64,000 nucleotides of DNA from Streptomyces sp. MMBL 11-1 (GTDB lineage Bacteria > Actinomycetota > Actinomycetes > Streptomycetales > Streptomycetaceae). Positions 1 to 64,000 of this stretch are shown piece by piece. Under the pieces are notes generated by a model. It saw only the letters and a program-made list of their open reading frames with translations, did not search any database and was not told where the DNA came from. The stretch covers positions 7,567,001-7,631,000 of the forward strand of contig NZ_CP117709.1 of NCBI RefSeq assembly GCF_028622875.1, written 5' to 3'. The stretch's first letter is position 1. Each line of letters opens with the position of its first letter. Made by a program: the position numbers and the translations under genes.

Positions 1-1
1 G

Positions 2-1087
2 GTGTCCGCCCTGATCGTGGCGACCGCCCTGGCGCTGGTCGCGCTCGGGCTCACCACGATCACGTACGCCGGGACGACCGCCGCCGAGGCGGCCCCGCCC
101 GCGGCCGGCAAACCCGCGGCGGCCTCGCACGTCATGCGGGGCCACGAGATGGCGCCGGCGAAGCCCGTCGCTTTCGGGGACGACCCCGACGGCGACGGCT
201 ACATACCGGCAAACCCGCCGGTCACAGGAGTGGAGCCGTCCGACGAGATCCCGCCGCACCGCTACTTCCACGAGTTCCAGGCCAACTGCTCGGTCAGCCA
301 CACCGCCCCGGACGACCCGATCGTCTACCCGGGCCGGGCCGGCGCGTCGCACGACCACACGTTCATGGGCAACGACACCACGAACGCGAACAGCACCACC
401 GCGTCCCTGAGCGCGGGCGGAACCGCCTGCCTCGCGCCCGGCGACCTGTCCGCCTACTGGATGCCGACCCTCTACAACGGGAACGAGGAGATCCGCCCGG
501 TCGGCCCCCAGACCATCTACTACAAGGCCGGAGTCACCGACTACCGCACCGTACGGCCCTTCCCCAAGGGTCTGCGGTTCGTCGTCGGCAGCCCCACGCA
601 GACCGCCCAGGAGTTCCGCGACCACCCCGGCATGGTCGAGGGGTACGAGTGCGGTGAGAGCTACCACAACTACGACTTCCCGGCCGCCTGCCCGACCAGC
701 CGGGACACCCAGCTCAACCTGCGTATGCAGGCGCCCAGTTGCTGGGACGGCAAGCACCTGGACACCCCGGACCACAAGGCCCACATGGCCTATCCGATCG
801 TGATGGGGGCCAACCAGGACGTCTGCCCGACGAGCCACCCGGTCGCCCTGCCGATGATCGAGTTCAAGATGGCGTGGCCGGTCAACGGTGACATGTCGCA
901 GGTGAGACTGGCCAGCGGCACCGGTCACTCGTTCCACTACGACTTCTTCAACGCCTGGGACGACGCCACGCTCGACGCCCTGGTCGACCACTGCATCGTC
1001 GGTGCTCTCCAGTGCAACGCCCGTGGCTACGACGAGAACAACCCGGGAGAGGGAGCGGTTCTGGACGAGAACTACGAACTGCCCTGA
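2..1087 (+). CDS. Secreted DUF1996 domain protein (5' end possibly cut by window edge)
   Basis: The product has a hydrophobic stretch at residues 3-25 followed by Ala/Pro-rich sequence, which fits a signal peptide or membrane anchor. A DUF1996-type domain follows at about residues 85-330, with the characteristic HEFQANC, SHDHTFMGN and SAYWMPTLY blocks and several conserved His/Cys. DUF1996 proteins are exported proteins of unknown biochemical role, often found next to polysaccharide-active domains. The open frame begins at base 2 and lacks the usual Arg-rich start of a signal peptide, so the true start may lie outside the window. A hairpin follows the stop. Function beyond secretion is not known to me. 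Confidence 0.85.
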   Translation: MSALIVATALALVALGLTTITYAGTTAAEAAPPAAGKPAAASHVMRGHEMAPAKPVAFGDDPDGDGYIPANPPVTGVEPSDEIPPHRYFHEFQANCSVSHTAPDDPIVYPGRAGASHDHTFMGNDTTNANSTTASLSAGGTACLAPGDLSAYWMPTLYNGNEEIRPVGPQTIYYKAGVTDYRTVRPFPKGLRFVVGSPTQTAQEFRDHPGMVEGYECGESYHNYDFPAACPTSRDTQLNLRMQAPSCWDGKHLDTPDHKAHMAYPIVMGANQDVCPTSHPVALPMIEFKMAWPVNGDMSQVRLASGTGHSFHYDFFNAWDDATLDALVDHCIVGALQCNARGYDENNPGEGAVLDENYELP

Positions 1088-1101
1088 CCCTGCCCGTCGC
1101 T

Positions 1102-1136
1102 TCTCCCTCACGGGTGCACCCCGCCCGCGAGGGAGA
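1102..1136. terminator. Candidate hairpin terminator after the DUF1996 gene
   Basis: An 8-bp perfect stem (TCTCCCTC, 1102-1109, with GAGGGAGA, 1129-1136) encloses a GC-rich loop that can fold further. It lies just after the stop at 1087. The right arm overlaps the palindrome at 1132-1145, so the two readings partly compete. Confidence 0.4.
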
Positions 1137-1145
1137 GCGCTCTCC
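1132..1145. promoter_or_regulatory. 14-bp palindrome identical to the LacI-gene operator
   Basis: GGAGAGCGCTCTCC is a perfect palindrome. The identical 14-mer occurs just upstream of the LacI-family gene at 11957-11970. LacI-family regulators of Streptomyces sugar genes bind GAGCGCTC-centred palindromes (the CebR box is a known example). It lies about 200 bp upstream of the isocitrate lyase/PEP mutase family gene, so control of that gene by the LacI protein is inference. Confidence 0.5.
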
Positions 1146-1346
1146 GGCTCTCGTCGGCCCCCCCGCCCGCTCCTGAATGCCCTGCCTTCTCTTCCCCGTT
1201 TCCCGTCCCACCAGCCGCGTCCCGGGAGGAGGTTACGTCCGCCACGTCCGCGTGAGCGCCTTCGTTCGCGGCACCCCGTGGGGCTGGTCGCGTTCGTGCC
1301 CCGGTGGCGCCCCGTCGGCACACCGCGGGGGGGTAGCGTGATCGGC

Positions 1347-2117
1347 ATGGACCTTCGTACCACCGTTGAGCGCGCTCAACGACTCAAGCAACTGCACGCC
1401 GAGCACAGGCCCCTCGTGCTGCCTACCGTCTGGGACGTCTGGTCCGCGCGGACAGCAGCCGACGCCGGGTTCCCCGCTCTGACGGTCGGCAGCCACCCGC
1501 TCGCCGACTCCCGGGGGGCCGCGGACCAGGAGGGGCAGACCTTCGAGGAGGTGCTCGCCGCCGTCCGCCCGATCATCGCGGCGGTCGACGTCCCCGTCTC
1601 CGTGGACCTGGAGGCCGGCTACGGACAGAAGCCCGCGGATCTCGTCGCCGGTCTCGTCGATGTCGGCGGCGTGGGTCTCAACATCGAGGACACCGTCCAC
1701 TCGGAGGGCGGACGCGTGCGCAGCACGCAGGAGCACGCGAACTACGTCGCCGGCCTGCGCGCGGCGGCCGACGACGTGGGGGTCCCGGTCTGGATCAACG
1801 GGCGCACCGACCTGTTCCTGTACGCGGAAGACGCTTCCGCCGTTCTCGAAGAGGCGATCGAGCGACTGCGGGCCCTGGAGCAGGCGGGCGCCGACAGCGT
1901 CTACCCGGTGCGTATCCAGGACAACGACGAGCTGCTCGCGGCAGTGACGGCCGCCGTCTCCGTACCGGTGAACTCCACGGCCCACCCGGTCAAGCACGAT
2001 CTTGAGCGCTTCCGCCGCCTCGGCGTCGGCCGGATCACCTGCGGCCCGCTGCTGCAACTGGCGATGACGGACGCGATGAAGGGCATGCTGGAGCCCTGGG
2101 CTCCCCGGACGTCCTAG
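1347..2117 (+). CDS. Isocitrate lyase / PEP mutase family protein
   Basis: The 256-aa product has the TIM-barrel layout of the ICL/PEP mutase superfamily. It shows a substrate-loop region LPTVWDVWSA near the N-terminus, the metal-binding block VDLEAGYG at about residues 85-92, NIEDT, and NGRTDLFL. The KKCGH active-site motif of true isocitrate lyases is absent, so it is more likely a carboxyphosphonoenolpyruvate mutase-like, methylisocitrate lyase-like or oxaloacetate-decarboxylase-like enzyme acting on a C3-C4 acid. The ATG at 1347 is chosen over the GTG at 1338 because the G-rich ribosome binding site at 1327-1333 is better spaced. Its stop codon TAG is part of the CTAG target of the adjacent insertion sequence, so the gene was left intact. 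Confidence 0.85.
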   Translation: MDLRTTVERAQRLKQLHAEHRPLVLPTVWDVWSARTAADAGFPALTVGSHPLADSRGAADQEGQTFEEVLAAVRPIIAAVDVPVSVDLEAGYGQKPADLVAGLVDVGGVGLNIEDTVHSEGGRVRSTQEHANYVAGLRAAADDVGVPVWINGRTDLFLYAEDASAVLEEAIERLRALEQAGADSVYPVRIQDNDELLAAVTAAVSVPVNSTAHPVKHDLERFRRLGVGRITCGPLLQLAMTDAMKGMLEPWAPRTS

Positions 2118-2188
2118 AGCGTGTCTCTTTGATGCGCTGAGGAGCGTGGCGCCTGACCGAACTGAGTGTTGGACAAGTGCTCCGCCGG

Positions 2189-2791
2189 TCAGGCGTCCCA
2201 GGCGCGAGGACGGTTCAGTTCTTCCCACTCGGGGCGGAGTAGCGAGAACACGGCGAGGTCGTGGCGGCGGCCGCGGTGGAGGCAGGCGGCGCGGCTGATC
2301 CCTTCCTGGGTGAAGCCGGACTTGGCAAGGACGGCGAGCGCGGGGGCGTTGGCGGTGTGCGTTTCCGCCGTGAGCCGGAACATGGGGAGTTCACCGAAGG
2401 CTAGGTCCACCACGGCGTCGAGGGCGGCGGTGCCGTGGCCGTGTCCTCGATGTCGAGCAGCGAGCATCAGCTCGACTTGGGCTGTGCCATTGACGATGTT
2501 CTGGCTGATCAGGGCGACGTAGCCGACAGGGGTGCCGCCGGGAAGGAGGATGAGGAAGTCGTCTCGATCGTCGTCCTCGACGTCGCGCTCGATGCGCTCG
2601 CGCACGGCGGTGAGTGAGCGTGGCCAGATACCTATTTGGTGGGCGGCTACGGGGTCGGATCTCCAGCTGTGCATGAGCTCGGCGTCGTCTATGTCGAGCG
2701 CTGCGAGGCCGACGGTCTTGGCCCGCCAGGAAAGCTCCCTTTCGCCCTCTGCGTCATGCTCGTCGCCTGCAATCCTGATGTTTTCGATCAT
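2189..2791 (-). CDS. GNAT family N-acetyltransferase (IS passenger)
   Basis: The 200-aa product resembles RimJ/RimL-type GNAT enzymes. It has the acetyl-CoA pyrophosphate-binding loop RHRGHGHGTAALDAV at about residues 133-147, a preceding beta-strand QVELMLA, and a C-terminal FTQEGISRAA block typical of the family. Members acetylate protein N-termini or small molecules, including aminoglycoside- or peptide-type antibiotics; the substrate here cannot be told. It lies between the transposase and the left terminal repeat of the insertion sequence, transcribed with the transposase, so it is likely mobile cargo. The start is the ATG at 2791. Confidence 0.8.
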   Translation of the reverse strand: MIENIRIAGDEHDAEGERELSWRAKTVGLAALDIDDAELMHSWRSDPVAAHQIGIWPRSLTAVRERIERDVEDDDRDDFLILLPGGTPVGYVALISQNIVNGTAQVELMLAARHRGHGHGTAALDAVVDLAFGELPMFRLTAETHTANAPALAVLAKSGFTQEGISRAACLHRGRRHDLAVFSLLRPEWEELNRPRAWDA

Positions 2792-2864
2792 AGGCGGATG
2801 CTATGGGTGTCTTCGGGCCCGGACCACCGCGTTTCTCCGCTCAGTGGCGCGTCGTCATGCCTGG

Positions 2865-3323
2865 TCAGCGACGAGCCCAGATAAGGATGGCAGCCAGGTG
2901 GAGTGCAGCCTGATACGCGATGGCAAGCTTGTCGGTTCGCATGGCCAGGCCGCGCCACTGCTTGAGTCGGGCGATGCACCGTTCAACGGTGTTGCGCTCC
3001 TTGTATGTCTCGGCGTCGAAGCCAGGCGGGCGACCTCCGGCGCGGCCTCGGCGTAGGCGGTGGCCGACCTGGTCCGCGGGCTGCGGAATGATGGCCCGGA
3101 TACCTCGGCAACGAAGATGCCCACGGATCGCGCGGGAAGAATAGGCGCGATCAGCGAGGACAACCGTAGGCCGGGTTCTTGGTCTGCCGACCCCGCTTCG
3201 TGGAATCCGGATTCCGGCCATGACCGCCTCGAAGGCCGGCGCGTCACCGGCCTGGCCCGCAGTGACATGGATAGACAGAGGTCGTGCCCGGCTGTCACTG
3301 GCCAGGTGAACCTTCGTGCTCAA
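2865..3323 (-). CDS. IS5-family transposase, C-terminal part (orfB)
   Basis: The frame encodes the DDE-catalytic half: STKVHLASD near the start, the second Asp in VVLADRAYSS, and the glutamate in KERNTVERCIARLKQWRG near the end. It overlaps orfA by 4 bp (TTGA). The frame is open upstream of the TTG, reading through ...DHALGRSRGG, the usual IS427-group sequence. The active protein is therefore probably the orfA-orfB fusion made by a -1 ribosomal slip at the A4G5 run (minus strand of 3377-3385). The first catalytic Asp lies in orfA (VSVDST). Confidence 0.85.
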   Translation of the reverse strand: MSTKVHLASDSRARPLSIHVTAGQAGDAPAFEAVMAGIRIPRSGVGRPRTRPTVVLADRAYSSRAIRGHLRCRGIRAIIPQPADQVGHRLRRGRAGGRPPGFDAETYKERNTVERCIARLKQWRGLAMRTDKLAIAYQAALHLAAILIWARR

Positions 3324-3724
3324 GCCACCACGGGAGCGTCCGAGGGCGTGGTCCTCGGGCTCAGACCGATCCGGCGCCCCCTTTTCCTGGCTCCGGCGGA
3401 ATGTTGGTGCGCCCGGCAGACGGTGGAGTCCACCGAGACCGTCCAGCCGACCTCGTCATCGGCATCCGCCACGGCAAGTAACGCCGTCAGGACCCGTGAC
3501 CAGGTTCCGTCCATGGCCCACCTGATCAGGCGCTTGTGCGCGGTCTGAAAGGGTCCGAGCTCTTCTGGCAGGTCGCGCCAAGGTGAGCAGGTGCGGTACT
3601 TCCACGCGATGGCTTCCAGGGTCCGGCGGTGGTCGGCCCACCGTCGTCCGCGGACCGGATCGGCTGGTATCAGCGGCTCGATCCGGTCCCACATCGCATC
3701 GGTGATCACCAGCCGGACAGACAC
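3320..3724 (-). CDS. IS5-family transposase, N-terminal part (orfA)
   Basis: The 134-aa frame carries the DUF4096-type helix-turn-helix region (ITDAMWDRIEPLIP, WKYRTCSPWRDLPE) and the first DDE aspartate in VSVDSTVCRAHQHSAG. After the slippery run at 3377-3385 it continues in the wrong frame to a TGA. A -1 shift there joins it to GAPDRSEPEDHALGR and the orfB catalytic core, giving a full transposase of about 286 residues, the normal length for the group. Both catalytic halves look intact, so the element may still be active. Confidence 0.85.
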   Translation of the reverse strand: MSVRLVITDAMWDRIEPLIPADPVRGRRWADHRRTLEAIAWKYRTCSPWRDLPEELGPFQTAHKRLIRWAMDGTWSRVLTALLAVADADDEVGWTVSVDSTVCRAHQHSAGARKRGRRIGLSPRTTPSDAPVVA

Positions 3725-3791
3725 ACCCGATCAACTGATCAACCCATCAAAGAGACACGCTCTAGGTGATCCAGGGGGGGGCCAAAGGGCT

Positions 3792-3820
3792 GTCCCGGCG
3801 GACCAGGGGCCCGCCGGGAC
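3792..3820. terminator. Hairpin terminator downstream of the GH1 gene
   Basis: A perfect 10-bp GC stem, GTCCCGGCGG (3792-3801) with CCGCCGGGAC (3811-3820), has a 9-nt loop. It lies between the insertion sequence and the 3' end of the beta-glucosidase gene at 3948. It would end the sugar operon read leftwards. Confidence 0.5.
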
Positions 3821-3947
3821 CGTCCCGCGTTCCTCCGTGTGCAGCTGCGTGTTCTGCGCGTTCTGCGGGCGACGCGAAACCCTCCGGCCGCGGCGAGGCA
3901 TGCGTCGCGGCCGGAGGTGAGGGCGGGCAGGAGCCGGCCGAGCCGGG

Positions 3948-5306
<1,359 letters not shown>

Positions 5307-5353
5307 GTGCTGCCTTTCGGTCGAGGGCGACGGACGGCTCCCGCCGGTGGGGG

Positions 5354-6235
5354 TCACTTCACGGCTCCCGCGGTGAGGCCGGCGACCAGATAGCGCTGGA
5401 GGAGCAGGAACCCGACGACGATCGGGACACTGACGACGAGCGACGCGGCCATGACCTGGTTCCAGTACACGTCGTTCTGCGTGGCGTAACCCTGCAGGCC
5501 GACGGAGAGGGTCCGGGTGGCGTCGTTCGTCATGACGGAGGCGAAGAGCACTTCGCCCCAGGCCGTCATGAAGGAGTAGACGGACACGGCGACGATCCCG
5601 GGCACGGCGGCCGGCACGACGACCTGGAAGAGGGCGCGGACGGGTCCGCACCCGTCGACCAGGGCCGCTTCGTCCAGGTCCCTGGGGATGGAGTCGAAGT
5701 ACCCGATCAGCATCCAGATGGAGAACGGCAGCGAGAACGTGAGGTACGTGAGGATGAGCCCGCCGCGCGAGCCGTACAGGGCGACGCCGGTGCTGTTGCC
5801 GATGTTGACGAAGATGAGGAACAGCGGGAGCAGGAAGAGGATCCCGGGGAACATCTGTGTGGACAGCACCGTGACGGTGAAGAGCCTCTTGCCCCGGAAC
5901 CGGTAGCGGCTCACCGCGTAGGCGGAGAACACCGCGATCGTCACCGACAGCACCGTCGCCGAGCCCGCCACGATCAGCGAGTTGACGAAGTACTTGGCGA
6001 GCGGGACGGTCTCCCAGATGTCGAAGTACGGCCGGATCGTCAGCGTGGACGGGAACCACTGGAACTTCCCCGACACGTCCTGGAGCGGCTTCAGCGAGCT
6101 GCTGACCATCACGTAGACGGGCAGCAGGACGAAGCCGGCGAGCAGGGTCAGGACGATGCGGCGGGTCCAGAGGAAGGACTGCGGCGCGGCCATCGGCGAG
6201 CGGGTGGTGCGGGTCGGCCGCGTGAGGCTAGACAT
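5354..6235 (-). CDS. Sugar ABC transporter permease (MalG/CebG-like)
   Basis: The 293-aa membrane protein has about six transmembrane helices and the inner-membrane permease signature [20 protein letters not shown] (EAA...G...P) that contacts the ATPase. Its N-terminus has a cytoplasmic stretch before the first helix ([20 protein letters not shown]), as in MalG-type subunits. It overlaps the upstream permease gene by 8 bp and precedes the GH1 gene, which points to oligosaccharide import. No ATPase is encoded nearby. Streptomyces sugar importers of this type share the ATPase MsiK, encoded elsewhere. Confidence 0.92.
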
Positions 6236-7253
6236 CGGCGCCCTTCCTTCCGCGCGAGGTGAGGAACAGGTAGACGGCCGTCACGACCAGCAGGAAGAGC
6301 AGCAGCAGGACCGACATCGCGGATCCGGTGCCGAAGTTCCAGGTGACGAACGACGACTGGTAGATGTGGATCGAGATCAGGTCGGCGCTTTCCGGGGCCG
6401 ATTTCCCGAACAGGACGTACGGGGTGTTGAAGTCGTTGAAGGTCCACAGGAAGAGCACGAGGACCAGCACCTGGTTGACCGGGCGCAGCGAGGGCAGCGT
6501 GATCCGGCGTATCTGCTGCCAGATGCCGGCGCCGTCGATCGAGGCGGCCTCGTACAGCTCGCGCGGGATGTTCTGGAGCCCGGCCATCAGCATGAGGAAG
6601 GCGAACGGCCAGCCCTTCCACACCGAGACGATGATCAGGGTGTAGATGCTGTTGTCGCCGATCAGCCAGAAGGACGGTTCGTCGGTGATGCCGAGCTGGT
6701 CGTGCAGGACGTGGTTGATCAGCCCGTTGTCCCGCTGGAACATGAACGCCCAGGTGATGACGGCCGCGTAGACGGGCAGGGCGTACGGGACGAGGAAGAC
6801 GGCGCGGAGGAAACCTCGGCCGCGGAAGTTCTCCTGGAGCAGGATCGCCGCGGTGACGCCGAACAGCCAGGCGAGCCCGACGGAGAAGAACGTGAACACG
6901 CAGGTGACGAGGAACGAGTGGAGCAGGGCCTCACCGATCGGCGCGTCGAAGTCGACGGCGATCTTGTAGTTGTCGAGGCCGGTCCAGGGCGCCGCGCCCC
7001 AGTTGCTGATGAAGAACTGCGTGAGCTGCCGGAAGCTCATCACGATCCCGATGACCATCGGGATGATGTGGATGAGGAGTTCGAGCAGGACTGCGGGCAG
7101 GAGCAAGAGGTAGGGCAGCCCTCCTTGGCGGATCCGGTCGGGGATGCGCGGCAGTCTCCTGCGCGCACCCCCCGTGCCCCGGCTCATGCCCCGGCTCATG
7201 CGCTTACCGGTCGACTTGTCGACCTCGGGGTCCGTGGTGGCGGTGGCGGTCAT
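6228..7253 (-). CDS. Sugar ABC transporter permease (MalF/CebF-like)
   Basis: The 341-aa product has a long charged N-terminus (about 55 residues) followed by about six transmembrane helices. It carries the EAA loop EAASIDGAGIWQQIRRITLP, marking it as the MalF-type partner of the adjacent permease. It starts 12 bp after the binding-protein gene ends, so the genes are cotranscribed. The pair should form the membrane channel for the sugar delivered by the lipoprotein at 7265-8575. Confidence 0.92.
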   Translation of the reverse strand: MTATATTDPEVDKSTGKRMSRGMSRGTGGARRRLPRIPDRIRQGGLPYLLLLPAVLLELLIHIIPMVIGIVMSFRQLTQFFISNWGAAPWTGLDNYKIAVDFDAPIGEALLHSFLVTCVFTFFSVGLAWLFGVTAAILLQENFRGRGFLRAVFLVPYALPVYAAVITWAFMFQRDNGLINHVLHDQLGITDEPSFWLIGDNSIYTLIIVSVWKGWPFAFLMLMAGLQNIPRELYEAASIDGAGIWQQIRRITLPSLRPVNQVLVLVLFLWTFNDFNTPYVLFGKSAPESADLISIHIYQSSFVTWNFGTGSAMSVLLLLFLLVVTAVYLFLTSRGRKGADV

Positions 7254-7264
7254 GGATCAGGGCC

Positions 7265-8575
7265 TCACTGCTGCATCGTCTGCTGGGCCTTTTCCAGGCG
7301 TGCCCTGACGGATTCCTCGGTCACGGGGCGTCCGGCCGCGGCGTCCGCCCACAGTTCCTTGACGGCTGTTCCCACAGCCGTCTCGAACTGCGACTCGTTC
7401 GGGACCTGGGGGAGCGGGGCGGCGCTGGTGGCGAGAGTGTCGCGGAGGACCTTGAGGTCGGGGGCCCCGAAGGCCTCGTCGGCCTGTGCGGCCTTGACCG
7501 GCGGGATCGATCCGTAGGTCTTGTTGAGCAGCTTCTGCTCGGCGTCGCTGGTCATGAACTTCACGAACTTCTTCGCGCCGTCGATGTTCTTGGTGTTCTT
7601 GAAGACGGCCATGTTGATGCCCGCGACCATGGAGTTGGTCTGCTTGCCCGCACCCGGTGCGCCCGAGGGGACCGGCACCGGGGCCGCGCCCCAGTCCTCG
7701 GGCTGCATGCCCTGGGCGGCGAAGGTGGACGCGGCGGCCTGCCACAGCACCATGGCCGTCTTCCCCTTGGCGAAGTCGGTGAGCGACTGGTTCTGGGCGT
7801 ACTCCGCGTTGCCGGGAGCGATGATCTTGTCCTTGGCCATGAAGTCGATGTACTGCTTCACCGCCGCGACCGCGCCGTCGGAGGTGAAGTCCGCCTTGCC
7901 GTCCTCGTCGAAGAAGTCGGCGCCGTGCTGCTGACCGAGGACGAAGGTCTGGTGGATGTTGTTGGAGAGGTTGCCGCCCTCGGCGCCCAGGCCCCACTTG
8001 CCGTCCTTGGATATCTTCTTGCCGGCCGCGACCAGCTCGTCCCAGGTGGCGGGCGGCTTCTCGATGCCCGCCTCGGCGAACATCTTCTTATTGTAGTAAA
8101 GGGCGTACGCCAGCGAGTACAGCGGCACGGCGGCGGGCGGCTCGCCCTCCTTGCCGGCCGAGGCGACCGCCGAGTCGACGAAGCGGTCCCGGCCGCCGAT
8201 CGCCTCGAAGTTCTTCTCGTCCCACGGCAGGAGCGCGCCGGTCGCCTGGAGCGAGGCCGACCAGGTGTTGCCGATGTTCAGCACGTCCGGGCCCTGGCCG
8301 GAGCTGGTGGCGGCGAGGATCCGGTTCAGCAGGTCGGCCCACGGCACGACCTCCAGCTTCACCTTGATCCCGGTCTCCTTCTCGAACTTCTTCAGCTCGG
8401 GAGTGAGGATCTTCTTGTCCGCCTCGATGCTGGGGCCCTGGTTGGACGCCCAGTAGGTGAGGGTCTTCGGCGACTCGTTGCTGCCGCCCGAGGTCGTTCC
8501 GCCGCCGCAGCCGGTGGCGACCACGGCGATGGCGAGGGCGAGGGTGGCGGCGCTTGCGGCTCTGACATGACGCAT
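7265..8575 (-). CDS. Sugar-binding lipoprotein of ABC transporter
   Basis: The 436-aa product is an extracellular solute-binding protein family 1 member. It starts with a lipoprotein signal (VVATGC, lipidated Cys at about residue 23) and a Gly/Ser linker. Family blocks include LTYWASNQG, PDVLNIGNTW and LAYALYYNKKMFAEAGI. The ATG at 8575 is chosen because it gives a proper signal peptide; the frame extends 18 codons further without one. It is the first gene of the operon with two permeases and a GH1 enzyme, so the ligand is probably cellobiose or another beta-glucoside. The promoter and a palindrome shared with the divergent ROK gene lie directly upstream. Confidence 0.92.
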   Translation of the reverse strand: MRHVRAASAATLALAIAVVATGCGGGTTSGGSNESPKTLTYWASNQGPSIEADKKILTPELKKFEKETGIKVKLEVVPWADLLNRILAATSSGQGPDVLNIGNTWSASLQATGALLPWDEKNFEAIGGRDRFVDSAVASAGKEGEPPAAVPLYSLAYALYYNKKMFAEAGIEKPPATWDELVAAGKKISKDGKWGLGAEGGNLSNNIHQTFVLGQQHGADFFDEDGKADFTSDGAVAAVKQYIDFMAKDKIIAPGNAEYAQNQSLTDFAKGKTAMVLWQAAASTFAAQGMQPEDWGAAPVPVPSGAPGAGKQTNSMVAGINMAVFKNTKNIDGAKKFVKFMTSDAEQKLLNKTYGSIPPVKAAQADEAFGAPDLKVLRDTLATSAAPLPQVPNESQFETAVGTAVKELWADAAAGRPVTEESVRARLEKAQQTMQQ

Positions 8576-8631
8576 GAGAGGTGGCCCCTTTCCGGGGATG
8601 GCTGCGTTCGGGAACCGAACGGCCTCCATGA

Positions 8632-8654
8632 CTTAATTTATGCCGTGATTTAAG
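8632..8654. promoter_or_regulatory. Candidate ROK repressor operator
   Basis: A 23-bp imperfect palindrome begins CTTAATTTATG and ends CGTGATTTAAG, with 8 of 11 symmetric positions matching. It is AT-rich in a GC-rich setting and lies between the divergent binding-protein gene (start 8575) and ROK gene (start 8718). It overlaps the predicted -10 hexamer of the transport operon, the expected position for a repressor site. Binding by the ROK protein is inference. Confidence 0.55.
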
Positions 8655-8676
8655 AGGTGAAAGAAGGTCGCGTCAA
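8648..8676 (-). promoter_or_regulatory. Candidate promoter of the sugar transport operon
   Basis: Read on the minus strand, TTGACG (8676-8671) and TTAAAT (8653-8648) are separated by exactly 17 bp. This is a good vegetative -35 and a fair -10. The -10 lies inside the palindrome at 8632-8654. Transcription would start about 65 bp upstream of the binding-protein ATG. Confidence 0.5.
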
Positions 8677-8717
8677 GGCTTGCGACCGGGGTATGTTCCT
8701 GGACGGGAAGGAGCAAC

Positions 8718-10052
8718 ATGGCCGAGCGCAACAGACGGACCGTGCGTGACCTGCGGCGGGGCAACCGGGCGAGGGTATTGCAACGGTTGTATTTCGACGG
8801 CCCGCTGAGCCGCCAGGAGCTCGGACCGGTCACAGGCCTCAGTTCCGGATCCGTCAGCAACGTCGTCGCGGAACTGTCCGCCGAGGGCCTGCTGGAGGAG
8901 GCCGGTGTCGTCGACTCGGACGGTGGCCGCCCCCGTACGCTGCTGCGCGTCGCCCCTGGTGGCGGGCTGCTCGTCGGCATCGACATCGGCGAGACCCGGG
9001 TCCGCGTCGAGCTGTTCGACCTCTCCCTGACCGAACTGGCCCGCACCGAACGGCTGCTGGCCCAGCACGGTTACGACGTCGACCGCATCGTCGCCCACGT
9101 CCGCACCGGCGTCGCGGACGTGCTGCGCGACGCGGGCGCCGACCCCCGCCGACTGCTCGGCATCGGCATCGGGGTCCCCGGCATCATCGAGCGCGACGGA
9201 CCCGAAGGGCCCGACGGCACACGCGGCGCGGTGGTCCACGGCCAGACCATCGGCTGGCGCGCGGTCCCCTTCGAACAGCTCCTGCGCGAAGCGGTCGACG
9301 TGCCGCCCGAGGTGCCGCTGTTCATCGACAACGGCGCCAAGACGCTCGGCCAGGCCGAGATGTGGTTCGGCGGCGGCCGGGGCGCGGGCGCCGCCGCCAT
9401 CGCCCTCATCGGCTCGGGCGTGGGCGCCTGCGTCGACCACGGCGACATCCTCGACGAGGACCGCATGAGCCTCGCCCTCGAATGGGGCCACACCACCGTC
9501 CAGTTGCGCGGCCGCCGGTGCCGTTGCGGTTCCCTCGGCTGTCTGGAGGCGTACGCCGGCGCGGAAGCCCTGCGCGAGCGCTGGCACGAGGCGGGCGGCC
9601 CGCTGCCCGAGGACGCCGACGACGAGACGGCGCTGGCCGCCCTGCTCGCCGCCGCCTACCCGGTACGCGGTGGCCCGGCCCCGGACCCGGTGGCGCTCTC
9701 GCTGCTCGACGAGACGGCAGCATGCCTCGGTGCGGCCCTCGCCGATCTGATCAACCTCTTCCTGCCCGAACGGATCCTGATCGGCGGCTGGGCGGGCCTG
9801 CTCATCGGTCCCCGCCTGCTGCCCGACATCCGCCGGTACGCGAACGAGTACGCCCTGCGCCACGCGGCCGCCCGCACCACCATCGAGATGGGCCGCCTCG
9901 GCCCGGACGCGGTCACCGTGGGCGCGGCGACGCTCCCGCTCGCCGACTTCCTCACCCGGGGCGGCAGCCGTCCCGGGCCGGGCGGCGCCGGAGCGCCGCC
10001 CCGTACGGCCGTGGAGGCGGTCCGGGAACGTCACCGCACCTCGACGAAGTGA
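8718..10052 (+). CDS. ROK family transcriptional regulator
   Basis: The 444-aa product combines an N-terminal winged helix (LSRQELGPVTGLSSGSVSNV) with a ROK sugar-kinase-like domain. That domain has the nucleotide-fold start GGGLLVGIDIGETRVRVE, the zinc motif CRCGSLGCLEAY, and EWGHTTVQ. These regulators sense sugars or sugar phosphates and usually repress neighbouring uptake genes. It is divergent from the beta-glucoside transport operon across a 142-bp gap holding a palindrome, so it is the likely local repressor. The ATG at 8718 follows a strong GGAAGGAG site. Confidence 0.9.
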   Translation: MAERNRRTVRDLRRGNRARVLQRLYFDGPLSRQELGPVTGLSSGSVSNVVAELSAEGLLEEAGVVDSDGGRPRTLLRVAPGGGLLVGIDIGETRVRVELFDLSLTELARTERLLAQHGYDVDRIVAHVRTGVADVLRDAGADPRRLLGIGIGVPGIIERDGPEGPDGTRGAVVHGQTIGWRAVPFEQLLREAVDVPPEVPLFIDNGAKTLGQAEMWFGGGRGAGAAAIALIGSGVGACVDHGDILDEDRMSLALEWGHTTVQLRGRRCRCGSLGCLEAYAGAEALRERWHEAGGPLPEDADDETALAALLAAAYPVRGGPAPDPVALSLLDETAACLGAALADLINLFLPERILIGGWAGLLIGPRLLPDIRRYANEYALRHAAARTTIEMGRLGPDAVTVGAATLPLADFLTRGGSRPGPGGAGAPPRTAVEAVRERHRTSTK

Positions 10053-10232
10053 GCGGGCGATGTACGCGTGACGCGTCGTGGGCCGCCCGGGCGCCGGCCT
10101 CGGGGGAGTCCAGATGGTCGAACACCGACAGGGGCGGGGGTGACGCCGGATCACATGGACGGCGACCCGGACACGGGGTGGAGGAAGGGCAGCAGCGGCG
10201 CTCACGGGGACATGCTGGCGCATGCCGGGGAA

Positions 10233-10286
10233 GCGACGGGCGACGGATCAGCGACGGGCGACGGGTCAGCGACGGGTGACGGGTCA
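10233..10286. repeat. Three tandem 18-bp repeats
   Basis: Three consecutive 18-bp units of the form GCGACGGGYGACGGRTCA start at 10233, 10251 and 10269, differing at two positions. They lie in the 281-bp gap between the ROK gene and the small membrane protein gene. Frames through them on both strands lack convincing coding character. No other signal was recognised in this gap. Confidence 0.75.
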
Positions 10287-10333
10287 GCGGGGTTGCGGGT
10301 TCGGCCGGGCGCAGTAGGTCCTGCGGGTTCCGC

Positions 10334-10810
10334 TCAGCGCCGGCCGCCGCCTCCGGTCGTGCCGGTGCCTCCGGTGCCGCTCCCGCCCGTTGCACTGCCT
10401 GGTTGTCCCCCCAGGTCGAGGGTGTCCAGGATGCGGGTGATCGCGAGGGAGGCGAGCTCGGCGAACCGGTCGGTCTGCTCCTCCCGCTCCGCGCGCTGCC
10501 GCTGGCTCTCATCGAGCTGCCCGATCCACGCGCCTTCGGACACCGGAGCCACGACGACGAGGAAGAGCAGCGCGACCATGATGCCGATGTTGACGCCGGA
10601 GAGGGATCGCTGGAAGAAGTTGGCGGTGAGGCCCAGCGGCAGCCGGGACTCGCCGAACCGCGTCGGGCGCAGCCGCCTGACCCGCGCGACGAGACTCGGG
10701 CGGCGCAGGAGGACGTAACTGCCGACGGCCAGCACCGTGTGGGCCGCCATCCAGTACAGCCAGTGCACCTCGGTCAGCCCTTGGACCTTCTCCACCACCG
10801 CGAGCACCAC
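10334..10810 (-). CDS. Small membrane protein of unknown function
   Basis: The 158-aa product has two hydrophobic helices (about residues 18-36 and 74-91) joined by an Arg-rich loop. A Glu/Arg-rich amphipathic stretch and a Gly/Thr-rich low-complexity tail follow. I recognise no family. It starts with GTG 15 bp after the LacI-family gene, in the same direction, so the two may be cotranscribed. GTG codons two and six positions later could also serve as starts. It could be a conserved Streptomyces membrane protein. Confidence 0.55.
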   Translation of the reverse strand: MVLAVVEKVQGLTEVHWLYWMAAHTVLAVGSYVLLRRPSLVARVRRLRPTRFGESRLPLGLTANFFQRSLSGVNIGIMVALLFLVVVAPVSEGAWIGQLDESQRQRAEREEQTDRFAELASLAITRILDTLDLGGQPGSATGGSGTGGTGTTGGGGRR

Positions 10811-10825
10811 GGTGACCAGCCCTCA

Positions 10826-11935
10826 TCAGGCCGAACCCCGTACCACCAGCTCCGGTTCGAAGATCACGGAGGTCACCGGGGCGTCCGGCCGGGCCAGCCG
10901 GTCCAGCAGCAGGCGCGTCATCTCGGCGGCCATCTGCTCCACCGGCTGGCGGACCGTGGTGAGCGGCGGACGGCAGGCCAGGGCCGCGCTGCTGTCGTCG
11001 AAGCCCACTACTGCCACGTCTCCCGGAATCGAGCGGCCGTGCCCCCGCAGGACGTGGCAGGCGCCCAGGGCCATCAGGTCGTTGGCGGCGAAGACCCCGT
11101 CCAGGTCCGGATGCTCCGCCAGCAGCCGCTCCATCGCCGACTCCCCGCTCGTCTGGGTGAACTGCCCCTCCGCGATGGGGATGTACGGGTACCCGTGGCG
11201 GGCGAGGGTGTCCCGGAAGCCCGTCATGCGGGCCTCGCCCGCCGGTACGTCCAGCGGGCCGCTGATCGTCGCGATCCGGCGGCAGCCCCGGCCCAGGAGG
11301 TGTTCGGCCGCCAGCCGGGCCCCGTCCTGGTGCGCGAGGTCGACATAGCTGACCGGGACCGGCCGCGCGGGGCGTGCGAACAGGACGGCGGCCAGGCGGG
11401 CCTCCGCGATCAGGGCGGGCAGGGGGTCCTCGGCGTGCGTCGAGACGACCAGGGCCCCGTCCGCGCTGCCCTGCCGCAGATACGCCACCACCTCCTCCCG
11501 GGCCCGTGAGGTCTCCGCGAACATCAGCACGGGGTGCATCCCGCGCGGACGCAGAGAGTCGACCACCCCGGTCACCACCCGGCCGAAGAACGGGTCGGCG
11601 AACACCTGCGCGGTGAACGAGCCGGAGTCCCCGCTGCCCCCGTCCGGGCCCTTAGGCCCCCCGGTGCCCGAATCCCCGCGGGTCGCCTCCGGTTCGGCAC
11701 CCGCGCCCGACACCACCAGGGCGATGGAGCCGGCCCGCCGGGTCACCAGGGACCTGGCCGCCCGGTTGGGCGTGTAGCCCGTCACGGAGACCGCCTGCCG
11801 TACGGCCTCCTGGATCACCGGGTCCACATTGCGCACCCCGTTGACGACCCGGGAGACGGTGGCGCGCGAGACGCCGGCCGCCCGCGCCACGTCCTCCAGG
11901 GTGGGAGCTGCGGCCGACCGCTGATCATCCGTCAT
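10826..11935 (-). CDS. LacI family transcriptional regulator
   Basis: The 369-aa product has the LacI DNA-binding helix-turn-helix (LEDVARAAGVSRATVSRVVNG) at residues 12-32 and a periplasmic-binding-like sugar-sensing core. Family blocks include DGVFAANDLMALGA and VAVVGFDDS. An unusual Gly/Pro/Asp-rich insert of about 25 residues sits between the first core strand and FTAQVFADPFFGRVV. The ATG at 11935 is chosen because the HTH follows at once and an AAAGG site precedes it. A perfect palindrome 22-35 bp upstream suggests autoregulation. Its sugar and other targets are unknown. Confidence 0.92.
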   Translation of the reverse strand: MTDDQRSAAAPTLEDVARAAGVSRATVSRVVNGVRNVDPVIQEAVRQAVSVTGYTPNRAARSLVTRRAGSIALVVSGAGAEPEATRGDSGTGGPKGPDGGSGDSGSFTAQVFADPFFGRVVTGVVDSLRPRGMHPVLMFAETSRAREEVVAYLRQGSADGALVVSTHAEDPLPALIAEARLAAVLFARPARPVPVSYVDLAHQDGARLAAEHLLGRGCRRIATISGPLDVPAGEARMTGFRDTLARHGYPYIPIAEGQFTQTSGESAMERLLAEHPDLDGVFAANDLMALGACHVLRGHGRSIPGDVAVVGFDDSSAALACRPPLTTVRQPVEQMAAEMTRLLLDRLARPDAPVTSVIFEPELVVRGSA

Positions 11936-11956
11936 GAGCGCCTTTATAGCACTATC

Positions 11957-11970
11957 GGAGAGCGCTCTCC
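11957..11970. promoter_or_regulatory. LacI-family operator palindrome
   Basis: GGAGAGCGCTCTCC is a perfect 14-bp palindrome placed 22-35 bp upstream of the LacI-family start codon and next to an AT-rich GATAGTGCTATAAA segment that may hold the -10. It has the GAGCGCTC core typical of LacI-family sites in Streptomyces. A second identical copy lies at 1132-1145. The rest of the 297-bp gap to the rpf-like gene shows no signal I can name. Confidence 0.6.
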
Positions 11971-12232
11971 ATGGGGTGGCTGTCCGCTTGCGTCCGCATC
12001 GGTACGCCCAACCGTCGACCGGCGGGCGGAGCTCGACGAGGCGGCTCGACGAGAAGGCGTCCGACCAGTGAGCCGCCCGTCGCGTCGGTTCATCGGCCCG
12101 TGGCCCGGAGAGCGGATTCCGGCCACGGAGTGGCCCGGAGCGGCCGAGTATCACGTTTTGCTTGTGATCAGTCACCGTGCGGACCTAGGTTGCCCTGTGC
12201 GAGATGACCCGAAGCCAGTGGGGGAGCCACGT

Positions 12233-13585
12233 ATGGCCGCGAACGGACGGCACCGCAGATACCAGCCGAGCCGGATCAACCGCGCCTCGCTCACGGTGAC
12301 GGCGGGCGGCGCGGGCCTGGCGCTCCCCCTGATCACCGCGGCGTCGGCGGGGGCCGCACCGGTCGAGGTCTGGGAGAAGGTCGCCGCCTGCGAGTCCAGC
12401 GGCGATTGGACCGTCAACACGGGCAACGGCCATTACGGCGGCCTGCAGTTCAGCGGCTCCACCTGGGCGGCCTTCGGCGGCACGCGGTATGCGCCGCGCG
12501 CCGACCTGGCCACCCGTGACCAGCAGATCGACATCGCCGAGAAGGTGCTGGACGGCCAGGGCCCCGGCGCCTGGCCCACCTGTTCCGTGCGTGCCGGGCT
12601 CACCCGGGGCGGGGACGCGCCCGGGGCCGCCCCGGAGGCGGGGACCGACACGCAGAGCGTGGCGAGCAGGACCGTCCGGGCCACGGCGCCTCGGAGCGCG
12701 CCGCCCCGGCAGCCGCAGACCCGTCCCGCCGAGGCGACCCCCACCCACGTGCCGGGCAAACGCGACTCGTACACCGTCGCGAGCGGCGACTCCCTCTCCG
12801 GGATCGCGTCCGCCCAGCGGGTGCGCGGCGGTTGGCAGAGCCTCTACGCGGCCAACCGCACCGTCGTCGGGGACGACCCGGACCTGATCCTCCCCGGGCA
12901 GCGGCTGAGCCTCGACCGGAGCCGGGAGGCGAAGGCGGGGGAGGGGAAGAATCCGGGACAGCCCGTGCGCAGGGCGGCCCCGAAGCCCCCGGCGGCGACG
13001 CCCGGGGCGAAGAAGGCGGATCAGCGCAAGGCCGAACCCAAGAAGGAAGCCCCCGAACAGCGGGCCCCGAAGAAGGAAGCGCCGAAGAGAGCCGCTCCGA
13101 AGAAGGAAGCTCCGAAGAAGGAGGCGCCGAGGAAGGCAGCTCCCCAGAAGGAGCGTTCCGCTCCGGAGCGCGCCGTGAAGCACTCCGGCTTCAGCGCCCC
13201 GGTGTCGGCCGGCACCGGCACTCCCTACCGGCAGGCCGGCGGCTGGTCCAGCGGCTATCACACCGGGGTGGACTTCCCCGTGCCCACCGGGACATCGGTG
13301 AAGTCGGTGGCTCCGGGCCGCGTCGTCTCGGCCGGCTGGGCCGGAGCGTACGGCTACGAGGTCGTCGTCCGGCACAACGACGGCAAGTACAGCCAGTACG
13401 CCCACCTCTCCGCGCTCCACGTGCGCGCGGGTCAGTCGGTCTCCGGCGGGCAGCGCATCGCCCGCTCCGGCTCCACGGGCAACAGCACGGGCCCGCACCT
13501 GCACTTCGAGATCCGTACGGGCCCCGGCTACGGCTCGGACGTCGACCCGCTCGCCTACCTCCGGGCGGGCGGCGTCAGGGTCTGA
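12233..13585 (+). CDS. Secreted Rpf-LysM-M23 cell-wall hydrolase
   Basis: The 450-aa product has a signal peptide (about residues 1-42) and a resuscitation-promoting-factor transglycosylase domain at about 43-120 (VWEKVAACESSGDW with catalytic Glu, then GHYGGLQFSGSTWAAFGG). A LysM domain follows at about 178-225 (YTVASGDSLSGIA...LILPGQRL), then a Lys/Ala/Pro/Glu-rich repeat linker and a C-terminal M23 metallopeptidase at about 335-445. The M23 domain has HTGVDF and HLHFE metal ligands. It should cleave peptidoglycan glycan and peptide bonds, as for spore germination or growth restart. The architecture resembles Streptomyces Rpf proteins that carry an M23 domain. Its 3' end overlaps the convergent transporter gene by 31 bp. 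Confidence 0.92.
   Translation: MAANGRHRRYQPSRINRASLTVTAGGAGLALPLITAASAGAAPVEVWEKVAACESSGDWTVNTGNGHYGGLQFSGSTWAAFGGTRYAPRADLATRDQQIDIAEKVLDGQGPGAWPTCSVRAGLTRGGDAPGAAPEAGTDTQSVASRTVRATAPRSAPPRQPQTRPAEATPTHVPGKRDSYTVASGDSLSGIASAQRVRGGWQSLYAANRTVVGDDPDLILPGQRLSLDRSREAKAGEGKNPGQPVRRAAPKPPAATPGAKKADQRKAEPKKEAPEQRAPKKEAPKRAAPKKEAPKKEAPRKAAPQKERSAPERAVKHSGFSAPVSAGTGTPYRQAGGWSSGYHTGVDFPVPTGTSVKSVAPGRVVSAGWAGAYGYEVVVRHNDGKYSQYAHLSALHVRAGQSVSGGQRIARSGSTGNSTGPHLHFEIRTGPGYGSDVDPLAYLRAGGVRV
13028..13160 (+). repeat. Lys/Ala/Pro/Glu repeat linker in the rpf-like gene
   Basis: The DNA repeats variants of CCGAAGAAGGAAGC, encoding APKKEAPK-type units about eight times. This gives a charged flexible spacer between the LysM and M23 domains. 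Such linkers span the cell wall and can vary in length between strains. Confidence 0.7.
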
Positions 13586-14727
13586 ACCGTCCGCTCGGAG
13601 CGCGGGCGCCGCAGGGTGGCTCCGCCGCGCCGCCGCTGCTCCATGAGCGGCCCCGGGGCCCCGAACTCCAGCTGCGGTACCGCCTGTCCCGGCGGCAGGG
13701 GCGACGCCACGTGCGCCACCGGGAGCCGCCCCGCCGCGGGTTCCGGCACGACCGGTGACGGCGAGGTGCGCCCCTCCTCGGCGTTCCGCGAGGTGGTGGC
13801 GCCCGGCACACGGGGTGCCGAACCGGAACCGGCGGCCCGGTCGGCGCCCGACGGGCCGGGAGCCACCGCCTCGGGAGCCCTGCACGCCCCCTGGGCGTGC
13901 TCCCTACTCAGCCGCTCCCGCGTCAGCATGACCAGACCGCCTGCGGCCAGGAGACCGCAGGAGAGGGCCAGGACGGCGCCCGGGAGGCCGTGGCGGAAGT
14001 GCTCGCCGAACAGCGTGAGACCGATCGCGGCGGCCACCACCGGGTTGACCACCGTCACCGTCGCGAGCGGCGCCGTGAGGCCCGCGTCCCGGTAGGCGGC
14101 CTGGGACAGGAACAGGCCCGCCGCCGCGAGCCCGGCGATCACCAGCAGCGGCAGCGCGCCCGAGCGCAGCGACCCGGACGTCCACTCCACGGCCACGGTC
14201 TTGGTGAACACCGAGGCCATGCCGAACGCCGCGCCCGCGCCGGTGGCCAGGACGATGCTGCGCAGGGCTGGCCGCCGCAGCGTACGGGCGAGGACGACGA
14301 GCGCGCCGACGGCCCCGAACGTCAGTGAGGCCAGCAGGATCTGTTCGGGACCGTTCAGGGTGTGCGGCTCGGCGTTCCCCGTGAGTGCCAGCAGCCCCCC
14401 GAGCCCGGCCGTCGCCATCAGGGCGCCGCGCCAGGCCGTCGCCCCGGCCCTCCGCCCGACGAACAGAGCCGCCATCGGGAGGGCGAAGACGATCGTCAGC
14501 GCGCCGAGCGGCTGGACCAGGCTGAGCGGGCCGTAGGCGAGCGCCACCACGTGCAGGACCGCCCCGGTCCCGTTGAGGAGGACGGCGACCCACCACACGC
14601 CGTTGCGCAGCAGGGCGTGCCAGGAGGTGTCATCAGTCGCGGCCACGCGTTCCTGGATGATCGCCCCGGCCGCGTAGGCGACCGCGGAGATCAGTGACAG
14701 GAGCACGGACAGCGCAAGGGAACTCAT
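13555..14727 (-). CDS. DMT superfamily (EamA-like) membrane transporter
   Basis: The 390-aa product has about ten transmembrane helices in its first 285 residues, arranged as two repeats. EamA/NIPA-like blocks include YGPLSLVQPLGALTIVF and LTAPLATVTVVNPVVAAAIG. A long Pro/Ser/Arg-rich cytoplasmic tail follows. Substrate is unknown; relatives export metabolites or move small cations. The ATG at 14727 begins MSSLALS and is preceded by in-frame GTGs at 14736 and 14733, either of which could be used. The 3' end overlaps the convergent rpf-like gene, and the tail is low-complexity, so the last residues are uncertain. Confidence 0.8.
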   Translation of the reverse strand: MSSLALSVLLSLISAVAYAAGAIIQERVAATDDTSWHALLRNGVWWVAVLLNGTGAVLHVVALAYGPLSLVQPLGALTIVFALPMAALFVGRRAGATAWRGALMATAGLGGLLALTGNAEPHTLNGPEQILLASLTFGAVGALVVLARTLRRPALRSIVLATGAGAAFGMASVFTKTVAVEWTSGSLRSGALPLLVIAGLAAAGLFLSQAAYRDAGLTAPLATVTVVNPVVAAAIGLTLFGEHFRHGLPGAVLALSCGLLAAGGLVMLTRERLSREHAQGACRAPEAVAPGPSGADRAAGSGSAPRVPGATTSRNAEEGRTSPSPVVPEPAAGRLPVAHVASPLPPGQAVPQLEFGAPGPLMEQRRRGGATLRRPRSERTVQTLTPPARR

Positions 14728-14969
14728 GTACACCACGATGTCCCGTCCGGGGCCCCACGTCGTCGTCCTTGAGAGTGCACTTCGGCCTACTGCCCCAGTA
14801 GTACGGCCGTCGGCCCGACGTCCTCCTCCCGACGGTAGTCCTCTCACCCTCAGGCGTCAGAAGTTACCGCCCGGCGGATACGGTGAGCCGCGACGGCGAC
14901 ACCGCCGGTGCCCGTACGGCCGGTCACGAAAGCGGTCCGGAAACGGGCCGGGAACCGAGGGGGCAGGAC

Positions 14970-15674
14970 ATGGACCTGGTGCTACTGGCGTCGGTCGGTG
15001 GATTCTTCGCGCTGCGGACCACCCCGGTGCCGGGTGGTGGCCACCGGCCGCTGGAGGAGTTGTACGCGGGGGACGACGGTCCTCTCGCCGCGCGTGTCGA
15101 CAAGGTCGCGGCCCGCCTCGCGGCCCCCGAACGCAGGGTCGCCGCCTCCATCGCCCACCTCGGGCTCGCCGCCCGGCTCTGGTCCCTCGCGCTGGGCCCG
15201 GCCGCGCTCTTCGGGCGGTTCCCCGCCCTGACGCCCGGTGCCCTCCACTGGGACCCGGCGGCCACCTCGCCGGACGACCTGTGGCTCGCGGGGACGACCG
15301 AGCTGCCCGGCACGGCGGCCCGGATCCGCGAGGAGGTCCAGTACGGGCATCTGGACCCGCTGTCCGAGGCGCTCCGGCGCGACGGTGCCATCTCCCCGCA
15401 GCTGCTGCGGGGCAACGCGGGGTCCGCGCTCGCCGGAGCCGTACGCGAACTCGTCGCCTTCGCACGCGCCCACGACCGGCCGGACGTGGCCGGACGGGCC
15501 CGCGCACTGGCGGCCGAGCTCTTCGACGACGAGGCGCTGCGCCACACCGGGGCCCCGCACGGCCCGGCGTTCCGGCGGCGCAGCTGCTGCCTGTACTGGC
15601 GCTGCCCGGGCGGCGGGCTGTGCGGGGACTGCGTGTTCGACCGGGCACCAGGGCCAAGGGCGGCGGGACGGTAG
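14970..15674 (+). CDS. FhuF-like (2Fe-2S) ferric iron reductase
   Basis: The 234-aa product ends with CCLYWRCPGGGLCGDCVF, the C-terminal cysteine cluster that binds a [2Fe-2S] centre in FhuF-type siderophore-iron reductases. The upstream FhuF-like domain (LASVGGFFALRT, LRGNAGSALAGA) is intact. It probably releases iron from imported ferric siderophores in the cytoplasm. The ATG at 14970 follows GAGGGGGCAGGAC and starts at conserved sequence; an in-frame GTG at 14883 would add 29 unconserved residues. No siderophore genes are adjacent. Confidence 0.8.
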   Translation: MDLVLLASVGGFFALRTTPVPGGGHRPLEELYAGDDGPLAARVDKVAARLAAPERRVAASIAHLGLAARLWSLALGPAALFGRFPALTPGALHWDPAATSPDDLWLAGTTELPGTAARIREEVQYGHLDPLSEALRRDGAISPQLLRGNAGSALAGAVRELVAFARAHDRPDVAGRARALAAELFDDEALRHTGAPHGPAFRRRSCCLYWRCPGGGLCGDCVFDRAPGPRAAGR

Positions 15675-15697
15675 CCGTCCCGCCGCCCCCGGGCACG

Positions 15698-16060
15698 TCA
15701 GGAGGGCAGAACGGCGTCGATGGCGGCGTCCACGGACGGCAGGACGGGCAGAGCGGTGTCGAGGCCGATCATCTCGATGAGGCGGCGCATGAACGGGGAC
15801 GGGGCGGCCAGCCGCAGCCGGTCGCCCAGGGCGGTGTGTCCCTGGAGGAGCACGTTCACCGTCGTCGAGTCAGCGAAGCCGACGCCGGAGAGATCCACGA
15901 CGACCGGGCCGGAGCCGTGGCCGGCCGCGGAGGTCAGGGCGAGTCCCAACGGTGCGACGCTGTCGATATCGAGATCACCCGAAACGGTGAGGACCGATGC
16001 GTCCCGTTCCTGCCGGGTGGTGATTCTGACGGCTCTGTCTTCGTTGGGCGATGAAAGCAC
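15698..16060 (-). CDS. STAS domain anti-sigma factor antagonist
   Basis: The 120-aa product is a single STAS domain. It has VLTVSGDLDIDSVAPL and the phospho-acceptor region VVVDLSGVGFADSTTVNVLL, where the Ser/Thr pair after Asp is the usual target of an anti-sigma kinase. Such proteins release a sigma factor by binding its anti-sigma partner when unphosphorylated. The GTG at 16060 is used because homology begins there, with GAGG 12 nt upstream. It is convergent with the FhuF-like gene and next to MarR, PP2C and HATPase genes, so it fits a partner-switching network. Confidence 0.88.
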   Translation of the reverse strand: MLSSPNEDRAVRITTRQERDASVLTVSGDLDIDSVAPLGLALTSAAGHGSGPVVVDLSGVGFADSTTVNVLLQGHTALGDRLRLAAPSPFMRRLIEMIGLDTALPVLPSVDAAIDAVLPS

Positions 16061-16168
16061 GGAAGGCACCTCAGGCGGGTCGGAAGGGGGTGGAGAGCCG
16101 TTCTGCCGGACAGGTCGGCGTGGTTCCGTCCCTGGTCGCGGCGGGTACGGGTAACGATAGAAGTAACA

Positions 16169-16184
16169 GTTGCCATTTGACAAC
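16169..16184. promoter_or_regulatory. Imperfect palindrome upstream of the STAS gene
   Basis: GTTGCCATTTGACAAC has arms GTTGYCA/TGRCAAC, the size and form of MarR-family sites. It lies in the 233-bp gap between the MarR gene's 3' end (16294) and the STAS gene start (16060). Two CGGGTAAC copies (16148-16155 and 16194-16201) flank it. Control of the STAS gene by the adjacent MarR protein is inference. Confidence 0.35.
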
Positions 16185-16293
16185 ATTCTCCAGCGGGTAA
16201 CAATCTGATCCCCAGCGGTCGCTCGGCCGGCAGGCGAAGACGGAGAGCCGAGGGCGGAGAGCCGATGGATGCGGAAGCAGGAGCTGGATGAGG

Positions 16294-16809
16294 CTAGGCG
16301 CTGTCGGCGACATCATCGCGGAGTGGAGGGGCGGCCGTATCCCTTCGCGGGGAAAGGCGCTCCGAAGCGGCGGCGTGGAAGGCCGCGAGCCCCTCGGCGA
16401 GGGCGGCGAGGGCGGCGGGATCCATGCGCTCCAGCACGGCGTTCAGTTCGCCGGCGCGCAGGGCCCGGTATTCTTCGAGAAGGGTGCGGCCGCGCATGCT
16501 CAGCCGCAGTTCCACTTCGCGCCGACTGGTCGGGCTGGGCGCCCGCAGGACGAGCCCCATCGCCTCCATCCGGTCGCAGAGCCTGCTGACGGAGGGAGCG
16601 CGCGAGCCCAGGGCTTCGCCCAGCGCCCGCAGATTGGTGCCTTCCTGCTTCTCGATCACGAGCAGGGCCCGAAGCTGGGAGGGCGATACGGTTCCCGAAG
16701 CCGCCGATTCCTGGCCCCGGCCCCACAGCACCTCCAGCAGCTCCGAGGCGGCGACGGCGTCTGCGGACGCCTGTTCGCGACTGCTCGGGCGAAATCCTCG
16801 GTGGGGCAT
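16294..16809 (-). CDS. MarR family transcriptional regulator
   Basis: The 171-aa product has the MarR winged helix: SPSQLRALLVIEKQEGTNL, the recognition helix ALGSRAPSVSRLCDRMEAMGLV, and the basic wing SPTSRREVELRLSMRGR. It is of usual length with a short acidic/proline C-terminus. It lies between the STAS antagonist gene downstream and the divergent PP2C gene. Genes of this type often sit in Streptomyces stress loci; ligand and targets are unknown. The ATG at 16809 starts MPHRGFRPSS. Confidence 0.88.
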   Translation of the reverse strand: MPHRGFRPSSREQASADAVAASELLEVLWGRGQESAASGTVSPSQLRALLVIEKQEGTNLRALGEALGSRAPSVSRLCDRMEAMGLVLRAPSPTSRREVELRLSMRGRTLLEEYRALRAGELNAVLERMDPAALAALAEGLAAFHAAASERLSPRRDTAAPPLRDDVADSA

Positions 16810-16895
16810 TCAGCCACTGTGTCACCCGTCGGGCCCGCTTGTCAGCCCTGTCCCGGCCCCTACCACGTCAAGGGACGAAGATTGCGCGAGAGACC

Positions 16896-18071
16896 GTGAA
16901 CAGACGAACGGACATCGAGGCCGCGGTACGGGCCGCCGCGCCGCACGCCCTGCTGGCCACCCTGCGCACCAAGCTCTGCAGCGTCTACGGGGCCCTCGCG
17001 GTGGAGCTGCACCTCGCCGACTACGGTCTGCGGGTCCTCAAGTCCCTGGACCGTCCCGACGACGAGAACGAGCCGCTGTCCCTCCACAACAGCCCCGAGG
17101 GCCGGGCGTTCGGCAGCCAGAAGCCCCGCGAACAGCAGGTCCGGCACGACGACGCCGTCGACCACCATCTGCCCGTGACCGTACGGGGCGAACGGCTCGG
17201 CATCCTCACCGTCCGGCTGCCCCAGGCGCTGTCCACCCCGGAGCTGGTCGGCGAGCTCACCCACATGGCCGACCTGCTGGGCCACGAGATCCTCGTCGCC
17301 GAACGGGACACCGACCTGTACCAGCGCGCCCGGCGCACCACCCGCCTCACCCTCGCCGCCGAGATGCAGTGGCAGCTGCTGCCCGCCCGCGCGTGCACCG
17401 CCGCCGAGTTCGCGATCGGGGCCCAGCTGGAGCCCGCGTACGCCATCCACGGCGACAACTTCGACTGGGCCGCCGACGCCGACGAACTGACCCTCGCGGT
17501 GACCAACGGCATGGGCGAGGGCATACAGGCCTCCCTCCTCACCAATCTCGCCGTCAACGCCCTGCGCAACGCCCGCCGGGCCGGCATCGGCATCGCGGAC
17601 CAGGCGGCCCTCGCCGATCAGGCGATCTACGACCAGCACCGCGGCGCGTCCCACGTCTCCACCCTGCTGCTCCGCTTCGAGCTGGCGACCGGCCGGGTGG
17701 GCGTCGTCGACGCGGGATCGCCCCAGCTGTGGATGCAGCGTGGCCGCGAGGTCCGTCGGATCGAGCTGGAAGCGCAGCTGCCGCTCGGCATGTTCGAGGA
17801 GTCGCAGTACAGGGCCCAGGAGTTCCAGGTGGAGCCCGGCGACCGGCTGCTGCTGCTCAGCGACGGCGTCTACGAGGCGGTGTCCCCGCTGGGAGAGGCG
17901 TACGGGGAACGCGCGCTGGCCCGTGCCATCCAGTCGACCCGGCTGCTTCCGGCCGCAACCGTCCCGCGAGCGATACTCGGCGAACTGGCGGAGTACCGGG
18001 GCACCGAGACGCTCGACGACGCGCTGGTGCTGTGTCTGGACTGGTTCGGCCGACCGGACGACGAGGGCTGA
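16896..18071 (+). CDS. SpoIIE-like PP2C protein with degenerate metal site
   Basis: The 391-aa product has an N-terminal GAF-like sensory region (about 1-140) and a SpoIIE-type phosphatase domain (about 150-385) ending with ETLDDALVLCLDW. The usual metal-binding sequence GDVxGHG reads TNGMGEG here, so an Asp is replaced by Asn and His by Glu. The GDNFDW block replaces GGDWYD. It may be weakly active or act as a binding protein for STAS partners. The GTG at 16896 is used because the earlier frame start is a TTG without homology. It is divergent from the MarR gene. Confidence 0.82.
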   Translation: MNRRTDIEAAVRAAAPHALLATLRTKLCSVYGALAVELHLADYGLRVLKSLDRPDDENEPLSLHNSPEGRAFGSQKPREQQVRHDDAVDHHLPVTVRGERLGILTVRLPQALSTPELVGELTHMADLLGHEILVAERDTDLYQRARRTTRLTLAAEMQWQLLPARACTAAEFAIGAQLEPAYAIHGDNFDWAADADELTLAVTNGMGEGIQASLLTNLAVNALRNARRAGIGIADQAALADQAIYDQHRGASHVSTLLLRFELATGRVGVVDAGSPQLWMQRGREVRRIELEAQLPLGMFEESQYRAQEFQVEPGDRLLLLSDGVYEAVSPLGEAYGERALARAIQSTRLLPAATVPRAILGELAEYRGTETLDDALVLCLDWFGRPDDEG

Positions 18072-18107
18072 GCCGGCCCCGAAGCCACGGGCCTCCCGCC
18101 GCGCCCC

Positions 18108-18243
18108 TCAGCCGTCGAAGGCGCGGCGGGAGGCCTCGATGTGGCCGATGTGCTCATGGGCCCAGTCGCACATCGCCTGGACCGTCCGGCGCAGGCCCTG
18201 CCCCGGCCCGGTGAGCGTGTACGTGACGGGAGACCGCCGTGCC
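18108..18243 (-). pseudogene. Remnant of a HxlR family regulator (C-terminal end only)
   Basis: The minus strand reads SPVTYTLTGPGQGLRRTVQA, then MCDWAHEHIGHIEASRRAFDG and a TGA at 18110-18108. This matches the wing and last helix of HxlR-type winged-helix regulators (YxLTxxGxxL...W). Upstream the frame loses similarity and meets a stop at 18291-18293, so the DNA-binding half is gone. It lies between the PP2C gene and the HATPase gene. It was recognised by pattern only, so the family assignment is moderately sure. Confidence 0.55.
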
Positions 18244-18290
18244 GCGCGGGCGGGGGCCCGGACGGACAGCGGGCGGGGTGCCGGCCGGGC

Positions 18291-18821
18291 TCAGGTGCTG
18301 AGTTGGAACTCCGCCCGGATCCGTTTGCCCACCGGCACCCGCTCGGCCGTGAGCCGGTCGCACAGGGCCACCACGATCTCCATGCCGTGACCGCCGAGGC
18401 GGGAGGGGTCGGGGGCGTACAGCACGGGCATCGCGGTGCTGCTGTCGTACACCGTGACGCTGATGAGCCGCGCGTTGCCCTCCAGCTCCAGCAGGTAGGG
18501 GCCGTGGCTGTAGCGGTCGGCGTTGGTGACCAGCTCGCTCACGGCCAGCATCAGGTCGCTGCGCGTGTGATCGCCGATCGGGGCGAGGCATTCCACCGCG
18601 AGTCTCGTCAGGAAGCGGTCGGCGAGCGCACGGGCCAGCGCGATGCAGCCCGGCTCGCCGTCGAAGACCTCGGCGCTGAGCAGTACCTCGGCGGGAGCCA
18701 GCCCCTGACCCGGATCTTCCGGTGGGGAGGTGACCTGTTCGTTCATGTGCTCCAGCCAGGGCGCCGCAGTGAGGTCGGGAACCTTTTCCGCCATGCGTCT
18801 ACCCGTGGCGAACGATCCCAC
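18291..18821 (-). CDS. ATP-binding anti-sigma-type protein (HATPase_c)
   Basis: The 176-aa product carries a GHKL ATPase fold of the RsbW/SpoIIAB type, with the N-box region LMLAVSELVTNADRYSHG and the G-box GGHGMEIVVALCDR. These small kinases bind sigma factors and phosphorylate STAS antagonists. It is the last gene of a block with a response regulator, histidine kinase and REC-PP2C on the same strand. The GTG at 18821 is the longest choice; ATGs at 18794 and 18746 are alternatives, the last with a well placed GGAG. The sigma partner is not shown by sequence. Confidence 0.82.
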   Translation of the reverse strand: MGSFATGRRMAEKVPDLTAAPWLEHMNEQVTSPPEDPGQGLAPAEVLLSAEVFDGEPGCIALARALADRFLTRLAVECLAPIGDHTRSDLMLAVSELVTNADRYSHGPYLLELEGNARLISVTVYDSSTAMPVLYAPDPSRLGGHGMEIVVALCDRLTAERVPVGKRIRAEFQLST

Positions 18822-18842
18822 TCCAGGAGATCCGGCACGATC

Positions 18843-19286
18843 CTACGCACGTCCGGGCAGCCGCACCACGGTCACGAAGAACTCGTCGATCTGGCGCACC
18901 GCCGCGATGAACTGATCGAGGTCCACCGGCTTCGTCACATACGCGTTGGCGTGCAGCTTGTAGCTGCGCAGGATGTCCTCCTCGGCGGAGGACGTGGTGA
19001 GCACGACCACGGGGATGAGAGCGAGTTCGGGGTCGCCCTTGATCTGTTCCAGCACCTGCCGGCCGTCGTACTTGGGCAGGTTCAGGTCCAGCAGCACCAG
19101 GTCCGGGCGGGGAGCCTCGGCGTACTCGCCGCGCCGGTAGAGGAAGTCCAGCGCCTCCTGCCCGTCGCGCACGACGTGCAGGGTGTTGCGGATCTTGTTG
19201 TCCTCGAAGGCCTCACGGGTCATCAGCTCGTCGCCGGGGTCGTCCTCGACGAGCAGGACCTCGATGGGCTGGACAGGGGTGTTCAC
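18843..19286 (-). CDS. Rcp1-like single-domain response regulator
   Basis: The 147-aa product is a lone receiver domain: acidic VEDD at 13-16, phospho-acceptor Asp67 in LVLLDLNLP, Thr in VVVLTTSS, and the conserved Lys in AYVTKPVD. It has the longer loop (LYRRGEYAEAPRPD) typical of phytochrome-associated Rcp1 receivers. It lacks an output domain, so it likely relays phosphate or controls a partner by contact. Its start overlaps the stop of the histidine kinase by 4 bp, marking them as a cognate pair. Confidence 0.92.
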   Translation of the reverse strand: MNTPVQPIEVLLVEDDPGDELMTREAFEDNKIRNTLHVVRDGQEALDFLYRRGEYAEAPRPDLVLLDLNLPKYDGRQVLEQIKGDPELALIPVVVLTTSSAEEDILRSYKLHANAYVTKPVDLDQFIAAVRQIDEFFVTVVRLPGRA

Positions 19287-20914
19287 GAAGGATCTCCCGG
19301 CTGGCTGGTGAGCAGGGCGGGAGCGAGCAGCTCCGCCGTGGTGTGCGTGGGCACCTCGGGCGCCACGGGCAGGGTGAAGTGGACGCGCGTGCCTTCGCCC
19401 GGTTCGGGCTCCAGCCAGATCCGGCCACCGTGGAACTCGATGATCTTCCGGCAGAGCGCGAGGCCGATGCCCGTGCCCTCGTACTCGTCACGGGCGTGCA
19501 ACCGCTGGAAGATGACGAACACCTTGTCCGCGAACTCGGGCGCGATCCCGATTCCGTTGTCCGACACCGTCAGGTGCCAGTCCTCGTCCTCCCGTACGCA
19601 GGTGATCGAGATCCGGCACGGGACGCCCGCCCGGCGGAACTTCACCGCGTTGCCGACGAGGTTCTGCCAGACCATCGTGAGCGCGGTCGGGTCCCCGAGC
19701 AGTTCGGGCAGGGACTCCGGCCGCTCGATCACCGTCCCCGACTCCTCCACCGCGAGGGTCAGATTAACCAGGGCGCGGTCCAGGGCCCGGTCGAGCTCGA
19801 CCGGCTTCCAGCTCTCGTGCACCCGGCCCACCCGCGAGAACGTCAGCAGGTCGTTGATGAGGACCTGCATCCGCTTGGCGCCGTCCACCGCGAAGGCGAT
19901 GTACTGCTTGCCCCGCTCGTCGAGTTCCTCGCCGTACCGCTTCTCCAGGAGCTGGCAGAAGGACGCGACCTTGCGCAGCGGCTCCTGGAGGTCGTGCGAG
20001 GCGACGTACGCGAACTGCTCCAGCTCCGAATTGGAACGGCGCAGCTCCTCCGTCTGCTCCGCGAGCAGGGACTCACGGTTCTGCGCCTCGGCCAGTTCGT
20101 CGGCCAGCCGCCGCCGCATGTCCTCCACTGCCCAGGCCACGGCCTGGACGTCGGACGGCCCCTTGATCTCGATCCGCGTTCCGAAGGCCTGCGACCGGAC
20201 GCGGTCGGAGGCGTCGCGCAGCCGGTTCAGCGGGACGCCCACCACCCGGTGGAGCAGCAGGCTCAGCGCCGCCACGGTCAGTACGAAGACGCTGACCAGC
20301 GCGATCAGTACCCGGTCGCGGGTGGTGCGCGCCGAGTCGAGATCGGCGCGCGCCTGGTCGCGGGCCTCGGCGAGATGACCCTGCTGGGCGCCGTACGCCC
20401 GCCGCAGCTGGTCGAAGTCCGCCTTGCTGCGCTGCAACTGCGCGGAGGTCGCGGCCTCGCTCGGCCCCTGCGCCCGGACCGTCGCCACCAGCGGCTCGGC
20501 CTTGCTCCGCCGCCACTTCTCGGCGGCGGAGGCGATGGCGTCGAGGTCATCGGCGTACCGGCTGCCGGGGCCCACGAGGTGCCGGACCTGTGCGAGGCGC
20601 TCCTGCTCGGCGGCCTTCCCCGCCTCGTACGGTTCGAGGAAGGAGCCATCGCCGGTCAGCGCGAATCCCCTGATCCCGGTCTCCTGGTCGAGGAGGGCGT
20701 TCTGGAGCTGGAAGGACGCGGACCTGGCGGGCTGGATGCGGTCCACCAGGTCGGTCGTGCGGTCGGAGATCCGGGCCATCACGAGCCCGCCGATCACCAG
20801 ACAGGCGCAGACCACCACGATGAATCCGCCGAGGATGAGATGGACCCAGTTCTGCACGGACAGCCGCGCGGCGAGACCGCCCGGCGCCGGTTCCTTCGTC
20901 ATGTCACCGCTCAT
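19283..20914 (-). CDS. CHASE3-HAMP sensor histidine kinase
   Basis: The 543-aa product has a transmembrane helix at about 26-47, an extracellular CHASE3 domain at about 50-195 (DQETGIRGFALTGDGSFLEPY), a second helix at about 202-222 and HAMP at about 223-275. A short coiled coil leads to HisKA with His307 in YVASHDLQEPLRK. The ATPase part has DNGIGI and GTGIGLAL. It should sense an external signal and pass phosphate to the overlapping receiver gene. The ATG at 20914 overlaps the upstream PP2C gene by 11 bp; the ATG at 20902 is an alternative start. Confidence 0.93.
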   Translation of the reverse strand: MSGDMTKEPAPGGLAARLSVQNWVHLILGGFIVVVCACLVIGGLVMARISDRTTDLVDRIQPARSASFQLQNALLDQETGIRGFALTGDGSFLEPYEAGKAAEQERLAQVRHLVGPGSRYADDLDAIASAAEKWRRSKAEPLVATVRAQGPSEAATSAQLQRSKADFDQLRRAYGAQQGHLAEARDQARADLDSARTTRDRVLIALVSVFVLTVAALSLLLHRVVGVPLNRLRDASDRVRSQAFGTRIEIKGPSDVQAVAWAVEDMRRRLADELAEAQNRESLLAEQTEELRRSNSELEQFAYVASHDLQEPLRKVASFCQLLEKRYGEELDERGKQYIAFAVDGAKRMQVLINDLLTFSRVGRVHESWKPVELDRALDRALVNLTLAVEESGTVIERPESLPELLGDPTALTMVWQNLVGNAVKFRRAGVPCRISITCVREDEDWHLTVSDNGIGIAPEFADKVFVIFQRLHARDEYEGTGIGLALCRKIIEFHGGRIWLEPEPGEGTRVHFTLPVAPEVPTHTTAELLAPALLTSQPGDPS

Positions 20915-22175
20915 CGGATTCCGACCCCCAGCCCAGATGCAGAACGGCCACATCGTCCGCGAGCCCGCCGTAGGGAGCGGCCCCCTCCGAGGCCCCCGCG
21001 ACCAGGGAGTCGACGAACGGGCGGGCCGGCAGATGCCCGTTGGCCCGGGCCATCGCGAGCAGCCCTTCCTCACCGAGGCGGCTGCCGGGCCCGTTGCGCC
21101 CCTCGAAGAGCCCGTCCGTGAAGAGAACGAGACCCGCACCGGGTGCGAGCGGGATGTCGACCGTCGGCCACCGGCCGGCCCCGGGCAGCAGCCCGAGCGC
21201 CATGCCGCCCTCGGGCTCGACCCAGGTCACGTCCGTGCCCTCACGCAGCAGCAGGCCGGGATGACCGGCGCGCAGGACCTGCGCGTGCCCTTGCCCGGGC
21301 GGGAACGCCAGCGAGGTGACGGTGGCGAACACGTGCGAGTCCGAGCGCTCGGCGACCAGGATCTCCTCCAGCAGGGCTATCTGCTCCGGGTGCGACGTAC
21401 CGCACAGCACGGCGGTACGCCAGGCCACCCGCAGACACACACCGAGGGCGGCCTCCGCGGCGCCGTGCCCGGAGACATCGCCGATCACCGCGTGGACCGT
21501 GCCGTCCGAGGTCTGCACCACGTCGTAGAAGTCACCGCTCAGCAGCCCGTGGACCCGCCCCGGCTCGTAACGGGCGCGCGCCCGGAAGCGGTCGTCCCGC
21601 AGCAGGGGGACGGGCAGCAGCCCGCGCTCCAGCCGGGCGTTCTCCTGGGCGATCAGCCGGTTGGCGCGCAGCGCGGCGGCGGCCCGTTCCACTTCCTTGC
21701 GCTGCAGGGCGTAGCGGACCGCGCGCGAGAGCACCTCCGGGTCCAGACGGCCCTTGACCAGGTAGTCCTGGGCGCCCCCCGCGACCGCGCGGAGCCCGGT
21801 GCCGGACTCCTCCAGGCCGGTGAGGACGACGATCGCGGCGTCGCTGTCGGACTCCAGTATCTGGCGCACGGCGTCCAGGCCGTGGACGTCGGGGAGATGC
21901 AGGTCCAGGAGCACGCACACGGGGGCGGTGGCCGCGCGCAGGAAGGCGCGCGCCTCGGCCAGGGTCTTGCACCAGGTGAGGGCGGAGTCCAGCTCGCTGT
22001 CGGTGAGCATCTCCTCGACGAGCAGAGCATCCCCCGCGTCGTCCTCCACGAGCAGGATCGACGCGTTCACACTCCACAGCGGGCCCTCGGGGTGGTGCGA
22101 GGCCCCGACCTGCTGGGAGGGAATTCCGGAGATGCCCACAGGAAGCGGTGCGGTGCCGGTGGGCGACTCGGTCAA
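20904..22175 (-). CDS. Response regulator with PP2C output (REC-SpoIIE)
   Basis: The 423-aa product joins a receiver domain (VEDD at 43-46, phospho-Asp91 in VLLDLHLPD) through a coiled linker (about 165-195) to a SpoIIE-type PP2C domain. Metal-site motifs LSGDFYDVV and VIGDVSGHGAAEA are intact, unlike the PP2C at 16896. It is analogous to RsbU/RssB-type switches that dephosphorylate STAS antagonists when phosphorylated. It starts with TTG, supported by an AAGGAGGTGGAGG site just upstream. It is first in the run to the kinase, receiver and HATPase genes, so the four are probably one operon. Confidence 0.92.
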   Translation of the reverse strand: MTESPTGTAPLPVGISGIPSQQVGASHHPEGPLWSVNASILLVEDDAGDALLVEEMLTDSELDSALTWCKTLAEARAFLRAATAPVCVLLDLHLPDVHGLDAVRQILESDSDAAIVVLTGLEESGTGLRAVAGGAQDYLVKGRLDPEVLSRAVRYALQRKEVERAAAALRANRLIAQENARLERGLLPVPLLRDDRFRARARYEPGRVHGLLSGDFYDVVQTSDGTVHAVIGDVSGHGAAEAALGVCLRVAWRTAVLCGTSHPEQIALLEEILVAERSDSHVFATVTSLAFPPGQGHAQVLRAGHPGLLLREGTDVTWVEPEGGMALGLLPGAGRWPTVDIPLAPGAGLVLFTDGLFEGRNGPGSRLGEEGLLAMARANGHLPARPFVDSLVAGASEGAAPYGGLADDVAVLHLGWGSESDER

Positions 22176-22257
22176 CCCCCTCCACCTCCTTGTCCGACGG
22201 CGCGGTTCGTACGGCCTGATCGTCAGGAAGCATATGCGAGCGAGGGGCCTCTCAGAT

Positions 22258-23151
22258 TCACGCCTCGACGCTCATCCCCTTGCGCAGCTGCTGGACGATC
22301 CTGCTGAGCAGCCGCGACACGTGCATCTGGGACACACCCAGCTCCGCGCCGATCTGCGACTGCGTCATCTCCGCACCGAACCGCATCTGCACGATGCGGC
22401 GCTCCCGGTCGTCGAGCCGGTCCAGCAGCGGGGCCAGGGTGTGCAGGTTCTCGACGGTCTCCATGGCCGGATCCGTCTCACCGAGGACATCGGCGTACGC
22501 CCGCTGCTCCTGGCCGGAGTCGCTGTCCGCGGAGGGGGTGTCGAGCGAGCCGGCCGAGTAGCCGTTGGCCGCCACGAGCCCCTCGATGATCTCCTCCTCG
22601 GGGAGGTCGAGGTGGGCGGCCAGTTCCTTGACGGTGGGGTCGCGGTCGAGCTCCGCGGAGAGCTGCTCCTTCGCCTTGGCGAGATCCACCCGCAGCTCCT
22701 GGAGCCGCCGCGGCACATGTACCGACCAGGTGGTGTCGCGGAAGAAGCGCTTGATCTCCCCGACGATGTAGGGCACGGCGAAGGTGGCGAACTCGACCTC
22801 GCGCGACAGGTCGAACCGGTCGATGGCCTTGATCAGGCCGATCGTGCCGACCTGGATGATGTCCTCCGTGTCGTCGCCGCCGCGGTTGCGGAACCGGGAG
22901 GCGGCGAAGCGCACCAGGGAGAGGTTCATCTCGATCAGGGTGTTACGCGCGTACTGGTGCTCGTGGGTGCCCTCCTCCAGGAGCTGGAGCCGGTCGAAGA
23001 AGATCTTCGACAGAGCCCGTGCGTCCTGCGGGGCGATCTTCCCGGCGTCCTCGACCCAGGGCAGCTCTCCGGTGACGTCCGCTGTCCGCGCACTGGTCCG
23101 ACCGCCGCTCAGCGGCGTCGTTCCGGCGGCTCGCACTGACATCGCCGTCAT
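22258..23151 (-). CDS. SigB/SigF-family RNA polymerase sigma factor
   Basis: The 297-aa product has region 2 (NLSLVRFAASRFRNRGGDDTEDIIQVGTIG, DRFDLSREVEFATFAVPYIVGEIKR), region 3 (WSVHVPRRLQELRVDL) and region 4 HTH (MTQSQIGAELGVSQMHVSRLLSRI). These are all typical of Streptomyces stress and development sigma factors of the SigB/F/G/L group. Such factors are held by HATPase anti-sigma proteins and released by STAS antagonists, types encoded just downstream. The ATG at 23151 follows GGAGG at 8 nt. The block layout suggests this factor is the output of the nearby switch, which is inference. Confidence 0.93.
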   Translation of the reverse strand: MTAMSVRAAGTTPLSGGRTSARTADVTGELPWVEDAGKIAPQDARALSKIFFDRLQLLEEGTHEHQYARNTLIEMNLSLVRFAASRFRNRGGDDTEDIIQVGTIGLIKAIDRFDLSREVEFATFAVPYIVGEIKRFFRDTTWSVHVPRRLQELRVDLAKAKEQLSAELDRDPTVKELAAHLDLPEEEIIEGLVAANGYSAGSLDTPSADSDSGQEQRAYADVLGETDPAMETVENLHTLAPLLDRLDDRERRIVQMRFGAEMTQSQIGAELGVSQMHVSRLLSRIVQQLRKGMSVEA

Positions 23152-23452
23152 GGTCTCACCCTCCTGCTGCCCGATGTGTCGGACGGTCGCTTGCCCGGTC
23201 CTCGCGAAGTCATGCGTCCTTTCTTCCGTTTCTTTTCCGGCTTCCTTTCCGACGGCTCGGGTCCGAGGGCGTCTGCCGGGCCTCCCGGGCCTCCTCCGCC
23301 GGAGCCCGCTCGTGGGCGAGGCCGTTCCCCACCCGTACGCCACCCGTACGGCGCTCGAACAGAGCAGTGGCCCGCGCATGGCAAACTTGGGCGGGGTGTT
23401 TCGGCCTGCGGTGATCCACGACCCGCGGTGAGAAGATGACAGAGGAACGGCA
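23152..23452. other. 301-bp divergent intergenic region
   Basis: The region separates the sigma factor gene from the divergent SDR-like gene. It contains a pyrimidine-rich tract at about 23217-23250 (purine-rich on the sigma factor strand) and a short direct repeat of CACCCGTACG at about 23333-23356. I see no clear -35/-10 pair, small ORF or hairpin. Confidence 0.4.
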
Positions 23453-24937
23453 ATGACGGTGACAGAGGACAGCCCGGAGCTCGCTCCCGGAATCGAGGAG
23501 TTCGGTCCCGGTATCGACCCGGAGCGGCTGGCCGTCTGCCTGAGCGTGCTCGACGAGCTCGACCGGATCGAGGTGGACCACCCGGACGCCATCGCCGTCC
23601 GCCGGGCCACCGCCGGGATCTACCGCACCGTGAAGCAGCGCCGCCGTCAGGAGCGCCGCGCGGCGAAGACCGCCCACGACCGGGCCGTCACCGAGGCCAC
23701 GGCGACCGGCTCGGCCGAGCGCATCGACGACGAGACGCAGGGCGTGCTGCCCTCCTCCTCCGCCCAGGCCGAGATCGCGGGCATCCTCCAGCGGCCCCGG
23801 TCCTGCTACATCTGCAAGACGCGGTACGTCGAGGTCGACGCCTTCTACCACCAGCTCTGCCGGTCGTGCGCCAAGGAGAACCGCTCCCGCCGCGACGCCC
23901 GCACCGATCTGACCGGACGCCGGGCACTGCTCACCGGCGGCCGGGCGAAGATCGGCATGTACATCGCGCTGCGGCTGCTGCGCGACGGCGCGCACACCAC
24001 CATCACCACGCGCTTCCCCAACGACGCGATCCGCCGCTTCAAGGCGATGGAGGACAGCGACGAGTGGATCCACCGGCTGAAGATCGTCGGCATCGACCTC
24101 CGCGACCCGGCCCAGGTCGTCGCGCTGGCCGACTCGGTCGCTGCCGAGGGCCCGCTGGACATCCTGATCAACAACGCGGCCCAGACCGTGCGCCGCTCCC
24201 CGGGGGCCTACAGAGAGCTGGTCAACGCCGAGTCGGCCCCGCTGCCCGCGGGCGAACTGCCCGTCGCCGAGGTCATCGGTACCTTCGGCAGCGGCACGGT
24301 CGACCGGGTCGCCGCGCTGCCCACCGCCCGCAAGGAGGGCCTGAGCGCCCAGGACGTCACGGACCTCGCCCTGGTCACCGGCTCCGCCTCGCCGGCCCGG
24401 ATCGCGGCGGGCACCGCGATCGACGCGGGAGGCCTCGTCCCGGACCTGCACGACAGCAACAGCTGGATCCAGACGGTGGAGGAGGTCGAACCGATCGAGC
24501 TCCTCGAGGTCCAGCTCTGCAACTCCACCGCGCCGTTCATCCTCATCAGCCGGCTGCGCCCGGCGATGGCCGCGACCTCCGCGACCCACGCGTACGTCGT
24601 GAACGTCTCGGCGATGGAGGGCGTCTTCAGCCGGGGCTACAAGGGCGCCGGTCACCCGCACACCAACATGGCCAAGGCCGCGCTGAACATGCTGACGCGC
24701 ACCAGCGCCCAGGAGATGTTCGAGAAGGACGGCATCCTGATGACGGCCGTGGACACCGGCTGGATCACGGACGAGCGCCCGCACCCGGACAAGATGCGCC
24801 TCGCCGAGGAGGGCTTCCACGCACCCCTCGACCTGGTCGACGGCGCGGCCCGGGTCTACGACCCGATCGTGCGCGGTGAGGCCGGCGAGGCCCTCTACGG
24901 CTGCTTCCTCAAGGACTACGCTCCCGCCAATTGGTGA
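23453..24937 (+). CDS. Zinc-ribbon SDR family protein lacking catalytic Tyr
   Basis: The 494-aa product has a charged N-terminus, a four-cysteine zinc-ribbon-like motif (C118, C121, C136, C139 in CYIC...CRSC), then a Rossmann domain with TGGRAKIG at 161-168 and NNAA at 240-243. Ser386 (NVSAMEG) and Lys408 of the SDR active site are present. The residue four before the Lys is Thr404 (HTNMAK) instead of Tyr. A roughly 90-residue insert separates NNAA from the active-site half. Classic dehydrogenase chemistry is therefore doubtful; a binding or atypical reductase role is possible. It is a single gene followed by a strong terminator. Confidence 0.85.
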   Translation: MTVTEDSPELAPGIEEFGPGIDPERLAVCLSVLDELDRIEVDHPDAIAVRRATAGIYRTVKQRRRQERRAAKTAHDRAVTEATATGSAERIDDETQGVLPSSSAQAEIAGILQRPRSCYICKTRYVEVDAFYHQLCRSCAKENRSRRDARTDLTGRRALLTGGRAKIGMYIALRLLRDGAHTTITTRFPNDAIRRFKAMEDSDEWIHRLKIVGIDLRDPAQVVALADSVAAEGPLDILINNAAQTVRRSPGAYRELVNAESAPLPAGELPVAEVIGTFGSGTVDRVAALPTARKEGLSAQDVTDLALVTGSASPARIAAGTAIDAGGLVPDLHDSNSWIQTVEEVEPIELLEVQLCNSTAPFILISRLRPAMAATSATHAYVVNVSAMEGVFSRGYKGAGHPHTNMAKAALNMLTRTSAQEMFEKDGILMTAVDTGWITDERPHPDKMRLAEEGFHAPLDLVDGAARVYDPIVRGEAGEALYGCFLKDYAPANW

Positions 24938-24980
24938 CCCGAACGGCTCAACCGGCGCGGCGGTCTCCGCGCGACGGCCG

Positions 24981-25016
24981 AGAACCCGGCCCAGGATGTT
25001 CCCTGGGCCGGGTTCT
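24981..25016. terminator. Strong 15-bp stem terminator
   Basis: AGAACCCGGCCCAGG (24981-24995) pairs perfectly with CCTGGGCCGGGTTCT (25002-25016) over a 6-nt loop. It lies 44 bp after the SDR-like gene. It should insulate that gene from the small peptide gene downstream. Confidence 0.8.
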
Positions 25017-25293
25017 CGCTGTACCCGGTGGCCGAAAGTGAGCTACCGCACACATTCTATCGAGCGCGGAGGCGCTCATTTGGTTACGCTGAGGCGAACG
25101 GACGCCATCGAGGAGCCCACGAAGGTTCCCCGACCGTCCTGGGACATGGCCGGAAACCCGGCCGCTGTTCCGCCTCACACCGGCGCCACCGCGACCGACG
25201 TTTACCAACCCCCTGCCCCGCGCGGGGCGGTCGCGCCCCGGCATCGCCGGAGCGACGGCGGGCCCCGGGCGACGCGACACGAAGGAGTGCGCG

Positions 25294-25470
25294 GTGACGA
25301 CACCGGAACTGACCGAGCGCGAAATGCGCCCTGCCGAACGGAAGACGGGGCGGCCCGGCCGCCCCGAGAAGCTGCGGAACATCGAGGTCTGGGCCAGATC
25401 GGCCCCGATCCGGCTCGCCGGATACGAGGACGACCTCGCCGAGCCGCACATCCTGCCCGGCATCGACTGA
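25294..25470 (+). CDS. 58-aa orphan peptide, possible RiPP precursor-like
   Basis: A GTG at 25294 with AAGGAG 8 nt upstream opens a 58-codon frame ending at TGA 25468-25470. The N-terminal half is charged (Arg/Glu/Lys/Pro); the C-terminal part reads NIEVWARSAPIRLAGYEDD and ends with PHILPGID. There is no signal peptide or transmembrane helix. The leader-like charged start and short distinct end resemble a ribosomal peptide precursor, but no YcaO, radical-SAM, lanthipeptide or similar enzyme lies beside it. It stands alone, behind a strong terminator and convergent with the next gene. I do not recognise a named family. Confidence 0.7.
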   Translation: MTTPELTEREMRPAERKTGRPGRPEKLRNIEVWARSAPIRLAGYEDDLAEPHILPGID

Positions 25471-25486
25471 GGCATCGGCTGACCGC

Positions 25487-26941
25487 TCAGCGCGTCCCGC
25501 GGCCCGTCTCCCCGCTCTCCCGCTCCGGCGGCAGCGGCCGGGAGACGGGCCGCAGGAATTCCCGGACGTAGGTGCGGTGCCACCAGCAGCCGGTGGCCCG
25601 CAGTTCCCGGAGCCCGGTGAACCGGTAGCGGAACACCCGGGCGCGCACCTGCCGGGGCGGCCCGTCGGGGAACGGGTTGTGCCCGAGCAGCCGGAGCGTG
25701 TCCCGGTCGCCGTCGAGCAGCCGCTCGGCGAAGGGTCCGAACCAGGGACGGGCGTACGCGGGGGAGAGCGCCGCGAACCACATCATCCAGTCGAGCCGCA
25801 GATGGTACGGGGCGTACAGACGCGGCAGCCGCCGCGGATCGCCGGGCTTGCCGCGGAAGCCGTACTCCCGCCACTCGGTCCCCGCACGCCCCACCGGATC
25901 GGCGCTGCCCTCCACCACGACCTCCAGCCGCGTCCGGCTGATGGAACCGAACGCCCCGTAGGTGTTGACCAGGTGCAGCGGATCGTAGGACCGGTTCATC
26001 GCCTGTCGCCGCGAGAGCAGATTGCGCACCGGGCGGTAGCTGAGCACCAGCACCAGGGCGGTGACCGCGATGACGACCGCCTCGTACCAGAGGGGCGGGG
26101 CGGCCTGCTCCGGCGGCGGCCCGGCCAGGGGGGTCCAGTCGATCGCCGAGAGCGCCAGCGTGATGGTGAGCCAGTTCAGCCAGGCGAAGTTGCCCGACAG
26201 GACCAGCCAGAGCTGGGTGAGGACCATCAGACCGGCCGCCGCACTCGCCACCGGCTGCGGGGTGAACAGCAGGAAGGGGACCAGCAGCTGGGTGAGATGG
26301 TTGGCGGCGACCTCGATCCGGTGCACGGGCCTGGGCAGATGGTGGAAGAACCAGCTCAGCGGCCCCGGCATCGGCTGGGTCTCGTGGTGGAAGTCCAGGC
26401 ACGTCAGCTCCCGCCAGCACGCGTCCCCGCGCATCTTGATCAGCCCCGCGCCGAACTCCACCCGGAACAGCAGCCACCGCAGCAGCCACAGCACCAGCAC
26501 CGGCGCGGCCGTGTCCCCGGTGCCGAGGAAGACCGCCAGGAACCCCGTCTCCAGCAGCAGCGACTCCCAGCCGAAGCCGTACCAGACCTGCCCCACCTGG
26601 ACGATCGACAGATACAGCACCCACGGCAGCGCCCAGAGCAGCATGCCGCCCCACAGCGGCAGCAGCCCGTCGAGACCGGCGATCAGGGCCACGGACACGG
26701 CGCAGCCGCTCCAGGCCACGATGGCGAAGAAGCGGTCCGAGTAGTGCAGCCGGAAGAGCCCCGGAGCGGCCCGCCAGGAGGTGCGCCGCAGCAACTCGGG
26801 GACGGGCAGCATGCCGCGCTCGCCGATCAGCGCCCGGAACTGGAGCGCGGCGGTGAGGAAGGCGGCCAGATAGACCACGGCCAGAGCCCGCTGGAAGATC
26901 AGCCGGCTCAGCCAGTAGCCGTCCGCGGTGAACCATTCCAT
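25487..26941 (-). CDS. Lipase maturation factor family membrane protein
   Basis: The 484-aa product has many transmembrane helices and blocks of the LMF1 family: WYGFGWESLLLETGFLA, VEFGAGLIKMRGDACWRELTCLDFHHETQP, and the soluble tail YGAFGSISRTRLEVVVEG...WREYGFRGKPGDP. Eukaryotic LMF1 helps lipases fold in the ER; bacterial members are of unknown role. The ATG at 26941 starts MEWFTADGYWLSRLIF. It is the last gene of a set with the DUF1990 and YndJ-like genes. A role in membrane or exported-protein quality is inference. Confidence 0.88.
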   Translation of the reverse strand: MEWFTADGYWLSRLIFQRALAVVYLAAFLTAALQFRALIGERGMLPVPELLRRTSWRAAPGLFRLHYSDRFFAIVAWSGCAVSVALIAGLDGLLPLWGGMLLWALPWVLYLSIVQVGQVWYGFGWESLLLETGFLAVFLGTGDTAAPVLVLWLLRWLLFRVEFGAGLIKMRGDACWRELTCLDFHHETQPMPGPLSWFFHHLPRPVHRIEVAANHLTQLLVPFLLFTPQPVASAAAGLMVLTQLWLVLSGNFAWLNWLTITLALSAIDWTPLAGPPPEQAAPPLWYEAVVIAVTALVLVLSYRPVRNLLSRRQAMNRSYDPLHLVNTYGAFGSISRTRLEVVVEGSADPVGRAGTEWREYGFRGKPGDPRRLPRLYAPYHLRLDWMMWFAALSPAYARPWFGPFAERLLDGDRDTLRLLGHNPFPDGPPRQVRARVFRYRFTGLRELRATGCWWHRTYVREFLRPVSRPLPPERESGETGRGTR

Positions 26942-26963
26942 CCCTGCCAGTATCGGCCAGGAG

Positions 26964-27476
26964 TCAGCTCCCGGCGACGATACGGCGCAGCGTGCGGCCG
27001 AGCCTGCGCGCGTACCAGCGCTGCGCAAGCGGCACCAGAGGTCCGGCGAGCCGGGTGTACCAGGAGGCGGGGCGCGAGAACGCCAGCACCGTGAACCACA
27101 CCGTGCCGTCGTCCGCGAGCTCCACCACGAAGCACTCCTCGCCACGCTCCGGATGTCCGGCGAGGGTGCCGTAGCCGAAACCGGTGCGGCCGTCCTCCCC
27201 GTACGCCGTCCAGATCACCTCGCAGGGGGCCGTGAAGCGCAGCGGTCCGAGGCCCAGGGAGACCCGGACGCCGCAGCCAGGCTCCGCGCGGCGCCCCGGG
27301 GACTCCACCCGCGCGCCCGAGGCGCGGTGCATCCGCCACTCGGTGACCGCCGCTCCGGCGGCCGCGAAGTCCGGCTCGCCGCGGCCGATCCGGGTGCGGT
27401 GGTGGAGGTGGTGGTAGCCCCGGGGGAGCGGGCCGAGGCGGGTCGCGCCGACCTCCGGGTAGGTGAGGGTGCTCAT
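26964..27476 (-). CDS. DUF1990 family protein
   Basis: The 170-aa product shows DUF1990 blocks: LTYPEVGATR at the start, GYHHLHHRTRIGRG, the VTEWRMHRASG strand, and YGTLAGHPERGEECFVVELADDGTVWF. The family is predicted to have a START-like or SRPBCC-like fold with unknown ligand. Its ATG at 27476 overlaps the stop of the YndJ-like gene by 4 bp, and the LMF-type gene follows after 22 bp, so the three form an operon. The long open frame above 27476 is in another reading context and is not used. Confidence 0.88.
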   Translation of the reverse strand: MSTLTYPEVGATRLGPLPRGYHHLHHRTRIGRGEPDFAAAGAAVTEWRMHRASGARVESPGRRAEPGCGVRVSLGLGPLRFTAPCEVIWTAYGEDGRTGFGYGTLAGHPERGEECFVVELADDGTVWFTVLAFSRPASWYTRLAGPLVPLAQRWYARRLGRTLRRIVAGS

Positions 27477-28315
27477 GCGGTGCTGCCTCCGGTGCGGTCG
27501 GGTCCTTCGGTGCGGATGCGCCGCCAGGCCAGCAGCGAGCAGAGCGCGAAGCCCAGCGCGTTGCCCAGGCCATGGGTGGCGGCCATCCAGGTCAGGGTGG
27601 GGTGGGGCAGCCCGGTCGCCTCGCCGAGCGCCCAGCTCAGCGCGAGCAGCATCGTCGCCACCAGGACGCCCGCGGAGGCGAGCAGCAGGAACCGCGTCGT
27701 CCCGTCCCGGCCGTCGGCGCGCCCCATGCGCCAGGTCAGCAGGCCGACCGTCCACATCCCGGCCGTGAGAACGAGGGCTCCGGCGAGTTCGGCCCAGTCG
27801 TCGAGGAAGTACCCGACGAGGACGAGCAGGGTGCCCAGCGGCACGCTCAGTGCGGCGAAGCGGCCCGCCGGTCCGTTGGAGACCCCGAGGACCAGCCCGG
27901 CGATCAGGGCGGCGGCGAACCCGGCGAAGTGGAAGTGCGGCACGGTCAGCGCGAGGATGTCGAGGCCGAATCCGAACAGTTCGTGCCCCGACCGTTCGGC
28001 GACCAGCGCGATCGCGGCGACGGCCGGGGTGACCAGCGCGGTGATCAGCGCGATCGCCGCCGGGCCGAGGCCCCGGCCGCGGACCGCCCGGCGCGGGGCG
28101 TGCAGGGCGAGCAGGATGGTCCCCAGCGCATAACAGCAGGCGAGCGCCGTGGCCGCGGTGGAGCGCGGCAGCCACAGGGCGGCGGCGCCCGGCACGGCGA
28201 ACAGCGGCCAGAGCAGCCGGATCCGGTCCAGCTCCCGCAGCCCGGTCAGCCGCAGCCCCGCCGGCACGACGACGAGCATGCCCAGCATCACGATGGCGTT
28301 GACCAGTGCGGTCAC
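27473..28315 (-). CDS. YndJ-like multi-pass membrane protein
   Basis: The 280-aa product has eight or more hydrophobic helices and the YndJ-type core HFHFAGFAAALIAGL and ATHGLGNALGFALCSLLAW. These His-containing helices suggest cofactor or metal binding. The role is unknown. In other actinobacteria YndJ-like and DUF1990 genes are often paired. The GTG at 28315 is chosen because the region above it holds the promoter and operator; a TTG at 28342 inside the operator is the other option. It is the first gene of a three-gene operon. Confidence 0.82.
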   Translation of the reverse strand: MTALVNAIVMLGMLVVVPAGLRLTGLRELDRIRLLWPLFAVPGAAALWLPRSTAATALACCYALGTILLALHAPRRAVRGRGLGPAAIALITALVTPAVAAIALVAERSGHELFGFGLDILALTVPHFHFAGFAAALIAGLVLGVSNGPAGRFAALSVPLGTLLVLVGYFLDDWAELAGALVLTAGMWTVGLLTWRMGRADGRDGTTRFLLLASAGVLVATMLLALSWALGEATGLPHPTLTWMAATHGLGNALGFALCSLLAWRRIRTEGPDRTGGSTA

Positions 28316-28328
28316 GACTCCCCCTGAT

Positions 28329-28383
28329 TTGAACGTGTTCAAGTCCCGAGAGTGAGAGTAGAGGGTTTATTGAACACGTTCAA
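28329..28383 (-). promoter_or_regulatory. Promoter with two TTGAACnnGTTCAA operators
   Basis: Two palindromes, TTGAACGTGTTCAA (28329-28342) and TTGAACACGTTCAA (28370-28383), are centred 41 bp apart, about four helical turns. On the minus strand TTGAAC (28383-28378) and TACTCT (28360-28355) are separated by 17 bp, a good -35/-10 pair. One operator thus covers the -35 and the other lies just after the expected start point. This layout suits strong repression of the YndJ-like operon. No regulator gene is adjacent; a TetR-type protein would fit the site. Confidence 0.7.
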
Positions 28384-28480
28384 GACGGGGGTGGTGGGCG
28401 ACTGCCCGCTTGCGGGACCGTGCCCGGTGCGGCACAGATGGTGACACCCATCCGTTCCCCGGGACAGGCAGGAGAGCTCT

Positions 28481-29581
28481 GTGCGCTCACCCAGACGTAT
28501 CCGGCGTACGGCGCTCGCCGCGCTGTCCGCCGGAGTGCTGTTCGCCGTCGCCGGCTGCGGCGACGGCGGTGACCGGACGGCGAAGGGCACCACGGGCACC
28601 GCGGAGGCCAAGGACGTTCTCCTCCAGCCGCTCGCGTCCCCCGGCCCCGGTCCGTTCACCGAGTCCACGGCGCGGGAGACGGCCTCCCCGTCCGCCACCG
28701 GCGCGCCGGACGCCGAACCGACCTCCGCCACCCGGACGGTCCATCCGGTCTCCGGCGCCGTGCCGGGGCTCTACGGCGGCACCCGGTCGGTCGCCGCCTG
28801 CGATGTCGAACGGCAGGCCGCCCTGCTGCCCGACGACGAGGACAAGGCGCGCGCCTTCGCCGACGTGTCCGGTATCGAGGCCGTGCAGATTCCGGGCTAC
28901 CTGAGGTCCCTGACCCCGGTCGTCCTGCGTGTCGACGCCCAGGTCACCAATCACGGCTACAGCGCCGGTTCGGCCACCGCCTTCCAGGCCGTGCTCCAGG
29001 CGGGCACCGCCGTCCTGGTCGACAGCCGGGGGATGCCCCGTGTCCGCTGCGTCTGCGGCAACCCGTTGGGCCCGCCCGTGGTCGCGGACGGGAAGGTCGC
29101 GCACCGGGGGGAGCGCTGGCCCGACTACGACCCCGCGCGCATCGTGGCCGTCGAGCCCGGTGTCAAGGCGGCCACCAGTCTGATCATCGTGAACGCCGAC
29201 GACAACACCTGGATCGAGCGGGTCGTGGGCGACAGCGGCGGCCGCGACCGCACCCCGGACGACCCGCCGCCGTTCGAGCCCGACGCCGACCTGCTCTTCC
29301 CGTCGCCGGGCCGCCCCTCCGAATCCGCGCCCGCGGACCCCACCCCGTCCGGTCCGGCCCCTTCCGGCCCCGCCGAGCCGGAAGGGCCCACGGACCCCGG
29401 ACCCCCGGAGCCGTCCGACGACTTCGGAGACCCGCCGCCCGAGGGGCCGTGGGAGTACGAGGAGGAGGGGGGTCCGGACGTCGCGCCGGAGCCGACCCAG
29501 GTCTTCCCCGCCGAGCCGGACGAACCCGTCGGGCCGGACGAGCCCATGGAAGCGGGCCTCGGCGACGTGTTCGCCGGCTGA
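28481..29581 (+). CDS. Lipoprotein, DUF6777-like, with Pro-rich tail
   Basis: The 366-aa product has a lipoprotein signal (VLFAVAGCGDGG, Cys at about residue 26). A conserved central domain at about 85-250 (VPGLYGGTRSVAACDVE, VRCVCGNPLGPP, GERWPDYDPARIVAVEP) looks like the DUF6777 family. A long Pro/Glu/Asp/Ser-rich acidic tail follows. Two cysteines in VRCVC are conserved-looking and could form a disulfide or metal site. The GTG at 28481 follows AGGAGA. The gene is divergent from the YndJ-like operon and may be affected by the same operators. Function is unknown. Confidence 0.82.
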   Translation: MRSPRRIRRTALAALSAGVLFAVAGCGDGGDRTAKGTTGTAEAKDVLLQPLASPGPGPFTESTARETASPSATGAPDAEPTSATRTVHPVSGAVPGLYGGTRSVAACDVERQAALLPDDEDKARAFADVSGIEAVQIPGYLRSLTPVVLRVDAQVTNHGYSAGSATAFQAVLQAGTAVLVDSRGMPRVRCVCGNPLGPPVVADGKVAHRGERWPDYDPARIVAVEPGVKAATSLIIVNADDNTWIERVVGDSGGRDRTPDDPPPFEPDADLLFPSPGRPSESAPADPTPSGPAPSGPAEPEGPTDPGPPEPSDDFGDPPPEGPWEYEEEGGPDVAPEPTQVFPAEPDEPVGPDEPMEAGLGDVFAG

Positions 29582-29621
29582 CCGGCCCTGGGCCCAGACC
29601 TTCGCGCCCCGTCGGTGGAAT

Positions 29622-29650
29622 CCGTACGGCGCTACCTCGGCGCCGTACGG
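29622..29650. terminator. Hairpin terminator after the lipoprotein gene
   Basis: CCGTACGGCG (29622-29631) pairs perfectly with CGCCGTACGG (29641-29650) across a 9-nt loop. It lies 40 bp after the lipoprotein stop and just before the PAS-GAF-PP2C gene. Confidence 0.6.
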
Positions 29651-29696
29651 ACCGGCCGAGGAATCGGACAAGAAGAATCGGATAAATGGTGGCAAA

Positions 29697-31769
29697 GTGG
29701 CCCACATGGATGATCGGGTAGCGGGTGCCCTGTCACTCCCCGAAGACTGGCCCGCCCACCCGGACCTCAGCCTCGCCCTGAACCGTATGGGCAGCTTCGA
29801 CTGGGATCTCGACACCGGCCTCATGCACATGGACCAGGCCGCCCTCGACGTGTTCGACCTGACCGCGGACGAGTACGACGGCCGGCCGGCCTCGCTGGCA
29901 CCGCGCGTGCCGACGGACGAGGCCCAGCGTCTGGACGGAATGGTCTCGCACGCGCTGAAGAGCGGGCGTACCGACTACGGCGCGTACTTCCGCATCCAGC
30001 GGCGGGACGGCACGCTGCGCTGGACGCACACCCAGGGCTTCGTGCGCCGGGACGGGACCGGCCGCCCGCGCCGCATCATCGGGATCGTCCGCGACGCCAC
30101 CCAGGAACTGGCCGACTCCGCGGCCCGGCGCGAGCTGGACGGGGAGCGCCGCCAGCGCACCAGCCTGGTCGAGGGCACCACCGCCGCGCTGGCCCACGCC
30201 CGTACCGTCAAGGACGTCATCGCCGTCCTCAAGAACTCCCAGGGGCTCGCCCACCTCGGGGCCACCAGTCTCGTCATGGGTCTGCTGGAGTCCGGCCGCA
30301 TCCACCTCGTGGCCGACGGCCCCGAAGGCGCGTACATCCCCGGTACCCGGTACACCCGGGTGGACGAGCCGTACCCGATGAGCGAAGTGGTGCGCACCCT
30401 GACCCCCCGCTTCATCGAGTCCGCCGACGACTTCGCCGCCTCCTACCCGATCCTCTGGCCCGGCATCAGCCACCTCGGGATCACCTCCGCCGCCTACATG
30501 CCGCTGATCGCGCAGGCCCGGCCGATCGGAGCACTCGGCCTCCTCTACCGGGACAAGGGGGGCTTCACCGCCGACGAACGCAATCTGCTGATGGCGCTCG
30601 GCACCTCGATCGCCCAGAGCCTCCAGCGCGCGATGCTCTACGAACAGGAGCACGACCTCGCCGAGGGGCTGCAGCAGGCGATGCTGCCGCGCCGGATCCC
30701 GGCCGTGCCCGGGGCGCAGGTCGCCGTCCGCTACCGCTCGGCCCGCCTCGGCCGCGACATCGGCGGCGACTGGTACGACCTGATCCCGCTGCCCGGCGGC
30801 CGGGTCGGCGCCGTCATCGGGGACGTCCAGGGGCACGACACCCACGCCGCCGCCGTCATGGGGCAGCTCAGGATCGTCCTGCGCGCGTACGCGGCCGAGG
30901 GGCACAGCCCCGCCACGGTCATGGCGCGCGCCTCCGTCTTCCTCCACGAGCTGGACACGGACCGCTTCGCCACCTGTACCTACGCCGAGGTCGACCTCAC
31001 CACCGGCGTCGTCCAGGTGGTCCGCGCCGGACATGTCGACCCGCTGGTACGGGACGTGGACGGGAGCTGCCGCAGGATGCCGTCCGAGGGCGGCCTGCCG
31101 CTCGGCCTCTCGGCGGAGTTCGGCCGGCTGGAGTACCCGGTCGGCACGGTCGAGCTGGACCCCGGCCAGACGATGATCCTTTTCACCGACGGCCTCGTCG
31201 AACTGCCGGGCTCCGACCTCGACGAGGGCATGCAACTGCTCACCGCCCTCGTCACCAACGGCCCCCGGGACCTCCAGAACCTCGCCGACCAGCTCTGCGA
31301 GGCCGTCGACGAGCGCGGCGGCCAGGACGACGTCGCCCTCCTGCTGCTGCGCCGCCGGGCCGCGCACGCCCCGCAGCCGGGCGGCCGGCTCCAGCAGCAC
31401 GTCGCCCAGAACGACCCCGAGGCGCTGAGTTCGTCCCGCCACATGATCCGGGCAGCGGTCCGGGCCTGGGGAGCCAAGGACCGGGCCGACGAGATCGAGC
31501 TCGCGGCCGACGAACTGATCACCAACGCGCTCATGCACACCGACGGCGGTGCCGTCGTGACGATCCGGGTACTCGCCGGAACCGAGCGACGGCTGCGCGT
31601 CGACGTCGAGGACCGCTCCAGCGCACTGCCCAGACGCCGCGACGCGGGGGAGTCGGGGGTGTCCGGGCGCGGACTGATGCTGGTCGACCGGCTGGCCGAC
31701 GTCTGGGGAGTGGAGTCCCGGGGCAGCGGCAAATGCGTGTGGTGCGAATTCCTCATTCCGGCCCGCTGA
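29697..31769 (+). CDS. PAS-GAF-PP2C-HATPase regulatory protein
   Basis: The 690-aa product has a PAS/PAC domain at about 20-140 (GSFDWDLDTGLMHMD, YFRIQRRDGTLRWTH), a GAF domain at about 160-305, a SpoIIE-type PP2C domain at about 320-545 (GRDIGGDWYDLIPL and VIGDVQGHDTHAAAVM), and a C-terminal HATPase_c domain (LAADELITNALMHTDGG, SGRGLMLVDRLA). It joins phosphatase and kinase functions of a partner switch in one soluble chain. The GTG at 29697 is taken; an ATG nine bases later is equally plausible. It is a single gene, and its STAS and sigma partners may include those at 15.7-23.2 kb. Confidence 0.92.
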   Translation: MAHMDDRVAGALSLPEDWPAHPDLSLALNRMGSFDWDLDTGLMHMDQAALDVFDLTADEYDGRPASLAPRVPTDEAQRLDGMVSHALKSGRTDYGAYFRIQRRDGTLRWTHTQGFVRRDGTGRPRRIIGIVRDATQELADSAARRELDGERRQRTSLVEGTTAALAHARTVKDVIAVLKNSQGLAHLGATSLVMGLLESGRIHLVADGPEGAYIPGTRYTRVDEPYPMSEVVRTLTPRFIESADDFAASYPILWPGISHLGITSAAYMPLIAQARPIGALGLLYRDKGGFTADERNLLMALGTSIAQSLQRAMLYEQEHDLAEGLQQAMLPRRIPAVPGAQVAVRYRSARLGRDIGGDWYDLIPLPGGRVGAVIGDVQGHDTHAAAVMGQLRIVLRAYAAEGHSPATVMARASVFLHELDTDRFATCTYAEVDLTTGVVQVVRAGHVDPLVRDVDGSCRRMPSEGGLPLGLSAEFGRLEYPVGTVELDPGQTMILFTDGLVELPGSDLDEGMQLLTALVTNGPRDLQNLADQLCEAVDERGGQDDVALLLLRRRAAHAPQPGGRLQQHVAQNDPEALSSSRHMIRAAVRAWGAKDRADEIELAADELITNALMHTDGGAVVTIRVLAGTERRLRVDVEDRSSALPRRRDAGESGVSGRGLMLVDRLADVWGVESRGSGKCVWCEFLIPAR

Positions 31770-31782
31770 GCACCGCACCGCG

Positions 31783-31800
31783 ACGTAACAGTACGTAACA
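31783..31800. repeat. Short direct repeat upstream of the acyltransferase gene
   Basis: ACGTAACA occurs twice in a row with a 2-nt spacer (31783-31790 and 31793-31800), followed by a related CCGTAACC. It lies in the 126-bp gap before the WS/DGAT gene and could be a regulator half-site pair. No regulator is assigned. Confidence 0.35.
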
Positions 31801-31895
31801 TGTCTGTGCTTGACCGTAACCGACCGCAAAGGATTGACTGCGGAGAGACCGGCCGCACCCCGGCCCTGCCGCCTTCGACGACATGAGGCCCTCCG

Positions 31896-33263
31896 TTGGG
31901 TACCGAGCTTCTCGCCCCGCTCGATCTCGCTTTCTGGCACCTCGAATCGGACGCCCATCCGATGCACCTCGGCGCGCTCGCCGTCTTCGCACCGGCGCCC
32001 GGCGCGGGCCCGGAGCGGATCCTCGACCTGCTCGGCACCCGCGCAGCCGCGATTCCCCGGCTGCGCATGTGCGTACGGGACGTCCTGCTGCCGGTCGGCG
32101 GCAAGGCCTGGACGGTCGACAAGGACTTCGACGTGCACCGGCACGTCAGCCATGCGGCCGTGGAGGACGGCGACTTCATGGCCGGGGCCGGGCGGCTGGC
32201 CGCCGAACTGATGGAGCGACCGCTCGGGCGCGGGCTGCCGCCCTGGCGGATGTACCTCATCGGCGGCGCGGCGGGCGGGCCCTTCGCCGTCCTGGTCAAG
32301 CTGCACCACGCCCTGGCCGACGGGATGCGGGCGGTCGCCATCGGAGCCGGGATCTTCGACGAGATCGCCGCCGTCACCAGCGCCCGCACCGCTGCCCGGG
32401 GCCGCCCCGCCGTCCCGCCCCGCTCCTGGCTGCCCGACCCCCGCGAGATGGCGGGCATGGCTCTCGGCCGGATCGGAGAGGTCGGCCGGGCGCTCGGCGT
32501 GGGGGCCTCCGTCGTCCGCGCCGGCCGCCTCGACCTGCGCTCCACGACCGCCTTCACCGCCCCCTCCAGCGGCACCCGCCGCCTGGCCACCGCCGACCTC
32601 GACGCCGGGGACCTCCAGCGGATCCGACGGGCCGAGGGCGGCACCGCCAACGACGTCCTCCTCGCCGTCGTCGCCGGTGCGCTGCGCCGCTGGATGGCCG
32701 GGCGCGGCGAGCAGCTTCCCGCCGCCGACCCGCGCGCCCTGGTCCCCGTCTCCCGCCGCAGGCCCGGGGGCGCCTCCGCCACCGGCAACCGGCTCTCCGC
32801 CTATCTGCTCGGCCTGCCGGTCACCGCGGCCGACCCGCGCGAGCGGCTCCGGGCGGTCCGGACGGCGATGGACCGCAACAAGGCGGCCGGACCGCTGAAG
32901 GGCGCCGGGGCCGTCGCCGTACTGGCCGACCAACTGCCGCCGCTGGCCAGCCGGTTCGGCGCACCGCTGGCGGCCAACGTCGCCCGTGTGCTCTTCGACG
33001 TGCTGGTCACCAGCGTGCCGCTGCCCCGCTCCGCGCTCTCGCTGGGCGGCTGCCCGCTGACCGCCCTCTACCCCATGGCGCCGCTGGCCCGGGGCCAGGC
33101 CCTCGCGGTGGCCCTCTCCACCTACGGCGGCCGGGTGCACGTGGGGCTGGTGGCCGACGGCAAGGCGCTGCCCGACCTCGACCGGCTCGCCGCCGCGGTC
33201 GAGGAGGAGTTCACGGAGCTGTACGCCGTCATCACCGGCACGGACCGCTCACCGGTGTCCTGA
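31896..33263 (+). CDS. Wax ester synthase / diacylglycerol acyltransferase-like protein
   Basis: The 455-aa product has the N-terminal LLAPLDLAFWHLES block and the catalytic HHALADG motif at 137-143 (canonical HHxxxDG). The central TANDVLLAVVAGALRRW block and the C-terminal NVPLPRSAL-like TSVPLPRSAL segment are also present. WS/DGAT enzymes transfer fatty acyl-CoA to diacylglycerol or fatty alcohol to make storage lipid. The TTG at 31896 is the start matching the family; GAGG lies a few bases upstream. It is followed after 36 bp by the glycosylase gene. Confidence 0.88.
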   Translation: MGTELLAPLDLAFWHLESDAHPMHLGALAVFAPAPGAGPERILDLLGTRAAAIPRLRMCVRDVLLPVGGKAWTVDKDFDVHRHVSHAAVEDGDFMAGAGRLAAELMERPLGRGLPPWRMYLIGGAAGGPFAVLVKLHHALADGMRAVAIGAGIFDEIAAVTSARTAARGRPAVPPRSWLPDPREMAGMALGRIGEVGRALGVGASVVRAGRLDLRSTTAFTAPSSGTRRLATADLDAGDLQRIRRAEGGTANDVLLAVVAGALRRWMAGRGEQLPAADPRALVPVSRRRPGGASATGNRLSAYLLGLPVTAADPRERLRAVRTAMDRNKAAGPLKGAGAVAVLADQLPPLASRFGAPLAANVARVLFDVLVTSVPLPRSALSLGGCPLTALYPMAPLARGQALAVALSTYGGRVHVGLVADGKALPDLDRLAAAVEEEFTELYAVITGTDRSPVS

Positions 33264-33299
33264 CAGGCAGCCGTCCAGCCACTGGGGCAGTCTGGAGCC

Positions 33300-34160
33300 A
33301 TGCCCGAACTGCCCGAAGTCGAAGCCCTGCGGGTCTTCCTCGACGACCACCTGGTCGGCAAGGAGATCGCCCGCGTCATCCCGCTGGCGATCAGTGTCCT
33401 GAAGACGTTCGAGCCGCCGCTCACCGCCCTGGAAGGCGCGGCTGTCACCTCGGTCGCCCGCCACGGCAAGTTCCTCGACATCGAGGCGGGCGGCCTCCAC
33501 CTGTGCACCCACCTCGCCCGGGCCGGCTGGCTCCGCTGGAAGGACTCCTTCCCGGCCACCCCGCCCCGCCCCGGCAAGGGGCCCCACGCGCTCCGCCTGA
33601 CGACCGTCGACGGCGACGGCTTCGACCTCACCGAGATGGGCACCAGGAAACGCCTCTCGGTCCACCTCGTCCACGACCCCCAGGACGTCCCCGGAATCGC
33701 CCGCCTCGGCCCGGACCCCCTCGCCGACGCCTTCGACCGCGCCGCGTTCACCGCGCTGCTCGCCGGGGAACGCCGTCAGATCAAGGGCGCGCTGCGCGAC
33801 CAGTCGCTCATCGCGGGCATCGGCAACGCCTACAGCGACGAGATCCTGCACGTCGCGAAGATGTCCCCGTTCAAACGCACCGCCGACCTCGACGAGGACG
33901 ACGTCACCCGCCTGTACACCGCGCTGCGCACCACACTCGAGGACGCCGTCGCCCGCTCCAGCGGGGTGGAGGCAGGGAAGCTCAAGGCCGAGAAGAAGAC
34001 CGGGATGCGGGTCCACGGGCGTACCGGGGAGACCTGCCCGGTCTGTGGGGACACCATCCTGGAGGTCTCCTTCAGCGACTCCTCGCTCCAGTACTGCCCC
34101 ACCTGCCAGACCGGCGGGAAGCCGCTCGCGGACCGCAGGCTCTCCAAGTTCCTGAAGTGA
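33300..34160 (+). CDS. Fpg/Nei family DNA glycosylase
   Basis: The 286-aa product starts MPELPEVEALR, giving the catalytic N-terminal Pro and Glu of Fpg/Nei base-excision enzymes. It has RHGKFLDIE, the helix-two-turn-helix LIAGIGNAYSDEILHVA, and a C-terminal zinc finger with CPVCG and YCPTC. It removes oxidised bases and nicks the strand by beta/delta elimination. The length is normal and all key residues are visible. Whether it prefers 8-oxoguanine (Fpg) or pyrimidine lesions (Nei) cannot be decided by eye. Confidence 0.93.
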   Translation: MPELPEVEALRVFLDDHLVGKEIARVIPLAISVLKTFEPPLTALEGAAVTSVARHGKFLDIEAGGLHLCTHLARAGWLRWKDSFPATPPRPGKGPHALRLTTVDGDGFDLTEMGTRKRLSVHLVHDPQDVPGIARLGPDPLADAFDRAAFTALLAGERRQIKGALRDQSLIAGIGNAYSDEILHVAKMSPFKRTADLDEDDVTRLYTALRTTLEDAVARSSGVEAGKLKAEKKTGMRVHGRTGETCPVCGDTILEVSFSDSSLQYCPTCQTGGKPLADRRLSKFLK

Positions 34161-34162
34161 CC

Positions 34163-34191
34163 ACCGGCCCGGTTTCCCCCGGGCCACCGGT
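34163..34191. terminator. Candidate terminator after the glycosylase gene
   Basis: GGCCCGG (34166-34172) pairs with CCGGGCC (34179-34185) around a short loop, extended outward by ACC/GGT with a bulge. It lies directly after the glycosylase stop at 34160. Confidence 0.45.
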
Positions 34192-34239
34192 CCCGAGACC
34201 TCTGGGGGGCACGGGACGGATCCCCTAAACTCCGGCCTC

Positions 34240-34992
34240 ATGCTGCGCGTACTCGCCGTCGACGACGAACAACCCGCCCTGGAGGAACTCCTCTACCTCC
34301 TGCGCGCCGACCCTCGTGTCCGCAGCGCCGAGGGCGCCACCGGTGCGACCGAGGCACTGCGCCGCATCGGCGGCGCCGTGGACGCGGGCCCCGATGATCC
34401 GTCCGCGATCGACGTGGTCTTCCTCGACATCCACATGGCCGGTCTCACCGGACTCGACGTCGCCCAGCTCCTCGCCGGATTCGCCGCGCCCCCGCTCATC
34501 GTCTTCGTCACCGCGCACGAGGGCTTCGCCGTCCACGCCTTCGACCTCAAGGCCGTCGACTACGTCCTGAAACCGGTCCGCCGCGAACGCCTCGCCGAAG
34601 CCGTCCGCCGGGTCGCCGAGCAGGTGGGGGACCGGTCCGCACCGGTCCACGACAGCGCGGGCGACCAGATACCGGTCGAACTGGGCGGCGTCACCCGCTT
34701 CATCCCCATCGACGAGATCGAGTACGCCGAGGCGCAGGGCGACTACGCCCGCCTGCACACCGCCACCGGCAGCCACCTCGTGCGTATCCCGCTCACCACC
34801 CTGGAGGAGCGCTGGCGCTCCCGCGGCTTCGTCCGGATCCACCGCCGCCACCTCGTGGCGCTCGGCAGGATCGACGAACTGCGCCTGGACGCGGGCAGCA
34901 TGAGCGTGCGCGTCGGGGAGGCCGAGCTGGCCGTCAGCCGCCGCCACGCCCGCGCCCTGCGCGACCTCCTGATGCGCCAGGGCGGCCGCTGA
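34240..34992 (+). CDS. LytTR family response regulator
   Basis: The 250-aa product has a receiver domain (DDE at 8-10, phospho-Asp63 in VVFLDIHMAG, Lys in YVLKPVRRERL) and a C-terminal LytTR DNA-binding domain (RFIPIDEIEYAEAQGDYARLHT, FVRIHRRHLVAL). It is the first gene of a run with a small membrane protein, a sodium:solute symporter and a LytS-type kinase. The layout resembles LytS/LytTR pairs that sense carboxylates and control carboxylate uptake in other bacteria. It likely regulates the symporter, which is inference. Confidence 0.93.
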   Translation: MLRVLAVDDEQPALEELLYLLRADPRVRSAEGATGATEALRRIGGAVDAGPDDPSAIDVVFLDIHMAGLTGLDVAQLLAGFAAPPLIVFVTAHEGFAVHAFDLKAVDYVLKPVRRERLAEAVRRVAEQVGDRSAPVHDSAGDQIPVELGGVTRFIPIDEIEYAEAQGDYARLHTATGSHLVRIPLTTLEERWRSRGFVRIHRRHLVALGRIDELRLDAGSMSVRVGEAELAVSRRHARALRDLLMRQGGR

Positions 34993-35079
34993 AGCAAGGC
35001 GTGAGGCCCGCCGCTGACCTGGGGAGTCCTTCTCCGAACCCTTCCCAGTACGGCCCGCCGCCGCCTACACTCCGAGCCC

Positions 35080-35442
35080 ATGTCCGCAGAGCCACCGCCC
35101 CGGCGAGAAGTGGTCACGGGGGAGCCGCGGCGGGTGCGCCCGCTGCCCCGTTACCGCACCCAGTCGGAGATCGACGAGCAGACCGCCCTCGGCGGCGCAT
35201 ACGTGCGCTCGCTGATGCGCGGTCAACTGCGCGCCGGGCTCACCGTCTTCGTCGTCCTCGCGCTCGTCGCGGGGACCCTGCCGCTGCTCTTCGCAGCCCT
35301 GAACAGCTCCGCCCTTGTCTGGACGGTGCTCGGCTTCGCCACCTATCCGCCGCTCACCCTGGCCGCCTGGTGGTACGTCCGCCGGGCCGAGCGCAACGAA
35401 CGCGACTTCGCCCGACTGGTGGAGGGCCGCCCCGCCCCGTGA
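35080..35442 (+). CDS. Small two-helix membrane protein, DUF485-like
   Basis: The 120-aa product has a basic N-terminus and two transmembrane helices (about 50-75 and 80-100), ending with RRAERNERDFARLVEGR. This matches the small partner (DUF485-like) commonly encoded just before a sodium:solute symporter of the ActP type. Its stop overlaps the GTG start of the symporter by 4 bp, so they are translated together. It may stabilise or tune the symporter. The start ATG at 35080 follows the LytTR gene by 87 bp. Confidence 0.8.
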   Translation: MSAEPPPRREVVTGEPRRVRPLPRYRTQSEIDEQTALGGAYVRSLMRGQLRAGLTVFVVLALVAGTLPLLFAALNSSALVWTVLGFATYPPLTLAAWWYVRRAERNERDFARLVEGRPAP

Positions 35443-36944
35443 GCACCCCCGATCACCTGGCGTCCTGGGTGGCGGTCGCCCTCGTCGTCCTCGCCACCGT
35501 CCTCGTCGGCGGATTCGGCCTGCGCATCTCCCGGACGACCTCCGACTTCTACGTGGCCTCGCGCACCGTACGGCCCCGCCTCAACGCCGCCGCGATCAGC
35601 GGCGAATACCTCTCCGCCGCCTCCTTCCTCGGCGTTGCCGGTCTCGTCCTCGTCCACGGACCCGACATGCTCTGGTACCCGGTCGGCTACACCGCCGGAT
35701 ACCTGGTGCTCCTGGTCTTCGTCGCCGCCCCGCTGCGCCGCTCGGGGGCGTACACCCTGCCGGACTTCGCCGAGGGACGGCTCGAATCGCGGCAGGTCCG
35801 CCGCCTGGTCAGCGCGCTCGTGGTCGGCGCGGGCTGGCTCTACCTCGTGCCGCAGCTCCAGGGCGCCGGGCTCACCCTCAAGATCCTCACGGGCGCTCCG
35901 GGCTGGCTCGGCGACGTCCTCGTCGCCACCGTCGTGACCGCCGCCGTCGCCGCGGGCGGCATGCGCTCCATCACCTTCGTCCAGGTCTTCCAGTACTGGC
36001 TCAAGCTCACCGCCCTCCTTGTCCCCGCCCTCTTTCTCGTGCTCGCCTGGCAGGGCGACGGCCGGCCCCGGGTCAGCTTCGACGACCAGCTCACCGTCTT
36101 CCGTGCCGACCATCCGCTGTACGCCACCTACGGGCTGATCGTGGCGACCTTCCTCGGCACCATGGGCCTGCCCCATGTCGTCGTCCGCTTCTACACCAGC
36201 CCGAACGGCCGCGACGCCCGCCGCACCACCGTCGCCGTCCTCGCCCTGGTCGGCTTCTTCTATCTGCTCCCGCCGATCTACGGCGCGCTCGGCCGGCTCT
36301 ACACGCCCGAACTGCGGTACGGGGGAGACGCGGACGCCGCCGTCCTGCTGCTCCCCGCCCGTCTCATCGGCGGACTGGGCGGCGACCTCCTCGGGGCGTT
36401 GATCGCCGGCGGGGCGTTCGCCGCGTTCCTGTCCACCGCCTCCGGGCTCACCATGGCCGTCGCCGGAGTCATCACCCAGGACGTCCTGCCCTCGCGCGGG
36501 GTACGCCACTTCCGGCTCGCCACCGTCCTCGCCATCGCCGTACCGCTCGCCGGTTCCCTGCTGGTGAGCCGGGTGCCGGTGGCCGACGCGGTGGGCATGG
36601 CCTTCGCCGTCTCCGCCTCCTCCTTCTGCCCCCTGCTCATCCTCGGCATCTGGTGGCGGCGGCTCACCCCGCCCGGGGCCGTCGCGGGGCTCCTGCTGGG
36701 CGGCGGCTCCGCTCTCGTCGCGGTGGCCATCACCGTCAGCGGAGCCGTACGCCCGCCGGGGTGGCCGCACGCCCTGCTCGCCTGGCCCGCCGTCTGGTCC
36801 GTTCCCGTGGGGTTCCTCGCGATGATCCTCGTCTCGCTCGCCACGCCGGGGCGGATACCCCCGGGCACCAATGCCGCCATGACCCGCTTCCACCTCCCCG
36901 AGGCCCTCTCCTCGGCACGGTCCGCCGCGGGGCGGGAACGATGA
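35439..36944 (+). CDS. Sodium:solute symporter (ActP/acetate-like)
   Basis: The 501-aa product has about 13 transmembrane helices and SSS-family blocks: TSDFYVASRTVRPRLNAAAISGEYLSAASFLG-type helix 1-2 region, GMRSITFVQVFQYWLKL, and TFLGTMGLPHVVVRFYTSP. These match cation/acetate or monocarboxylate symporters. The GTG at 35439 overlaps the upstream gene by 4 bp; the longer open frame above it is not homologous. Its stop overlaps the kinase start by 4 bp. Transport of acetate or pyruvate is the likely role. Confidence 0.9.
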   Translation: MSTPDHLASWVAVALVVLATVLVGGFGLRISRTTSDFYVASRTVRPRLNAAAISGEYLSAASFLGVAGLVLVHGPDMLWYPVGYTAGYLVLLVFVAAPLRRSGAYTLPDFAEGRLESRQVRRLVSALVVGAGWLYLVPQLQGAGLTLKILTGAPGWLGDVLVATVVTAAVAAGGMRSITFVQVFQYWLKLTALLVPALFLVLAWQGDGRPRVSFDDQLTVFRADHPLYATYGLIVATFLGTMGLPHVVVRFYTSPNGRDARRTTVAVLALVGFFYLLPPIYGALGRLYTPELRYGGDADAAVLLLPARLIGGLGGDLLGALIAGGAFAAFLSTASGLTMAVAGVITQDVLPSRGVRHFRLATVLAIAVPLAGSLLVSRVPVADAVGMAFAVSASSFCPLLILGIWWRRLTPPGAVAGLLLGGGSALVAVAITVSGAVRPPGWPHALLAWPAVWSVPVGFLAMILVSLATPGRIPPGTNAAMTRFHLPEALSSARSAAGRER

Positions 36945-38131
36945 CCGGGGCCGCGATCGCCGTTCTCCTCGTCCTGGCCACGCTGCTGCTCGGCACCGGG
37001 TACCTGCTGGGCCGCCGAACCGCCCGGCCGCTGCGCCCCAGCGATGTCGGCACGCCCGTCGAGCACGCCACGTTCGAGACCCTGCACACCGCGTCGCTGG
37101 CCGCCCCGCCGCTGCGGGCCGGACTCACCGAGGAGAGCGCCCGGCGCGCCGCCCGCCGGCTGCGCTCCCTCCTCGGCACCGACGCCCTCTGCCTCACCGA
37201 CCGGGACCGGGTGCTGGTCTGGGACGGCACCGGGCACCACCACGGCAAGGACGTCCAGGAGCACCTGCGGGCGCTCCTGGACAACGGCCGCCGTACCGCC
37301 TTCGACAGTGGCTGCGCCGACCTCGACTGCCCGCTGCGCTGGGCCGTCGCCGTCCCGCTCACCGTCGACAACCGGGTCCTGGGCGCGCTCGTCGCCTACG
37401 CCCCGCGCGAATCGGCGGTGCTGGCCCGGGCCGCGGGGGAGGTGGCGCGCTGGGTCTGCGTCCAGCTGGAACTGGCCGAGCTGGACCGCTCCCGTACGCA
37501 GCTGATCGAGGCCGAGATCAAGGCCCTGCGGGCGCAGATCTCCCCGCACTTCATCTTCAACTCGCTGGCCGCGATCGCCTCGTTCGTCCGCACCGACCCC
37601 GAGCAGGCCCGCGAACTGCTGCTGGAATTCGCCGACTTCACCCGCTACTCGTTCCGCAGGCACGGGGAGTTCACCACCCTGGCGGACGAACTGCACTCCA
37701 TCGACCAGTATCTGGCCCTCGTCCGCGCCCGCTTCGGCGAGCGCCTCGCCGTGACGCTCCAGGTCGCCCCCGAGGTGCTGCCGGTGGCGCTGCCGTTCCT
37801 GTGCCTCCAGCCGCTGGTGGAGAACGCCGTCAAGCACGGCCTCGAAGGGGCGGTCACCCGCAGCCGCATCACCATCAGCGCCCTGGACGCCGGCTCGGAG
37901 GCCGAGGTGGTCATCGAGGACGACGGAACCGGCATGGACCCCGAACGGCTGCGGCAGATCCTGCGCGGCGAGGGCGGCGCCTCCACCGGTATCGGTCTGC
38001 TCAACGTGGACGAGCGGCTGCGTCAGGTCTACGGCGACGACTACGGCCTGGTCATCGAGACCGGGGTCGGGGCCGGCATGAAGATCACGCTGCGGCTGCC
38101 CAAGTACCGCGCCGGGGTGCACGGTTCCTGA
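36941..38131 (+). CDS. LytS-type sensor histidine kinase
   Basis: The 396-aa product has one N-terminal transmembrane helix (about 5-24), a GAF-like domain (about 60-175), then the LytS kinase core. The phospho-accepting His203 is in AQISPHFIFNSL, followed by the N-box PLVENAVKHGLEG and G-box STGIGLLNVDERL. It lacks the multi-helix 5TM-LYT sensor, so sensing may occur through the GAF domain or the adjacent symporter. The ATG overlaps the symporter stop by 4 bp. It is the probable kinase for the LytTR regulator at 34240. Confidence 0.93.
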   Translation: MTGAAIAVLLVLATLLLGTGYLLGRRTARPLRPSDVGTPVEHATFETLHTASLAAPPLRAGLTEESARRAARRLRSLLGTDALCLTDRDRVLVWDGTGHHHGKDVQEHLRALLDNGRRTAFDSGCADLDCPLRWAVAVPLTVDNRVLGALVAYAPRESAVLARAAGEVARWVCVQLELAELDRSRTQLIEAEIKALRAQISPHFIFNSLAAIASFVRTDPEQARELLLEFADFTRYSFRRHGEFTTLADELHSIDQYLALVRARFGERLAVTLQVAPEVLPVALPFLCLQPLVENAVKHGLEGAVTRSRITISALDAGSEAEVVIEDDGTGMDPERLRQILRGEGGASTGIGLLNVDERLRQVYGDDYGLVIETGVGAGMKITLRLPKYRAGVHGS

Positions 38132-38140
38132 AGCGGAGGC

Positions 38141-38656
38141 TCAGCACAGATGGACGGCCAGATGCCCCAGCGGCAGCCCCAGCTGCCAGGCGGGGGTCCA
38201 GACACGGACCTCCTGGTCGCCCGCCGGGCCGGCCCCGGCGTCCCACGGAGCGGGGCCGATCGCGTCCAGGTCCGCCGCGAGCAGTTCGGTCTCCTCCAGC
38301 CAGCGCCAGGCCGCCCGCGCCAGCGCCAGATCGGGGTCGCCGGGCTCGGTGTTCCCTCCCGCCTCCGCCAGCCGCTCGCAGATCCAGGCGCGCCAGCTGC
38401 ACTCGTACGCCGTGAGCACCCGCAGTTCGTCGACCCGCGGTTCGGGCAGGGCCCCGGCAGAGGGAACGTCGCGGGTCAATCCGCACAGGAACATCGTCAG
38501 CGCGAGGGCGTCGCGCCCCGCCCGGAACTCCAGGGTCGTCGGCTCCATCAGCTCGCCGGTCCGTAGCAGCTCGTCGGCGATGTACTCGGTGGACAGCCAG
38601 GTCATCGGTACCCGGAGCCCGTTCCCACCGGTCCCATCCATGTCCTCGGGACGCAT
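38141..38656 (-). CDS. Conserved hypothetical soluble protein
   Basis: The 171-aa product is acidic with Trp-rich helices (MTWLSTEYIADELL, YECSWRAWICERL, RAAWRWLEE) and ends with WQLGLPLGHLAVHLC. No signal peptide, membrane helix or known motif is seen. Codon pattern and composition fit a real gene. It is convergent with the LytS gene (10-bp gap) and divergent from the zinc anti-sigma fragment. I do not recognise a family. Confidence 0.65.
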   Translation of the reverse strand: MRPEDMDGTGGNGLRVPMTWLSTEYIADELLRTGELMEPTTLEFRAGRDALALTMFLCGLTRDVPSAGALPEPRVDELRVLTAYECSWRAWICERLAEAGGNTEPGDPDLALARAAWRWLEETELLAADLDAIGPAPWDAGAGPAGDQEVRVWTPAWQLGLPLGHLAVHLC

Positions 38657-38768
38657 CCCGTCTCGCCTCTTTCCTTGCTCGGTGCCGGGCTTCCCGCAGC
38701 ATTGAACCGGGGACGGGCGCCCCGCGTGGGCAGAAGGGGAGGATCGCCCAGGAGATGCGAGGCTGCGA

Positions 38769-38966
38769 ATGAGTGCCGACCCCGGCGACGACCCGCATGT
38801 GCGGCTGCTGCTGGGCGCGTACGTCCTGGACGCCCTGGACGCCGAGGAGACCTGCCGGGTCGCCCGCCATGTCCAGGGCTGCGACGGCTGCGCCCGGGTC
38901 TACGTGGAGGTGGCCGAGGCCTCCGCCCTGCTGGCGCTGCTCCGGGCGGAGGATTTGAGGGAGTAG
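38769..38966 (+). CDS. Truncated zinc anti-sigma (ZAS/zf-HC2) protein
   Basis: The 65-aa product matches the start of zinc-binding anti-sigma factors: DDPHVRLLLGAYVLDALDAEE, then the His-x3-Cys-x2-Cys element RHVQGCDGCA. Full-length members continue into a membrane helix and extracellular part, which are absent here. It faces an ECF sigma gene and overlaps its 3' end by 67 bp; normally the pair is codirectional with sigma first. It may be a soluble short anti-sigma or a remnant from a rearrangement. GAGG precedes the ATG. Confidence 0.6.
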   Translation: MSADPGDDPHVRLLLGAYVLDALDAEETCRVARHVQGCDGCARVYVEVAEASALLALLRAEDLRE

Positions 38967-39472
38967 CCGGGCAGCGTCCGCGCGAGGACCCGCAGCGCGT
39001 AGTACGAGCGGGACTTGACGGTCCCCGCGGGGATGCCGAGCGCCTCGGCCGTCTCGCCGACGCTCAGCCCGCGGAAGTAGATCTGCACCAGCACCGCGCG
39101 GTGCTCGGGGCTGAGGGTGCGGACCGCCTCGCGGACGTCCAGGGCGCGGACGGCGCGGTCCGTGGCGTCCAGGGCGTCCGGGGTGCTCTCCAGCACCGTG
39201 TCGCTGACCTCGACGGGGCGGGCCTGGCGGGAGCGCCGCGCGTCGATGGCGAGGCGGCGGCCCACGGTGAACAGCCACGGCCGCATCGAGTCGTAGGGCG
39301 CGTCGAAGGCCTCGGGGTGCTGCCAGGCACGGACCAGGGTCTCCTGCACCAGGTCCTCGGCCCGCTGCCGGTCGCCGAAGGTCAGGCCGAGGAGGAAGTG
39401 GAACAGGGCGGGGCCGTGCTCCCGCTGCAACTCGACGAGGGTCCGCTCGTCGGTCGTCGTGGTGGTCCTCAT
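38900..39472 (-). CDS. ECF-type RNA polymerase sigma factor
   Basis: The 190-aa product has region 2 (HFLLGLTFGDRQRAEDLVQETLVRAWQHP and RPWLFTVGRRLAIDARR) and region 4 HTH (YFRGLSVGETAEALGIPAGTVKSRSYYALRVL), typical of ECF sigma factors with zinc anti-sigma partners. The ATG at 39472 is chosen because homology begins there and GGGAGAGGG precedes it. The last about 20 residues (Ser/Ala/Arg-rich) lie antisense to the zinc-domain gene and look non-homologous. This suggests a rearranged 3' end. Confidence 0.9.
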   Translation of the reverse strand: MRTTTTTDERTLVELQREHGPALFHFLLGLTFGDRQRAEDLVQETLVRAWQHPEAFDAPYDSMRPWLFTVGRRLAIDARRSRQARPVEVSDTVLESTPDALDATDRAVRALDVREAVRTLSPEHRAVLVQIYFRGLSVGETAEALGIPAGTVKSRSYYALRVLARTLPGYSLKSSARSSASRAEASATST

Positions 39473-39702
39473 GAACGCCCTCTCCCGCCGCGGCCCCTGA
39501 CGGCCTCGCTGCCGACTTGGCGTATACGAACGCATTCGGCCGCGTGAAAACAGGCGGTGCGCGGAGGCGTGCGACGAGCGGTCGCTCAGTGCGGCGAATG
39601 GTGCGGTGAACGGTCGAGGGGCCGTCGGGGTCGGGCGGTACGACCAGTTCAGCTAGGTATGCGGCACTGCTCCTTGCTTACGCGGTATGAAGATATATGT
39701 AG

Positions 39703-39724
39703 TCGGATGGTCGTAATCATCCGA
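39703..39724. promoter_or_regulatory. Inverted repeat upstream of capA-like gene
   Basis: TCGGATG (39703-39709) and CATCCGA (39718-39724) are perfect 7-bp arms around GTCGTAAT. They end 16 bp before the start at 39741, in a notably AT-rich stretch (ATATATG at about 39693-39699). This could be an operator or a leader hairpin. The remaining part of the 268-bp gap shows nothing I can name. Confidence 0.4.
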
Positions 39725-39740
39725 ACATGGAGCCGAGCAG

Positions 39741-40937
39741 ATGACGCAGCGCATCCGACCGGGCACGGTGGCCGCCCTCGCCCTCCTGCTCGCCGCGGCC
39801 ACCGGCTGCACCGGGCAGCAGCCCACGGCCCCCGCGCCGAGCGGACCGCCTGCCGCCCGGGGCGCCGGCGGCCAGCACGCCGAGGGCCCCCGCCCCTTCA
39901 CGCTTCTCGCCGCCGGCGACGTACTGCCGCACTCCTCCGTGATCGACCGGGCGGCTGTCGACGCGGGCGGCCAGGGCTACGACTTCGCCCCGATGCTGGC
40001 GGGTGTCGCCCCGGTCGTCTCCGGCGCGGACCTGGCGTTCTGCCACATGGAGACGGTGTACGGCAAGGAAGGTGGCCCGTACACCGGCTATCCGAGCTTC
40101 AAGTCGCCGCCCGAGGTCGCCGCCGCCCTGCGCACCACCGGGTTCGACTCCTGCTCCACCGCCTCCAACCACACCCTCGACGACGGGGCCGAGGGGGTCC
40201 GGCGCACGCTCGGAGCCCTGGACAGGGCGGGCATCCGGCACGCCGGCTCCGCCCGCACCGCCGCCGAGGCCGCCCGGCCCACGATCCTGCCCGCCGGGCC
40301 GGGGAAGGGCGCGGCCAAGGTCGCCCACCTCGCGTACACCTACGGCACCAACGACATCCCGGTCCCCGCCGACCGGCCCTGGACGGTCAACGTGACCGAC
40401 GAGCGCCGCATCATCGAGGAGGCCAGGGCGGCCCGGCGGGCCGGTGCCGACGTCGTCGTCCTCTCCGCCCACTGGGGCACCGAATGGCAGGACGAGCCCG
40501 ACGCGCAGCAGCTGGAGCTGGCCCGGCGGCTCACCGCGTCCGCCGACGGGGGCCGCCCCGACCTTGATCTGATCATCGGCACGCACGCCCATGTGCCGCA
40601 GGCCTACGAGAAGGTCAACGGGACCTGGGTGGTCTACGGCATGGGCGACCAGATCGCCGGCGCGATGATCAACTACGAGGGTGTCCAGGACCCGCGGGGC
40701 AACCAGAGCTCGATGGGCCGCTTCACCTTCGCGCCGCCCGCGAAACCCGGCGAGCGCTGGACGGTGAAGAAGGCGGAGTTCGTCCCGCAGTGGTACGACA
40801 CCGTCACGGGGCGCGCCGTCAACCTCAACGCCTCCCTCGACGACGGGGCCGAGCACCTCCGCGCGGTCCGCGACCGCATCCGCGCCGTGGTCCTCGGCCG
40901 GGGGGCGGAGAGCGACGGGCTCCTCATGGGCAGGTGA
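39741..40937 (+). CDS. CapA-family lipoprotein (poly-gamma-glutamate synthesis-like)
   Basis: The 398-aa product has a lipoprotein signal (LLLAAATGCTG, Cys at about residue 23) and a metallophosphatase-like CapA domain. Blocks include LLAAGDVLPHS, NHTLDDGAEGV, VVVLSAHWGTEWQ and IIGTHAHVPQ, which supply metal ligands. CapA proteins are linked to poly-gamma-glutamate capsule in Bacillus, while actinobacterial members are mostly uncharacterised surface hydrolases. No capB/capC genes are nearby. It is convergent with the universal stress protein gene. Confidence 0.88.
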   Translation: MTQRIRPGTVAALALLLAAATGCTGQQPTAPAPSGPPAARGAGGQHAEGPRPFTLLAAGDVLPHSSVIDRAAVDAGGQGYDFAPMLAGVAPVVSGADLAFCHMETVYGKEGGPYTGYPSFKSPPEVAAALRTTGFDSCSTASNHTLDDGAEGVRRTLGALDRAGIRHAGSARTAAEAARPTILPAGPGKGAAKVAHLAYTYGTNDIPVPADRPWTVNVTDERRIIEEARAARRAGADVVVLSAHWGTEWQDEPDAQQLELARRLTASADGGRPDLDLIIGTHAHVPQAYEKVNGTWVVYGMGDQIAGAMINYEGVQDPRGNQSSMGRFTFAPPAKPGERWTVKKAEFVPQWYDTVTGRAVNLNASLDDGAEHLRAVRDRIRAVVLGRGAESDGLLMGR

Positions 40938-40944
40938 ACGCCCT

Positions 40945-41406
40945 CTACGGCACCACGGTGACCGGCCAGAGCCCCGCCTTCACCAGCCGCACCGCGACCG
41001 AACCGATGAAGCGGTGCCCGGCCGACTCCGAGGTCCCGACCACCACCGCGTCCGCCTTCAGCTCGCCGGCCGCCGTCACCAGCCCGCTGTAGGGGTCGCC
41101 CCGGAAGGTGTGGAACTCCCAGCGCAGGTTGCCCGCGTCGCTGAAGCGCTCGGCCGCCGCGCGGATCTCGGAGACCAGGTCCTCCGCGACCTCCCCCGTG
41201 GTGTCGCCCACCGGCACGCCCAGTGCCGCGCCCGCCGTCATGACCGGCTGGACGTACACCAGGGCCAGCATGGCGTTCTGCCGGCGGGCCAGTCCGGCGG
41301 CGTAGGCCGCCGCGCGCATCGACGAATCGGAGCCGTCGAGCCCCGCGACGATCACCTTGGGGCCGTCGGTACCGCGTTCGAACTGGTGAGGCTGCTGCTC
41401 TGTCAC
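40945..41406 (-). CDS. Universal stress protein family
   Basis: The 153-aa product is a single USP domain: VIVAGLDGSDSSMRAAAYAAGLA, RAAAERFS, and the nucleotide-loop region DAVVVGTSESAGHRFIGSVAVRLVKAG. The loop resembles but does not exactly match the G-2x-G-9x-G-S/T ATP motif, so ATP binding is uncertain. The GTG at 41406 starts MTEQQPHQF, where family similarity begins. The longer open frame above is not homologous. Confidence 0.88.
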   Translation of the reverse strand: MTEQQPHQFERGTDGPKVIVAGLDGSDSSMRAAAYAAGLARRQNAMLALVYVQPVMTAGAALGVPVGDTTGEVAEDLVSEIRAAAERFSDAGNLRWEFHTFRGDPYSGLVTAAGELKADAVVVGTSESAGHRFIGSVAVRLVKAGLWPVTVVP

Positions 41407-41558
41407 GGCTCCGAGGCTATCGGCTCGTCCTGGTGAGACGGGCCCGGGCCGCCGACCAGCCCGGACTAAAACGGGCATACTGCTTCGATCGGGTACAAAA
41501 CGGTTGAAGCTCGGTGTCGGCGGGCGGAGCGGACGTCGGGCCGTGCGAGCAGTTGGCC

Positions 41559-42410
41559 ATGAGAAGTGATCACACCGGACCCGGGCGCCGCACCCTGCTG
41601 AGGTTTGCCCTCGGCCTCGGAACCGCCACCGCCGTGCACCTGATCGCCGCCGATCCGGCGTCGACGCCCAGCCGCCCCGCACACGCCGCGGACACCCCGC
41701 CCGCCGGGGCCGCGGGCCCCCCGGGACACGTCCGGGGCCGGCCCTCCCCGTACCGGCTCGAACCCATGACCGCCAACACGCCACCCCGGTTCAGACCGGC
41801 CAGGCCGCCCGTGCGCGTCCGGCCCTTCGAGCATCTCCCCGAGATCGGTCACTCGATGGTCCTGAGCTTCGACGACGGCCCCGATCCGCTCTACACCCCG
41901 GACATTCTGGCCACCCTGCGCGAGTACCGGGTCCGCGCGATGTTCTTCGTCTGCGGAGAGATGGCCGACGGCAACCCGGACCTGCTGCGCGAGATGGCCG
42001 ACGACGGGCATGTGGTGGGCAACCACACCTGGTCCCACCCGCTGATCCCGAAGCTCTCCCGCCCCGCGATCCGCGACGAACTGGGGCGCACCAGCGAGGT
42101 GGTGGACCGGACGCTCGGCGCCCCGCCGCTCTGGTACCGCGCGCCCTACGGCGCGTGGAACCGCAACTCCTTCGAGATCGGTGCCGCGTTGGGCATGGAG
42201 CCCATGGCCTGGACCGTGGACACGCTCGACTGGAAGACGCCGGGCGTCGGCACGATCGTCCGCCGGGTGCTCGGCGGAGCGGCGCCCGGCGTCGTCGTCC
42301 TCTCGCACGACGCGGGCGGCGACCGCTCGCAGAGCGTCGCGGCCCTGCGCCGCTACCTTCCCCGGCTGCTGGACTCCGGCTACCGCCTCACGGTGCCGCG
42401 CCGCATCTGA
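41559..42410 (+). CDS. Secreted polysaccharide deacetylase (NodB/CE4)
   Basis: The 283-aa product starts with a twin-arginine-like signal (GRRTLLRFALGLGTATAVHL). It has CE4 motifs SFDDGPDP (catalytic Asp and metal Asp), HVVGNHTWSHP (metal His pair) and WYRAPYGAWN, and a late LSHDAG block. It should deacetylate peptidoglycan or chitin-like chains outside the cell. The ATG at 41559 gives the signal peptide directly at the N-terminus; a GTG at 41514 is an alternative. A strong hairpin follows the gene. Confidence 0.92.
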   Translation: MRSDHTGPGRRTLLRFALGLGTATAVHLIAADPASTPSRPAHAADTPPAGAAGPPGHVRGRPSPYRLEPMTANTPPRFRPARPPVRVRPFEHLPEIGHSMVLSFDDGPDPLYTPDILATLREYRVRAMFFVCGEMADGNPDLLREMADDGHVVGNHTWSHPLIPKLSRPAIRDELGRTSEVVDRTLGAPPLWYRAPYGAWNRNSFEIGAALGMEPMAWTVDTLDWKTPGVGTIVRRVLGGAAPGVVVLSHDAGGDRSQSVAALRRYLPRLLDSGYRLTVPRRI

Positions 42411-42437
42411 GCGGCGGAACGCGGCACCGCGCACGAC

Positions 42438-42475
42438 GGTGCCCCCGGCTCGGCCCACCCGGGCCGCCGGGGGCA
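42438..42475. terminator. Bidirectional hairpin terminator
   Basis: GTGCCCCCGGC (42438-42448) pairs perfectly with GCCGGGGGCAC (42465-42475), with a 16-nt loop. It lies between the convergent deacetylase and sortase genes, so it can serve both. Confidence 0.7.
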
Positions 42476-42498
42476 CGTTCGTACGCGGTGCGCCGCTG

Positions 42499-43161
42499 TC
42501 AGCGGGTGTCGACGAGCCTGGCGAAGACCACCACGTTGCCGTCGTAGCCGCCCGCCTTGGAGTAACCCCCGCCGCAGGTGATGACGCGCAGCTCCGCGTG
42601 GCCGGTGTCGCCGTAGACCCGGGGGCCCGGGAAGTCGTTCTTGGAGAAGACCTCCACCCCGTAGACCTCGAAGATCCCGACCCGGCCGTCGTAGCGGGCG
42701 ACCTCGACCCGGTGCCCCTTCTGGAGCGAGCCGAGACCGTAGAAGACCGCGGGCCCGGACATGTTGTCGACGTGACCGACGACCACGGCGGTGCCGCTCT
42801 GGCCGGGGGCGATGCCGTTCTGGTACCAGCCGGCGAGGTTGGGGTCCTCGGCGGGCGGGGCGTCGATCCACCCGTTGGCGTCCAGATTGACGTCGATGAC
42901 CGGGGCGTCGACGTCGATGGACGAGATCTTCACCCGGGAGGCCGGGGCGTACGGCAGCGGCTGGACCGGCTCACCCTCCACCGGCGGCCCCGCGGTGTCC
43001 TTGCCCAGGTCCAGGGAGGCGGCCGCCGCGGGCTGCGGGGGGCCGGCCTCCCCGAACTCCGTGCCGTTGCGCATGAGGGCGAGGCCGCTGAGCAGCACCA
43101 GGGCGACCGCACCCCAGGGCACACGTCTGGTCCGCTCGGCGCCAGCGTAGTCCCGGCCCAT
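42499..43161 (-). CDS. Class F sortase
   Basis: The 220-aa product has an N-terminal transmembrane anchor (VPWGAVALVLLSGLALM) and a sortase beta-barrel. The catalytic His is in AVVVGHVDN, the Cys in LRVITCGGG, and the Arg in VVVFARLVDT. Its size and the GWYQNGIAPGQSG block fit the actinobacterial class F group, whose substrates are poorly known. It is divergent from a gene for a short surface protein with a GGLGGS motif and Arg tail. The ATG at 43161 starts MGRDYAG. Confidence 0.9.
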   Translation of the reverse strand: MGRDYAGAERTRRVPWGAVALVLLSGLALMRNGTEFGEAGPPQPAAAASLDLGKDTAGPPVEGEPVQPLPYAPASRVKISSIDVDAPVIDVNLDANGWIDAPPAEDPNLAGWYQNGIAPGQSGTAVVVGHVDNMSGPAVFYGLGSLQKGHRVEVARYDGRVGIFEVYGVEVFSKNDFPGPRVYGDTGHAELRVITCGGGYSKAGGYDGNVVVFARLVDTR

Positions 43162-43486
43162 GGCTCTCCCTTCGTCGCGACGCTGTGAACGTTAAGGGGG
43201 CCGTGTCCGGGCGGCGATCGGAGAGAGGCGAACGGGTGGCGGCGGGACCGGGGCCCCTCCGGATGGCTGCCCATCGGAGTAATGAGCAGATAAAAGTTCT
43301 GACGGCCCGTGACCTGCGACTCCGTCAGGTTCGGGGGTTTTCGTACGGCGTGTCGCGTCACCGTGGTGGAGCAACGCCGAAGTGCGAGCAGCCGATCCGC
43401 TGGTGAGTGTTCGTCATGGGAGGCGTTCTCGTCGATCCAGCCCGGGGGACAAGCCCTCGGGGCGTTTCCCGCTGGAGGTTCACACG
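43162..43486. other. 325-bp divergent region between sortase and surface protein genes
   Basis: The region includes an AT-rich stretch around 43279-43298 (TAATGAGCAGATAAAAGTTC), unusual for this genome. It is followed by an inverted repeat CTGACGG (43299-43305) / CCGTCAG (43322-43328). These could be a promoter and an operator or leader hairpin for the rightward surface-protein gene. No ORF is supported here. Confidence 0.45.
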
Positions 43487-43969
43487 ATGCGTGTCTCACG
43501 CGCTCTCGCGGTCACCGCGACCGCCTTCGCGGCCGTCGGGCTGGCGGCCCCCATGGCCGCCGCCACCAACGGCCCGGTCAACGTCGCCGTCAATCCGCAC
43601 TCCGTCCACCAGGGTGGCACGCTCAAGATCACCGCACAGGGCTGCGGCCACGGCGGCAAGGTCTGGTCGAACGCGTTCCCGACGACCACCCTCTCGTCGG
43701 GTGACGGCACCAACTACGCCCATGCCCGGGTCCGGAACAACACCACGCCGGGCCAGTACCACCTCTCCGTGAAGTGCAGTGACAACGACCGGATCGCGAC
43801 GCACAAGTTCACCGTGCTCGCCGGAAACGGCGCGCAGGGCGGGCTCGGCGGCTCGATGGGTCCGAGCTCCGTGGAGATGCAGGTCGGCGGCGGTCTGGTG
43901 GCCGCGGCGGCCGTCGGCGGCGCGGTCTTCCTCGTCCGGCGCCGGCGGCCGAGCCATGCGGCGTTCTAA
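43487..43969 (+). CDS. Short surface protein with GGLGGS motif and Arg tail
   Basis: The 160-aa product has a signal peptide (to about residue 26) and an extracellular beta-rich domain with two Cys (ITAQGCGHG, LSVKCSD). A GGLGGSMG motif, a hydrophobic helix (VGGGLVAAAAVGGAVFLV) and a RRRRPSHAAF tail follow. The tail has the layout of a sortase sorting signal without LPxTG. It is divergent from the class F sortase gene and has a structural cousin at 44061. GGAGG precedes the ATG. Function is unknown; wall or membrane display is likely. Confidence 0.85.
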   Translation: MRVSRALAVTATAFAAVGLAAPMAAATNGPVNVAVNPHSVHQGGTLKITAQGCGHGGKVWSNAFPTTTLSSGDGTNYAHARVRNNTTPGQYHLSVKCSDNDRIATHKFTVLAGNGAQGGLGGSMGPSSVEMQVGGGLVAAAAVGGAVFLVRRRRPSHAAF

Positions 43970-44002
43970 GGCGTCGAACCTCCCGCCCGGCCCGATACGC
44001 CC

Positions 44003-44037
44003 GTCGCCCCGAGTCCTGGACCAGGACCCGGGGCGAC
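44003..44037. terminator. Bidirectional terminator between the two surface-protein genes
   Basis: An inverted repeat with arms 44003-44019 and 44021-44037 (GTCGCCCCG...GTCCTGG against CCAGGAC...CGGGGCGAC) has one mismatch. It lies between convergent genes ending at 43969 and 44061. Confidence 0.75.
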
Positions 44038-44060
44038 TGCCGTGCGCCGCATGTTCGCGA

Positions 44061-44618
44061 TCAGTGGCGGCGGTCGGAGTTGCGGCGGCGCGCGAAGTAG
44101 AGGGCGCCCGAGGCCGCCACGGCCACCAGGGCGGCTCCGGCGGCGACCTCCACCGTGTCGGTGGTGCCGGAGCTGCCGCCGAGCCCGCCGCGCACGCCGC
44201 CCGGCACGAGGACGGTCGAACTGGCGGTCGGAACGGTGGTGGGCCTCGGGGTGGGGGTGCTCGTGGCACCGCCGGTGATCGTCAGGTTGACGTTCCGCGA
44301 GGTGCCGGTGGAGCCGCACGCGAACGTCACCGCGTACACGGCCCCTCGGCGGGCGTCCGCGTCGATGGTGGCGGTGGCCGTCGTGGAGCCACTCGGGATG
44401 GTGGTGGTGTCGAAGATGCCCGACGTGACGGTCGTCTCGCCCGTGCAGCCGCCGGCGCCGAGGGTGACCCGGCCGCCCGGTGCGATGACCGATGGGGTGA
44501 TCGTCGGATTGAACGTGCTGGTCGCCCCGTCCGGCGCGGCGTGGGCGGCGGACGGGGCCAGCAGCGTCAGGGCACTGGCGCCCAGCAGGGCGAGCGGTGC
44601 GACACGTATCGCGCGCAT
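44061..44618 (-). CDS. Short surface protein, second GGLGGS/Arg-tail member
   Basis: The 185-aa product has a signal peptide (to about 28), an extracellular domain with two Cys (LGAGGCTGE, VTFACGSTG) and a Thr/Pro-rich stalk. GGLGGSSG, a hydrophobic helix (VAAGAALVAVAASGALYF) and ARRRNSDRRH follow. The tail matches that of the protein at 43487, while the domains differ in sequence but share two-Cys beta-rich style. It is convergent with that gene. GGAGG precedes the ATG at 44618. It is a candidate sortase F client, by inference. Confidence 0.85.
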   Translation of the reverse strand: MRAIRVAPLALLGASALTLLAPSAAHAAPDGATSTFNPTITPSVIAPGGRVTLGAGGCTGETTVTSGIFDTTTIPSGSTTATATIDADARRGAVYAVTFACGSTGTSRNVNLTITGGATSTPTPRPTTVPTASSTVLVPGGVRGGLGGSSGTTDTVEVAAGAALVAVAASGALYFARRRNSDRRH

Positions 44619-44801
44619 GGTTGATCCTCCGGGATCCCCGAGGGGCAGCTGCGGAACCAATTTCCACATAGCAGGAAAAATGCACCTCGATGCCCGACAC
44701 GCTAGGAGCGGTCCCCCCGGCCCGCGATCGGGGTCCGGCGAATGGGTCAGCGGTGTCCCCCGCCCGGCTCACCGACCGGCTCGCGGGCCGGGGGCGCGGA
44801 C

Positions 44802-45566
44802 TCAGCGGGCGGCCCCCGGGAACATGTCGAGGAACGGATCCGCGGTGGCCGAGATGCCCCGGCCGAAGGGTGCGTCGAAGTCCCAGATCAGGAAGAGCAG
44901 GAAGGCGATCAGCGCGCTGAACAGGCCCGCCAGGAGCAGTTCGCGGAACGTTCTGCGGATCTGGAGGGTGAAGATGAGCCCCACGGTCACCAGCGCCCCG
45001 ATGATCAGCCCGAACCAGACCACCCCCGGCATCGTCGCGCCGGCGTTCTGCCCGCGTGTGCTGCGCGCGTCGTCCGCCGCCGCTACCTGGTCGACCAGCG
45101 GCTGGTAGGCCTGCCCCTCGTGATCGGTCGTGGGCACGTAGTCGGTGACGTCCGCCCGGACCTTGTCCAGCAACTGTGTGCCGCGCTCGGTGAGGGTGTT
45201 GTGTTCGGACATCACCTTCCACTCGTCGTGCACCACATGACTGACATAGGCGTCGACGTCCGCCCGGATGCGATCGCGGACCTCCGCCGGATAGACGGAG
45301 GCCCGCGCCTGCACCTCGTGCAGCGCCTGGGCCTCGATGCGTACGGACTCCTGGGCGGCGCTGCGCCCCTCCCACACACCGGCGATGGCGAGCCCCAGGA
45401 CGATCGCGTAGACCACGCCGATCATCATCGTCATGTACTCGATGACGTCGGGCGTCTCGGACGGGTCGTCGTCATCCCCGATCCGCCGGTTGTTCAGGAC
45501 GGCGATGGTGAGGACGACCGCGCAGGCGGAGGCCATGGCAATGCTCAGTACGAGCCATTCGGACAT
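44802..45566 (-). CDS. DUF4239 membrane protein
   Basis: The 254-aa product has four transmembrane helices: two near the N-terminus (about 5-25 and 45-65) and two near the C-terminus (about 185-205 and 215-235). Between them is a helical extracellular or cytoplasmic domain (EAQALHEVQARASVYP). These features fit DUF4239 (bestrophin-like), of unknown role. The ATG at 45566 follows AGGAGAG. It follows the proline-rich protein gene by 13 bp on the same strand. Confidence 0.85.
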   Translation of the reverse strand: MSEWLVLSIAMASACAVVLTIAVLNNRRIGDDDDPSETPDVIEYMTMMIGVVYAIVLGLAIAGVWEGRSAAQESVRIEAQALHEVQARASVYPAEVRDRIRADVDAYVSHVVHDEWKVMSEHNTLTERGTQLLDKVRADVTDYVPTTDHEGQAYQPLVDQVAAADDARSTRGQNAGATMPGVVWFGLIIGALVTVGLIFTLQIRRTFRELLLAGLFSALIAFLLFLIWDFDAPFGRGISATADPFLDMFPGAAR

Positions 45567-45579
45567 GCATCTCTCCTGG

Positions 45580-46140
45580 TCAGCGGGACGATCGCGGTCG
45601 CAGCACGGCAACGGCGAACACCGCCGGGGCGGTGATGAGCAGCGTCAGGGACACCAGTGACGGCCCGCTCCGCGGCTGCTGGCGGGTGGGTTTGCGGTAC
45701 GCCGGCAGCGCGACGGGCCGGGGGCGCGGTGGCTCGGTCCGCTCCGGGGGGCTCGGTGAGGTCGAGGGCTTCGGCGGGGGTGCGGGCGCCGGCGGCGGGG
45801 ACGGTTTCGGCGGTGGCGGAGGAGGCGGTGGAGGAGGCGGAGGCGGTTCCGCGATCACCGGTGGCGGTGGCGGTGGCGGTGGAGGAGGCGGAGGCGGCTC
45901 CGCGACCACCGGTGGCGGGGGAGGAGGTGGCGGTTTCGGCGGTGGCGGTGGCTTCGGCTCGGAGACCGCGACGCAGCCCCCGTTCCCCGCCACGGCGACC
46001 GAGGAACCGCCGTCGCCCTGCCCGATCGTGGCAACCGCGCAACTGTCGGCTGTCGCGGGCAGCGGTGCGGCTGTCAGCCAGAGAAGGGCGGCGGTTGCCG
46101 TGAGCCGCGCGATGCGTGATCCGTACACGACCGGGAGCAT
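45580..46140 (-). CDS. Proline-rich exported protein
   Basis: The 186-aa product has a signal peptide (to about residue 31) and a short two-Cys segment (SCAVATIGQGDGG...GGCVAV). A long poly-proline region follows with repeats broken by VVAEP and VIAEP, then a C-terminal helix (LVSLTLLITAPAVFAVAVL) and basic end RPRSSR. It looks like a wall-spanning tail-anchored stalk. The DNA is a GGC/GGT-rich repeat prone to length change. It precedes the DUF4239 gene by 13 bp, so they may act together. No family is recognised. Confidence 0.7.
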   Translation of the reverse strand: MLPVVYGSRIARLTATAALLWLTAAPLPATADSCAVATIGQGDGGSSVAVAGNGGCVAVSEPKPPPPPKPPPPPPPPVVAEPPPPPPPPPPPPPVIAEPPPPPPPPPPPPPKPSPPPAPAPPPKPSTSPSPPERTEPPRPRPVALPAYRKPTRQQPRSGPSLVSLTLLITAPAVFAVAVLRPRSSR

Positions 46141-46423
46141 GATCCACGCCGGCGGGGAACACGCGGTACCCGTGGGTGATTCGCCTGATCGTGCGAATAA
46201 TGGGCCGTTCGTGTTTACGCCCCGTTCCCCGGCCCGCCCCGCTCTCCTCGGCCTTCTTTCGAACGCGATCCCGCCGACAACCGAAGGAAGCCGGCCAACT
46301 CACCGCCCAGCAGAGCGAGAAGCCCGGGGAGGCACTCGTCGGCAGCGTGTGCCGCACGCTCTGCCGGCTCGACAGGGACACCACGAACCCGCCCGAAGCA
46401 CCGGTACGCGAAGGGCACCGCCC

Positions 46424-46892
46424 ATGACCAGGTCAACCGGCAGCGGGCGGGCGGCATCCGGTTCGCCGCGGCCCCGGCGGGAAGAAGTCGACGAAGAGCG
46501 CCGAGAGCGCGGGCGCGGGCGAACCGGCCGATGCCGCAGGGTTTTCGGTCCGCAAGAATCCGGAACTCGGTGACCTCGTGGTGGACAGCCGCGATCTGAC
46601 GGTTTACCGCTTCACCGAGGAAGCGGCTGGCCGATGAAGACCGGGTGCACGGGCGACTACCTCAAGAAGTGGCCGGTTATGGCCCCCATGGCCAAAAACG
46701 CGGTGGATGGTGTGACGAAGTAGGGATCCGTCACCTTCGACCGCCCGGCCGGGGTCGAGCAGCGGACCATCGACTGCCGCCCCCTCCACACCTGCGCGGG
46801 CGACGCCAAGCCCGGCGACCACAACGGACAAGGGCGGCGGCACCCGGTATGCCGTTTCCCCCGATTCCGAACTCGTCGGCGCTTCCCGGTAA
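46424..46892 (+). pseudogene. Decayed COG4315 (SCO0930-like) lipoprotein gene
   Basis: Pieces of the COG4315 repeat lipoprotein family appear in order but in different frames: VVDSRDLTVYRFTEE, then KTGCTGDYLKKWPVMAP, GSVTFDRPAGVEQRTIDCRP, AGDAKPGDHNGQG and YAVSPDSELVGASR with a stop at 46890. The reading frame shifts near 46630 and near 46835, and a TAG at 46721-46723 interrupts it. The N-terminal lipoprotein signal is not recognisable. The intact gene would encode a surface lipoprotein of unknown role. From memory the family neighbours rmdA in S. coelicolor too. Confidence 0.75.
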
Positions 46893-47144
46893 TCGGTCCC
46901 GGTCGAATACGGCCCAGGAACCCCAAGTGGCCCCGAATCGCCGGGAAACGGTGTCCGGAGTGCCGGTCCGTCGCTGTGCGCATACACGGAGCGACGGAGT
47001 GGCCGTGGATGCCACCGGAGTGTGACCAATAACGGATCGCTAATTTCCGTTTCCACTCGCTCTCTTGGCGGCCGATCAGTAGCCTCTGGTCAACACTGAC
47101 CATGAACATGGCCGGATCGCCGTGGCGACTTGTTGGAGACATCG

Positions 47145-47963
47145 ATGGAGCGTCCCGCCTGGGCACCGCAGGGCATTGACATTTCGGTGCCAAGCGTGTC
47201 TCGCATGTACGACTTCTATCTGGGCGGATCGCACAATTTCGAGGTGGACCGGGAAGCCGCGCGCAAGGCCATGGAGTTCCTTCCGGGCCTTCCCAAGATC
47301 ATGCAGGCCAATCGCGCCTTTATGCGCCGGGCTGTCCGCCATGCCGTCGACATCGGCATCGACCAGTTCCTGGACATCGGTTCCGGGATACCGACCTTCG
47401 GCAACGTCCACGAGGTCGCTCAGGCCGCCGACCCCCGGGCCAAGGTGGCCTACGTCGACCACGACCCGGTCGCCGTCGCCCACAGCCAGGCCGTCCTGGA
47501 AGGCAACGACCGCGCGGTCGTCGCCACCGCCGACCTGCGCCGTCCCAAGGAGATCCTGACCGACCCGGATGTCACCGGACTGCTCGACCTGGACCGGCCG
47601 GTGGCCCTGCTGCTGGTCGCGGTGCTCCACTTCGTCGAGGACGCGGACGACCCGTGCGCCGCGGTCGCCGAGCTGCGCGAGTCGCTGGCCCCCGGCAGCC
47701 TGATCGTCCTGACCCACGCCTCGTACGAGGGCATCCCGCTGCCCAAGGAGGAAGCGGCCGGTACGGTCGGCGTCTACCAGAACATCCGCAACCCGCTGAT
47801 CATGCGCTCGCGCGAGGAGATCGGCCGGTTCTTCGAGGGTTACGAGATGGTCGAGCCGGGGCTCGTGTCGATGCCCGAATGGCGGCCCGACACCCCGCAG
47901 TCCCCGGAGCAGGAAGACCCGTACGCCTTCTCGGGCTTCGCAGGGGTTGGGCGCAAGGCGTGA
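47145..47963 (+). CDS. SAM-dependent methyltransferase, DUF574 family
   Basis: The 272-aa product shows the family start IDISVPSVSRMYDFYLGGSHNFEVDREAA and the SAM-binding FLDIGSGIPTFGNVHEVAQ. Later blocks include AYVDHDPVAVAHSQAVL and LVLTHASYEG-like VLTHASYEGIPL. These proteins are numerous in Streptomyces and their substrates are unknown. The ATG at 47145 with GGAG 9 nt upstream is preferred over the upstream TTG. The stop overlaps the start of the GGDEF-EAL gene by 4 bp, so the two are cotranslated. Confidence 0.9.
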   Translation: MERPAWAPQGIDISVPSVSRMYDFYLGGSHNFEVDREAARKAMEFLPGLPKIMQANRAFMRRAVRHAVDIGIDQFLDIGSGIPTFGNVHEVAQAADPRAKVAYVDHDPVAVAHSQAVLEGNDRAVVATADLRRPKEILTDPDVTGLLDLDRPVALLLVAVLHFVEDADDPCAAVAELRESLAPGSLIVLTHASYEGIPLPKEEAAGTVGVYQNIRNPLIMRSREEIGRFFEGYEMVEPGLVSMPEWRPDTPQSPEQEDPYAFSGFAGVGRKA

Positions 47964-50134
47964 GCATCCCCGCCCAGGCGTCCGGGGAACCGGACGCGGA
48001 GCCCGACGGTCCGGAAGGCCGGCTGCGGAGATTCGCCAGAATCTGGAGCCGGGCCATCTTCCCCCTGACGGCCACCTCTCTCACCCGGCCGGAGTTCGAA
48101 CAGCATCTGCTGCCCCTGGCACGCGAGCTGAACAGCATCCTGCACGCCCATCCCTTCGACGCCTCGCCCGCCCAGCGGATCGGTGAGGCCCTGATCGACG
48201 CTCACTGCACCGACCCGGACGCACTCAGCTCCACGCTCGGCGTCGTCGACTCCTACCTCGTCCTGTACTGCGGCGGCAACGGACCCGGCGTGCTGTCCAC
48301 CGAGGACGGCCGGGCGCGCTGCGCACGGATCCAGCACACCCTCGCCGCCGGCTTCACCGGGGCCCTGCGCGAGCGCACGCTCGCCGAGCAGGAAGCCATC
48401 GCCCGCTCGGCGCTGACCGCCCGGACGAACGCCGAACAGGCCCTGCACGCGACGGAGGCCCGGTTCCGCGCGGTCTTCAAGGACGCGGCCATCGGCATCG
48501 GCGTCGCCGACCTGGACGGGAACATCCTGGAGATCAACGACACCCTCACCAAGATGTTCGGCGGGCTGGAGAACCACGTCCGCAGCCACAAGGTGAACGA
48601 GTGGGTCCACCCCGAGGACTCGCCGCAGGTGTGGAAGTTCTACGACGAGCTGGTACGCGGCGAACGCGACCACTACCGGGTCGAGAAGGCGTACTACCGC
48701 AACGACGGCACGGTCCTGTGGACCAACCTCACCGTCTCGCTGCTGCGGGACTCCGAAGGCCGCCCCGAATACCAGCTCGCGCTGATGGAGGACACCACCG
48801 AGCGGCGGCTCCTCAATCTGCGCCTGCGCTACGAGGCCACCCACGACGCGCTCACCGGACTGCCCAACCGGACGCTGTTCTTCGAGCGCCTGGAGAAGGC
48901 CCTCACCGCCCAGGAGGGGGTCCGCTTCGGCCTCTGCTATCTGGATCTCGACGGCTTCAAGGCCATCAACGACAGCCTCGGCCACGCCGCCGGTGACCGC
49001 CTCCTGGTCGAGGTCGCCGACCGGCTCCAGAGCTGCGCCACCGCTCCCGGCGAGATGGTCGCCCGGCTCGGCGGCGACGAGTTCGTGGCGCTGACCACCG
49101 GCCCGGACACCGCCGACGAGGTGGACGAACTGGCCGGCCGCATCCTGAACGCGCTCGCCACCCCCATCCGCCTCGACGGCCGCGAGCTGACCGTCCGCGG
49201 CTCGATCGGCGTCGTCGAGGGCCCTTCCGGGGAGCGCAGCGCGGCCGAGGTGCTGCGCAGCGCCGACATCACGATGTACCGGGCCAAGGCGGCGGGCGGC
49301 AACCGCTATCAGCTCGCCGACGCCGAGGCCGACGCGCGCGCCATCACCCGGCACGGGCTGACCACCGCGCTCCCGGCCGCCCTGGACCGCGGCGAGTTCT
49401 TCATCGAGTACCAGCCGCTCGTGCATCTGGGCGACGGCACGGTGCACGGCGCCGAGGCGCTCGTACGGTGGTGCCATCCGCAGCACGGGGTGCTCGGCCC
49501 CGACCGGTTCATCCCGCTCGCCGAGCACACCGGGCTCATCGTGCCGCTCGGGCGCTGGGTGCTGGAGGAGTCCGTACGGCAGGCCAACTTCTGGCAGGAG
49601 CGGCACAGCGACGGAGGCCCGCTGCGGATCAACGTCAACCTCTCGCCGACCCAGCTGCACCACCCCCACCTCGTCGCCGAGACGGTCGACGTGCTGGAAC
49701 GTTCCGGTCTCGAACCGGGCGCGCTCTGCCTGGAGGTGACCGAGTCCGCCCTGATCGGCGCCGACGACGATCTCCTCAAGCCGCTGCGGCAGCTCGCGGA
49801 GATGGGTGTCGACATCGCGCTCGACGACTTCGGCACGGGCTACTCGAACCTGGCGAACCTGCGCAGGCTGCCGGTGAGCGTGCTGAAGCTGGACCGTACG
49901 TTCACCCGGGGCATGCAGCAGCACCCGGCGGACCCGGTGGATATGAAGATCGTCGAGGGCATCGTGTCGCTGGCCCACAGCCTGGAGCTGGCCGTCACGG
50001 TGGAGGGCGTGGAGACGGGCGCCCAGGCCGAGCAGCTGCGACTGCTGGGCTGCGACACCGCCCAGGGCTGGTACTACGCCCGCCCCGGGGCTCCGGACCG
50101 CATCCACTCCCTGCTGCTGGCGGACGCCATCTGA
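47960..50134 (+). CDS. rmdA: PAS-GGDEF-EAL cyclic-di-GMP enzyme, RmdA-like
   Basis: The 724-aa soluble product has an N-terminal helical region (1-150), a PAS/PAC domain at about 165-285, GGDEF domain at about 295-455 with intact GGDEF (371-375), and EAL domain at about 470-715 with EAL at 499-501 and DDFGTGYSNL. No inhibitory RxxD I-site is seen before GGDEF. It could both make and break cyclic-di-GMP, as RmdA does in S. coelicolor development. The name rests on architecture and the neighbouring methyltransferase, LysR and sdh genes. GTG start overlaps the methyltransferase stop. Confidence 0.88.
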   Translation: MSIPAQASGEPDAEPDGPEGRLRRFARIWSRAIFPLTATSLTRPEFEQHLLPLARELNSILHAHPFDASPAQRIGEALIDAHCTDPDALSSTLGVVDSYLVLYCGGNGPGVLSTEDGRARCARIQHTLAAGFTGALRERTLAEQEAIARSALTARTNAEQALHATEARFRAVFKDAAIGIGVADLDGNILEINDTLTKMFGGLENHVRSHKVNEWVHPEDSPQVWKFYDELVRGERDHYRVEKAYYRNDGTVLWTNLTVSLLRDSEGRPEYQLALMEDTTERRLLNLRLRYEATHDALTGLPNRTLFFERLEKALTAQEGVRFGLCYLDLDGFKAINDSLGHAAGDRLLVEVADRLQSCATAPGEMVARLGGDEFVALTTGPDTADEVDELAGRILNALATPIRLDGRELTVRGSIGVVEGPSGERSAAEVLRSADITMYRAKAAGGNRYQLADAEADARAITRHGLTTALPAALDRGEFFIEYQPLVHLGDGTVHGAEALVRWCHPQHGVLGPDRFIPLAEHTGLIVPLGRWVLEESVRQANFWQERHSDGGPLRINVNLSPTQLHHPHLVAETVDVLERSGLEPGALCLEVTESALIGADDDLLKPLRQLAEMGVDIALDDFGTGYSNLANLRRLPVSVLKLDRTFTRGMQQHPADPVDMKIVEGIVSLAHSLELAVTVEGVETGAQAEQLRLLGCDTAQGWYYARPGAPDRIHSLLLADAI

Positions 50135-50165
50135 ACCCGGCCGGGGCGCGCAGGGCCTTCGCGTC

Positions 50166-50192
50166 CCGGCCGGTCAGCCGGAGACCGGCCGG
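50166..50192. terminator. Hairpin between convergent rmdA-like and lysR genes
   Basis: CCGGCCGGT (50166-50174) pairs with ACCGGCCGG (50184-50192) over a 9-nt loop. The hairpin overlaps the last codons of the LysR gene and can end transcription from both sides. Confidence 0.5.
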
Positions 50193-51073
50193 CGCTCCAG
50201 CAGCATCCGCTGGAGTTCGCGCGCGGCCCGGGGCGGGGCCACGTCGCTGCGGTGCGCGAGCGCGATCGTGCGCCGCAGCCCGGCGCCGGCCAGCGGGGTC
50301 CTGCGCAGGTCGTGGCCCGCCCGGGCGGCCGCCATGCTCGGCACCACGGCGATGCCGAGCCCCGCCCGTACGAAGCCGAGCACGGCGTCCATCTCGCCGC
50401 CCTCGACGGTGAAGGTGGGCTCGAAGCCCTCCGCGCGGCACGCGGCCAGGGTCAGCTCCCGCAGGTTGTACCCGTGCCGGAACATCACCAGGGGCGCCCC
50501 CTCCAGATCCGCGATCCGGATTCGTCCGCCCCGCCCCGGGGGCGGCTCCGCCGCCGAGGACACCACCACCAGGTCCTCGTGCAGCAGTTCCACCGTGGTC
50601 AGCGCGGGGGAGCCGGCCGGCAGGGGCAGCACCACCAGGGCCAGGTCGAGCGCCCCCCGCGCCAGCTGGCGCACCAGGTCGTGCGAGCCACCCTCCTCCA
50701 GCAGCAGCCGCACCCCCGGGTGCCGGTCGTGGAAGGCGCGCAGCATGTCCGGCAGCAGCCCGGTGCACAGGCTCGGCGTCGCCCCCAGCCGCACCCGGCC
50801 GCTGCGCAGCGAGACCAGCTCCTGGACCTCCTGCCGCGCCGTCTCCGCGTCGGCGAGGATCCGCCGGGCGAGCGGCAGCAGAGCCTCGCCCGCGTCGGTG
50901 AGGGCGATGTTGCCCCGGGCCCGGCTGAACAGGTCCGCACCCAACTCCGTCTCCAGCGCCCGGATCTGCTGGGAGAGCGAGGGCTGCGACACATGCACCG
51001 CCTCGGCGGCCCGGGTGAAGTGCCGGGCCTCGGCGACGGCCACGAAGTAGGTGAGCTGTTGGAAGTGCACCAT
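50174..51073 (-). CDS. LysR family transcriptional regulator
   Basis: The 299-aa product has the LysR winged HTH (LTYFVAVAEARHFTRAAEAVHVSQPSLSQQI) at about 6-36 and a two-lobe effector domain (GRVRLGATPSLCTGLLPDML, LDLALVVLPLP). It starts 93 bp from the divergent succinate dehydrogenase operon, and a LysR-type T-N11-A site lies in the gap. It is the likely regulator of that operon and of itself. The effector is unknown; a dicarboxylate would fit the target. Confidence 0.93.
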   Translation of the reverse strand: MVHFQQLTYFVAVAEARHFTRAAEAVHVSQPSLSQQIRALETELGADLFSRARGNIALTDAGEALLPLARRILADAETARQEVQELVSLRSGRVRLGATPSLCTGLLPDMLRAFHDRHPGVRLLLEEGGSHDLVRQLARGALDLALVVLPLPAGSPALTTVELLHEDLVVVSSAAEPPPGRGGRIRIADLEGAPLVMFRHGYNLRELTLAACRAEGFEPTFTVEGGEMDAVLGFVRAGLGIAVVPSMAAARAGHDLRRTPLAGAGLRRTIALAHRSDVAPPRAARELQRMLLERRPVSG

Positions 51074-51092
51074 CCGACGATACCGTCGATCG

Positions 51093-51107
51093 ATAGTGAA
51101 CGCCTAT
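51093..51107. promoter_or_regulatory. Candidate LysR box between lysR and sdhC
   Basis: ATAGTGAACGCCTAT has arms ATAG/CTAT and contains T-N11-A, the LysR-family consensus. It lies 20 bp upstream of the LysR start codon and 60 bp upstream of the sdhC start, suited to control both. Binding is inference. Confidence 0.5.
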
Positions 51108-51166
51108 GGAGATCAGCCAGACCATGTCTTGGACTGATCGGGCTGTTCGCCCCTACCGTCGTGTTC

Positions 51167-51871
51167 ATGGCATTGGCAACGCGGACGGACCGACGGCCGT
51201 CGATGACGCGTACGCTCTGGGACTCGACCGTCGGCAAGAAGACGATCATGGCCGTGACCGGTCTGGTCATGCTCGGATATCTCGTCGCCCACATGGCGGG
51301 CAATCTGAAGATCTTCTTCGGACCCGGCGAGTTCGACGGGTACGCCCACTGGCTGCGCACCATGGGCGAACCGGTTCTCCACTACGAGTGGGCCCTGTGG
51401 ATCGTCCGGGTGGGGCTGGTCGTGGCCGTCGTGCTGCACGGAATCTCCGCGTACCAGCTGAGCCGGCGCGACATCAGGGCACGCCCGGCCAAGTACGTCC
51501 ACAAGAGGCCCCGGGCGAGCTACGCCACCCGGACCATGCGCTGGGGCGGGATCATCCTCGCGCTCTTCATCGTCTGGCACATCCTCGACCTGACGACCGG
51601 CCACGTGCACACCAGCTTCGAGGCCGGGCACCCCTACCAGAACGTCATCGACACCTTCTCGACCTGGTACGGCAACGTCATCTACATCACCGCGGTGCTC
51701 GCCATGGGCCTGCACGTCCAGCACGGCTTCTGGAGCGCCGCGCAGACCCTGGGCGTCGGCAGCGCGACCCGCGAACGCATCCTGAAGACCCTCGCCAACC
51801 TCCTCGCGGCAGTGCTGACGGTGGGCTTCATCTCCGTACCCGTCGCCGTCATGACCGGAGTGGTGAGCTGA
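51167..51871 (+). CDS. sdhC: Succinate dehydrogenase cytochrome b subunit
   Basis: The 234-aa product has five transmembrane helices and His residues placed to bind haem ([41 protein letters not shown]). This is the single-subunit anchor of the type B SdhC/FrdC class with two haems, unlike the separate SdhC and SdhD of the classical complex. It anchors the flavoprotein and iron-sulfur subunits encoded next and reduces menaquinone. The ATG at 51167 gives [10 protein letters not shown]; frames above are not homologous. One nucleotide separates it from sdhA. Confidence 0.92.
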
Positions 51872-51872
51872 C

Positions 51873-53818
<1,946 letters not shown>

Positions 53819-53822
<4 letters not shown>

Positions 53823-54565
53823 AGCTCACCCTGCGCGTCTGGCGTCAGCGGAACGCCGACGAGCCCGGCGCCATGGCCACCTACGAAGTCGACGGCATCT
53901 CCGCCGACATGTCGTTCCTGGAGATGCTCGACACCCTCAACGAGGAACTCACCCTCGCCGGGGACGAGCCCGTCGCCTTCGACCACGACTGCCGTGAGGG
54001 CATCTGCGGCGCGTGCAGCCTCGTCATCAACGGCGACGCCCACGGCCCGGAGCGCACCACCACCTGCCAGCTCCACATGCGGTCCTTCGCCGACGGCGAC
54101 ACGATCGACATCGAGCCCTGGCGGGCCTCCGCCTTCCCGGTCATCAAGGACCTGGTCGTGGACCGCTCCTCGTTCGACCGGATCATCCAGTCCGGCGGAT
54201 ACATCTCCGCCCCCACCGGCACCGCCCCGGACGCCCACGCGACCCCGGTGCCCAAGCCGGACGCCGAGCTGGCCTTCGAGAACGCCGAGTGCATCGGCTG
54301 CGGCGCCTGCGTCGCGGCCTGCCCCAACGGCTCGGCCATGCTCTTCACGGCCGCCAAGGTCAATCACCTCAACGTCCTGCCGCAGGGCGCACCCGAGCGC
54401 GAGACCCGCGTCCTGGACATGGTGGCCCAGATGGACGACGAGGGCTTCGGCGGCTGCACCCTGACCGGGGAGTGCGCCACGGCCTGCCCCAAGGGCATCC
54501 CGCTGCCCTCGATCGCCGCGATGAACAAGGAGTGGCTGCGGGCCACCCGCAAGGTCCGCCGCTGA
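53819..54565 (+). CDS. sdhB: Succinate dehydrogenase iron-sulfur subunit
   Basis: The 248-aa product has the plant-type [2Fe-2S] ligands in [19 protein letters not shown] and TTCQLHMR. It also has [4Fe-4S]/[3Fe-4S] cysteines in [15 protein letters not shown] and [17 protein letters not shown]. It passes electrons from the flavin to the haem/quinone subunit. The ATG overlaps the sdhA stop (ATGA). It is the last gene of the operon; a 13-bp stem terminator follows. Confidence 0.95.
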
Positions 54566-54579
54566 CACGGAAGCCGATC

Positions 54580-54615
54580 CGTACGGCCCCGGAGCCCCGA
54601 GCCCGGGGCCGTACG
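54580..54615. terminator. Strong bidirectional terminator after sdhB
   Basis: CGTACGGCCCCGG (54580-54592) pairs perfectly with CCGGGGCCGTACG (54603-54615) over a 10-nt loop. It lies between the convergent sdhB and UvrA-like genes. Confidence 0.8.
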
Positions 54616-54653
54616 CGATCAAGACCGTCCGGCCCTCCGGAGCCCGTACGGGA

Positions 54654-57068
54654 TCAGCGCCGCAGCGCCCTCGCCAGATACGGCGCGGTAGGGCTTTCGG
54701 CCCTGCCCGCCACCTCGGCCGGGGTACCGGCCGCGACGATCCGGCCACCCCGGTCACCGCCCCCGGGGCCCAGGTCGATGACATGGTCCGCGCCCGCCAC
54801 CACGGCCATGTCGTGCTCCACGACCACCACCGTGCTCCCGGCGTCGACCAGGGAGTGCAACTGCCGCGTCAGCACCTCCACATCGGCCGGATGCAGTCCC
54901 GTCGTCGGCTCGTCCAGCAGATACAGCGTGTGCCCGCGCCGGGTGCGCTGGAGCTCAGCCGCCAGCTTGATGCGCTGCGCCTCACCGCCGGACAGCTCCG
55001 TGGCGGGCTGACCGAGCCGCAGATAGCCGAGCCCCACGTCCAGCAGGGTGGTCAGCGCGCGCTCGGCGGCCGGCGTCCCGGCGAAGAAGGACGCCGCCGA
55101 CTCCACGGTCAGATCCAGGACCTGGGCGATCGTCAGCCCGTTCAGGGTGACGTCCAGGGTCTGCGGGTTGTACCGCGCGCCGTGGCAGTCCGGGCAGGGC
55201 GCGTAGGTGCTCGGAAGGAACAGCAGCTCCACCGAGACGAAACCCTCGCCCTGGCAGGTCTCGCACCGCCCGCCGCTCACGTTGAACGAGAACCGCCCCG
55301 CGCCGAAGCCGCGCTCCCGGGCCGTCTCCGTCCGCGCGAACAGCTTCCGCACGGTGTCGAACAGACCGGTGTACGTGGCCAGATTGGACCGGGGCGTACG
55401 GCCGATGGGCTTCTGGTCGACCTGGACGAGCCGGTCCACCGCCTCCAGACCGGTGGCCGCCGAGCAGTACCGCTCACCCGGACCGGGCTCCTCGCCCGCC
55501 TGCCGGTCCGCCAGCACCCCGGCGAGCACCTGTCCGACCAGGGTCGACTTGCCCGAGCCGGACACCCCGGTCACCGCTGTGAAGACCCCGAGCGGGAACG
55601 CCGCGTCCACGCCCCGCACATTGTGCCGCTCCACGCCGGTGAGCCGGATCCATCCGGACGGCTCCCGTGGCTCCCGTACGGGCGCGGGCTCCTCCTCGAA
55701 CAGGAACCGCCGCGTCGCCGACTCCGGGACCTGGGCGAGCCCTTCGGGCGGCCCGCTGTGCAGCACCCGCCCGCCGTGCTCCCCGGCCAGCGGACCCACG
55801 TCCACCAGCCAGTCCGCCCGCCGCACCACGTCCATCTGGTGCTCCACCACGAAGACCGTGTTCCCGGCCTCCTTCAGCCGGCTCAGCACTCCGAGCAGCG
55901 CCTTGGTGTCGGCCGGGTGCAGCCCGGCCGACGGCTCGTCCAGGACGTAGACGACGCCGAAGAGCCCCGAACGCAACTGCGTTGCCAGCCGCAGCCGTTG
56001 CAGCTCGCCGGAGGACAGCGTCGGGGCCGTCCGGTCCAGGCTCAGATAGCCGAGCCCCAGCTCCGTCACCGTCCCGATCCGCGCCAGCAGATCACCCGTC
56101 AGCACCCGGGCCGTCTCCTCGCCGCCCGCCCCCGCCCCGGACAGCACCTCGGCCAGCGCGGACAACGGCAGCCCGGCCAGCTCCGCGATGGTCCGCCCGG
56201 CGAAGGTCACCGCCATCGCCTCGGGCCGCAGCCGGCTCCCGCCGCACACCGGGCACGGGACGCTGGTCAAGAAGCGCTCCGCCTTCGCCCGCAAAGCCCG
56301 GCTCCTGGTATCGGCGAAGGTGTGCAGCACATAGCGCCGCGCGCTCATGTACGTGCCCTGGTAAGGGCGTTGGATCCGGCCCGCGTCCCGCACCGGATGC
56401 ACCGTCACCACCGGCTGCTCGTCGGTGAACAGAATCCACTCCCGGTCCTCCGCGGGCAGCTCGCACCACGGCCGGTCGACATCGTGCCCCAGCGCGTCCA
56501 GCACGTCCCGCAGATTCTTGCCCTGCCACGCCCCCGGCCACGCGGCGATCGCCCCCTCACGGATCGACAGCGAGGGGTCCGGGACCAGCAGCTCCTCGTC
56601 CGTCCGGTGGATCCGCCCCAGCCCGTGGCACTCCGGGCACGCTCCGGCGGCGGTGTTGGGGGAGAAGGAGTCGGAGTCGAGCCGCTCGGCCCCCGGCGGA
56701 TAGTCCCCTGCACGGGAGAAGAGCATGCGCAGCGAGTTGGAGAGCGTCGTCACCGTCCCGACGGACGACCGGGCCCCCGGGGCGGAGCGCCGCTGCTCCA
56801 GCGAGACGGCGGGCGGCAGCCCGGTGATCTCCCCGACGGCGGGCGCGCCCACCTGATGGATCAGCCGCCGGGCGTAGGGGGCCACGGACTCGAAGTAGCG
56901 GCGCTGGGCCTCCGCGTAGATGGTCCCGAAGGCGAGCGAGGACTTCCCGGACCCCGACACGCCCGTGAACACGGTCAGGGTGTCGCGCGGGATGTCGACC
57001 CGGACGTTCTTGAGGTTGTGCTCGCGGGCGCCGCGCACGCGGACGTACGGATCGTGGGGGGAGTGCAT
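54654..57068 (-). CDS. UvrA-like ABC-class ATPase (excinuclease A paralogue)
   Basis: The 804-aa product has two ABC modules with Walker [15 protein letters not shown] and [14 protein letters not shown], signatures [11 protein letters not shown] and [12 protein letters not shown], and UvrA zinc motifs ([16 protein letters not shown]...[10 protein letters not shown]). It is about 150 residues shorter than UvrA of the repair complex, as in UvrA2/DrrC-type paralogues linked to drug tolerance. The UvrB-interaction region is reduced. The ATG at 57068 starts [22 protein letters not shown] role in tolerance to DNA-binding compounds is inference. Confidence 0.9.
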
Positions 57069-57141
57069 GGGGCTCGGCTCCGTACGGGTGGTTACTGACG
57101 CCTGGTGGGACAGGACGTCCGGCGGGACAAACAGTCCGATT

Positions 57142-58233
57142 CTAGGCGTCGGCGCCGACGGCGGCCCCCGGGACCCGGTGGCTGTCGGACGTCGAGGCCC
57201 CGCCGGGGGACCGTCCGTCGGCCAGGTCGCGGGGCCGGGCGATCCGGGCGAGCCGCCGCAGCGAGTCCACCAGCCCCTCCCGGTCGTACGTGCTGGTCGT
57301 GACGAGCACCTCGTCCGCCCCGGTCTCCTCGATCGCCCGCTCCAGCTGAGCGGCCACCTGGTCCTCGGTGCCGTATACATGGCCGTCGAGCCCCCGCTCG
57401 TACAGCGCCCGCTCCTTGGCCGACATGGTGAGGGCCTCGACGCGCTCGGCCGGGGCCAGCGGCGGAAAGTCCCCGTGCGTACGGGAGTACGCCATGGCCC
57501 ACGCCTCCGGTACGAGCAGCCGGCGGGCCGCCTCCTCGGTGGCGGCGACGGCCACCGTGCCCGCGACGATCACCTCGGGCCGCCCGGCGCGGGCGGAGGG
57601 GCGGAAGTCGCGGCGGTAGACCTCGACCGCGCGCAGCACCTTCTCCCGGCCGCGCAGATCGCCGATGACGAGGGGGAGCCCGGCGGCCGCGGCGACCGAC
57701 GCGCCCTCCCCGATCGCCAGGACGTACGCGGGGATGCGCAGGCCCTCCGCCGGACGGGCGTGCACCCCGGGGTGGGCCTGCTGGGTGCCGTCGATCCAGC
57801 CGAGCAGTTCGGTGAGCCGTCCGGGGAAGTCCTCGGCCTCCTCCTTGCCGTGACCGAGCGCCCGGCGGACGCCGTCGGTGAACCCCACGGAGCGACCGAG
57901 TCCCATGTCGATCCGGCCGGGAAAGAGGGAGGCGAGCACTCCGAACTGCTCGGCGACGACCAGTGGCCGGTGGTTGGGCAGCATCACTCCGCCGGTGCCG
58001 ACCCGGATGGTCGAGGTCGAGGCGGCGACGGCGGCGGCCAGCACCGTCGGCGCGGACCCCGCGACTCCCGGCACGCCGTGGTGCTCGGAGACCCAGAAGC
58101 GGTGGAAGCCGAGTGCCTCTGCCTCCCGGGCCAGGTCGACGGTGTCGCGCAGCGCCCGGGGGGCGTCGTGCCCCTCACGGGTGCGGGAGCGGTCCAGGAC
58201 GGAGAAACGGGTCGAGGCGATCACAGAGCTCAC
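57142..58233 (-). CDS. LLM-class flavin-dependent oxidoreductase
   Basis: The 363-aa product has the luciferase-like TIM-barrel blocks [59 protein letters not shown] core, and [18 protein letters not shown]. It probably uses FMN or F420 supplied as reduced cofactor; the substrate is unknown. The GTG at 58233 is taken; a GTG nine bases in is also possible. It stands alone upstream of the UvrA-like gene, separated by 73 bp. Confidence 0.9.
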
Positions 58234-58358
58234 GCTGTGTTCAACACCCTCGTTCCCCCAGGATTCCCGTCCCCCGGATTCCCGGGGACACCACCGCTCG
58301 TCCCGGAAGGCCGCGCGACGGCCGGGGCAGGGCCCGGCGGGCTCCCTAAGCTGGGGGA

Positions 58359-58847
58359 GTGAACGACGACGCACGGCCGCTGGCCGTATTCGACCTGGAC
58401 GGCACGCTCGCGGACACCGCGCACCGGCAGCACTTCCTGGAGGGCGCGAAGCGCGACTGGGCCGGCTTCTTCGCCGCGGCCGCGGAGGACCCGCCGCTCG
58501 CGGAGGGGGTGCGGATGGTGCTCGCGAGCGCCGAGGAGTGCCGCATCGTCTATCTGACCGGACGGCCCGAGCGCTGCCGTCGCGACACCGTGCGATGGCT
58601 GAGCCGTCAGGGGCTGCCCGAGGGCACGCTGTTCATGCGGCGCAACGACGACCGGCGCCCCGCACGCCGGACGAAGCTGGACGTCCTCCGACGGCTGGGG
58701 CGGACGGGTCACGTGCGCATGCTCGTGGACGACGACGAACTGGTCTGCGATGCGGCCCAGGTGGCCGGATTCGCCGTGGTGCGTGCCCGCTGGGGCGACC
58801 CGTCGGCGGCGCTGAAGGATGCCCAGGAGCGCGAGGGGCGTACCTGA
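58359..58847 (+). CDS. HAD superfamily phosphatase (PNKP 3'-phosphatase-like)
   Basis: The 162-aa product has HAD motif [10 protein letters not shown], motif II YLTGRPE, a Lys region (RRTKLDVL) and motif [14 protein letters not shown]. All catalytic Asp residues are present and there is no large cap domain, like the phosphatase half of polynucleotide kinase-phosphatases. Substrate is not determined. The GTG at 58359 is tight to a GGGGGA site. It ends exactly next to the convergent dodecin gene. Confidence 0.85.
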
Positions 58848-59063
58848 TCAGGCACTTTCGTCAAGACGGAAGCCCACCTTCAGGCCGACCTGATAGTGCG
58901 CGATTCGGCCATCTTCGATATGGCCCCGAACTTGATTAATCTCGAACCAATCGAGATTGTGCAACGTTTCCGCCGCTCTTGCGACGCCGTTCCGGATCGC
59001 CGCGTCGATGCCCTCCTCGGAGGTTCCTACGATCTCGGTGACCCGATAGGTGTGATTTCCCAT
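58848..59063 (-). CDS. Dodecin family flavin-binding protein
   Basis: The 71-aa product matches dodecin throughout: HTYRVTEIVGTSEEGIDAAIRNGVARA, then NLDWFEINQVRGHIEDG with the flavin-stacking Trp and Gln, and AHYQVGLKVGFRL. Dodecins form hollow 12-mers that store riboflavin, FMN or FAD and bind coenzyme A. GGAGAGGAGA precedes the ATG at 59063. The 3' end abuts the HAD gene with no gap. Confidence 0.95.
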   Translation of the reverse strand: MGNHTYRVTEIVGTSEEGIDAAIRNGVARAAETLHNLDWFEINQVRGHIEDGRIAHYQVGLKVGFRLDESA

Positions 59064-59164
59064 GGTTTGTCTCCTCTCCTGTGACCACGTTGCCCCAATC
59101 CGAGGTCTCCCGCGAGGGGGAGCGTGGGATGAATCGGGACGAGCGACCGCCTTGACCTACTCAA

Positions 59165-59176
59165 TGGTCCATACCA
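59165..59176. promoter_or_regulatory. DasR-like (dre) box upstream of DasA-like gene
   Basis: TGGTCCATACCA matches the DasR responsive element core TGGTCTAGACCA at 10 of 12 positions, including both TGGT/ACCA arms. It lies 91 bp upstream of the DasA-like lipoprotein start. DasR is the GntR regulator of chitin and N-acetylglucosamine genes in Streptomyces. Binding here is inference; dasR is not in the window. Confidence 0.5.
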
Positions 59177-59266
59177 AAATTCAGCCAACTACCCGTGCGA
59201 GCGCCGCCCGCAATCCCCCCACATCGGGTCCCGATTTCGTTGTGCCGTTTCGCAGAAGGTGACCAC

Positions 59267-60523
59267 GTGAAGAACCGCATATTGGCCGGAGCCATCGCGC
59301 TTGTCTCGTCCGTCGCGCTCGGCGGATGCGGCTTCCTACCTGGCTCGGGCAGCGGTGACCGCACGGTGACGGTCTGGCTGATGAAGGACAGCGTCTCGCC
59401 CGGCTTCCTGGACAAGTTCACCCGCTCGTACGAGGAGGAGAACCCCTCGATCGAGCTGGAGTTCAAGATCCAGGAGTGGAGCGGCATAGGTCCCAAGGTT
59501 CTCTCCGCGCTGGAGGGCGACGACGCCCCGGACGTGATCGAGGTCGGGAACACCCAGGTCGCCCAGTACGCCGAGAGCGGCGGCCTGCGCGATCTGACCC
59601 TCGAATCGATGCGCGACCTCGGCAGCGAGGACTGGCTGCCCGGCCTGGCCCAGCCCGGCAGCATCAACGGCGTGCAGTACGGCATCCCCTGGTACGCGGC
59701 CAACCGCGTGGTGATCTACAACAAGGAGATCTTCGAGGAGGCGGGCATCGACTCCCTCCCGAAGACGCGCGATCAGTGGATCGCCGCCACCGAGAAGCTC
59801 AACAAGGCGGGCAACCAGGGAATCTACCTGGCCGGTCAGAACTGGTACGTGCTCGCCGGATTCATCTGGGACGAGGGCGGCGAGCTCGCCGACGAGAACG
59901 GCGGCGACTGGCAGGGCGCCCTGGACACCCCGGAGGCCCTGGCGGGCATGAAGTTCTACCAGGAACTCCAGGCGCTCGGCGACGGTCCGACGGACGCCGA
60001 CGAGGAGAAGCCCCCGCAGACCGACGTCTTCGCCAAGGGCGACGTCGCGCAGATCATCTCGACCCCGGGCAGCGCCGCGCTCATCGAGCAGAAGAATCCC
60101 GAACTCAAGGGCAAGCTCGGCTACTTCCCCATTCCCGGCAAGTCCTCGAAAGCCCCCGGCTCCGTATTCACCGGAGGCTCCGACCTCATCGTCCCGAAGA
60201 AGGCCGACGAACGCACCGCCGGCATCGCCGTCGTGAAGGCGTTGGCGAGCGAGAAGTGGCAGACGGAGCTCGCCCGGGGCATGAGCTACGTCCCCAACAA
60301 GCCGAGCCTCGCCCACGTCATCGAGGGCGACGAGGGCACCGCGGCGATGGCCGAGGGCGCCACCCGCGGTCGTGCCACCCCCAACTCGTCCCAGTGGGCC
60401 AGGGTCGAGGCGGAGAACCCGATCAAGCCCTACATGACGGCCGTGCTCGAGGGCGGCGACCCGGCCCGCGAGGCCAAGGCCGCCTCCGAGCGCATCACCG
60501 CCATACTCGCCGGCAGCGGCTGA
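59267..60523 (+). CDS. DasA-like sugar-binding lipoprotein without permease genes
   Basis: The 418-aa product has a lipoprotein signal (SVALGGCGFLPG, Cys at about residue 21) and solute-binding protein family 1 blocks: TVTVWLMKDSV, IQEWSGIGPKVLSALEG, and DVIEVGNTQVAQYAESGGLRDL. These strongly recall DasA, the chitobiose-binding protein. The GTG at 59267 with AGAAGG upstream begins the signal peptide. No permease or ATPase gene is near, so it may feed another transporter. A dre-like box upstream supports a chitin or amino-sugar role, by inference. Confidence 0.9.
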   Translation: MKNRILAGAIALVSSVALGGCGFLPGSGSGDRTVTVWLMKDSVSPGFLDKFTRSYEEENPSIELEFKIQEWSGIGPKVLSALEGDDAPDVIEVGNTQVAQYAESGGLRDLTLESMRDLGSEDWLPGLAQPGSINGVQYGIPWYAANRVVIYNKEIFEEAGIDSLPKTRDQWIAATEKLNKAGNQGIYLAGQNWYVLAGFIWDEGGELADENGGDWQGALDTPEALAGMKFYQELQALGDGPTDADEEKPPQTDVFAKGDVAQIISTPGSAALIEQKNPELKGKLGYFPIPGKSSKAPGSVFTGGSDLIVPKKADERTAGIAVVKALASEKWQTELARGMSYVPNKPSLAHVIEGDEGTAAMAEGATRGRATPNSSQWARVEAENPIKPYMTAVLEGGDPAREAKAASERITAILAGSG

Positions 60524-60543
60524 TCCTCCCGGGCGGCGGCCGC

Positions 60544-60666
60544 GGGGACACGTCGCCCGCGTGAGGGGACGCGCCGTGCCCGGGGAGACGCCGCGTGCGG
60601 GGGCGCGCCTCGCATGGGGACACGCCGTCCCTGGGCACATGCCGCGCCCGGGGACACGCCGTCCCT
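60544..60666. repeat. Seven 17-bp tandem repeats
   Basis: Units with consensus GGGGACACGCCGTCCCT start at 60544, 60565, 60582, 60599, 60616, 60633 and 60650. The last six follow at an exact 17-bp period; the first is offset by 4 bp. Units five and seven are identical. They fill most of the gap between the DasA-like and olsB-like genes and may be length-variable. Confidence 0.8.
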
Positions 60667-60720
60667 GGGGATTCAGCCGTCGCACATCCCCGCTCCCCAC
60701 AACGGTCACGTCGAATCCAG

Positions 60721-60801
60721 CCGGTGACGGAAGAAGTAAGGGGCCGGGCCGTCGCACCCCGCGACAGCACCGGCAGCGCCACTCCCCTCTTCCGTCACCG
60801 G
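60721..60801 (+). promoter_or_regulatory. Long inverted repeat in the olsB leader
   Basis: CCGGTGACGGAAGA (60721-60734) and TCTTCCGTCACCGG (60788-60801) are perfect 14-bp arms 53 bp apart. The loop holds a smaller GTCGC/GCGAC hairpin at about 60752-60766. The right arm ends 8 bp before the start codon at 60810 and overlaps the CGGAGA ribosome-site region. As RNA it could hide the ribosome site; as DNA it could be a paired operator. Confidence 0.5.
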
Positions 60802-60809
60802 AGACCGCC

Positions 60810-61631
60810 ATGACCGTGCTGCCCGTCGCCCCGCTCCCCGCCTCCGCCCCCGGCCCCGCCCTGGCGGCGGCCCCTGGCCCCGCCGCCGACGCCCCGGAAC
60901 CGGCCTACCGGGTCTCCCTCGCCACCTGCCGGGAAGACGTACGCGCGGCCCAGCGCCTGCGCCACCTGGTGTTCGCGGGGGAGCTCGGAGCCCGCCTGGA
61001 AGGGCCCGAACCCGGCCTGGACAGCGACGCCTTCGACGCGTTCTGCGATCACCTGCTGGTCCGTGAGACCGCCACCGGGGAGGTCGTCGCCACCTACCGG
61101 CTGCTGCCGCCGGACCGCGCCCGCATCGCCGGACGCCTCTACGCGGAGAGCGAGTTCGACCTCACCCGGCTCGCCCCGATCCGTGACGACCTCGTCGAGG
61201 TCGGCCGCTCCTGCGTCCACCCCGCACACCGCGACGGTGCGGTCATCGCCCTCGTATGGGCCGGGCTCGCCCGCTACATGGAGCGCACCGGCCACACCTG
61301 GATCGCGGGCTGCTGCTCCCTGCCGCTGGCCGACGGCGGCGCGACGGCGGCCCGGAGCTGGAACACCGTTCGCGCGGGTCACCTCGCGCCGGAGGAGCAC
61401 TGGGTCACCCCGCACCGCCTCTGGGACTCCTCCGCGCACGGCACGGAAGCCGGCTCCCGGGCGGACCTCCCGCCCCTGCTGCGCGGCTACCTCCGGCTCG
61501 GCGCCCAGGTCTGCGGAGCCCCGGCGTACGACCCCGACTTCAACGTCGCCGACCTGTACGTCCTGCTGTCGCTGCGCCGCACCGACCCGCGCTACCTGCG
61601 CCACTTCCTCTCCCTGGCCCCGTTGCGATGA
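60810..61631 (+). CDS. olsB: OlsB-like N-acyltransferase (ornithine lipid synthesis)
   Basis: The 273-aa product belongs to the GNAT-related hemolysin/OlsB family: RVSLATCREDVRAAQRLRHLVFAGELGA, DSDAFDAFCDHLLVRE, VATYRLLPPDRARIAGRLYAESEFDL, VEVGRSCVHPAHRDG and WIAGCCSLPLAD. OlsB attaches a 3-hydroxyacyl chain from acyl-ACP to ornithine. It is followed by an OlsA-type acyltransferase with 4-bp overlap, the standard pair for ornithine lipids. The N-terminal 30 residues are Ala/Pro-rich. ATG 60810 follows CGGAGA. Confidence 0.85.
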   Translation: MTVLPVAPLPASAPGPALAAAPGPAADAPEPAYRVSLATCREDVRAAQRLRHLVFAGELGARLEGPEPGLDSDAFDAFCDHLLVRETATGEVVATYRLLPPDRARIAGRLYAESEFDLTRLAPIRDDLVEVGRSCVHPAHRDGAVIALVWAGLARYMERTGHTWIAGCCSLPLADGGATAARSWNTVRAGHLAPEEHWVTPHRLWDSSAHGTEAGSRADLPPLLRGYLRLGAQVCGAPAYDPDFNVADLYVLLSLRRTDPRYLRHFLSLAPLR

Positions 61632-62509
61632 GCGTCTGGCTGCCCGTCGCCCCGTGCACCCCGGACGGCTGCGCCCGGCACACCGGAGCCGTACGCGCTC
61701 CGCTGCCCGCCGCCCTCCTGCTGCTCGCCGGCTGCGCACTGGTCCTGCTGGGGGTGGCCTGCGTTCCGCTGGTCCGGCTGCTCGGGGCCGCACCGCGGCG
61801 CGGCCTGACACGGAGCTGGGCGCGCGCCCTTCCCCGGGCCTTCGGCGTACGCGTCACCGTCCGGCGGCACGCGCCGGAAGCCGAGACGGGCGGCGAACTC
61901 GTCGTCGCCAACCACATCTCCTGGCTCGACATCCCGCTGATCGCCTCGGTACTGCCCGGCCGGATGGTCGCCAAGAGCGAGATCCGGCGCTGGCCCCTGC
62001 TCGGCCCCCTCGCCGCGCTCGGCGGCACCCTGTTCATCGAACGCGACCGGCTGCGCGCCCTGCCCGCCGCCGTACGGGCCCTCACCGCGGCCCTGCGCTC
62101 CGGCTCCCGGGTCGTGGTCTTCCCCGAGGGCAGCACCTGGTGCGGACGGGGCGGCGGCGCGTTCCGGCCCGCCGCGTTCCAGGCGGCGATCGACGCCGGC
62201 GCGACGGTCCGGCCGGTCCGCATCGCCTACCGCACCGCGGAGCACCACGGCGGACCGGCCGCGGGCGCCGTCGCGTTCGTGGGGACCGACCCCCTCGCCG
62301 CCTCCCTGTGGCGGGTGGTGCGGGCGGCCGGGCTCACCGCCCAGGTCGACGTCCTCGCGCCGATCCCCGCGGCCGGCGAGAACGGCCGCCGCGCCCTGGC
62401 CCGCAGAGCACGAGCGGCCGTCCTCGAACCCGAGGTCCCCCTCCGGTCCCGTCAGACCACGGTGGCCAGCGACAGGGCGAACCGCCCCGCCGCGTCCGTC
62501 CACCACTGA
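61628..62509 (+). CDS. olsA: OlsA-like 1-acyl-sn-glycerol/lyso-lipid acyltransferase
   Basis: The 293-aa product has a hydrophobic N-terminal helix (about 26-50) and PlsC motifs NHISWLDIPL (HX4D) and VVFPEGSTW. OlsA adds the second acyl chain to lyso-ornithine lipid at the membrane. Its ATG overlaps the olsB stop by 4 bp. The 3' end overlaps the convergent egtD gene by 58 bp, and its last about 20 residues are low-similarity. Phospholipid acylation is the alternative role. Confidence 0.85.
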   Translation: MSVWLPVAPCTPDGCARHTGAVRAPLPAALLLLAGCALVLLGVACVPLVRLLGAAPRRGLTRSWARALPRAFGVRVTVRRHAPEAETGGELVVANHISWLDIPLIASVLPGRMVAKSEIRRWPLLGPLAALGGTLFIERDRLRALPAAVRALTAALRSGSRVVVFPEGSTWCGRGGGAFRPAAFQAAIDAGATVRPVRIAYRTAEHHGGPAAGAVAFVGTDPLAASLWRVVRAAGLTAQVDVLAPIPAAGENGRRALARRARAAVLEPEVPLRSRQTTVASDRANRPAASVHH

Positions 62510-63414
62510 GTCAGCCGCATACCGGCGGCGGCCAGCTCCTCGCGGACGTCCTCCCGCCGGAACTTCGCCGACACCTCCGTACGCAGCTCCTCACCGGCCT
62601 CGAACGGCACCACGAGGTCGAGCTCCCGGATCTTGACGCCCAGCGCCCGGCGGGCCCGCAGCCGCATCTCGATCCACCGGTCCCTGGGATTCCACACCGC
62701 GAGGTGGTCGAAGTCGTCGAGCGGGAAGTCGGCCCCCAGCTCACGGTTGACGACGTTCAGGACGTTCTTGTTGAAGGCCGCCGTCACCCCGGCCGCGTCG
62801 TCGTACGCGGCCACCAGCGTCTCCTCGTCCTTCACCAGGTCCGTGCCGAGGAGCAGCGCGTCGCCGGGGGAGAGCAGCGAGCCCACCGAGCGCAGGAACG
62901 CCGCCCGCTCCTCCGGCAGCAGATTGCCGATCGTGCCCCCCAGGAACACCACCAGCCGGGGCCCCGGCGTTCCCGGCAGGGCCAGGCCGCCGGTGAAGTC
63001 CGCGATCAGCGCGTGGACGGACAGCCCCGGGCGCTCGGCGAGCAGCGACTCCGCCGCCCCCCTCAGCGCGCTCTCGCTCACGTCCACGGGGACGTAACTG
63101 TGCAACCCGGGGAGCGCGTCCAGCAGATGACGGGTCTTCTCGGACGACCCCGAGCCCAGCTCGATCACGGTCCGGGCGCCCGACGCGGCGGCGATCTCCT
63201 CGGCGCGAACCTGGAGGATCTCGCGCTCCGCGCGGGTCGGGTAGTACTCCGGCAGCCGGGTGATCTCCTCGAACAGCTCGCTGCCGCGGGCGTCGTAGAA
63301 CCACTTCGGCGGCAGGGTCTTGGGGTGCCGGGTCAGGCCGCTGAGGACGTCGGCGCGCAGCGCCGCGTCCGTCGCGTCCACCGGCAGGGTGCGGGTCAGC
63401 AGGAAGGGACTCAC
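62452..63414 (-). CDS. egtD: L-histidine N-alpha-methyltransferase EgtD
   Basis: The 320-aa product has EgtD blocks LPPKWFYDARGSELFEEITRLPEYYPTRAE, the SAM site VIELGSGSSEKTRHLLDAL, VVFLGGTIGNLLP and LVKDEETLVAAYDD. It trimethylates histidine to hercynine, the first step of ergothioneine synthesis. Its start overlaps the egtC stop region by 4 bp. The rest of the egt operon would lie to the right, outside the window. Ergothioneine is a redox buffer common in actinobacteria. Confidence 0.95.
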   Translation of the reverse strand: MSPFLLTRTLPVDATDAALRADVLSGLTRHPKTLPPKWFYDARGSELFEEITRLPEYYPTRAEREILQVRAEEIAAASGARTVIELGSGSSEKTRHLLDALPGLHSYVPVDVSESALRGAAESLLAERPGLSVHALIADFTGGLALPGTPGPRLVVFLGGTIGNLLPEERAAFLRSVGSLLSPGDALLLGTDLVKDEETLVAAYDDAAGVTAAFNKNVLNVVNRELGADFPLDDFDHLAVWNPRDRWIEMRLRARRALGVKIRELDLVVPFEAGEELRTEVSAKFRREDVREELAAAGMRLTQWWTDAAGRFALSLATVV

Positions 63415-64000
63415 GCGGTGGGCTCCTTGAGCGGGGTGAGCAGGACGTCCGTGGAGGTCGCGACCAGCAGCGTGCGGTCGGGGACCTCGCGCCAGAGCGG
63501 GTCGTCGTCGTACGGCTCCGAGGCGACCGCGGTGCGGCGGCCCGGCGTCGTGAGGTACCAGAGAGTGTCGCCCCAGGCGGTCGCCGTGATCGTCTCCCCG
63601 TCGGTGAGGAGCAGATTCAGCCGGGAGCCGGGCGCGGCGGCCGCGACCTCGCGGACGGTCTCCGCGACGGCGCGCGGCAGATCGTCCCCGGCGTCGGTCC
63701 GGTGGCGGATCAGCGCCCAGATCAGCGCGGAGTCGTTACGGGCGGCCAGGGACAGCAGCCTCTCGGCCGGCAGGACGGCGGCCGCGTCGGCGAGTGAACC
63801 GGGCCAGCCCCGCACCATCCCGTTGTGGCTGAACAACCGCCGCCCGCCGGTGTACGGCGCGGCCGCGGCCTCCCCGTCCGCACCCGCCTCGGTGGCGTCC
63901 CGTACGGCGGCGAGCAGGGCGGTGCTGCGGACCACCCGGGCCAGATCGGTGAAGGTCTCGTCGCCCCATATCGGGCCCTGCCGGCGATAGCGTCCGGGCA
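63411..64000 (-). CDS. egtC: Ergothioneine amidohydrolase EgtC (5' part cut by window end)
   Basis: The visible 3' part encodes residues including YRRQGPIWGDETFTDLAR, RRLFSHNGMVRGWPGSLAD and SALIWALI. These belong to the class II glutamine amidotransferase-like EgtC, which removes glutamate from the gamma-glutamyl-hercynine sulfoxide intermediate. The catalytic N-terminal Cys lies beyond base 64000. An internal GTG at 63935 is not the real start because homology continues upstream to the edge. It is cotranslated with egtD (4-bp overlap). Confidence 0.9.
   Translation of the reverse strand, partial: PGRYRRQGPIWGDETFTDLARVVRSTALLAAVRDATEAGADGEAAAAPYTGGRRLFSHNGMVRGWPGSLADAAAVLPAERLLSLAARNDSALIWALIRHRTDAGDDLPRAVAETVREVAAAAPGSRLNLLLTDGETITATAWGDTLWYLTTPGRRTAVASEPYDDDPLWREVPDRTLLVATSTDVLLTPLKEPTA

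Follow-up and report, generated by a model that had tools for sequence, protein, structure and literature searches.

The window, that is, the whole 64-kb stretch of DNA analysed here, contains an insertion sequence (IS) lodged between a PEP-mutase-like gene and a glycoside hydrolase family 1 gene (Table 1). Inside its ends lie a transposase, divided over two reading frames, and a gene for a GNAT acetyltransferase. The terminal repeat on the cargo side reads AGCGTGTCTCTTTGATG. Because the flanking CTAG is itself palindromic, the inverted repeat also extends to 21 bp. The target duplication is either CTAG (4 bp) or its core TA; a single copy fits both, with the palindrome masking 2 versus 4 bp. 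The mutase frame stays open up to a TAG stop that falls within the CTAG, so that insertion preserved the stop codon of this gene, as a sequence-only reading of the locus had proposed.

Table 1. Features of the element and its surroundings, numbered from the first base of the window
Feature	Position	Strand	Basis or remark
Flanking PEP-mutase-like gene, stop inside the target	1347..2117	+	PF13714
CTAG target copy that includes the TAG stop codon of the mutase gene upstream	2114..2117	.	sequence
Whole IS element, 1644 bp, transposase and GNAT on the same strand	2118..3761	-	perfect 17-bp ends; copy L126
Terminal inverted repeat, cargo (3') side	2118..2134	-	transposase stop ~0.75 kb away
Cargo GNAT acetyltransferase, 200 aa	2189..2791	-	PF13302
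TAGCAT, possible -10 box 6 nt ahead of the GNAT start	2798..2803	-	also in homologues, both resident and on elements
Transposase second frame, 152 aa, DDE_Tnp_1	2865..3323	-	NF033580
Transposase first frame, 134 aa, DUF4096 N-terminal domain	3320..3724	-	NF033580
AAAAGGGGG run, putative -1 frameshift site	3377..3385	-	would join both frames into 286 aa
Terminal inverted repeat, transposase 5' side	3745..3761	-	exact reverse complement of 2118-2134
CTAG target copy, opposite side	3762..3765	.	CTAG on both sides in 39/48 two-ended cargo copies
Flanking glycoside hydrolase family 1 gene	3948..5354	-	PF00232

Both transposase frames exceed the cut-off of the IS5-family model NF033580 (113.7 and 121.7 bits versus 110), and Pfam matches are to PF01609 and PF13340. 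Relatives listed in PLSDB are annotated as "IS5 family transposase" with an 860-nt coding sequence, which is the same span as 3724-2865. A -1 join at AAAAGGGGG gives a product free of stops, and a ribosomal -1 shift at this run would be the route by which the frames are joined. Judged by these models and by its layout, the transposase is of the IS5 family and of the IS427 type, the group label being based on the two frames and on comparison with PMC3281130.

The sequence-only reading had further held that perfect repeats and CTAG enclose both genes with no inner repeat between them. This is borne out: a scan of the window allowing up to 4 substitutions found the 17-bp end at the two outer sites alone, and of the 19 bases behind the transposase stop only 7 agree with the right end found in plain relatives, which carry a transposase without cargo. 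One could still suppose that an ordinary IS happens to lie beside a resident GNAT gene and that a stray end-like sequence mimics enclosure. Resident homologues without element ends are indeed common, since many of the 32 genomes with a GNAT match among 392 have the gene only, at 69-78% identity. However, the far end is perfect over 17 bp, whereas matches to the 3' end with up to 5 mismatches in 19 occurred at 3 sites per 309,712 bases of non-element DNA, part of which flanks other copies and may include genuine IS ends. The ends are therefore not a product of chance.

Copies at other loci also contradict a one-off arrangement. Among 392 genomes of the genus, 68 contained a match to the transposase (E <= 1e-140) and 32 a match to the GNAT part (E <= 1e-25), and close relatives of the GNAT at 11 named loci (L126-L136) were compared with the window. 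A full-length copy in Kitasatospora sp. SolWspMP-SS2h (L126; 93.5% over 1652 positions) has the same junctions, both ends and CTAG, with one mismatch in its 3' end; its second transposase frame is broken, and its flanks have no similarity to those of the window at E 1e-6. A further copy with these ends thus exists at another locus and supports the proposal of a single unit with the GNAT inside. Two further loci (L129, L131) keep both ends around a damaged transposase, with deletions or a 1.3-kb interruption, the latter being an insertion that splits the transposase in Streptomyces sp. NBC_00154 (L131). The 5' end is retained in L127, where most of the transposase is gone, and the 3' end in L130, L132 and L135; end remnants thus accompany the gene at several loci. 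L128 and L133 have transposase remnants without ends, and neither a transposase remnant nor an end was seen in L134 and L136. Set beside these 11 loci, the window is alone in having transposase frames without a break. With one intact copy and remnants in other genomes, the GNAT version may be mobile. The source genome itself has one full copy and, elsewhere (L002, G000:C1:4403970-4404226), a transposase remnant of 257 bp at 74%.

The neighbourhood is also found unoccupied. With the two flanks joined across the element as a query against 246 genomes of the genus, three genomes (G165, G217 and G242; loci L142, L143 and L145) were found to have the mutase gene followed by the glucosidase gene with no GNAT in between, so the gene was not met at this locus without the element, which would have spoken against cargo. 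The mutase end in all three reads ..TCCTAGAG.. with a single CTAG, but the DNA behind the stop differs from that in the window; the proposed comparison of the empty site thus holds for the adjacency of the flanking genes, while the exact pre-insertion sequence was not seen. Together with the full-length copy elsewhere, these three Streptomyces genomes identify the GNAT gene as genuine cargo, and we regard a chance juxtaposition of IS and resident gene as exceedingly improbable. In G105, ~2 kb of other DNA separates the mutase and glucosidase genes. In G154 (L138), the stretch immediately after this mutase gene looks like a further IS5-type transposase, and the site may thus attract insertions more than once.

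The window element belongs to a larger set of cargo carriers. From the genomes, the GNAT loci and a plasmid sample (18 of 215 plasmid records opened), we assembled a catalogue of 84 transposase copies that reach the 3' part of the gene; it covers copies of at least 73% identity that are not cut before position 860. Both ends were found in 48 cargo copies, 39 of which are bordered by CTAG at each end (Table 1). Cargos with a 3' end fall into 20 types, 12 of them present in at least two copies. Those with a Pfam name or another label are GNAT1 (the window), GNAT2, barstar (PF01337), DUF6221, Imm1-like, SUKH-like, an L7/L12 C-terminal domain, MerR with a GyrI-like domain, a LysE translocator and an M35 peptidase. 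The other ten (HTH191, P90, P71, P78, P79, P83, P88, P89, P152 and P167) have no Pfam match over the cut-off, and P71, P79 and P89, which contain short frames only, may not be genes. An initial label of P90 (110 aa) as YCII was dropped for lack of a Pfam match over the cut-off. The 127-aa Imm1-like cargo falls below the Pfam Imm1 cut-off (14.2 versus 22.4 bits, E 0.078) and keeps its label because several of its UniRef homologues are named Imm1. SUKH in L100 is marginally below its cut-off (25.3 versus 25.4), with a relative in L166 annotated as SMI1/KNR4; SUKH_b (L015, L109) stands outside the 20 types because it has no convincing 3' end, although it scores over the Pfam cut-off.

Cargo orientation varies: GNAT1 and DUF6221 run along the transposase direction, and barstar, Imm1-like, GNAT2 and LysE run opposite to it. 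In the 18 plasmid regions, the annotations beside the IS5 transposase include barstar in five, DUF6221 in two, and SMI1/KNR4 and GNAT in one each. When the 300-bp flanks of the catalogued cargo copies were compared, shared flank DNA turned up in just two same-cargo pairs, L154/L169 (over 26 bp) and L074/L159 (over 300 bp). Some surroundings are distinctive in themselves. In G427 (L064), the 300-bp flanks of a DUF6221 element are identical in opposite orientation, which places the element in the middle of an inverted repeat. On plasmid pSM17A of Streptomyces sp. SM17 (L164), a P78 element adjoins a gene annotated as a polymorphic toxin with a HINT domain. On three plasmids (L154, L157, L169), an IS701-family transposase gene lies within ~0.3 kb of the cargo side of a barstar element.

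Phylogeny places the cargo carriers together. In a rooted tree built from 68 copies, with 3 further rows as outgroup, they form a clade of 52 rows (support 100/99), of which 51 have a recognisable cargo class (the exception is L106) and 47 a 3' end, none being found in the other five. An earlier tree of 56 copies agrees, with a cargo clade of 36 rows that included one plain row, L095; this copy, truncated at the 5' end, was not part of the rooted tree. The plain and cargo states require 2 changes on the tree. The plain sister of the clade, L102, is a long branch, and L092, L105 and two basal plain groups have no resolved placement. Mapping all 23 labels takes 28 changes, where the minimum is 22 and the mean after shuffling is 52.5; thus, cargo tracks the transposase tree with some changes.

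Several cargos (GNAT2, P78, SUKH_a, DUF6221 and barstar) each occur on more than one branch, which may reflect exchange between elements or repeated capture. Comparison of transposase with cargo identity within pairs gave a mixed answer: 88% versus 92% for GNAT2, 83% versus 90% for P78, 84% versus 85% for SUKH_a, and 81% versus 69% for the barstar pair L153/L087. No sharp breakpoint of the kind expected from a cargo swap emerged; the cargo was clearly closer than the transposase in 2 of 7 pairs and not in the other five.

How the cargo slot arose can be approached from the ends. A plain-type right end lies directly behind the transposase stop in 19 of the 84 copies, including L090, where it is a vestige ahead of the cargo. 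Plain relatives end there, as do L023, L025 and L029 of the outgroup; the clade of the window element does not. The objection anticipated by the sequence-only reading, that other copies might end just after the transposase, therefore applies to the former and not to the latter. Traces of the old right end persist between stop and cargo in four copies of two cargo types, matching at 16 of 19 positions in L090, 13 in L124 and 11 in L075 and L097; random positions reach at least 11 of 19 at a rate of 0.0014 per site, and 52 copies were examined. The window element, at 7 of 19, has no such trace. These traces suggest that a farther right end was adopted and that the inner end decayed.

An alternative account of this origin is that two IS copies once bracketed a gene and that the second was reduced to its outer end, so that the cargo was carried passively rather than by a specialised carrier. 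An element of this origin could still move as one unit afterwards. Cargo 3' ends do mix right-end and left-end features, and that of the window has the left-end form (ACACGCTCTAG), as do 25% of them at that position, where 73% carry G like plain right ends. Most, however, are right-type and do not resemble the left end of an inverted neighbour. Repeated accidents would hardly yield 52 copies in one clade with 20 or more cargos, and the cargo part of the window showed no remnant of a second transposase. In one copy, L125 (G292), the transposase stop is followed by a plain-type end and, 1.19 kb beyond it, by a perfect end of the cargo type; such an arrangement would suit a composite origin, and L125 is possibly a capture intermediate or an adjacent inverted copy. 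Overall, we consider reduction of a second IS copy an unlikely origin, albeit one to be taken seriously.

We favor, with high confidence, the view that the window holds an IS5-family, IS427-type transporter IS with a built-in GNAT cargo, and that it is a member of a derived Streptomyces multi-cargo clade. Its transposase would be assembled from the two frames by a -1 shift and would cleave the DNA at the two outermost 17-bp ends, inserting the whole 1.64-kb unit into CTAG with the GNAT gene moving along, apparently driven by its own promoter. In the history that the ends suggest, a second, outer right end would have replaced the ancestral one behind the transposase stop, and the slot between the stop and the new end would then have been filled by many different genes, perhaps in part via exchange between elements.

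The cargo gene itself appears to be maintained. Its reading frame is open in all 11 sequences compared (the window and L126-L135), and the median dN/dS over their 55 pairs is 0.219 (range 0.143-0.309); L132 was read from a start upstream of its match, and L136 was excluded because its match ends at residue 149. By this measure, purifying selection acts on the GNAT, also at loci with a decayed transposase. The TAGCAT ahead of the start may mark a leaderless promoter that travels with the gene, in line with the usual layout of such promoters. The distant GNATs at 69-78% share the gene and the upstream TAGCAT box and have no element ends, which fits a resident gene captured together with its promoter.

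The function of the cargo bears on a further proposal of the sequence-only reading, that a mobile acetyltransferase could spread modification or resistance traits. Weak family-level resemblance of the GNAT to the models for TlmB and AAC(6') would speak for a role of the IS in spreading drug resistance or self-protection. All seven NCBIfam matches nevertheless fall far below their cut-offs, with TlmB at 33.7 bits against 625, and homologues are widely resident in Streptomyces. Homologues number 320, and the names of the 120 listed are mostly GNAT or RimJ/RimL-like. Spread of a resistance gene is thus very unlikely. The earlier account accordingly stands for the single unit with its GNAT and the preserved stop codon, and loses the resistance trait. 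That the GNAT is only one among many interchangeable cargos was not visible to it.

More tentatively, we suggest that one Streptomycetaceae IS427-type lineage has evolved into a modular carrier whose one slot lies behind the transposase, swapping its cargo and spreading small protective genes, chiefly orphan immunity genes; we hold this to be possible but somewhat doubtful. Under it, the orphan immunity cargos (barstar, Imm1-like and SUKH) might shield their hosts from the toxins of neighbours, a role for which the evidence is suggestive only. The background in 61 genomes comprises 100 barstar, 5 Imm1 and 287 SMI1_KNR4 matches, or ~6.4 per genome. If 7000-8000 genes per genome are assumed, the post hoc probability of three immunity types among 20 is ~6e-7 to 9e-7; it is ~1e-4 to 2e-4, likewise post hoc, for two of 20 with the Imm1-like type omitted, as PF14430 misses the background of that type.

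IS elements are usually taken to carry a transposase only. If the cargo slot is indeed clade-wide, many "orphan" genes beside Streptomyces IS5-type transposases would be mobile cargo. Annotation would then be overlooking such cargo; several of the coding sequences concerned are labelled hypothetical. The plain and cargo copies of one lineage would offer a route to study the step from IS to gene carrier. The immunity-gene theme, if true, would tie IS movement to bacterial competition.

It is useful to compare the window element with known systems. We found no description of a multi-cargo IS427-type clade in the open-licence full-text literature, which covers few subscription papers, and the accessible parts of PMC11092175 and PMC3281130 describe no cargo in elements of this type. 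According to the latter, Paracoccus elements of the IS427 group measure 832-865 bp and have two overlapping frames with a frameshift motif and duplications of 2 bp, with one of 4 bp. The window element resembles the IS5 family and its IS427 group in its NF033580 transposase, its two overlapping frames, its small ends and its CTAG/TA-type target. It differs from the usual ~0.8- to 0.9-kb, transposase-only members in measuring 1644 bp, with the GNAT between stop and right end, which argues against a plain IS427 element and not against the family of the transposase. Composite transposons and MITE-type derivatives could account for the origin of the second outer end, but the unit in the window has one transposase and one pair of ends. 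The closest parallel is the transporter IS (tIS), defined in PMC9330008 and PMC3129680 as an IS derivative with passenger genes; MTnSag1/tISSag10 and tISCpe8 are examples named in PMC5704250. Like these, the window element holds between its two ends a passenger gene unrelated to transposition. Unlike them, it belongs to a whole IS427-type clade with at least 20 exchangeable cargos, for which plain sister lineages are available. The element is thus ordinary in kind, since transporter ISs are known, and unusual in extent, as one member of a clade with many cargos.
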